NCBI GenBank assembly: GCA_026932145.1
Contig: JAIXKT010000043.1
Coordinates: 7,428-43,259 of the forward strand
Origin: Bacteroidia bacterium
Lineage (GTDB): Bacteria > Bacteroidota > Bacteroidia > J057 > JAIXKT01
DNA: 35,832 bases
Reading direction: 5' to 3'
Made by a program: the position numbers and the translations under genes. This document shows positions 1 to 35,832 of this stretch, piece after piece. Numbering within the stretch: the first letter of the stretch is position 1; every line of letters starts with the position of its first letter. The notes below the pieces were generated by a model, which worked only from the letters and a program-made list of their open reading frames with translations, was not told the origin of the DNA and searched no databases.

Positions 1-1
1 T

Positions 2-29
2 AAAAAATCCAATATGCAAAATATTGGTC
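2..29 (-). terminator. Rho-independent terminator after bioF-like gene
   Basis: A perfect 7-bp inverted repeat, CCAATAT (9-15) and ATATTGG (21-27), has a 5-base loop. Read on the minus strand it is followed by a run of six T (2-7). It lies just beyond the stop codon of the bioF-like gene and should end the thiC-paaD-bioF transcript. Confidence 0.7.
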
Positions 30-33
30 TTGT

Positions 34-1140
34 TTATTTTTCACTATCGTATAAAAAATTATTTATCAATTCAATCAGAATCTTAACATCGTCTATTGAG
101 TTGTAACTATGCAAAATAATTCGTATTCTTTCTTTCCCCAATGGAACAGTTGGATATCGAATTCCTAAAGCATTAATGCCGGAGGTTCTGAGATAGTTAG
201 CAAGATTCAAAACATTTTCATTTCCTTGTACAAAAACGGCCTGAATAGCAGTTTGTGTAACTGGCAAACTATTGATTTCAAATAGGTTCTGTGTCTCTTG
301 AATTAGCTGATTAAGTTTATTTCGCTCTTCTTGAGCATTTTTGAGTAAGTCCAGATTTCTAAGGGCGTGTTTTGCCCACGCTTCGGGTAACGCCGTTGAG
401 AAGATAAAGCTGGGAGCACAATTTTGCAAAAAAGAAATCAGGTATTCATCTCCGGCTATGGCTGCACCAAATAATCCAAGCGTTTTCCCGAAAGGAAAAA
501 CCCGTATGGCACATAAATTTTCTACTTCAAACTGACTTGACCAACCTTTGCCGGATTCTCCCAAAAGCCCCCAACTATGTGCCTCATCTACAATTAATTG
601 AAAATCATATTGTTCTTTTAACTGTTTTAGTGCCTCTGCGTCGGGTATATCGCCATCCATAGAATATGTTCCTTCGATTCCGACCCAGCACTCTACGTTT
701 GGCTCTGCCCAAAGGTTAAGCAATTCTTTGAGGTGGTTAAAATCATTGTGTTTGAATTTAAAATATTGACAACCAGCTATTCGTAAGCCGGTTCTTACAG
801 AAGCATGAATGTGTTCATCAATAAAAACGATAGATTCCTTATTGGGGAGCGTTCCAAAAACTGCTAAATTGGCATCAAATCCGGAGTTAAATAGCATTGC
901 CTTATGGGTATTCCAAAATTCGGCGCAAACTTGCTCCAGTATATCGTGATGAATAGAATTACCGGATATAAGTCTGGCACCGGTACTGCCGGTATAATTT
1001 TCCTGAAAAGGGATTTTTGCTATCCCCAGATAGTCATTGGAGCAAAAATCTATACCTTGTTTTAAAACTACGGGTTGCCTAAATCTTTTTTTTTTTGAAA
1101 GTCGTCTAACTGTTGTTTAAACCGCTCTGGAATTGGCATG
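34..1140 (-). CDS. bioF: BioF/KBL-family PLP-dependent acyltransferase, frameshifted in a poly-A tract
   Basis: This resembles 8-amino-7-oxononanoate synthase (BioF), which joins an acyl thioester to alanine in biotin synthesis. The uninterrupted reading frame covers only 34-897 (287 residues). The missing N-terminus is encoded directly upstream in two frames. ATG at 1140 reads MPIPERFKQQLDDFQ and then enters a run of eleven A (1096-1086). After the run, the frame that continues gives the family signature DFCSNDYLG and GSTGARLISGN and joins LFNSGFDANL. One extra A would restore a protein of about 368 residues, close to the usual BioF length. Other family marks are VDEAHSWG and the PLP-lysine region VFPFGKTLG. 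The start lies 2 bases after the paaD-like stop, so it is the last gene of the thiC operon. The shift may be a sequencing error, slippage or a true mutation. Related KBL/ALAS-type enzymes cannot be fully excluded. Confidence 0.75.
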
Positions 1141-1142
1141 GT

Positions 1143-3496
<2,354 letters not shown>

Positions 3497-3652
3497 TTAG
3501 TTATTAGTTTACTTTTAAGATTAGCCGGCTAAAAATAGTTCGGAAATAGATATATACTATCAATAAATTAAATTTTTAATTATAACTTATTGATAATAAA
3601 TTATTAATATTTTTTCTCTAAAAAAGGGGATTCTGAGAAATGGGAATAGTTT

Positions 3653-4771
3653 TTAGGATAAATACAGTTTTTCCAATCTTTCTAACATCATTTGCACCTT
3701 AAACTGCTGTATTGCAAGGGTATATGAGTTTTCTACAAGTTTATTTCGCAGGTCTGGTTGCTCTAAAATAGCTTTTATTCCTTCATAGACGGCGGTAGTG
3801 TCTTGATAAGGCACAACCCATGCATGTTCTTGGTGGTTTAATAAGTTCAGCGCAATTCCGGAGGGGGTAACGACCATCGGAATTTTTGCCAGCATTGCTT
3901 CAATATATACTTGCCCAAATGCTTCACAGTAAGGGTCTATTGGCGTATGCACAAAAACGTCAAAGCAGTGATATAGTGAACCCACCTCCGGTTCAAATGG
4001 GATGCAAACATAGCTTTGGGCAGGTAACGCTGCTAATAACTGTGTGATTTCAGCTTCATAGTCTCCCTGAGCATTTGCCAACACTAATTTCGCATTCGGA
4101 AAATCAAGTAATAACTTAGAGAATGCGGGAATTATATACTGAATTCCTTTCCAATGTGTAAATCGTGATATTACGCCGATAATTGGGTTTTGTACCGTTA
4201 ATTGGTATTTTTCCCGAAGGTATTGAATTTTTGAGGTATCTATTTGACTAAAGGTTTCTAACTCAAAACCATGCGGAACAATTACAACTTTATGAGCAGG
4301 TACTTGTTCCCGGTCTGTCAGAATTTCTTGAACGGATGCAGAAATAGCGACTATTTTGGTAGATAGTGAATTAACAATCTTATCATAACGAACAGCATGT
4401 GGATAGTACTGGTGGTGTAATGTTCCATGATGCCGGGTATATATTCGCTTAGGGATTTGTAACACCCAGGATACCAATATTCCTATTACAGAGGCTTCAA
4501 ATAAATGACAGTGAACTATTTGTGGCCTTTTTTTAAGCCAAAGAAAAAATGTCTTAAAAAAGGCTGGCGGTAAGTCCTGTTTAGTGCGATACGGAATTAT
4601 AGTAACTGAATATCCGGCTTTTCGTAGGTATTCAGATAGCTGACTTTCTCCCTGTTGATATAAGATAAAGTTAGCATCAAACTGCGCTCTATCTAAATAT
4701 TTAGCAAGCCATTCAAATCCTAAAGATTTGTCAATGAGAGATATGCAATAATCAATTCGGATGGATTTCAA
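3653..4771 (-). CDS. Glycosyltransferase family 4 protein
   Basis: The 372 residues have the two-Rossmann GT-B layout of GT4 enzymes. Those enzymes transfer a sugar from an activated donor onto a glycan or lipid acceptor at the cytoplasmic face of the membrane. The C-terminal half starts at about residue 195 with PIIGVISRFTHWKGIQYII. It contains the donor-site acidic pattern DPYCEAFGQVYIEAMLAKIPMVVTPSG (around 281-308), with the E-x7-E element. There is no in-frame ATG near the N-terminus. A TTG at 4771, shortly after an in-frame stop, is the most likely start. It follows the OmpA-domain gene after 22 bases, so the two are probably cotranscribed. The acceptor is unknown; a lipopolysaccharide or surface polysaccharide is likely. 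Confidence 0.9.
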   Translation of the reverse strand: MKSIRIDYCISLIDKSLGFEWLAKYLDRAQFDANFILYQQGESQLSEYLRKAGYSVTIIPYRTKQDLPPAFFKTFFLWLKKRPQIVHCHLFEASVIGILVSWVLQIPKRIYTRHHGTLHHQYYPHAVRYDKIVNSLSTKIVAISASVQEILTDREQVPAHKVVIVPHGFELETFSQIDTSKIQYLREKYQLTVQNPIIGVISRFTHWKGIQYIIPAFSKLLLDFPNAKLVLANAQGDYEAEITQLLAALPAQSYVCIPFEPEVGSLYHCFDVFVHTPIDPYCEAFGQVYIEAMLAKIPMVVTPSGIALNLLNHQEHAWVVPYQDTTAVYEGIKAILEQPDLRNKLVENSYTLAIQQFKVQMMLERLEKLYLS

Positions 4772-4793
4772 TGCTATAATTTATGAATAGTGT

Positions 4794-7121
4794 TTAATTA
4801 CTGATAACTTGAATTTCTGTTCGGCAGTTTTTCTGTTTATTTTCCGGTGTATCGTTTGGTGCGATGGGTCTTGTTTCTCCGTATCCTTTGGCAGAAAGTC
4901 TTTCTGGTGAGATTTTTGCATCTAAAAGCCAATCTACTATCGTTTGGGCACGAGCTTGGGATAAACGCATATTAAACTCATCTGCCCCGTCACTATCGGT
5001 ATGGTTAGCTATTTCAATTTTAATAGTTGGGTTTTCCTGCAACATAGAAAGCAATCGTTCAAATTCCGATACAGATTCCACCCGCAAAGATGCTTTATCT
5101 ATATCAAAAAAAAAACTTTTTACTACAATGCCTTTGTTAGTCTCGATTTTTTTCATCGGTACATCATATTGGATAATTTGATATACCTGATTTTGGTTCA
5201 GTATCAAGCTGTCTGTTTTAAAGAAATAGTCTTTTCGGGTTATGGCAATGAGGTAATGGCCAAAAGGAAGGCAGAGTTTATAATATCCTTTTGTGTCTCC
5301 GGTCGTTTCTTTGAGGATATTTCCATTTAGGTCGTGAACTTTTACGGTAGCTGCCCCCAAAGGATTTCCGGTTATTTCGTCTTTTATGAAACCTTCTAAG
5401 CATACAATTGTTTTAGACTCTGTCTTAATTAGTTCAAAATCAGGCTCTAACCCAATAGAAATATGTGTAATTGTTACTGAAAATTGGGCTGTTTTTCCGT
5501 TATAGGAATCTGCTACAGCGGTTAGTCTATAATTATTAGCGAGCAAGAGCTGGATTTGATACTCCCCGTTTTCATCTGTAAAAAAGGAGTCTATCAACTG
5601 TTTTTTAAAATTTTGTAGATATAAAACTGCGTTAGGGATAGGTTGGTGTGTTTTTCCTTCCATAACTCTACCACAAATAGTGGTTTCTGATATTTTTTCT
5701 AAATAGATATTTTTCAAAACTCCTTCTTTATCAGTTGGGTTTGAAGAAAAAAAAGATTCTACATATCGGGGATAGCCGGGAACCCAAACTTTAATCCTTA
5801 AAGAATCATTGGGTATCACAAACTTAAAACCTCCGGTAGTGTCTATATCGTTTTCGGTGATAAGTGTATTATTAGCTGTTTCTATGGTTATTTTTCCGGA
5901 TAGAGGAGTATTCGTTTTTTTATCCATGATAGAGCCCTCCAAAAGGATAAATTCTATTGGCTTTTCCGGATCTAATGATGTATTTTTATGGATATTTATG
6001 TTATCATCTTTGATAGAGGCACTTATGACATCTAAGTCTTTATCTCCGTCTATGTCTCCTGCTACCACTCTACTATTCCAGTCGCCGGATTTAAGACAAC
6101 TTTTGGGGCTTAAATTGCCTTTTCCGTCATTTAGATGAATGTTTAAGCAGCCATCTCGGGTTGATGCGGTAACTACATCAATATCTCCATCGGCATCAAA
6201 GTCGCCTAATACTAAATCAAAGTTAAACTCTCCGGAGGTTTCCATCCGAGCTGGTTCAAAGCGATTGTGTCCGTTATTTAGATGAATGCAAATTTTGGCA
6301 TCAAAATAAGAAGCTGCAACGATGTCCGGCTTCCCATCTCTATTTAAGTCAGCTATACCAAGCCCCCATATAGCCTTTCCCGAAGGAATAGAAATTTTAG
6401 GCTGATATATCTGCGGTGAAGCTGCTAATGATAGATGAATGCTGATATTATCACCATCAGAGCCAACTATCAGGTCTAACTTGCCGTCATTATTAATATC
6501 TGCAAATTTCACTACGCGAGGATTCGTGGCTGTTTTGATGTTAATTGGTTTTCCAAAATTCCCCGTTCCATCGTTTAGATGAATGTTGATATTATTATCA
6601 GCATTAGTTACGGTTATTAGGTCTGTTTTTCCGTCATTATTAATATCTGCTGCTTCGACCCAGTGTGGAAAAACGCCGGTATAGGTATTTTTTTTGATAT
6701 AAAAGCCACCGTCAGGCTGCTGAATGTGCCAATTTAGGTTTCCATCTTTGATAGATACCGTTGCAATGTCTATTTTTCCATCTTTGTTAAAATCTCCAGT
6801 AGCTATTGACCGAGGGTTCAAGCCGGTTACATAACTTTTTTTGGGAGAAAAATTACCCTTTCCGTCATTTAGGTGAACATTAATGTTATTATCTAATTGT
6901 GAGGAGCTTACAATATCTAAGTCGCTATCATTATCTATATCTATTAGAGCAACTCCCCAGTTTTCTTTTCCCGAAGAGAGAGTGTTTTTAGGCAAAAAAA
7001 TAGTCTGTGGAATCTGAACTACACTATCAGTACCAAAAAGGTTTACTAATTGCGCCCAAGCACTAAAACCAATCTGGTTAATGACAAAAAAACTAATTGC
7101 CGCTAAATAAATTGGTTTCAT
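4794..7121 (-). CDS. FG-GAP/VCBS repeat surface protein with C-terminal OmpA domain
   Basis: The start at 7121 gives 775 residues beginning MKPIYLAAISFFVINQIGFSAWA, a signal peptide. A longer frame to 7175 would overlap the upstream gene and hide that signal. Residues of about 50-390 hold seven FG-GAP/VCBS repeats. Each has a calcium-binding-like loop (for example DINNDGKTDL, DLNRDGKPDI, DIDGDKDLDV) followed by NINIHLNDG, which suggests a beta-propeller. Next come about three CarboxypepD_reg-like beta-sandwich segments (about 395-640). An OmpA/MotB peptidoglycan-binding domain follows (about 665-775: FFFDIDKASLR, HTDSDGADEFNMRLSQARAQ, GYGETRP). It is probably anchored to peptidoglycan with the propeller exposed. 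It follows nupC after 11 bases. The ligand is unknown. Confidence 0.9.
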   Translation of the reverse strand: MKPIYLAAISFFVINQIGFSAWAQLVNLFGTDSVVQIPQTIFLPKNTLSSGKENWGVALIDIDNDSDLDIVSSSQLDNNINVHLNDGKGNFSPKKSYVTGLNPRSIATGDFNKDGKIDIATVSIKDGNLNWHIQQPDGGFYIKKNTYTGVFPHWVEAADINNDGKTDLITVTNADNNINIHLNDGTGNFGKPINIKTATNPRVVKFADINNDGKLDLIVGSDGDNISIHLSLAASPQIYQPKISIPSGKAIWGLGIADLNRDGKPDIVAASYFDAKICIHLNNGHNRFEPARMETSGEFNFDLVLGDFDADGDIDVVTASTRDGCLNIHLNDGKGNLSPKSCLKSGDWNSRVVAGDIDGDKDLDVISASIKDDNINIHKNTSLDPEKPIEFILLEGSIMDKKTNTPLSGKITIETANNTLITENDIDTTGGFKFVIPNDSLRIKVWVPGYPRYVESFFSSNPTDKEGVLKNIYLEKISETTICGRVMEGKTHQPIPNAVLYLQNFKKQLIDSFFTDENGEYQIQLLLANNYRLTAVADSYNGKTAQFSVTITHISIGLEPDFELIKTESKTIVCLEGFIKDEITGNPLGAATVKVHDLNGNILKETTGDTKGYYKLCLPFGHYLIAITRKDYFFKTDSLILNQNQVYQIIQYDVPMKKIETNKGIVVKSFFFDIDKASLRVESVSEFERLLSMLQENPTIKIEIANHTDSDGADEFNMRLSQARAQTIVDWLLDAKISPERLSAKGYGETRPIAPNDTPENKQKNCRTEIQVISN
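5980..6960 (-). repeat. Seven-unit FG-GAP coding repeat
   Basis: Within the surface-protein gene, segments of about 150-185 bases recur. Each encodes a D-x-(N/D)-x-D-G-x-x-D loop and then IHLNDG. On the plus strand a phrase close to ccgtcatttagatgaatg returns near 6126, 6280, 6571 and 6865. The DNA similarity reflects protein repeats and could recombine, changing the number of propeller blades. Confidence 0.6.
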
Positions 7122-7132
7122 AAACAGTGTTT

Positions 7133-8425
7133 TTATCCCACAAACATACCTGCTACTGAGCCGGTTAATAGGCATGCTAATACACCACCGAGTAATGCAC
7201 GAAATCCAAAACGAGATAAATCCCCCCGCCTATTCGGTGCTAAGCTGCCGATACCGCCAATCTGAATAGCAATAGAACTTAGGTTTGCAAAACCGCACAG
7301 CATATAAGTTGCCATTAATTTTGACTTAAAACTGATAACACCTTCTGGAATTTTAGACAAGCTGATATAGGCAACAAATTCATTAATAGCTGTTTTCTCA
7401 CCTAATAGGCTACCTATGGTCAGTGAATCTTTCCAATCTACACCGACGATAAAGGCGATGGGTCTGCAAATTTGCCCCAATACATATTGTAAAGATAATT
7501 TAGCAAAATGGCCATCAGTGGAATCGGCTATCCAACTATTGAGGCCAGTAAAACTCCCAATAATATCTCCTAAAATGTAGTTAATCATTGCGATTAAGGC
7601 GATGAATGAAATCAACATAGCTCCTACATTTACGGCTAATTTTAGACCTTCGCTGGTTCCGATGGTGAGTGCTTCTAAGGCAGTAGAGCCAACTTTTTCG
7701 GAGGCTATTTGGAGGTTAGTGTCTATCACTTCGGTTTCGGGGAGTAGTAATTTAGAGGCCACAACGGCTGCCGGAGCATTCATAATAGAAGCTGTAAGTA
7801 AGTGAGTAGCAAATAGCTGCTGCTGTACTGGGTCGTTTCCGCCCAAAAAGCCCACATAAGCAGCCATTACACCCCCAGCTATTGTAGCCATCCCACCAAT
7901 CATCAGGCACAATAGCTCTGAGTTTGTCATCTTTTCGATATACGGCTTAACCAACAAAGGTGCTTCTGTTTGCCCCATAAACACATTTGCCGCAGCCGAC
8001 AAACTCTCTGCTCCCGAAAGCCCCATCGTTTTGGCCATCACCCAAGCAAAAGCGTAAACTATTTTTTGCAGTATCCCAAAATAAAACAACACACTCGTTA
8101 AGGCAGAAAAAAAGATAATAGTAGGTAACACCCGAAAAGCAAAAATAAAACCAAGTGTATCCGTCTTAGACTTATCTACTAAGCTCCCAAAAACAAACAA
8201 ACTTCCCTGATAAGTGAAGTCTAAAATCGCTACAATAAAAGAACTGACAAAATCAAATCCTACACGTACCAACGGTACTTTAAGTACCAATAAACCAAAA
8301 ACAAGTTGTAACCCAATTCCGATAAGTACCGCTCGCCAATTTATCGAGCGCCGATTTGTGCTCAATAACCACCCTAAACCAACTAAAAAGAGTATCCCAA
8401 AAAGGCCCCGAACGATGTTTTCCAT
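7133..8425 (-). CDS. nupC: NupC-family concentrative nucleoside transporter
   Basis: The 430 residues belong to the CNT family, inner-membrane cation-coupled symporters that import nucleosides. There are many hydrophobic helices. Family blocks include GLQLVFGLLVLKVPL near the N-terminus, FGILQKIVYAFAWVMAKTMGLSGAESLSAAANVFMGQTEAPLLVKPYI (about 117-164) and the late EFVAY...CGFANLSSIAIQIGGIG segment. The length is normal for the family. It heads the minus-strand run nupC, FG-GAP/OmpA gene and GT4. The start is ATG at 8425. The upstream bases hold TTACTTTG (8437-8430), one base off the Bacteroidota -7 box but very close to the start codon. Confidence 0.95.
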   Translation of the reverse strand: MENIVRGLFGILFLVGLGWLLSTNRRSINWRAVLIGIGLQLVFGLLVLKVPLVRVGFDFVSSFIVAILDFTYQGSLFVFGSLVDKSKTDTLGFIFAFRVLPTIIFFSALTSVLFYFGILQKIVYAFAWVMAKTMGLSGAESLSAAANVFMGQTEAPLLVKPYIEKMTNSELLCLMIGGMATIAGGVMAAYVGFLGGNDPVQQQLFATHLLTASIMNAPAAVVASKLLLPETEVIDTNLQIASEKVGSTALEALTIGTSEGLKLAVNVGAMLISFIALIAMINYILGDIIGSFTGLNSWIADSTDGHFAKLSLQYVLGQICRPIAFIVGVDWKDSLTIGSLLGEKTAINEFVAYISLSKIPEGVISFKSKLMATYMLCGFANLSSIAIQIGGIGSLAPNRRGDLSRFGFRALLGGVLACLLTGSVAGMFVG

Positions 8426-8636
8426 TGCGCAAAGTAACTTTTTTATCTCTAATAAAAAGCTAAAAAAAATATTATTTTTTTAAAAAAAATCTATAAATTA
8501 GCTTGGTTGTAGTTCAGAAAGCATGATGAGATTTTCGGCAATAAGGGGTAGCTCTATCATTTATGCCTGAAGTCAAAATAACGGTTACTTGCCCTCATTT
8601 CCGGATCACCAAAATATCCAAAAATGGGCAGAAAAA

Positions 8637-8760
8637 GGATGTGGTTCAGAATTACTTATGTGCCATTTACTTTTCCAAGAAACAAGAAAACCATAATACC
8701 ATGATTGCAATAATGATACACCAACAAAATTATAGTTTTCATACTTTCTGAACCGCAGCC
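8637..8760. mobile_element. MITE-like element with imperfect terminal inverted repeats (copy 1)
   Basis: The 124-base element is bounded by ggatgtggttcagaa (8637-8651) and the inverted ttctgaaccgcagcc (8746-8760). These are 15-base ends that match at 13 positions. AAAAA flanks it on both sides (8632-8636 and 8761-8765), which might be a target duplication, though it is a homopolymer. The internal 99 bases (8656-8754) reappear at 9812-9910 with 11 mismatches and no gaps. No transposase is encoded. A 60-codon open frame on the minus strand spans it but resembles no protein I know. Confidence 0.55.
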
Positions 8761-8777
8761 AAAAACTGTTATATTTG
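8750..8777 (+). promoter_or_regulatory. Bacteroidota-type promoter for the methyltransferase
   Basis: TATATTTG at 8770-8777 matches the TAnnTTTG -7 box. Nineteen bases upstream TCTG (8747-8750) stands where the TTTG -33 box is expected. The -33 part lies inside the right terminal repeat of the MITE-like element. The predicted leader to the ATG at 8827 is about 45 bases. Confidence 0.5.
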
Positions 8778-8826
8778 CGGGTATTCATTTTTTAACTTAT
8801 TCAAAATACAAAAACAAATAAAAGAC

Positions 8827-9684
8827 ATGATTTGTCCTTACTGCCTAAGTAAAAAAAATATAAATTCATATAAGCCAAGCACTATTTTTAACAAAAAAAA
8901 ATTCGATTATCTTAAATGTTTAGATTGTGAATTAATTTATGTTTATCCTTTTCCAAACGAAAATGATTATGCAGCAATGTATCCACCTACTTATCAAGGT
9001 GAATTTAATAAAATCAGCAATTCTCAGTATGATGATTTATTTATATTAATTAAATCATATACAAGTGATGATACCAAAAAATTATTGGATTATGGATGTG
9101 GGAATGGTGATTTGTTGTATCAAGCAAAAAATTTGGGCTTCAATGTTTCAGGTGTCGAGTACAATAGCGAAAATATTAACGTGTTAAAGAAAAATATTCC
9201 TTCAACTCCATTTTATGAAATAAATGAGTTCAATGATATTGATGAAAAGTTTGATATAATCATATTAAATAATGTTTTAGAACATATAATAAATCCAAAT
9301 GAACTTATTCAGAGTTTAAAATTAAAATTAAATGGCATTTTAGTAGTTTTAGGGCCTATGGAGGAGAATTTTTCAATTGCTCAAATTATTCGTAAAATAT
9401 ATTTTCTTTTTAAGAAAACTTTCACCCAAACAACAGCAAGCCACCCACCTTACCATATTACTTTTACAAATTATAATAACCAATTAGAAATATTTCAAAA
9501 AAATAATTTCGAGAAATTGACTTTTATTACAAAGGAAACCGCATGGCCTTTTCCTAATAATGTTAATTTTACTTCAATAGGATCTTTTTTTAAAAGCGTA
9601 ATTGCTCTAATTTCAATAAAATCAAGTAAACTATTTAGTAATAAGGCAGGAAATATTTTTATTTACATCGGTAAAAAAAAATAA
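8827..9684 (+). CDS. Class I SAM-dependent methyltransferase with N-terminal zinc-finger-like segment
   Basis: The 285 residues begin with CPYC (3-6) and CLDC about thirty residues later, a pattern seen in a group of methyltransferases near sugar and polysaccharide genes. The SAM-binding motif I is LLDYGCGNGDLL (about 94-105), followed by an acidic GVEYN strand and NNVLEHI. The substrate is not evident. The gene is much more AT-rich than its neighbours: bases 9181-9240 contain 14 G/C, while 10561-10620 in lpxB contain 25. It is alone on the plus strand between minus-strand operons, is flanked by a direct repeat and has its own promoter and terminator. This suggests horizontal acquisition as a single-gene cassette. 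Confidence 0.85.
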   Translation: MICPYCLSKKNINSYKPSTIFNKKKFDYLKCLDCELIYVYPFPNENDYAAMYPPTYQGEFNKISNSQYDDLFILIKSYTSDDTKKLLDYGCGNGDLLYQAKNLGFNVSGVEYNSENINVLKKNIPSTPFYEINEFNDIDEKFDIIILNNVLEHIINPNELIQSLKLKLNGILVVLGPMEENFSIAQIIRKIYFLFKKTFTQTTASHPPYHITFTNYNNQLEIFQKNNFEKLTFITKETAWPFPNNVNFTSIGSFFKSVIALISIKSSKLFSNKAGNIFIYIGKKK

Positions 9685-9749
9685 CTATACATACAATAGA
9701 CACTATAAACAAAAGTTTTTTTTAGAAAAAAACGCCAAAAAATACCACT

Positions 9750-9783
9750 AAAAATCTTATAGATAGCTACCTATAAGATTTTT
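9750..9783 (+). terminator. Rho-independent terminator after the methyltransferase
   Basis: AAAAATCTTATAG (9750-9762) and CTATAAGATTTTT (9771-9783) form a perfect 13-bp stem with an 8-base loop. The stem is flanked by A on the left and T on the right, so it could act in both directions, also for lpxB transcripts. Confidence 0.8.
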
Positions 9784-9811
9784 GTTCCTAATCTCTGAAT
9801 ACAATGAATGG

Positions 9812-9910
9812 TTATGTGCCGCTTACTTTTCCAAGAAACAAGAAAACCATAATACCCTGATTGCAATAATGATTCACCAACGAAACCATATCTTTTATGC
9901 TTTCTGAACC
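9812..9910. repeat. Second copy of the MITE-like repeat (partial)
   Basis: This 99-base stretch matches 8656-8754 at 88 of 99 positions without gaps and in the same orientation. It keeps the right end (ttctgaacc) but not the left terminal repeat. With copy 1 it brackets the methyltransferase gene, and the two copies start 1156 bases apart. Confidence 0.85.
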
Positions 9911-9941
9911 ACAACTTTCAGTTTTTAAAAAACCGACCTCA

Positions 9942-11063
9942 TCAGGAGCGAGATAAGCGGCTTAACATATCTGCTGCAAGGGCATTAGAAACACCCTGTG
10001 TGCCCAAAACTTTCCGTAACTGTAAATATTGAGCCAACATAGATTCTCTCTTATCATCTGATTCTAAAATACTTAACTCTCTTAATAAACCATCTTCCGA
10101 AAAATCTTGCTGTATTAATTCTTTAACAACTTCTTTTTCTAAAATAAGATTTACTAAGGAAATAAAGGGAACCTTTACCAGTATTTTAGCTATTTGATAA
10201 GAAAGCCACATCCCTTTATAACAAACGATTTCAGGAACTTGAAAGAGAGCTGTTTCCAAAGTTGCTGTTCCGGAGGTAACAAAGGCATAGTCTGCTATAG
10301 ATAAAATCTTGTATGTTTGGTCAGCCAGAACCAATGCTCTGTGATTATACTGGTTAATCATTTTTTGATACCACATAACCGGTTGGTTAGGAGCTGCTGC
10401 CACAATCACTAAGTATTCAGGGCGTTGTTTAGCAGCTTTTAGCATTGTGGGTAACATCGCCTGAATCTCCTGCTTGCGGCTACCCGGTAGTAAGGCAAGT
10501 ATCTTCTTATTCAGCGGAATATTTAACGCCTTCTTAATGCTATCCTGGTCCGGAAAATCTTGGGGAATCACATCCAAGAGTGGATGGCCAACAAAGGTGG
10601 TATTTACGTTAAATTGCTTATAAAATGCTTGTTCAAAAGGCAGTATAACATACAGATGTTCCACAAATTGCTGAATTATTTTGACTCTTCCTTTTTTCCA
10701 AGCCCACAGTTGTGGTGAAATGTAGTAAAAAACACGAATTTTATGCTGGTGCAACCATTTAGCCATTCGTAAATTGAAACCCGGATAATCTACCAAAATC
10801 ACTGCGTCCGGCTTAAAAGAAAGAATATCTGTTTTTATCTTCGTAAAGAGGCTCAATATCATGGGTAAGTTTTTAACGACTTCAACAAAGCCCATGAAGT
10901 TTGTGTTTTTTATATGCTCAACTAACTGAACACCAGCCTGTTGCATATTATCTCCTCCCATACCTCTAAAAGTAGTCATCGGCTTTTGGGTAGAAAGAGC
11001 GCGAACTAAATTTGCCGTATGCAAATCTCCGGAAGCCTCTCCGGCAATAAGGTATAACCTCAT
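9942..11063 (-). CDS. lpxB: Lipid-A-disaccharide synthase
   Basis: LpxB condenses UDP-2,3-diacylglucosamine with lipid X to give the lipid A disaccharide at the inner face of the cytoplasmic membrane. The 373 residues start MRLYLIAGEASGDLHTANLVRAL, the family N-terminus. They contain FRGMGGDNMQQAG, DYPGFNLRMAK, YYISPQLWAWKKGR and the glycosyltransferase LLPGSRKQEI motif (about 192-201). Later TSGTATLETAL and the MV(C)YK-like IVCYKG segment appear. Length is normal for GT19. The ATG lies 2 bases after the hemA stop, so the pair is probably cotranscribed. Other lpx genes lie a few kilobases away in their own operon. Confidence 0.97.
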   Translation of the reverse strand: MRLYLIAGEASGDLHTANLVRALSTQKPMTTFRGMGGDNMQQAGVQLVEHIKNTNFMGFVEVVKNLPMILSLFTKIKTDILSFKPDAVILVDYPGFNLRMAKWLHQHKIRVFYYISPQLWAWKKGRVKIIQQFVEHLYVILPFEQAFYKQFNVNTTFVGHPLLDVIPQDFPDQDSIKKALNIPLNKKILALLPGSRKQEIQAMLPTMLKAAKQRPEYLVIVAAAPNQPVMWYQKMINQYNHRALVLADQTYKILSIADYAFVTSGTATLETALFQVPEIVCYKGMWLSYQIAKILVKVPFISLVNLILEKEVVKELIQQDFSEDGLLRELSILESDDKRESMLAQYLQLRKVLGTQGVSNALAADMLSRLSRS

Positions 11064-11065
11064 GA

Positions 11066-12346
11066 TTAACGGTTTAGCGTAATTTCCGAAGACTCGCTAA
11101 TATCAAATAGTCTCCGGATAGCATCCATGAGTTGCTCTTGCTCCCCACGCATACACGCTGACTTTAAATGCACAACCGGATGCTTTAATAGCTTCTGAAT
11201 AAGTGATTTAGAAAAAGCATCTAATAGCTGCTGGACTTCCGCAGGCTGGTTTTTCCCAAAACGACTTAATTCTTCAGATCTAAATGTTTCAAATGTTTCT
11301 TTGAGACGATGAATTACCGGAGAAATCACCAATTCTTGTTCCCAAGTTTTAATTTTTGCCAACTCCTCAGTTAGAATCCCTTGAACCATTGGAATAGCAG
11401 CTATCCGTTTTTTTACAGCAGTATCTACCTTAGTCTGAATTTCATCCAGATTATATAGCAAAACCTGTGGAACTACTTCAATCTCAGCATTTACAGATCT
11501 GGGAACGCCTAAGTCAATAACTACAAGCCCATTAGATAAATTTTGGGAGGTAAAATGACGAAGATTTAAGATTGGTTCTGGAGTGTTTACAGCTACAATT
11601 ATCCCATCATAGTGAGATAAGTTTAAAAGAGCTTCTTCTATTGTTGCTATCTGGCAACCAAGTTCTTGGGATATATTTTGGGCTTTAGAGAGGGTTCTAT
11701 TGGCAATGGTAAGTTTTCCTATTTCTCTGGATATAATGGACTTAGCTGCATCTATTCCCATTTCGCCGCAGCCAATTACTAAGATATTGGGGTGGGTGAT
11801 ATGCGCCAAACATTCTTCTATTAAAACAACGCTGGCGTAGCTAACGCTGGCAACGCCGTCTCTCCATGACGTTTCTTGCTGAACCCGTTTACCAATATGA
11901 AAAAAGGTATGCAGCAACCGATGAATAAAAGATCCTGCTGTTTTAGAATCACTGGCAAATTGGTAGGCTTGTTTTAGCTGCCCGCCTATCTGTAAATCGC
12001 CTAAAATACTCGAATGAAGCCCTACCCCAACTTCAAAAAGATATTGTACAGAAGAGTTACCTCCGGGTATCTCCTCAAAATAATCTTGAAAAACAATACC
12101 GTTTTCTATGCCCTTCCAAGTAAATAGATAGCCTAAAATTTCGGCAAATAAAGACTTGGGGGCTACATAATATAGTTCCGTTCGGTTACAGGTGGTTAGC
12201 AACAAAACCTCCGTAATCTCCAGGGAAACAGCTATTTGGGATAAGAAATCCGGTATTTCACTTTCTACAAAAGAGAAATGCTCGCGAACCGAAACAGGTG
12301 CTTTTTGGTGATTTAACGTAATTACCCGAAAATTCTCTAAAGCCAT
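11066..12346 (-). CDS. hemA: Glutamyl-tRNA reductase
   Basis: HemA reduces glutamyl-tRNA(Glu) to glutamate-1-semialdehyde with NADPH, the first step of the C5 route to heme. The catalytic cysteine is Cys53 in TTCNRTELYYV. The substrate-binding GVGLHSSILGDLQIGGQLKQAY block and the NADPH-binding ILVIGCGEMGIDAAKSI segment follow, and then the dimerisation helix. The 426 residues are full length. A possible -7 box, TATTTTTG, lies at 12422-12415, giving a leader of about 60 bases. It heads a two-gene unit with lpxB. Confidence 0.97.
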   Translation of the reverse strand: MALENFRVITLNHQKAPVSVREHFSFVESEIPDFLSQIAVSLEITEVLLLTTCNRTELYYVAPKSLFAEILGYLFTWKGIENGIVFQDYFEEIPGGNSSVQYLFEVGVGLHSSILGDLQIGGQLKQAYQFASDSKTAGSFIHRLLHTFFHIGKRVQQETSWRDGVASVSYASVVLIEECLAHITHPNILVIGCGEMGIDAAKSIISREIGKLTIANRTLSKAQNISQELGCQIATIEEALLNLSHYDGIIVAVNTPEPILNLRHFTSQNLSNGLVVIDLGVPRSVNAEIEVVPQVLLYNLDEIQTKVDTAVKKRIAAIPMVQGILTEELAKIKTWEQELVISPVIHRLKETFETFRSEELSRFGKNQPAEVQQLLDAFSKSLIQKLLKHPVVHLKSACMRGEQEQLMDAIRRLFDISESSEITLNR

Positions 12347-12425
12347 TAAGCAGCGAATTTATAACACTATACAACTTGCCCGAAAGCCATTAAGCTATAA
12401 TTAAACCAATATTACAAAAATAGAA

Positions 12426-14537
12426 CTATTCTAAATTAATTTTGATTGTGGCTGTTTCTCCGGATAAAGAAACTTGTAAGAGAAAAATACCTTGCTGTAA
12501 GTCGAGTAACTCAGGAATCTGTATAGTATGTTTTCCCGGCTGCAACAAAATACTGTTTTTAGCTGCTAAAACCGTCTTGCCGGCAACATCCGATACTTTC
12601 CATTGAAAAGTAGTGTTTTTTTGTATGTCTAAATATAGATTTGTTTGGCTTGTGAGTGGGTTTGGATACAGTTTAATGCTTCCTGCGGTTAAATTACGTT
12701 CTAAGAAACTTACTTCACCTTCTTTTATCTGAATATTATCTAAATATAAATTATTTCCAAATCCATTTTTAACGGCAAAAATTATCCGTAAATTCCCCTG
12801 ATTGGTTAGGCTCTTTAAGGAAACAGAGTCTTCTTTCCATTGTGTAGGAGTTGTATTTTTAAATTCCGTAGAGATAGGATTGGTTGCAAAAGAGGATAGA
12901 TTGCTCCCGCCTTTTTTGTATAATTCAACTAAGGTAGCCCCACATTCGCCTGCTCCGTAAATGATAAGTGTATCGTTAAATTGAGTAGGGTTTGGAACTT
13001 GGTCAAAATAAGGAATATAGGCATATTTAAACTGTAGAATTGGGTTTTGTGTTCCCGTCATATCAATTGGGGGCGAGATAAGCGGCTCTAATTGGTTGTA
13101 GTTTGGGTTAGAATAGCCGGGAAATTTAATGCAGGCTCCTTCTGTGCTAATCCAAGACGCTGCCTTTGATGATTCGGTAGAGGCTGCGTCAGGGTTTAAA
13201 ATAACCCAGCCGGTAGGTAAGGAAGAAGAAAATGTTTCCTGAAATGGAGGTATTAATGCTGCTCCGGAAACCGTGATGAAGTTGTTTCGAGAAACAGTAG
13301 TAGATGCTCCGGCGGAATTAGAAACGCGCAATGACACTGAATACGCTCCTGCTGTGGAGTAGGTAACTACCGGATTTCTGTCATTTGAGGTAGCCGGATT
13401 TCCGCCGGGAAAAGTCCATTCCCATGTACTTGGGTATCCTAAGGAAGCATCTTCAAACGTAACGGGTACATTTTCGCAAGTATATTGGTTATTGCTCCAA
13501 AAAAATGCGGTGCAAACGCCATAAGAACCGACCCCCGTTGCCTGCTGGTTTGCTTCGGTAAATAGGTCCCTACGATTCGGAAAGGCACCGGATTCAAAGG
13601 TATAGGTCATTTTGGCGACCTGTCTCTCCGTAAATAAATCCATATAGGCATCATCAACATAATCCATATAATTTCGGGTTTGGTCTGGGAGGTCAGGGTT
13701 ATCGTTATCGCAGCTATTTAGCCTTTGAGGGTTACCAAAGTTTGCTTCTAACGTCGGTGGAGTATCACAGAATCCGTCTGCGTGGGTAGCGCAGTTATAG
13801 TTAGTCGTATTTCCGCACCCTGAGTTGGGGTCAAAGGTATGTTTTAGACCCAGATAGTGGCCGATTTCATGGGTTGCGGTACGCCCATTCCGGTTATTCC
13901 ATATTAACGCACCGGTAGTGCCAAAACAGCCAGATCTAATTACCACACCGTCATTTGGGTTTGAGGCAGTAGTAGGCATTCGGGAATATCCCAACACATT
14001 ATTATCAATAGAGGCTACCGTCCAGATATTCAAGTATTTGGTTTGATCCCAAGTAACCAACGATTTTAATTGTACTTCATCAGCCTGTTTGTGGTTTGTT
14101 AGTGTACTTTGGATATAGTTGATTCCGGAATGAGGGTTTCCACTTGGGTCTTTGGTTGCTAATGCAAATTCAATTTGAGCATCTTTGCCTGATCCAAATC
14201 CGCGTGTGCCGGGCTGCTTCCGAAAATCTCTGTTTAGTGCATCTATTTGGCTCTTTATTTGGGGTTCTCCTATCTTTTCATTTCCGTTGTTATGAATTAC
14301 GTGCACAACAACGGGGATAATATATCTCGAAGGAAGTGCCGTTTTATCTGCCCGCTGTTTTGATAGCCAACTTTGGTAAAATTGCTCAAAATCCGCCTCT
14401 ATGCGTCTTTCTTCTGCTAATAACTGTGGATTATTTGCAATATCTTGATTATGAAGCTCATCAAAACTACAACGGTGCTGAGATCTGACGTTTAAACTAA
14501 ACAAAAATAAAATTACAAAACTTAAAAAGCGGAACAT
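12426..14537 (-). CDS. Secreted pappalysin-like (M43B) zinc metalloprotease with PKD domain and T9SS sorting signal
   Basis: The 703 residues begin with a signal peptide (about 1-19). A pappalysin-like metalloprotease domain follows. HEIGHYLGLKH gives the zinc ligands His223, His227 and His233 with Glu224 as the general base. The Met-turn is NYMDY at Met291. Cysteine-rich segments CGNTTNYNCATHADGFCDTPP and SCDNDN are typical of M43B. A PKD domain lies at about 355-425 (WEWTFPGGNPATSNDRNPVVTY pattern). A jelly-roll-like domain with a choice of acidic and aromatic residues follows. The end (about 620-703: LYPNPLTSQTNLYLDI ... GIFLLQVS) is a T9SS type A sorting domain. The protease is therefore expected to cross the outer membrane by type IX secretion. 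It is monocistronic. The likely -7 box is TAAATTTG at 14562-14555. Confidence 0.92.
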   Translation of the reverse strand: MFRFLSFVILFLFSLNVRSQHRCSFDELHNQDIANNPQLLAEERRIEADFEQFYQSWLSKQRADKTALPSRYIIPVVVHVIHNNGNEKIGEPQIKSQIDALNRDFRKQPGTRGFGSGKDAQIEFALATKDPSGNPHSGINYIQSTLTNHKQADEVQLKSLVTWDQTKYLNIWTVASIDNNVLGYSRMPTTASNPNDGVVIRSGCFGTTGALIWNNRNGRTATHEIGHYLGLKHTFDPNSGCGNTTNYNCATHADGFCDTPPTLEANFGNPQRLNSCDNDNPDLPDQTRNYMDYVDDAYMDLFTERQVAKMTYTFESGAFPNRRDLFTEANQQATGVGSYGVCTAFFWSNNQYTCENVPVTFEDASLGYPSTWEWTFPGGNPATSNDRNPVVTYSTAGAYSVSLRVSNSAGASTTVSRNNFITVSGAALIPPFQETFSSSLPTGWVILNPDAASTESSKAASWISTEGACIKFPGYSNPNYNQLEPLISPPIDMTGTQNPILQFKYAYIPYFDQVPNPTQFNDTLIIYGAGECGATLVELYKKGGSNLSSFATNPISTEFKNTTPTQWKEDSVSLKSLTNQGNLRIIFAVKNGFGNNLYLDNIQIKEGEVSFLERNLTAGSIKLYPNPLTSQTNLYLDIQKNTTFQWKVSDVAGKTVLAAKNSILLQPGKHTIQIPELLDLQQGIFLLQVSLSGETATIKINLE

Positions 14538-14669
14538 GAATGATATAATTTTCGCAAATTTACGAAATTCTACTTTAATGGTTACTTTTGGGTTTAGTTT
14601 TAACTTTTTAGCCTATTTTTCACAACCGATGTGATAACCTAAAAAATCATCATAACTGAATCAGTATCA

Positions 14670-14712
14670 GGATAAAAAGCAGTTTTATATTGTATTAGAA
14701 TACTTTTTATCC
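14670..14712. promoter_or_regulatory. Perfect 10-bp inverted repeat upstream of ABC ATPase
   Basis: GGATAAAAAG (14670-14679) and CTTTTTATCC (14703-14712) are exact inverted copies separated by 23 bases. A palindrome ACTGAATCAGT lies just upstream (14655-14665). They sit in the 253-base gap between divergent genes and may be regulator sites or an RNA hairpin in the plus-strand leader. Confidence 0.4.
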
Positions 14713-14790
14713 AAAGTATGGTAAAGTTTATCTGAATAAAGTTTGCTATTTCACATGAATTAACGATTTTTGAGGAAATTTATACTTAGA

Positions 14791-15534
14791 ATGGAAGTCC
14801 GGCCAGGTCAAAAAGCGGTTATTCGCTTAGATAGTATTCGGAAAGAGTACGTTATGGGTTCAGAAGTTGTTCGGGCTTTGCAGGGCGTTTCATTAGAAAT
14901 TGGTATCAATGAATATGTAGCGTTTATGGGGCCTTCTGGCTCAGGAAAATCTACTTTAATGAATATTTTAGGTTGCTTGGATTCCCCGACTTCAGGCCGT
15001 TATTGGCTAAATGGCACAGATGTTAGCCAGATGTCTGACAAAGAGTTAGCTAATGTCAGAAACCATGAAATAGGTTTTGTGTTTCAAACCTTTAATTTAT
15101 TATCCCGGATGACGGCCTTAGAAAACGTTGCCTTACCGTTGATTTATGCGGGGGTTAGCCGCGAAGAGCGTTTAAACCGTGCCCGTAATGTGTTGGAAGG
15201 GGTAGGCTTAGGAAACCGCTTAACGCACCAACCTAATGAGCTTTCAGGCGGGCAACGGCAACGCGTTGCCGTTGCCCGCGCACTCGTCAATAAACCGTCT
15301 ATTATTTTAGCAGACGAACCTACCGGAAACCTTGACTCAAAAACATCCTACGAAATTATGGCTCTCTTTGAAGAACTATTTCAAAAAGGACATACCGTTA
15401 TCTTGGTAACCCATGAAGAAGATATAGCCCGATACGCCCACCGAATCATCAAACTTAGAGACGGTTCTATTGAAAGCGACTTAGTAAATCCCAACCCCAA
15501 AGCAACAATCTCTGCTAATTATGAAGTTAATTGA
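14791..15534 (+). CDS. ABC transporter ATP-binding protein, MacB/LolD type
   Basis: A 247-residue ATPase of the family that energises MacB, LolCDE and FtsEX-like exporters. Walker A is GPSGSGKST, the Q-loop is VFQTFNLL, the signature is [15 protein letters not shown], Walker B is [12 protein letters not shown], and the H-loop histidine is in LVTHEED. ATG at 14791 is preferred because the frame upstream reaches only a TTG at 14770. A GAGGAAA stretch lies at 14771-14777, somewhat far from the ATG. No FtsX/MacB-like permease follows. Instead a small membrane protein gene overlaps its end by 14 bases. The permease must be elsewhere if this is a classical exporter. Confidence 0.92.
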
Positions 15535-15922
15535 TTGGTTACAAATTATTTTTATAATAATTCCGTTAGTTGTTGGGTTTAGTTTTAAGTGGTCTTGGGT
15601 ACGTATTCTATTATTCGCTTTTGCGTTAGAAGTCGTTTTTGGGATACTTGTTTATGTGTTTTTGTTAGATGGTATTGCTTGGCTATCAATATTAGATTTA
15701 CTTTATGATAACAAAGAACTTTGGTTATTAGACTTCGTCAAAAAAATAGGCAGTTGGTTTGGATACAAAGTACATTGGCGGATAGATTATTCTTTTTACT
15801 TCATGTGTGCCCTTAGCGGCACTGTCAGCCATTTTTTAGCGATGCTACCCGGCTGGTTATTCCATTATTTTTATTCAAAAATCAAAAAAAACAACCAATC
15901 TCCTCTTAATTCTGATACCTAA
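15521..15922 (+). CDS. Small membrane protein of unknown function
   Basis: The 133 residues form about three hydrophobic segments: [14 protein letters not shown] (8-22), [24 protein letters not shown] (26-49) and [27 protein letters not shown] (about 91-118). A basic, polar C-terminus follows. I do not recognise a family. Its ATG lies inside the end of the ABC ATPase gene (14-base overlap), so translation is probably coupled. It is too short and has too few helices to be a standard MacB/LolC permease. It meets the convergent ABC gene with a gap of 3 bases. Confidence 0.7.
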
Positions 15923-15925
15923 ACG

Positions 15926-16555
15926 TTAGTTCGGCAAAATTTTAAGATTTTCAATTACAAATTGCTTTGTGGAGTAAGCATATTCTCGCGGGTCGTTTGT
16001 AGCAATCAGAATAGTACGGTTATGTTGATATTTCTGAACCAGATGCCAAATTAATTCAAAGTTTTCGGTATCTAAATTTGTGCTTGGTTCATCCAAAAGT
16101 ATATATCCAGAATAAGTAAAAACAGCTAAAGCTATCTTTAATCGTTGAAGTTGCCCAGAAGATAAGAATCTGATAGCCTGATTTTTAAAGGAATTTAAGT
16201 TGATTTCTGCAAGAATCTCTTGGGTTGGGATGAGAGACTTCTTCAAGCTAAAATGAACAGAAAATGCTTCTTGAATACTTAAATCCGGCGGGGGCAAAAT
16301 TGCCGGTGCTGCCCAACTCAGGTAACTATACCAACAGGAACGGTCAAGTATTCCGTCATGTTCATGTTTTAGTGAAATATCGCCATAATTTGGTGTAAAA
16401 GCCCCTGCTAACAACCGAAGTAGTGTGGACTTTCCCGCTCCATTTTTTCCTAAGATGCTAACAGTATCTCCTGCTGAAATCTGTAACTCACTTTCTTTGA
16501 GTATCCAACGGTATCCGTACTGATATCCCAGATTGTGCGCTGCTATTTCTATCAT
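15926..16555 (-). CDS. ABC transporter ATP-binding protein in the lpx operon (CcmA-like)
   Basis: A compact 209-residue ATPase. Walker A is GKNGAGKST, the signature is FLSSGQLQRLKIAL (a degenerate LSxGQ) and Walker B is YILLDEPSTNLD. The usual H-loop histidine is replaced by asparagine in ILIATNDPREY. Size and signature recall CcmA, the heme exporter ATPase. However, the position after lpxA with a 1-base stop/start overlap suggests a function tied to lipid A or envelope assembly. No permease gene is adjacent. Transport substrate unknown. Confidence 0.88.
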   Translation of the reverse strand: MIEIAAHNLGYQYGYRWILKESELQISAGDTVSILGKNGAGKSTLLRLLAGAFTPNYGDISLKHEHDGILDRSCWYSYLSWAAPAILPPPDLSIQEAFSVHFSLKKSLIPTQEILAEINLNSFKNQAIRFLSSGQLQRLKIALAVFTYSGYILLDEPSTNLDTENFELIWHLVQKYQHNRTILIATNDPREYAYSTKQFVIENLKILPN

Positions 16556-17352
16556 CAGTATGACGGGCCATAATAAGACTTCATAATCCCGCGCTTAGAT
16601 TGGTTAATGAAATCTGTAATACTTATAAGCTCTGGAGTTTGAGGCCACTCAGAAAGTAAATTAACTGCCTGAGAAACATTTAATCCGCTCATATACAGTA
16701 TCTTGTATATTTCTTGAAGTTGTTTTATTGTTTCAGTGCTAACGGTACGTCTTTTAAGGCCGACTGTATTTATGCCTTCAAAACGAATTGGCTCTCTTCC
16801 TGCCCGAACAAATGGCGGAACATCTTTACGAATCAAAGACCCACCTGAAATCATTACATGCTGGCCAATGTGCGTAAATTGGTGTGCCGCGCACATCCCG
16901 CCAACTACGGCAAAATCACCGACCTCTATATGCCCTGCAAAATTAACAGCATTAGCTAAAATTACATTATTTCCGATGATACAATCGTGAGCAATATGTA
17001 CATAAGCCATTAACAGAACATTACTTCCCACAACCGTTTTGCCATTAGCAGAAGTTCCTTTGTTAATAGTTACACATTCTCGGATAGTAGTATTATTTCC
17101 GATCTCGGTAGTGGTATATTCTCCTTGATATTTTAAGTCTTGGGGGTTTGCGCCAATGACAGCTCCGGGATATATTTTACAGTTTTGCCCGATTCGGGTA
17201 CCGCTATAAATTACTACATGAGATCCTATCCATGTATTATCACCGATGATAACGTCTTCATGAATTACGACAAATGGTTCAATCGTAACATTTTGCCCAA
17301 TTTCTGCACTTGGGTGGATATATGATGTTTGTGGATGCTGTGTCGGTATCAT
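16555..17352 (-). CDS. lpxA: UDP-N-acetylglucosamine acyltransferase
   Basis: LpxA transfers a 3-hydroxyacyl chain from acyl carrier protein to the 3-OH of UDP-GlcNAc, the first step of lipid A synthesis. The 265 residues show left-handed beta-helix hexapeptide repeats from the N-terminus (IHPSAEIGQNVTIEPFVVI). Family blocks include GANPQDLKYQGE, the catalytic-histidine segment MAYVHIAHDCIIGN (His around 125) and GINTVGLKRR. The C-terminal helical part ends at SYYGPSY. It overlaps the upstream lpxC-fabZ stop (ATGA) and the downstream ATPase start by one base. Confidence 0.97.
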   Translation of the reverse strand: MIPTQHPQTSYIHPSAEIGQNVTIEPFVVIHEDVIIGDNTWIGSHVVIYSGTRIGQNCKIYPGAVIGANPQDLKYQGEYTTTEIGNNTTIRECVTINKGTSANGKTVVGSNVLLMAYVHIAHDCIIGNNVILANAVNFAGHIEVGDFAVVGGMCAAHQFTHIGQHVMISGGSLIRKDVPPFVRAGREPIRFEGINTVGLKRRTVSTETIKQLQEIYKILYMSGLNVSQAVNLLSEWPQTPELISITDFINQSKRGIMKSYYGPSY

Positions 17353-18740
17353 GGTGTTTTTCTGATTATTCCGGCTGTTAACTCTGCCTCACAAACTACT
17401 TTACCGTCAACAAAAGCTTTTCCTTGCATTTTGCAAATGCCCATACGCAAGGCAAGTAACTCTATTCTGAACAGCACTTGGTCGCCGGGTACAATGGGAC
17501 GTTTAAACCGAGCTTTTTCAATTCCTTGTAAATACACCCACACATCTTGCGGTGATTCAATAATATTCAGTAGCAAAATACCGCCCACTTGCGCCATTGC
17601 TTCCATTTGTAATACACCGGGCATAATTGGATTTCCGGGAAAGTGCCCCTCAAAAAAAGGTTCGTTGATAGTTACATTTTTAATCCCTTCAATGGTTTTT
17701 TCATCAAAGTTTAAAATTCTGTCTATCAGCAAAAACGGGTAACGGTGGGGTAATATTCGCTGAATAGCTTGAATATCAAAGACAAAACCTTCTACATGAT
17801 TTTGCTGAAACTTTCGGGTTATTTTTTTCTGCTTAATTAACGAACGAATTTTTTTGGCAAAGGCTACGTTGGCTGCGTGCCCCGGGCGAGTCGCTATTAT
17901 TTGAGCTTTTAAGGGTGCTCCTAATAACGTTAGGTCTCCTACTAAGTCAAGTAGTTTATGCCGTGCCGGCTCATTTGAAAAACGTAACTCTATGTTATTC
18001 AAAATTCCTTGACTAGCTACTTCTACGCTGCGGTTGAATAATTTACTTAAATGATCTAATTGCTCTTGTGGAACTTCTTTATCTACTATCACAATAGCAT
18101 TATTTAAATCGCCTCCTTTAATTAGGCCGGCATTTAATAATGCTTCTAATTCATGTAAAAAACAAAAAGTACGGCAATTTGAAATTTCTGCTACAAAGTC
18201 TTCTATGTGTATGAGGGTTGCGTGCTGTGGGCCAAGTACTTTTGAGTCATAATCAACCATTACCGTAATTCGCAAGTCGTCCATTGGTAATGCAACTAAA
18301 TCTACACCTCTGTCTTCTTCGGTATATTGAACGGGTTGGTCTATAACGTAGAACTCACGGTTAGCTTTTTGCTCTATAATGGTCGTTTTTTGGCGGATAG
18401 CGTCCACAAAAAGTCGGGAGCTTCCGTCTAAGGCTGGTGGCTCCGGGCCATCTAACTGAATAAGTGCATTGTCTATTTGGAGGCCTGCAAGGGCTGCTAA
18501 GATATGCTCTACGGTATGAACCTTAGCTTCACCATGTGCAATGGTCGTCCCTCGAGATAAATCAACAACGTTCTCAATATCAGCCCGAACGCTTGGGTTT
18601 TCGGCAATATCTGTGCGGCAGAAAACGATACCGTGATTTTCATCTGCCGGGCAAATAGTCAGCGTTACAGGCGCACCCGTATGCAGCCCTTTTCCACTTA
18701 ACTGAACTTCACCGGATATAGTATGTTGCTTCTCGTACAT
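17349..18740 (-). CDS. lpxC/fabZ: Bifunctional LpxC deacetylase / FabZ dehydratase fusion
   Basis: The first about 300 residues are LpxC, the zinc-dependent UDP-3-O-acyl-GlcNAc deacetylase that commits to lipid A synthesis. Zinc-binding and catalytic blocks are HTVEHILAAL and the late ARHKLLDLVGDL. From about 320 to 463 the chain is FabZ, the 3-hydroxyacyl-ACP dehydratase, with LPHRYPFLLIDR, GHFPGNPIMPGVLQMEAMAQ and the hot-dog fold. The fusion is characteristic of Bacteroidota and couples the 3-hydroxyacyl pool to lipid A. It lies 13 bases after lpxD and overlaps lpxA by 4 bases. Confidence 0.97.
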   Translation of the reverse strand: MYEKQHTISGEVQLSGKGLHTGAPVTLTICPADENHGIVFCRTDIAENPSVRADIENVVDLSRGTTIAHGEAKVHTVEHILAALAGLQIDNALIQLDGPEPPALDGSSRLFVDAIRQKTTIIEQKANREFYVIDQPVQYTEEDRGVDLVALPMDDLRITVMVDYDSKVLGPQHATLIHIEDFVAEISNCRTFCFLHELEALLNAGLIKGGDLNNAIVIVDKEVPQEQLDHLSKLFNRSVEVASQGILNNIELRFSNEPARHKLLDLVGDLTLLGAPLKAQIIATRPGHAANVAFAKKIRSLIKQKKITRKFQQNHVEGFVFDIQAIQRILPHRYPFLLIDRILNFDEKTIEGIKNVTINEPFFEGHFPGNPIMPGVLQMEAMAQVGGILLLNIIESPQDVWVYLQGIEKARFKRPIVPGDQVLFRIELLALRMGICKMQGKAFVDGKVVCEAELTAGIIRKTP

Positions 18741-18753
18741 TCTGGCTGCAAGG

Positions 18754-19803
18754 TTACTGATTTTTTTCTAATTCCTGAAGTTGAACTAATTTTTCTAAGC
18801 GGGAAACTTTCTCAAATAAGTCCGGTAAGTTACGGATTAGGGCTTCTATTTTAAGCTGGAGTTTTATATCTTGGGCTGGTGAGCCGCGCATTGCTTTTCC
18901 AGTGTTTTTAATAGATTTGCTAATCCCTGACTGTGCACCTACTTGAGTTCCGTCAGCTATATTTAAGTGGCCTACAATACCAACTTGGCCGCCTATCATG
19001 CAGTTTTTGCCTAACTTAGTGCTGCCGGAAATGCCGCTTTGCGCTGCAATAACAGTATTTTCTCCAACATCAACGTTATGGGCAATTTGAACTAAATTAT
19101 CAATTTTTACACCGCTTCTAATTCGGGTCTCTCCCAAAGTGGCTCTATCTATGCAGGTATTTGCACCGATTTCTACATTATCTTCTATCAGAACAATTCC
19201 TATTTGGGGGATTTTTTGAAAACTTCCGTTTGCACTGGGCACAAAGCCAAAGCCGTCAGAACCAATTACTACGCCGCTGTGAATGATGCAGTGGCTTCCG
19301 ATATGGCAGTTTTGATAAATTGTAGTGTTTGAGTGTATGCGAGTATTGTTTCCAATTTGCACCCCGCGTCCCAAATAAGTATGCGGATAAATTTGGGTGT
19401 TTGAGCCAATAACAACATTTGGCCCGATATAGCTAAACGCACCAATATAGCAATTTAGGCCAATTTGAGCAGTAGGATCTATATAACAAGGTTGCTCAAT
19501 GCCGGATAAGTTTTCAGTTAAATCCTCCGAAGTTAACTGTAATAATTGCGTAAATGCTGCATACGCATTGGGAACACGAATTAAAGCGGTTTCTACAGAT
19601 CTTTCTAAGACGAAATCTCGATTTATAAGTATTGCCGAAGCCTGCGTTGTGTATAAAAAAGGAATATACTTTGGATTATGTAAAAACGTTAGGGAACCTG
19701 TTTGGGCTTCTTCTATTTTGGCTAACTGGCAAACCTCAATCGAATCTGAACCTTCTACTATCCCACCGGTTATCTGCGCAATCTGTGAAAGCGTTAGTTT
19801 CAT
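18754..19803 (-). CDS. lpxD: UDP-3-O-acylglucosamine N-acyltransferase
   Basis: LpxD adds the second 3-hydroxyacyl chain, to the 2-amino group, after LpxC. The 349 residues have the N-terminal LpxD domain ([13 protein letters not shown] ... LTFLHNPKY). About nine hexapeptide coils follow, with IGSDGFGF, the catalytic [23 protein letters not shown] block and a C-terminal helix with a Leu/Lys-rich end. It is the first gene of lpxD-lpxC/fabZ-lpxA-ATPase. A -7-like TAATTTTG at 19873-19866 and a hairpin in the leader (19835-19852) precede it. Confidence 0.97.
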
Positions 19804-19834
19804 GAATATCTATTCTATCAATTCTATCCGAGAA

Positions 19835-19852
19835 TAGTTGAATTATCAACTA
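19835..19852 (-). promoter_or_regulatory. Leader inverted repeat of the lpxD operon
   Basis: TAGTTGA (19835-19841) and TCAACTA (19846-19852) are exact inverted copies around ATTA. They lie between a -7-like box (19873-19866, TAATTTTG) and the lpxD ATG at 19803. They may be an operator or a weak RNA hairpin; no -33 box is obvious. Confidence 0.35.
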
Positions 19853-20028
19853 CTCCCAAAATGGCCAAAATTAATAAATGTTTACTTTTGGCTTACAGCC
19901 TAATCTGAATTATTTTCTTTTTTTTAACCAAAAATCAACTCCTATCCTAAAAAATACTGCATTTTGTAACAGATTATTGAATTGAAAAGTATTTTTATAA
20001 AAAATAAAAATACTGACCTTTGGATAGT

Positions 20029-20802
20029 TTACTTAGGCGTTGAAGAGTTCCGCAGTTGATAAACCTTAGCTGCTCTTAGGAAACGGCTGTATGCGTTCAT
20101 CATACTGATGATAAGTCCGTAACGGCCATCTAAAAACCCTTTTTTTATCCAATAAGATTTAAAAAACTCAAATAGAGGCTTTATGGTAAAGTCTATCCAC
20201 GTCGTTTTTTGGTTTTGTTTGATTCGCTCCAATGCCTGCAAGGTAGTGAAGCGATTGATTGTATTTAGGTGGTCTTCAATGCTGTGCATCGTGAAGTGGT
20301 GGCAAAGCCCAGAAAGTAATGCTGGTTTTAAGGGTTTTGAAAATACAATTGTTTCATGGATAAAAGCTCCCTGCCATTGCGCTTTGGTTCTATTAAAAAG
20401 CCGAACCTTAACATCCGGATTCCAATTGGAATAATAAATGGGCTTTCCACAATAATAAGGTAGCCTCCGGATAGAATATCCTTCTGCCGGAAAGGAGTTA
20501 GATTTTTCCGCTAAAATACTATCTTGCAGTGATTTATCTAATACTTCATCTGCATCTAATGATAGTATCCAGTCATATTGAGCTAATGAATTTGCATAAT
20601 TTTTGGTCTGGGTATAGCCTTGCCATTGGGTCTGAACAAATCGAATTTTATATTGGGTGCAAATTTCTATAGTGTTGTCTGTGCTGAATGAATCTACGAC
20701 CAGAATTTCATCGGCTACCGGAATGGCCGTGTCAAGGCAACGTGCTATGTTACGAGCCTCGTTTTTGGTAATGATAACAACCGATAATTTTGCGGATGAC
20801 AC
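20029..20802 (-). CDS. Glycosyltransferase family 2, LPS core type
   Basis: The 257 residues have the GT-A fold of GT2 enzymes: KLSVVIITKNEARNIARCLDT at the N-terminus, DEILVVDSFSTDNT and the metal-binding LSLDADEVLD (about 80-89). This is the WaaE/KdtX-like group that adds sugars such as heptose or glucose to the lipopolysaccharide core. The exact sugar cannot be told. The start is GTG at 20802, 6 bases after the preceding gene's stop, so the two are probably cotranscribed. It stands beside the lpx operon, consistent with a lipopolysaccharide role. Confidence 0.9.
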   Translation of the reverse strand: MSSAKLSVVIITKNEARNIARCLDTAIPVADEILVVDSFSTDNTIEICTQYKIRFVQTQWQGYTQTKNYANSLAQYDWILSLDADEVLDKSLQDSILAEKSNSFPAEGYSIRRLPYYCGKPIYYSNWNPDVKVRLFNRTKAQWQGAFIHETIVFSKPLKPALLSGLCHHFTMHSIEDHLNTINRFTTLQALERIKQNQKTTWIDFTIKPLFEFFKSYWIKKGFLDGRYGLIISMMNAYSRFLRAAKVYQLRNSSTPK

Positions 20803-20808
20803 CAGTGA

Positions 20809-21381
20809 TTAAGAGGCGTTTAGGTCAGTCAAGAGTTGCTGCACTTGCGGCAAATCAATGATTTCTAAATCCTTAGCTAACTCTAAAATAGCATCTTTTT
20901 CTTCGGCAGCAAAGAATGTTTTATTGGAATCAGGCGAAATCAGCCCGCCTAATAGGTTCAAGGGAATTTTTAACAGCGGATTGCTTGTTCCGTACAAGAT
21001 GTTGTTTTTGATGCTTCCGGTACTAACTCCGGCGGCTGCAACCATCATGTGCATGACAATTACTTCATACTGGTTTTGCCGAATGTATTGTTTTAAGACA
21101 TTAACAAAGGCTGGCTTCCATTTATTGGCACTTCGTAGCAAATATTTGAATTCCTGCTTTAAGTCATCTGCACTGATGGCTGTGTTTCCGGAGCAGGCTT
21201 CTTTGATGAGGCGGTTTATATGCAGCATCTCTGTTGTATCCACAAAACCGTCTGCCATTGTAATTAATAACGGAGGAAAAATCAGCAGTAATTTTTCAAA
21301 CTCAGCCTGCGACAAGTAGGTTATTTGCCGCTCGCCAATGTATTGTTGATACAATTCTTCAACAGAATTTGGTAATGACAT
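20809..21381 (-). CDS. Uncharacterised protein, possibly TerB-like
   Basis: The 190 residues are largely helical. The segment LLITMADGFVDTTEMLHINRLIKEA (about 38-62) resembles the acidic helix pair of TerB-like domains, which often bind metals. A Gly/Pro hydrophobic stretch follows (NPLLKIPLNLLGGLISP, about 134-150), then an acidic C-terminus. There is no signal peptide. It is cotranscribed with the downstream GT2 gene. A -7-like TAATTTTG lies at 21403-21396. The function is unknown and the TerB resemblance is tentative. Confidence 0.7.
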   Translation of the reverse strand: MSLPNSVEELYQQYIGERQITYLSQAEFEKLLLIFPPLLITMADGFVDTTEMLHINRLIKEACSGNTAISADDLKQEFKYLLRSANKWKPAFVNVLKQYIRQNQYEVIVMHMMVAAAGVSTGSIKNNILYGTSNPLLKIPLNLLGGLISPDSNKTFFAAEEKDAILELAKDLEIIDLPQVQQLLTDLNAS

Positions 21382-21559
21382 GATGCTTATGGGTGCAAAA
21401 TTACAAATTCAAATGCTCTCTTATTAGCAGCATCATCTAAGAAAGCGTTTATCTTGGAGATATTTGGGGCTAAGTAGCCGTTTTTTTTTCACAATCGGCA
21501 AAATATTACTCCGTTGTGAATTGTTGATAGATAATTTAATTAAAACTGGGTTTTGGGAT

Positions 21560-22255
21560 TTATTGCCTGTTTTTCTTGACCTCTTTCATTAAATCATCCA
21601 AATAATCTGTTTGGACTTCCTGAATTTCTAAGAGTCTTCTGTTTTGATGAATCAGAAGATGGTCTATTTTTTCACTTAGTAGTTCTATTTCTAATTCTGC
21701 TTTTAGGTTTATTTTATAGTTGTGTTCAGCTCTTTGCCGGTCTTTTTGATCTTGTCTATTTTGGCTCATCATAATAATGGGAGCTTGAATAGCAGCCAAA
21801 CATGAAAGCACAAGGTTAAGCAAAATAAACGGATAGGGATCAAAGGCTTTTGCCGTCAAAGCCCAAATGTTTATAACCATCCAGATTAAAATAAAAAGAA
21901 AAAATGAAATGATAAATAACCAGCTACCGCCAAATGATGCTACCTTATCAGCTATTCGCTGGCCAAGCGTCAGTTTCGCATCAATTTCTTCTTGTATGTT
22001 TTCTGAGAGAATAGAGTTACTTTTGATGGCTTGCATCACATCTTTATCAATAGCAGCTAAATCACCTTTTTCTTGTTCTATCAAAAAGGTCAAATAAAGT
22101 CTTCTGTAATGATTTAGCTCGGCAAGGGAAATATAGTGTTCTTTATCAAAATCCGGAAGATTGGTTTTAATAAAGTTAAAGGTAGGTTCTCTAATATCTA
22201 AGGCTCTGACTTCTTCTCCTTTGTTTATTTCTTTTTTGCTGATGTAGCTTATCAT
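21560..22255 (-). CDS. DUF1003 membrane protein
   Basis: The 231 residues contain a DUF1003 core: LGQRIADKVASFGGSWLFIISFFLFILIWMVIN followed by AFDPYPFILLNLVLSCLAAIQAPIIMMSQNRQDQKDR, two transmembrane helices and the family DPYPF and MSQNRQ motifs. A soluble N-terminal part of about 90 residues precedes it and an amphipathic, probably coiled-coil, C-terminus follows. The family function is unknown. The gene stands alone. A TACTTTTG box (22334-22327) and a hairpin (22289-22314) precede it. Confidence 0.9.
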   Translation of the reverse strand: MISYISKKEINKGEEVRALDIREPTFNFIKTNLPDFDKEHYISLAELNHYRRLYLTFLIEQEKGDLAAIDKDVMQAIKSNSILSENIQEEIDAKLTLGQRIADKVASFGGSWLFIISFFLFILIWMVINIWALTAKAFDPYPFILLNLVLSCLAAIQAPIIMMSQNRQDQKDRQRAEHNYKINLKAELEIELLSEKIDHLLIHQNRRLLEIQEVQTDYLDDLMKEVKKNRQ

Positions 22256-22591
22256 AAAAGTTTTGGGCGCAACTAATCTACTTTATGTCTGCTGTTTGTA
22301 TTTTATACCAGCAGCTTGCGTTTTTGCAAAAGTAAAAACAAAAAAACCACGATTGGATTTCGGGAAGAGTGAAAAACATTTCAAATAGAAACCTTTCGGG
22401 TTGTTTAATTATCTGATTATCAGAAGTTCTTTGGGCTTATGGAAAATAACTACTTAATCCTAAGTCTTTACCGAAGTATTTTTAGCGGATTTCGGGGGTT
22501 TAAATGAATGGATAAATCGAAACCCAATAAATCAAATATCTATAAAAATTATATTTTTATACAAGAAATATCTTGTAGTTTTGTCTAACTA
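22256..22591. other. 336-base gap between divergent genes
   Basis: It holds the putative DUF1003 promoter on the minus strand (TACTTTTG 22334-22327). In its leader is a hairpin CTGCTG/CAGCAG (22289-22294, 22309-22314) with an inner GTAT/ATAC. TCTGATTATCAGA forms a short palindrome near 22410. The radical SAM promoter candidate is at the right. No further gene is seen. Confidence 0.5.
22562..22583 (+). promoter_or_regulatory. Promoter candidate and operator-like repeat before radical SAM gene
   Basis: TAGTTTTG (22576-22583) matches the TAnnTTTG -7 box only 8 bases before the ATG at 22592, so the mRNA would be almost leaderless. CAAGA-AATA-TCTTG (22562-22575) forms a perfect inverted repeat just upstream. 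The -33 box is unclear. Confidence 0.4.
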
Positions 22592-23608
22592 ATGCGTTGG
22601 TTTGAACTAAAGCTATTCCTTACTCACCTTACTTTCCGGAAGGCGTGGAATTATTGTCTGTTGTTTCTTTCTTTTCATCTTTCAAGGGTTTTAAAGCGGG
22701 TTATTCATCTGGGGAATCCTGCCTCTATCGGGATTGAACCTACCAATTTTTGCAATTTAAGATGTCCGGAATGCCCTTCCGGCCTGCGTTCTTTTACGCG
22801 GCCAAGCGGTATGCTGGACCCTGCTTTGTTTCAACGCTTTATTGATGAAGTACACCCAAATCTATGCTATTTGCTACTGTACTTTCAAGGAGAACCCTAT
22901 TTGAATCCACAATTCTTAGACCTCGTTAAATATGCTGCTTCCCAAAATATCATTACTACCACCAGCACAAATGGCCATTTTTTGGATGATACCCGCGCAC
23001 GTGAAACTGTAGAAAGTGGATTGCACCGCCTGATTATCTCCCTTGACGGCCTGACCCAAGAAACATACCAAAAATATAGAATCGGTGGAAACCTCGAAAA
23101 AGTGCTAACCGGTATCCAAAATGTAATCGCGTGGAAACAAAAACTTAAATCAAAAACTCCTTATATCCTACTCCAATTCATCGTTTTCAGAACCAATGAA
23201 CATGAAATTGACGCTGTACATAATCTTGGCAAAAAGCTAAATGTAGATGCCGTCTTGATTAAAACGGCTCAAATTTATGACTATGAAAATGGTAACGCCC
23301 TCATCCCAACCCAAGAAAAATACAGCCGCTACCGAAAACTACCCAATGGAAAATACCAAATCAAAAATAGGTTAGAAAACCAATGCTGGAGGCTCTGGCA
23401 AGGCATGGAGGTTACTTGGGATGGAAAAATACTCCCCTGCTGCTTTGATAAAGACGCTGCCTATCTAATGGGAAATTTCCCACAAAAAACAATTCAGGAA
23501 ATTTGGCGTAATGAAAACTATCTATCATTTAGAAGAACTATTTTATCCGGCAGAAAAAATATCCCTATGTGCCAAAACTGCACCGAAGGAACTAAGGTTT
23601 TTGAATAG
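22592..23608 (+). CDS. Radical SAM protein with SPASM-type C-terminus
   Basis: The 338 residues carry the radical SAM cluster motif CNLRCPEC (Cys54, Cys58, Cys61), preceded by GIEPTNF. A half TIM-barrel follows with STNG and DGLTQETYQKYRIGG. The C-terminal region has LPCC (Cys283, Cys284) and MCQNC (Cys327, Cys330) ligands, as in SPASM/twitch proteins that bind extra Fe-S clusters. Such enzymes modify peptides, sugars or cofactors. The substrate here is unknown. An N-terminal hydrophobic stretch (about 20-33) could make it membrane-associated. The gene is single and is followed after 177 bases by a cysteine-cluster gene with its own promoter. The only RiPP precursor in the window is about 11 kb away, so a link is speculative. 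Confidence 0.93.
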   Translation: MRWFELKLFLTHLTFRKAWNYCLLFLSFHLSRVLKRVIHLGNPASIGIEPTNFCNLRCPECPSGLRSFTRPSGMLDPALFQRFIDEVHPNLCYLLLYFQGEPYLNPQFLDLVKYAASQNIITTTSTNGHFLDDTRARETVESGLHRLIISLDGLTQETYQKYRIGGNLEKVLTGIQNVIAWKQKLKSKTPYILLQFIVFRTNEHEIDAVHNLGKKLNVDAVLIKTAQIYDYENGNALIPTQEKYSRYRKLPNGKYQIKNRLENQCWRLWQGMEVTWDGKILPCCFDKDAAYLMGNFPQKTIQEIWRNENYLSFRRTILSGRKNIPMCQNCTEGTKVFE

Positions 23609-23687
23609 CTGATTACATCTTAAAGCAGCACTATTGGCTTTTTAGGAATATATCTCTACAAATCCTGTCGTAGTTCCCTTTTTTAGC

Positions 23688-23695
23688 TAACTTTG
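23688..23695 (+). promoter_or_regulatory. -7 promoter box for the cysteine-cluster gene
   Basis: TAACTTTG matches TAnnTTTG. No clear -33 box is seen 19 bases upstream. A start near 23702 would give a leader of about 85 bases that begins just before the hairpin at 23707-23753. Confidence 0.4.
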
Positions 23696-23706
23696 TTTTT
23701 GGTGGT

Positions 23707-23753
23707 GAGAGTTTGCTCAGCGTTATGTGAATAACGCAAAGGCAAACTTTCTC
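23707..23753 (+). ncRNA. Structured 5' leader hairpin with GNRA loop
   Basis: Nested arms GTTTGC/GCAAAC (23711-23716, 23742-23747) and GCGTTAT/ATAACGC (23720-23726, 23731-23737) form a long hairpin. The apical loop is GTGA, a GNRA tetraloop, and there is a small internal loop. Outer GAGA and TCTC can extend it. It lies 32 bases before the ATG of the cysteine-cluster gene. It is not followed by a T-run, so it is more likely a leader element than a terminator. It matches no riboswitch class I know. Confidence 0.5.
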
Positions 23754-23785
23754 TGCCTATTAATAACTTTTAAATCCAATTAACT

Positions 23786-24364
23786 ATGGCGATTGACTTT
23801 GAAACTATTCATAACAGTTTTGACGGAATGATGTTAGACCTATGTGTTCTATGTGGAGGTTCATGTGAAAAAAACGAAATCACCTTGTTTTTACCAGGTG
23901 AAGCTGAATATGTAGCCAATAAACTGAACCTAAGTCTATCTAAATTTGCCGAACAATATTGCAATATTGTTAAATATAAAAATAATGACATTTACCTGCT
24001 AAAAGTAGGTATTTGCCCATTTTTAGATACCAATTATCGTTGTGAACTCGAGGAAACCAATTCTAAACCAATTCGTTGTATGCTTTATCCGGTTTTAATC
24101 AGTGCTTCACAACAAGAAATTAAAATTTTTCTTGACCATAAAAATTGCCCGATGGCGCATCGAGTTACAGACGATTTTAATCGCAAAGCCACCAAAATTT
24201 ATGAATCTATCAAAGACGAAATACCCAAATGGTGGCTTGACTTTGTAGCTGAATACGATGAAGTTACCTACAATTACAGCAAATTAGAAAAATTTAGAGA
24301 CCAACAGTTTATAGAACTAAGCGAGTTAGAGGCATGTATAAATAAAGAACAGGAAGAATCTTAA
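23786..24364 (+). CDS. YkgJ-family cysteine-cluster protein
   Basis: The 192 residues hold clustered cysteines in the order CVLCGGSC (about 19-26), a further Cys at about 59, then CPFLD, YRCELEE, RCMLYP and NCPMA. This is the YkgJ (formerly UPF0153/zinc- or iron-chelating) pattern, which is thought to bind a metal or Fe-S cluster. The molecular role is unknown. The rest is mainly helical with an acidic C-terminus and no signal peptide. It has its own -7 box and hairpin leader and converges on the barrel gene with a 10-base gap. Its neighbour upstream is a radical SAM protein, another Fe-S enzyme. Confidence 0.85.
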   Translation: MAIDFETIHNSFDGMMLDLCVLCGGSCEKNEITLFLPGEAEYVANKLNLSLSKFAEQYCNIVKYKNNDIYLLKVGICPFLDTNYRCELEETNSKPIRCMLYPVLISASQQEIKIFLDHKNCPMAHRVTDDFNRKATKIYESIKDEIPKWWLDFVAEYDEVTYNYSKLEKFRDQQFIELSELEACINKEQEES

Positions 24365-24374
24365 TTTTTAATTT

Positions 24375-27248
24375 TTATCCGGGCTGCTGAGGGGTATTAA
24401 ATTTTCGTAACCGATACGTAAACGTAAGCATTACATAGCGTGTAAGAACATTGGTCCGAATATCGTCCACATAGACATCTGACACAACTCTGGAAACAGC
24501 GTTATTTTGTTTTAACACATCAAATACCGTAAGTTTCAGTTCACCGGCGTTATTTTTGAAAAATTGTGTTCCAAAGCCTAAACCAATTAGCCAAAACTGG
24601 GGGTTATAGCCCGGAGAAAGCCCAAAATAAGCTGTATGAGCTACTTCCTGACTGAGCACAAAACGTTTCCAAACCAATTCATTTGCACGTAAGCTATTTA
24701 TAGAAGAAAAATAATTGTTATTTCGGCTCGGCTGAAGCTGGTTCAATGCTATTGTATAAGACGGAGATACCGACAAAGTAAAATCTACTTTTTCAGAAAT
24801 ATTTGAACTCAAAACTCCTCCAGAGGTAATTGTATAGCTGGTAGAAAAATTCTGTTTGGTATTTAGCAAGCCGGGCGTGCGTGTGTATGCCAGCGAAAGA
24901 TTTAGGTTTAAGTTACATTTAATAGGAATAACCGGTAAAGCATAGGTAAGCATCGAACGGAAAAAACGATATCCGCTTAAATTTTGAGGTAATGATAGCT
25001 GCACATTTGGCTGAACTGTTAATCCACGCACTATAGTAGGTTCATTAGAGGAAAAAATAGTCTGGCTTCCAACATAGTTTTGCACTATCCGAAACATTGA
25101 AAAGAAGAATAAGCTCTTCGCGGTTTTGGGATTGGTGTAGCCATATCTTGCAACCAGAAAGTGGGTAAATTCCGGCTTTAAATCTCTATTTCCGATAGAA
25201 AGCATTACCGGATTAGCGTTATTTAAAAGCTCCTGCATCTGCTGAAATCCCGGTTGGTTGAGCATTGTACGATACACCAAACGAAGATTACTATTCGCTG
25301 AAAACTTAATATTTACCATAGCGTTGGGCAAAATGTTATGATAAATCCGCTGGTTCGCATTCTGGTTAGGGAAATCTTGGCGATCACTTAAAACACTCGC
25401 TTGGTAGTTTAGGCCAAAAAAGCCGGTGTATTTGGTGTTTTTAAACCGAACTGTACTACCAAAAGTATGCTTATCAAAATTTAAAGAATATGTATTGCTA
25501 AGTGTGGTGTCAATGGCTTTAGCTATAACGGAATCTGACTGACTAATGAAAGTTGTCGCTTTGTTAAAGTTATTATTTAAAGCAGATTGAGCAGAAAGTT
25601 GTAATAATCCCCAGGATTTTATCGGTTCTGTATAAGTAATGTTCATTGTAGGGCTTTGGGAAGTAAGGTCTCCTTCTTTGGGCCATGTGGTTGCATACAC
25701 AGAATCTGTGTTTTGGTAATAAAAGTGATTTTGGGTTGTTTGTGTATTTTTTGAAGGTTTTTGGCTACCGTCCCAATTCATTAATACAGAAAGTGTTCTA
25801 CCTCTAAGTGAGAATTTTTTTCTCCATAATAAAGAATGAGATTGTGAAAAAGCATTCAGTAATGCATCTGAATGATTTGAAGAAGTGCTAAGTAGCTGGG
25901 TAGGGAAGCGATTTTGGGCTATTGTACCAGTATTAGTATGGCTTTGCTGCCAAGCAACTTTGCCGGTATAAATAATTGAATTAAGTGAATCTATTTGAAA
26001 ATCTATTCGAACATTTGCTCTATGATTTTGATTATCAGTTATCTGGGACATTAACTCTTGGTATGTCAAGGCAGAATCACCTGTTGAGAAGAAAGAGCGA
26101 TTCAGCGATTGGTTTGCATTATTTTTAATATAACTGCCGAAATAACTTCCTGCAAAAGCGATTTTTTTCCAGCTATTGCCATAGTTTAAGGCTACTGCAT
26201 GGCTGGTTGATATTCCGCTTAGTGGGCTTGACAAGAAGTTAGAAAGTTCACTTGGGGATGAGGCTTCTGGGTTAAATGGGTTAGAGGGTCTGGCGTGATT
26301 TGGCGGTGGCCCACCGGATGGGCGCATAGGACCACCGCCCATCATATAGCCACCGCCACCACCTAAGGCTCCGGTTAAATCTTGCATCGAAAAATTCTGC
26401 TGGTTTATGTTGTTGCTCATCCCCAATACAGAAAAACGCCGTTTCTGTTTAAATAAATTGATGTTCGCTCCAGCTTGATAGTGGTCATCAGAGCCGCCAC
26501 CGGCATATACTTTCCCAAAAGTTCCTTGATCTTTTGCAGATTTCGTGATGATATTAATGCTTTTGGTGGAATTTCCGTCATCAAAGCCGGTGAATGACGA
26601 TTGGTCGCTCGCACGGTCATATACTTGAACTCTATCAACGATTTCGGCAGGTAGATTCCGAAGTGCCATTGTGGCATCATCGCCGAAAAAATCTTGCCCG
26701 TTAATTGTTACTTTTTTAATAACCTCTCCTTGTGCCTTGATAGTTCCGGATTCATTGGTAATACCCGGCATCTTGGTTACAAGATCTTCCACATTTGCAT
26801 CCGGTTTCGTTTTATAGCTATCAGCATGATATTCAACGGTATCTTCTTTTTGCTGAACGCGAATTTGCCTCTCTTCAATAACAACACCTTGACGAATTGT
26901 TGTGTCTTGGCTTAGGCGAATAATAATTGGTTTTCCTATTTCAGAGCGCTTAATGAGCTGCCAATAAGATAGATAACCTACATAACGTACGTTCAATAAC
27001 CATGAATCTCCTTTGGGTATCTGAATTGAAAAGCGACCTACGGTATCCGTTTGAATACCCGCTATTTGGGTTGAATCAGTAGCATTTCTCAAAATAACAG
27101 TTGCCCCAATTAGTTTTTGATCTTTAGCCTGCGCATCCTGCACAACACCAGTAAGAACTCCTCTTTGCTGCGCAAACAGTAAATTCCCAAAACACATCAA
27201 AATAAAAATCCAGCTATAAGCATTTAGGTAGAAGCGTTTTTTATGCAT
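24375..27248 (-). CDS. Outer membrane beta-barrel receptor with CarboxypepD_reg and plug domains
   Basis: The 957 residues start with a signal peptide (1-27, ending LLFAQQ). A CarboxypepD_reg-like domain (about 32-115) and a TonB-dependent plug (about 135-240: EDLVTKMPGI, VTINGQDFFGDDA, VQVYDRASDQSSFTGFDDG) follow. The rest is a large barrel of the family often called outer membrane beta-barrel protein (PF14905-like). No classical TonB box was seen at the N-terminus. A Gly/Met/Pro-rich loop lies at 296-325 (ALGGGGGYMMGGGPMRPSGG). Such proteins usually import large or scarce nutrients with TonB-ExbBD, or serve as structural barrels. No SusD partner is adjacent. Confidence 0.9.
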   Translation of the reverse strand: MHKKRFYLNAYSWIFILMCFGNLLFAQQRGVLTGVVQDAQAKDQKLIGATVILRNATDSTQIAGIQTDTVGRFSIQIPKGDSWLLNVRYVGYLSYWQLIKRSEIGKPIIIRLSQDTTIRQGVVIEERQIRVQQKEDTVEYHADSYKTKPDANVEDLVTKMPGITNESGTIKAQGEVIKKVTINGQDFFGDDATMALRNLPAEIVDRVQVYDRASDQSSFTGFDDGNSTKSINIITKSAKDQGTFGKVYAGGGSDDHYQAGANINLFKQKRRFSVLGMSNNINQQNFSMQDLTGALGGGGGYMMGGGPMRPSGGPPPNHARPSNPFNPEASSPSELSNFLSSPLSGISTSHAVALNYGNSWKKIAFAGSYFGSYIKNNANQSLNRSFFSTGDSALTYQELMSQITDNQNHRANVRIDFQIDSLNSIIYTGKVAWQQSHTNTGTIAQNRFPTQLLSTSSNHSDALLNAFSQSHSLLWRKKFSLRGRTLSVLMNWDGSQKPSKNTQTTQNHFYYQNTDSVYATTWPKEGDLTSQSPTMNITYTEPIKSWGLLQLSAQSALNNNFNKATTFISQSDSVIAKAIDTTLSNTYSLNFDKHTFGSTVRFKNTKYTGFFGLNYQASVLSDRQDFPNQNANQRIYHNILPNAMVNIKFSANSNLRLVYRTMLNQPGFQQMQELLNNANPVMLSIGNRDLKPEFTHFLVARYGYTNPKTAKSLFFFSMFRIVQNYVGSQTIFSSNEPTIVRGLTVQPNVQLSLPQNLSGYRFFRSMLTYALPVIPIKCNLNLNLSLAYTRTPGLLNTKQNFSTSYTITSGGVLSSNISEKVDFTLSVSPSYTIALNQLQPSRNNNYFSSINSLRANELVWKRFVLSQEVAHTAYFGLSPGYNPQFWLIGLGFGTQFFKNNAGELKLTVFDVLKQNNAVSRVVSDVYVDDIRTNVLTRYVMLTFTYRLRKFNTPQQPG

Positions 27249-27563
27249 ATTATTGGTATATTAAGTGTAAAAGAAGGAGCATAAATTGGGTTCAAAAAAT
27301 ATGATAGAATAAAAGTTGGCAAAAAAGAAGTAACTTCACACCTTAGTTATAAGCGTAAAGATTATTAATCTTTATTGCTAAGGCGCAAAAATACCTAAAA
27401 ATAGGTATAAAGTTAATTATTGTTCAGAATACATGAATGTATAACTTGCTGAATGATAATTAAGTAATTAATTTTGCGGGTATTATCCTTAAAATCAAGC
27501 TATCTAAAATTTAGGTAGGATAGTAAAGTGTTAATCAAGTTTTTTGGGCAAATAACCCAAAGA
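27249..27563. other. 315-base gap upstream of the barrel gene
   Basis: It contains the barrel-gene promoter candidate, TATTTTTG at 27393-27386 on the minus strand. Overlapping it is the perfect palindrome ATACCTA-AAAA-TAGGTAT (27391-27408). TTTGGG/CCCAAA near 27546-27561 makes a short stem beside the pirin stop, without a T-tail on the minus strand. No open gene is evident. Confidence 0.5.
27391..27408. promoter_or_regulatory. Operator-like palindrome over a -7 box
   Basis: ATACCTA (27391-27397) and TAGGTAT (27402-27408) are exact inverted copies around AAAA. They touch the -7 box TATTTTTG (27393-27386). A dimeric regulator bound here would block or tune transcription of the outer membrane barrel gene. 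No regulator gene is adjacent. Confidence 0.4.
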
Positions 27564-28442
27564 TTAGTCTTCTAAATAGCCAAATTTACCTTGATTAAAG
27601 TCATTAAATGCCTGCATTAATTCTTGGCGTGTATTCATTACAAAAGGTCCGTGGGCGGCAATTGGCTCATTGATAGGCTCCCCGCTTAATACCAATACTA
27701 TTGCGTTTTCTGTTGCTTTAACGCTAAAATCTTCGCCATCATTTTTCATTAAAACAAAATTATCTGTGGGCGCATTTTCGGTATCATTTACTACGATGCT
27801 GCCTTCAATTACCAGTAATGCTGTATTAAAGTTTTTAGGAAAATTAAAATTTGCTGTCGTTCCTTTTTTTATTTTAGCATTAAACAGATGTAAAGGTGTA
27901 AATGTTGTGGCATTACCTTCCACTCCTTTATAGTTACCTGCTATTACTTCAATTTCACCGGCGTTATTATCCAGGATATAGCGATTCATTTTGGTATTTT
28001 CAATAGCTTGATATTTTGGGTGGGTCATTTTATCTTTTGCCGGTAGATTAATCCAAAGTTGCACCATTTGGAAATCGCCGCCTTTTTTGCTCCATTCTTT
28101 TTCGTGGTATTCTTTGTGAAGTACGCCGCTTGCTGCCGTCATCCATTGTACATCACCTTCGCCAATAATGCCACCACCGCCACTACTATCGTGGTGTTCT
28201 ATCCTTCCTTTGTACGCGATAGTTACTGTTTCAAAGCCCCGATGCGGATGTACCCCAACTCCCCTTGGAGTTTCACTTGGGGGAAAATAAAATTTAGCAT
28301 TATAGTCCAACATAATAATCGGGCTCATCCGTTGCATACTTAAAGGGGGGAGGCTTGGAATAAAATTATGAACCCTAAACCCATCGCCTACATAATGCGG
28401 CTCTCTTGGGCTTGCCACCAATTCCACTGTTTTTATTGCCAT
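27564..28442 (-). CDS. Pirin family protein
   Basis: The 292 residues are a bicupin pirin. The N-terminal cupin has the metal-binding block GVGVHPHRGFETVTIAYKGRIEHHDSSGG (about 61-89), followed by GEGDVQWMTAASGVLHKEYHEK. The C-terminal cupin is the usual pirin_C domain with AHGPFVMNTRQELMQAFNDF near the end. Bacterial pirins bind iron. Some have quercetinase activity or affect redox regulation, but the role here is open. It stands alone, divergent from a small outer membrane protein gene. Confidence 0.95.
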   Translation of the reverse strand: MAIKTVELVASPREPHYVGDGFRVHNFIPSLPPLSMQRMSPIIMLDYNAKFYFPPSETPRGVGVHPHRGFETVTIAYKGRIEHHDSSGGGGIIGEGDVQWMTAASGVLHKEYHEKEWSKKGGDFQMVQLWINLPAKDKMTHPKYQAIENTKMNRYILDNNAGEIEVIAGNYKGVEGNATTFTPLHLFNAKIKKGTTANFNFPKNFNTALLVIEGSIVVNDTENAPTDNFVLMKNDGEDFSVKATENAIVLVLSGEPINEPIAAHGPFVMNTRQELMQAFNDFNQGKFGYLED

Positions 28443-28745
28443 AATATTAAACCTTAAAAAACTTTTATATTGGTTTATAAATAGCTATTCTGCGCAGAAA
28501 GTTCCGATAACGTTAATGTCTTGATTTTCAGTAAGTTTTTTATGGATATTTGGCAGGGAGATAACTAACTGCTTATTTATCTTTTTAGCAAAGGATTGTT
28601 AAATCGGCTTTATCCAAAATCCGATGAATTTAACAAAAAGGGATACTACCTACCGACGGCACTTCTTGTGTTGATAACTTGGTATGGTTTTGTCAAAAAT
28701 TGGTATCATTTTTGTTACTTCTATTTTATCTTAAAAAAACATTTT
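28443..28745. other. 303-base divergent intergenic region
   Basis: Between pirin (minus) and the small outer membrane protein (plus) lies a perfect 12-base palindrome TTCTGCGCAGAA (28488-28499), a possible operator. A CATTTTTG box near 28708-28715 is one base off the -7 consensus and could serve the plus-strand gene. The open frame running in from 28596 is leader, not coding, since the signal peptide starts at 28746. Confidence 0.4.
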
Positions 28746-29510
28746 ATGAGTAAAAAATCGTTTTTAGCAATGGTGTTTGCTGCTTGTTTAGCACAAGGAG
28801 CGTTAGCACAAGAATCCGACAATTCAATGAAGCCGGATGCAGGAAGTATTACTGCGGAAATAAATCTGAATTTATTTAACTTAGGTTTATTTCATGGAAG
28901 TGGAGCGAGTTCAGGGAATCCATTTTCGTTAAATAATGGAATGAACCAGATTCGGGGTCGTTATTTTTTGAGTTCTTCTATGGCTATTCGAGCAGGGTTA
29001 AATATTTCTGCATCAAATACACGGGACAACTTTGCCGAGAATCCGGATGGTTCCGGCGCAACGGGCACTGCTAAACAAAGTTCTATGGGTATCTCCTTAA
29101 TGCCCGGCTTTGAAAAACACTTTGCTGGAACTAACAGGCTATCTACCTATGTGGGCGCAGACTTACTAATCGGAATTCGTTCTGCTTCCCAAAAAACCGA
29201 AAATAGCGATGGCAGTGCTTATGTAAAAGACCTCTCTATTGATTACAAAGGAGGTTGGGCAAATGGCGGTGCCAGAGGCGGTTTTGACTTTGGGGTGCGG
29301 GGAGTTGCCGGAGCAGACTTTTACTTCATCCCCAATGTTTACTTAGGTGCCGAATTTGGTTGGGGATTTGTAGCCTCCAAAGCCTCTAAAATAGAGCGTA
29401 CTACCAAAGATGCTAGCGGAACAAACACCGTAGTAACCTCCCAAGGAGCAAGCTCTTTTAATTTAACTCCTTCCGTTTTGACCGGAATCCGTTTAGGGTA
29501 TAAGTTCTAA
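28746..29510 (+). CDS. Outer membrane beta-barrel protein
   Basis: ATG at 28746 gives 254 residues with a clear signal peptide MSKKSFLAMVFAACLAQGALA. The frame is open back to 28596, but that would bury the signal. The mature part alternates aromatic and small residues typical of an 8-10 strand barrel: GRYFLSSSMAIRAGLNIS, GISLMPGFEKHF, STYVGADLLIG, VYLGAEFGWGFV and the terminal SVLTGIRLGYKF, ending in phenylalanine as expected for BAM recognition. Probably an OmpA/OmpW-like porin or structural protein. A strong terminator follows. Confidence 0.85.
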   Translation: MSKKSFLAMVFAACLAQGALAQESDNSMKPDAGSITAEINLNLFNLGLFHGSGASSGNPFSLNNGMNQIRGRYFLSSSMAIRAGLNISASNTRDNFAENPDGSGATGTAKQSSMGISLMPGFEKHFAGTNRLSTYVGADLLIGIRSASQKTENSDGSAYVKDLSIDYKGGWANGGARGGFDFGVRGVAGADFYFIPNVYLGAEFGWGFVASKASKIERTTKDASGTNTVVTSQGASSFNLTPSVLTGIRLGYKF

Positions 29511-29533
29511 AAATAGAAGTTGAATCTTAAACT

Positions 29534-29567
29534 AAAAAGGCTACCTGATAATCAGGCAGCCTTTTTT
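29534..29567 (+). terminator. Bidirectional terminator between OMP gene and trxA
   Basis: The arms AAAAAGGCT and CCTG (29535-29547) pair with CAGG and AGCCTTTTT (29553-29566) around a short AT loop, with one mismatch. A on the left and T on the right make it work for both convergent genes. Confidence 0.85.
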
Positions 29568-29583
29568 AATACTTTTTAACTTT

Positions 29584-29898
29584 TTAAGCAAAGCGTTGAA
29601 TGATAGTTTGCAGTTGTGCGGCAGATACAACTCCGGACTGCCGCCATTTAATCTGGCCATCTTTAAACAAAATAAGAGTTGGAACTCCCTGTATCTGATA
29701 TGCTTGTGCAATAGCCGGATTCTTATCTACGTCTATTTTAACGATAGAAGCACTATCCCCTACAGTATTCTTTAACTCTTCCAGAATTGGAGACATCATT
29801 TTACAGGGTCCACACCATGTAGCAAAAAAATCTACCAATACCGGTTTTTCTGAGTTAATAAGGTCTGAAAAAGTAGTCTTTACAGTTGTTGATTGCAT
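29584..29898 (-). CDS. trxA: Thioredoxin
   Basis: The 104 residues form a single thioredoxin domain with the redox motif WCGPC (Cys29, Cys32) in [49 protein letters not shown] follows, with the cis-proline in GVPT. There is no signal peptide, so it is cytosolic and reduces protein disulfides such as ribonucleotide reductase with thioredoxin reductase. It is a monocistronic gene converging on the outer membrane protein gene. Confidence 0.96.
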
Positions 29899-30101
29899 AA
29901 ATACAATATGTCTATATTAATCCAAACAGCTTAACAAGATAAAATGTTCCCTTTTTATAGAAAGAGAATTAGGTTTTAATATTTTTATGGTTTTTGATAA
30001 ACTTTTCCAAATTGAGAATAATAATATCATTCTATAGATGGTGGTTTGTGGATTTTAGAATAGTTTTGAAATAACTGTGATTTTAAGGCAAAAAACGACA
30101 G

Positions 30102-30144
30102 TTTGTCCCAAAAATGACACTGTAATTTGTATCTTTGTCCCAAA
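30102..30144 (+). promoter_or_regulatory. hppA promoter region with a direct repeat
   Basis: TATCTTTG (30130-30137) is a perfect -7 box, 26 bases before the ATG. The 11-mer TTTGTCCCAAA occurs at 30102-30112 and again at 30134-30144, 32 bases apart, the second overlapping the -7 box. The first TTTG is 24 bases upstream of the -7 box, longer than the usual spacer. The repeats could be regulator half-sites on one face of the helix. Confidence 0.5.
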
Positions 30145-30163
30145 TCTTACATAAACTACATTT

Positions 30164-32665
30164 ATGGATAAAGTTATATTGTTTGGCGTTCCTATTTTTG
30201 GGGTGCTTGCTTTGCTCTATACGCTATGGAAGGCGGCATGGATTAAGACTCAAGATCCGGGTACAGAGCGCATTCAGCAGATAGGGGGTTATATCGCAGA
30301 GGGAGCATTAGCTTTTTTAAAAGCTGAATATCAGGTATTAGCGATATTTGTCTTGTGTGTAGCTGTTTTATTAGGTGTTACAGCAAATAATGAGCATTCT
30401 TCTTGGGTTATCGGAATTTGTTTTGCACTTGGTGCAACTTGCTCTGCTACTGCCGGTTACATTGGGATGTCGGTAGCCACTCAGGCAAATTACCGTACTA
30501 CTTCTGCTGCACGCCAATCACTTGGTAAAGCCTTAGAAATTGCTTTTGCCGGTGGCTCTGTTATGGGAATGGGGGTAGTTGGTTTAGGAGTATTAGGACT
30601 TGGGCTGAGTTTTTTGGTTGTTGGAAGCATTTACGGACTTGAAAGCGCAGCTTCCGTCAATAAAGTAATAACTATTGTTACCGGTTTTTCCTTTGGGGCA
30701 TCTTCTATTGCGTTGTTTGCGCGTGTAGGCGGCGGTATTTATACAAAAGCGGCTGACGTAGGGGCAGACTTAGTGGGAAAAGTTGAAGCCGGTATCCCTG
30801 AAGATCATCCCTTAAATCCAGCTACTATCGCCGATAACGTTGGTGATAACGTTGGCGACGTAGCCGGTATGGGTGCAGACTTGTTTGAATCCTATGTAGG
30901 CGCTATTGTTGGCACAATGGTGTTGGGTGCTGCATTCATCGGCTCTGACTTTGTAGATAATTTTAGTGGTTTATCTGCGGTAATGCTTCCGTTAGTTTTA
31001 TGCGGTATCGGAATTATTCTTTCTATAATAGGTACTTTTTTTGTTCGAGTAAAAGAAGGTGGTAACCCGCAAATGGCTTTGAATATTGGTAGTTTTGGCG
31101 CAGCCGGCCTAATGCTAATTGCATCATGGTTCATTATCAAGTGGATGCTTCCTGAATCATGGAGATACAACGATCCATTGTATAACGCAGCGGGTGAATT
31201 TACGCAATATACTTCAACGGGTATTTTTATCGCCACAGTTATTGGTTTGGTGGCCGGTGTTTTAGTGGGCGTTGTTACCGAATATTATACTGCTACAGGA
31301 CGTACCCCCGTGCTTTCTATCGTTCGTCAATCTTCTACCGGTCCGGCTACTAATATTATCGCTGGATTAGGTGTTGGGATGATGTCCACGGCAATTCCTG
31401 TTTTGTTAATTGCTATTTCAATCATTGGAGCTTTTCATTTTGGTGGTTTGTACGGTATTGCTATTGCAGCAGTAGGGATGTTGGCTACTACGGGCATACA
31501 ACTTGCTGTTGATGCTTATGGTCCGATTTCCGATAATGCCGGAGGTATTGCAGAGATGTCAGACCTTCCTAAGGAAGTACGTAGCCGCACTGATAAATTG
31601 GATTCGGTAGGAAATACTACTGCCGCTATCGGAAAAGGTTTTGCTATTGCCTCAGCCGCTTTAACGGCATTAGCTCTTTTTGGAGCTTTTATGACTTCTG
31701 CCAATATCAAAACAATAGATATTTCTAAGGCAAATGTTATGGCTGGCTTGTTTATAGGGGGTATGTTGCCTTTTGTTTTTTCTGCAATGGCGATGAACGC
31801 CGTAGGCAGAGCCGCTATGGCTATGATAGAAGAGGTACGCCGCCAGTTTAGAGAAATTCCGGCTCTTGCGAACGCTATTAAAGTAATGAAAAAAAATGAA
31901 GGCAAAGAGCTTTCTCAGTGGACTGCTGCTGACCAAGAAATATTTCACAAAGCAGACGGTGTAGCCCAGTATGGTAGATGTGTTGAAATATCTACGGTTG
32001 CAGCCGTCCGTCAGATGATTGCGCCGGGGCTGTTGGCCGTCATTGTGCCGGTTGTAGTTGCTTACTTTCCTCTGTTAGGCCCAGAGTCATTGGGCGGTTT
32101 GTTAGCCGGAGTCACCGTTACAGGCGTTTTAATGGCAATATTCCAATCCAATGCCGGCGGAGCTTGGGATAACGCTAAAAAAAGCTTTGAAGAAGGTGTT
32201 ATCATTAACGGAAAAAAATTCTACAAAGGATCAGACCCACATAAAGCTGCCGTTATTGGGGATACCGTTGGAGACCCGTTTAAAGATACCTCCGGCCCGT
32301 CTTTAAATATTCTGATTAAGCTAATGTCTGTTGTTGCGTTGGTTATCGCTCCCAATTTGACTAAATCTACTCAAACTAAGGTATCAGATTCTTCCTATAT
32401 TCACACAAATACCTACACATTAGCAGCTACGAACCCAACATTTAATCAGGAGATAAGTTTTGGTACTGATGCTCCAATGTTTGCTGCTCAGGATTCCTCC
32501 AAAAAGAAAAACAAGCCGCTGCAAGTTGTGGGCGGAAAAGAAAGTGCTAATACCTTAAAGAAAATTTCTTCTAACGGTACACCAACTAAGCAACTTCAAA
32601 GTGGTGGTTTACAGAAATTGGTAATTCCGCCGGCTAACCCTCCCAAATCTAACCCACCTAAATAA
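30164..32665 (+). CDS. hppA: Membrane-bound proton/sodium-translocating pyrophosphatase
   Basis: HppA hydrolyses pyrophosphate and pumps H+ or Na+ across the cytoplasmic membrane. The 833 residues contain the family blocks [46 protein letters not shown], the later [16 protein letters not shown] and the C-terminal [22 protein letters not shown], all part of the pyrophosphate/Mg site. Alanine in [13 protein letters not shown], where K+-independent enzymes have lysine, points to the K+-dependent class, common in Bacteroidota and often Na+-pumping. About 99 residues follow the last helix: a Ser/Lys/Pro-rich hydrophilic tail ending [14 protein letters not shown] do not know this tail from typical family members. 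Confidence 0.96.
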
Positions 32666-32686
32666 AACTTTTTAATGTTTTTTTAG

Positions 32687-32734
32687 AAATCTCTTCTAAA
32701 CTCTTTAAGGCAAAAATGAGTTTGGAAGAGATTT
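32687..32734 (+). terminator. Long hairpin between hppA and the VWA gene
   Basis: AAATCTCTTCTAAACTC (32687-32703) pairs with GAGTTTGGAAGAGATTT (32718-32734) over 17 base pairs with one G-T wobble and a 14-base loop. It has no strong T-run after it and ends 12 bases before the VWA ATG. It may end or attenuate the hppA transcript, or shield the start of the VWA gene. Confidence 0.6.
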
Positions 32735-32746
32735 AAAGTTTTCTAT

Positions 32747-33700
32747 ATGAAATTTGCGCACCCTGAATGGATAGCTGTTGCTTGGGGTTTAGCTATTTTA
32801 GCTGGCGGGGTGCTATTTTTGCTGCATAAACGGCACTTAGGCATTCTAAGCTGGTTGCCGCAAAATACTCGACTCGCTTTTCCGCTTGTGCGCACCTTAC
32901 TGAGAGGGCTTCTTTTCGTTTCATTATTACTCGCATGGATAGAGCCAGTCATCAATATAAAAAAAGTAGGTGATAAACAAGCAGATAGGATTGTGTGGTA
33001 TTTGTTGGATGTTTCAGCAAGTATGCAAACCCAAGACGTTGCGCATAACCGAATTTCGGTAGCAAAAGAAGCTATTGTAGCAAGCATAAAACGAATGGCA
33101 GGGGCAAGGATCGGGGTAATCTTGTTTAGCAATAGTGCTCTGGTTCAGGTTCCCTTAACGCATGACCGTGCAGCGGCTATTCAGCTAACCAACCTAATTA
33201 CAGGGCAGGAACTTGCTGCCGGGCCTGCTCAACTGCGGCAAGCCTTGCTATTGGCGCACAAAAGAACTGTTTCAGCTACTCAAAAAAATGAAAAAGCAGC
33301 AAACATTATTATTATCTCTGATGGTGAAGTAGAACCAGAAAATTATGCTTCTATATTGTATAGATTCAAGCAAGATGGAGCTATCATCTGGACAGTTGCT
33401 GTTGGTACAGAGCAGGGAGGATTTATCCCGAATATTTTGAATACCGGAGATCCAGTTCTGTCAAAGACTCAGCTAAGCGGCTTTGAGCCAATCAAAAAAT
33501 ATTTTAATGAACAAACCTTAGCACTCACAACTTCCCCCAAAAATGCCTTCGTGAATATTGAAGATAAGTTTGTTTATAGCCTGAATAGTTCTGATAATGA
33601 GCGTGATAGTTTTTCGCTTAGAGCTTTTTTTCTGGTCTTAGCAATATTGCTTGGCTTAGGGATTTATTTTGCCAGACCATACCAAGCTATTGAAGGTTAG
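32747..33700 (+). CDS. VWA-domain membrane protein, BatB-like
   Basis: The 317 residues have an N-terminal hydrophobic pair (WIAVAWGLAILAGGVLFLL and LVRTLLRGLLFVSLLLAWI), then a von Willebrand A domain with a MIDAS motif DVSAS (Asp88, Ser90, Ser92). The domain continues with RIGVILFSNSALVQVPLTHDR and IIIISDGEVEPENY. A C-terminal helix is FSLRAFFLVLAILLGLGIYFA. This is the layout of BatA/BatB, membrane proteins of the aerotolerance operon in Bacteroidota. The usual partners (MoxR ATPase, DUF58, BatA, BatC/D) are not in the window, so the operon role is uncertain. It is convergent with the M23 gene, overlapping by 4 bases. Confidence 0.88.
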   Translation: MKFAHPEWIAVAWGLAILAGGVLFLLHKRHLGILSWLPQNTRLAFPLVRTLLRGLLFVSLLLAWIEPVINIKKVGDKQADRIVWYLLDVSASMQTQDVAHNRISVAKEAIVASIKRMAGARIGVILFSNSALVQVPLTHDRAAAIQLTNLITGQELAAGPAQLRQALLLAHKRTVSATQKNEKAANIIIISDGEVEPENYASILYRFKQDGAIIWTVAVGTEQGGFIPNILNTGDPVLSKTQLSGFEPIKKYFNEQTLALTTSPKNAFVNIEDKFVYSLNSSDNERDSFSLRAFFLVLAILLGLGIYFARPYQAIEG

Positions 33701-34659
33701 TCAAAAGATTCAATAGATTTTTCTGCAATAGCTTTCATTTCTTGGTATTCTTTGGGGTTCATGTCGGGTAAAAATAAGTCTAACGGGTCAATATAGACAT
33801 TATTTTTTAGCACTTCAAAGTGTAGATGTGGGCCTTTACTTAGCCCTGTATTACCAGATAGGCCAATAACATCGCCTCGTTTTACGGATTTTCCGGGATA
33901 AACGTTGGTTTTCGATAGGTGTGCATAAACAGAAGTATAGCCGGCACGATGTTGAATGATTACCACATTTCCGAGTCCGTCTTTTTTGGTGCCTGCTTCA
34001 CGGACGATTCCGTCTCCTGCTGCTTGAACCGGAGTGCCCGTAGCCGCTTTGAAATCAATGCCGTGGTGTAGCATTTGGGTTTTATGTATCGGATGGTTTT
34101 TCTGGCCAAAGCCGCAAATTATCTCTGATTGAATGGGGCGAACTGCCGGTATAGAGCGTAATTCCTCCTTTTTCATCTTTGTCAGTTCTAAAATTAACGC
34201 ATTTTTATCACTTAACTGTTTTACCTGCGCATGGATAGCATCTATTTTTTCAGCAATAGCATTAATTCCTTCTTTGGTAATATCTCCGCTAAGGGTAGAA
34301 TCAGTAATTTGCTGAACAACTTCTTCTTTATCTAATCGGTCTGTATTTAGAATAAACTTGTATAAATCAGCATCTTTGGCATCTAAGGCAGCGACGGCAT
34401 CCTCTAATTCAGTATATTTTTCATTGTATTGGTCAATGGCTGTTTCTAACTGGTTAATCTTGTGGTGTAGCATAGCCTCCCTATTGCTGTCTGTAAACAG
34501 ATAGTACAGAACTATCCAGAAAACAGCTACTCCTACACCGGCAGACAGATAAAATGCTGCTCGTTTTAAATAATATTTCCAATCACGTACTTCTTTTTCG
34601 TAGGAGCAAGTTACCGGATTATAGTGGTAAATCTCGCGTTTGTAGTTCAGTAAATTCAT
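33697..34659 (-). CDS. M23-family membrane-anchored peptidase
   Basis: The 320 residues have a basic N-terminus, one transmembrane helix (about 32-54) and a coiled coil (about 62-165). A LytM/M23 domain with the zinc ligands HHGID (His198, Asp202), AHLS (His247) and HLH (His278, His280) follows. M23 enzymes cut peptidoglycan peptide cross-links or activate such enzymes. The domain faces the periplasm. The ATG is only 6 bases after the stop of the NHLP-type precursor gene, so both are probably on one transcript. A role in processing the precursor is possible but unproven, since M23 enzymes are not usual RiPP leader peptidases. Confidence 0.9.
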   Translation of the reverse strand: MNLLNYKREIYHYNPVTCSYEKEVRDWKYYLKRAAFYLSAGVGVAVFWIVLYYLFTDSNREAMLHHKINQLETAIDQYNEKYTELEDAVAALDAKDADLYKFILNTDRLDKEEVVQQITDSTLSGDITKEGINAIAEKIDAIHAQVKQLSDKNALILELTKMKKEELRSIPAVRPIQSEIICGFGQKNHPIHKTQMLHHGIDFKAATGTPVQAAGDGIVREAGTKKDGLGNVVIIQHRAGYTSVYAHLSKTNVYPGKSVKRGDVIGLSGNTGLSKGPHLHFEVLKNNVYIDPLDLFLPDMNPKEYQEMKAIAEKSIESFD

Positions 34660-34665
34660 CAGAAT

Positions 34666-34959
34666 TTACTGTAAGGTAAAACATAGTTTTCTTTTTACAG
34701 CAGTAGTGGTAAACCCAGCTCCGCCGCAAATAGAATCAAGTTGGTCTAAATCTAACTCGCGGCCAATATGATTACCTTTATTGGATTCCACAAAGCTAAT
34801 TTCAATATTATCAGGAAGTTCCTTGCCGGATAACTCATGAATTGCATGTTTAGGGTTCTCTAAGCACCGATTGCGGAAATCCTTATCGTGTGTTGCTCGG
34901 CGAAAGGCTTCTTCTAACACAAGGTATAACTGTTCATCAGTTAGTTTTGTAGTTTCCAT
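34666..34959 (-). CDS. NHLP-leader RiPP precursor peptide
   Basis: The 97 residues match the nitrile-hydratase-like leader peptide (NHLP, TIGR03793-type) family of ribosomal natural-product precursors. A helical N-terminal part ends in DKDFRNRCLENPKHAIHELSGKELPDNIEISFVES (residues 25-59). The conserved leader end is ELDLDQLDSICGG (68-80), with the Gly79-Gly80 cleavage site. The core after the double glycine is AGFTTTAVKRKLCFTLQ (81-97), with Thr84-86, Cys93 and Thr95. Thr plus Cys could form a thioether ring, as with LanM-type enzymes, or be cyclodehydrated; this is inference. No modification enzyme, C39 peptidase transporter or radical SAM gene is adjacent in the window. The region upstream is cut by an IS element. 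A -7 box at 34995-34988 gives a leader of about 25 bases. Confidence 0.82.
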   Translation of the reverse strand: METTKLTDEQLYLVLEEAFRRATHDKDFRNRCLENPKHAIHELSGKELPDNIEISFVESNKGNHIGRELDLDQLDSICGGAGFTTTAVKRKLCFTLQ

Positions 34960-34987
34960 TTTTTCCGGTATTTAATATGCGTAACCA

Positions 34988-34995
34988 CAAAGGTA
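34988..34995 (-). promoter_or_regulatory. -7 box of the precursor gene, -33 region lost to IS
   Basis: TACCTTTG on the minus strand matches TAnnTTTG, 29 bases before the ATG. The expected -33 site, about 19 bases upstream, falls at 35015-35018, exactly at the IS boundary (35016). The native -33 box was probably replaced. Confidence 0.45.
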
Positions 34996-35015
34996 TAATT
35001 TTTTTGCTTTGCTAA

Positions 35016-35832
35016 GAGGTTGTTTAAAATTTATTTTTTTATTCTGTTAAGCATAATTCTAATCATAGCTAAGTGCACAAAGCTTGTACTGCATTCGGGG
35101 TGGAATTCATAGTCATTAACCAATCTTCGTTGAAAACCAAGCCATCCAAAAGTTCGTTCAACTATCCATCTCTTGGGTAAGACATTAAATCCACTAATTC
35201 CTGCCACTTTTTTTACAATTTCCAAAGTGTAATTCAAACTTTTTAAAATCCATTCAGCTAAGTTACCGGTATAACCTTGATCTGCCAATATTTTTGTCAA
35301 TCTAGGGTACTTATATCTTAATTCTTCAAGAACATATTTAGCTCCTTCTCTGTCCTGAATATCAGCGTTATGAATCACAATAGCTATAATAAATCCGAAT
35401 GTGTCAGTAATAATATGTCTTTTTCTTCCTTTAATTTTCTTGTTTCCGTCATAACCGTTTGATAACGAGAAAGAACAAGTTTTAACAGTTTGACTATCAA
35501 TTAATCCAAGACTTGGTGAAACATGTTTTCCTTTTTCCTTTCTTAACTTATCACGCAAAAAATCATGTATTTCTTCAATAAGCCCTTCTGCTGTCCATTT
35601 TCTGAAATAATAATAAACGAGTTGCCACTTAGGGAAATCTTTAGGCAGCAATCTCCATTGAACACCAGTTTTGGTGATGTACAATAATGCGTCTACAATA
35701 CATCTTAAAGGATGCTTTCTTTTCCTGTTATCATTTACTATTTTTTCAATAGCTTCGTACTGAATATCAGTTAGGTTGGTTGGGTAGGCTTTCATACTTG
35801 CTTAATTATCTGATTAATAATCAGCAATATAC
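35016..35832 (-). mobile_element. IS5-family insertion sequence, IS1031-like, right end outside window
   Basis: The left end begins gaggttgtttaaaat at 35016, similar to known IS5-family termini. It is preceded by TAA (35013-35015), consistent with the TNA target of the IS1031 group. The transposase fills most of it. The matching right terminal repeat is not present up to the window end at 35832, so the element runs on. Confidence 0.7.
35031..35795 (-). CDS. IS5-family transposase
   Basis: The 254-residue DDE transposase appears intact. It has an N-terminal DUF4096-like domain (LTDIQYEAIEKIV ... TGVQWRLLPKDFPKW) and the catalytic residues Asp100 (LIDSQTVK), Asp172 (ILADQGYTG) and Glu213 (WIVERTFGWL). 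The R-x3-E-x6-type signature continues with RLVNDYE. It is a single uninterrupted frame, so the element may still be active. It lies 71 bases upstream of the NHLP-type precursor gene, in the same orientation. Confidence 0.95.
   Translation of the reverse strand: MKAYPTNLTDIQYEAIEKIVNDNRKRKHPLRCIVDALLYITKTGVQWRLLPKDFPKWQLVYYYFRKWTAEGLIEEIHDFLRDKLRKEKGKHVSPSLGLIDSQTVKTCSFSLSNGYDGNKKIKGRKRHIITDTFGFIIAIVIHNADIQDREGAKYVLEELRYKYPRLTKILADQGYTGNLAEWILKSLNYTLEIVKKVAGISGFNVLPKRWIVERTFGWLGFQRRLVNDYEFHPECSTSFVHLAMIRIMLNRIKK

Follow-up and report, generated by a model that had tools for sequence, protein, structure and literature searches.

The DNA considered here (the window) is a stretch of 35,832 nucleotides, positions 7428–43259 of contig C43 (93,440 bases), from a genome of 3.48 Mb in 66 contigs. 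A short gene near its end shows the features of an NHLP-type precursor, located between an M23 peptidase gene and an insertion sequence (IS). The relevant features are:

33697–34659, minus strand: M23 peptidase gene (PF01551, E 3e-34)
34666–34959, minus strand: NHLP-type precursor gene, 97 aa (TIGR03793, E 7.6e-11; phmmer match to 9cjx, E 1.5e-9; native codon usage)
34669–34719, minus strand: core, residues 81–97, AGFTTTAVKRKLCFTLQ, followed by the stop codon (read from the sequence)
34720–34959, minus strand: leader, residues 1–80, with a three-helix plus strand fold (AlphaFold2), L(-12), L(-7), I(-4) and GG
34988–34995, minus strand: TACCTTTG, matching the -7 element TAnnTTTG, in the stretch that separates the gene from the IS (read from the sequence)
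~35016–35832, continuing past the window end, minus strand: IS5-family insertion sequence, 887 bp (NF033580, E 2.3e-61; transposase 35031–35795)

The precursor frame runs on the minus strand from an ATG at 34959 to a stop codon that ends at 34666, and its full product of 97 aa reads METTKLTDEQLYLVLEEAFRRATHDKDFRNRCLENPKHAIHELSGKELPDNIEISFVESNKGNHIGRELDLDQLDSICGG-AGFTTTAVKRKLCFTLQ. The junction of leader and core, ...ELDLDQLDSICGG-AGFTTTAVKRKLCFTLQ, is followed by a core of 17 aa. The frame is thereby as an earlier note on this DNA had described it, including the length of the core and the 6-base gap to the M23 gene. Its codon adaptation (CAI-like, 0.771) and GC3 (0.32) equal the values of the neighbouring genes, whereas four of the five other frames across the same stretch score clearly lower (0.54–0.69) and one antisense frame reaches 0.737.

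Searched against the profile library, residues 17–80 matched TIGR03793 with 41.7 bits, below the curated cut-off of 50.9 bits. The protein is homologous to the family but misses the formal threshold, and on this score it is termed NHLP-type rather than a formal member of TIGR03793. Across the 3.48-Mb genome the precursor was the sole match to the model (E 3.4e-9), and none of 14 control genomes gave a match at E ≤ 0.001. Judged by these searches, the gene is real and beyond chance. NHLPs that do pass the cut-off occur in other genomes of the order.

Sequence and structure comparisons converge on the same family. The best solved relative found by phmmer is the NHLP proteusin 9cjx, aligned over residues 6–65 and including the stretch FVE-N-G-H. 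The AlphaFold2 model comprises helices at residues 8–24, 26–34 and 36–44 and a strand at 52–58, at fair to good confidence (pLDDT 82–86 for residues 11–50), and falls under a pLDDT of 50 for residues 61–91; the 17-residue core is accordingly predicted to be disordered. Foldseek returned 9cjx first for the predicted fold (probability 0.99, E 0.011), followed by nitrile hydratase alpha chains. The leader ends in LDLDQLDSICGG, which places Leu at -12, Leu at -7 and Ile at -4 ahead of the GG (residues 79–80), the hydrophobic positions bound by a C39 protease (PMC6363468). Across 12 aligned NHLPs, E68, L69, L74, G79 and G80 are invariant. This leader lacks the second strand segment (YLNLPP) that the other NHLPs examined from the order (Bacteroidota) possess, and the core resembles no other core in the NHLP alignment. 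In summary, profile, match to a solved proteusin leader, fold and cleavage motif bear out the NHLP-type precursor proposed in the earlier note. The two findings that would have spoken against it, a leader without a match and a core within a folded protein, both turned out in favour of a precursor so far as they could be tested; the search of TIGR03793 that it called for gave a clear E value, though a sub-threshold bit score. We thus assign 34666–34959, from its sequence and modelled fold, as encoding a genuine NHLP (nitrile-hydratase-like leader, "proteusin") precursor.

The downstream neighbour invites a functional reading. A gap of 6 bases, free of any terminator-like site, lies between the precursor stop and the ATG of the M23 gene (34659), and the two genes are probably co-transcribed. 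M23 homologues were detected in 19 of the 22 genomes of the order, its own included. The search of relatives for the same pair found no NHLP reading frame beside the M23 orthologues in any of the 18 loci read; in several of these loci alaS lies on the opposite flank of the M23 gene, or the gene that follows is of the MerR type (names from reading the sequences). As the orthologues in relatives lack an adjoining precursor, the pair is lineage-specific and probably incidental, with unrelated functions, and a functional link between precursor and peptidase loses its footing. Likewise, no precursor orthologue with conserved core or gene order was found in 198 relatives, which gave one weak match only, and no close relatives turned up in the genome contig collection, plasmids, phages or viral contigs. 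Among the relatives listed, no other genome belongs to the family of the one carrying the precursor.

The rest of the window around the precursor holds ordinary genes and no adjoining machinery; the export genes are found elsewhere. The whole genome encodes one C39-peptidase protein, on contig C66, which scores 1011.9 bits against TIGR03796 (cut-off 853.3) and keeps Cys25, the His of YHFVVV, the Asp of NDP and the ABC motifs. The NHLP HlyD subunit is encoded on contig C21 (TIGR03794, 323.3 bits, cut-off 156.2) as an intact frame of 411 aa directly behind a TolC gene. TIGR03796 and TIGR03794, two of the three models of the NHLP export system (the third, TIGR03797, describes the second ABC subunit), are matched above cut-off in this genome, and contigs C43, C66 and C21 share a common tetranucleotide composition (correlation 0.75–0.92). 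A motif scan near the exporter and HlyD genes revealed no further small GG-leader reading frames of the NHLP type. Immediately behind the exporter gene on C66 lies a gene for a 286-aa protein without Pfam or NCBIfam match (L044:12652–13512), and two copies of a different IS come next; the protein could belong to the export system.

This dispersal has precedent. Haft et al. (2010) described that NHLP precursors can sit far from modification and export genes, that some NHLPs are found without known modifying enzymes, and that, across genomes, the presence of NHLP precursors goes more closely with the exporter/HlyD pair than with any modifying enzyme (PMC2887384). In light of these findings, the partner to be expected is an exporter that works in trans, and such an arrangement has been seen before. 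The earlier note had suggested an unknown RiPP system with enzymes acting in trans. The first part finds no support, as the exporter belongs to the known NHLP type; the second is borne out for the exporter (TIGR03796 on C66, TIGR03794 and TolC on C21) but not for any modifying enzyme. An NHLP precursor with dispersed machinery represents a known system in an arrangement that is unusual but has been reported before.

Comparison with known systems delineates what is shared. With the TIGR03793 proteusins (Haft, Basu, Mitchell 2010) the precursor has in common a helical leader homologous to nitrile hydratase alpha, a GG cleavage site, a variable core and the companion TIGR03796 and TIGR03794 proteins in the genome; it differs in its sub-threshold score, a shorter leader without the YLNLPP strand, its single copy, a core of only 17 residues and the lack of clustered enzymes. 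DprE2, the Desulfotomaculum NHLP proteusin of PDB entry 9cjx, is the best PDB match by both sequence and fold (33% identical in the structural alignment), albeit with a differing core and from a different phylum. Three NHLP clusters of Bacteroidota (G009, G012 and L085) show the same leader and exporter families, the L085 exporter being 50% identical to that of C66. In these clusters the genes for precursors, exporter and HlyD lie side by side with one for a LanM-like or radical SAM enzyme, whereas in the present genome the components are on separate contigs. The cluster enzymes are a radical SAM protein in G009, the N-terminal half of a LanM in G012 and a LanM-like protein in L085. The G012 locus (L025:9627–14708) contains six NHLP-like reading frames, of which five form a cluster. 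Next to them is encoded a LanM-like protein of 665 aa whose match to TIGR03897 is confined to the N-terminal 520 positions, which makes it a dehydratase half without cyclase. In prochlorosin-type systems, precursors remote from the enzyme carry Nif11-type leaders and are served by a dedicated ProcM. A precursor working with proteins encoded elsewhere is common to both situations, but no such native LanM is present here.

Candidate modifying enzymes of the YcaO, LanM and radical SAM/SPASM types were sought throughout the genome. YcaO was found nowhere in it. The statement of the earlier note that no maturase adjoins the precursor in the window holds for its immediate surroundings, but the window does contain a radical SAM/SPASM gene at 22592–23608, 11 kb away. 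It is the genome's only SPASM match at E ≤ 0.001 and shares its contig with the precursor, which would speak for modification of the core by its product. Still, its counterparts in relatives are 56–57% identical and located away from the relatives' NHLP loci, no similarity to the RiPP maturase of the G009 NHLP cluster was detected, and no RiPP maturase model matched above cut-off. On the strength of its conservation in relatives and its unlikeness to the G009 enzyme we excluded this protein as the maturase; that it acts on the precursor is hardly credible.

The single LanM/DUF4135 protein of the genome, encoded on contig C26, matches TIGR03897 with 504 bits. Together with the finding that the nearest relative found for the C66 exporter (50% identity) clusters with a LanM and NHLPs, it could point to a class II lanthipeptide: the LanM would act on the precursor in trans and close one methyllanthionine ring from a Thr to the only Cys. 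Against this, the tetranucleotide correlation of C26 is 0.44–0.61 along its whole length, compared to 0.75–0.92 for native contigs. With an estimated assembly contamination of 3%, C26 may be foreign to the organism, by contamination or recent import. Moreover, the LanM gene is preceded, ~60 bp away, by a candidate precursor of its own of 80 aa (L043:135–377), and an attenuator-like repeat separates the two; the LanM is only 24–25% identical to the LanMs of NHLP clusters. Its foreign composition and own candidate precursor led us to set this LanM aside, and a lanthipeptide made in trans is very improbable.

Contig C26 (L043:1–20000 and L093) has further features of its own. It carries sul2 (L043:11974–12789, NF000295, 615 bits). 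Its numerous short genes, which share one orientation and are separated by similar intergenic repeats, resemble a cassette array. A RiPP-maturase-like radical SAM/SPASM gene at L093:2401–3471 (TIGR04463, E 2.8e-41, below cut-off) was missed by the genome search, and it adjoins a gene for an S41-type peptidase (L093:984–2432). S41-type genes also occur within the NHLP loci of G009 and a further genome, G017.

On contigs of native composition neither LanM nor YcaO nor a RiPP radical SAM protein was found. The precursor core may then be unmodified, or modified by an enzyme of another type than those sought. Because no known maturase was found on the native-composition contigs, export of an unmodified core, or of one processed by an enzyme type not known for NHLP precursors, is conceivable, and we offer it tentatively.

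The upstream side of the gene is shaped by the IS, which ends 56 bp ahead of the precursor start codon. This copy (35013–35832 and L013:3260–3335) is flanked by the unequal trinucleotides TAA and TCA, whereas five complete copies elsewhere have matching TAA or TTA on both sides, as 3-base TNA duplications. A 16-base N assembly gap lies inside the copy next to the precursor. Recombination between IS copies, or the assembly itself, may have brought its two flanks together, and in view of the unequal flanks and the gap, the flank beyond the IS may not be the original neighbour of the precursor. The ~17 kb of contig beyond the IS contain reading frames of ordinary genes; the earlier suggestion that the enzymes are located there thus found no confirmation over this distance. 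The IS insertion may also have cut the control region of the precursor. In Bacteroidota the -7 promoter consensus is TAnnTTTG, to which TACCTTTG conforms; there is no clear -33 element near it. A scan with a sigma-70 promoter pattern, which does not cover Bacteroidota promoters, gave nothing above chance.

These observations raise the question of whether the gene is a relic, the one precursor left over after IS-mediated rearrangement had broken up an NHLP cluster, its frame open but no longer expressed or matured. The nearby IS end with its unequal flanks, as a sign of rearrangement or misassembly, would fit such a history, as would the single precursor here compared to two to six beside enzymes in G009, G012 and L085, the lowered leader score and the lack of a modifying enzyme of native composition. 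Conversely, the precursor frame is intact with normal codon usage, exporter and HlyD are intact as well, and the -7-like element is still in place between gene and IS. A relic is therefore unlikely in our assessment.

What is observed are the homology and fold of the leader, its cleavage motif, and exporter and HlyD genes with intact frames on native-composition contigs. On these grounds we favour, at a probability of roughly 70%, a precursor whose NHLP leader is recognised by the C66 PCAT and cut after GG, and whose core is exported via a dispersed type I system. The only C39 exporter-protease of the genome (PCAT, TIGR03796) would recognise the folded leader and cleave the precursor after the GG, at residue 80. 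The 17-residue core would then leave through a type I channel composed of the exporter, the NHLP HlyD and the TolC of C21, an export system that would be scattered over contigs rather than clustered.

With no adjacent enzyme, a sub-cut-off leader and the exporter elsewhere, this precursor is of the kind that cluster-based genome mining misses. If its core is unmodified, NHLP leaders could act as plain export signals, and such a role would agree with what was observed in 2010, namely that the occurrence of NHLPs follows the exporter and not the modifying enzymes.
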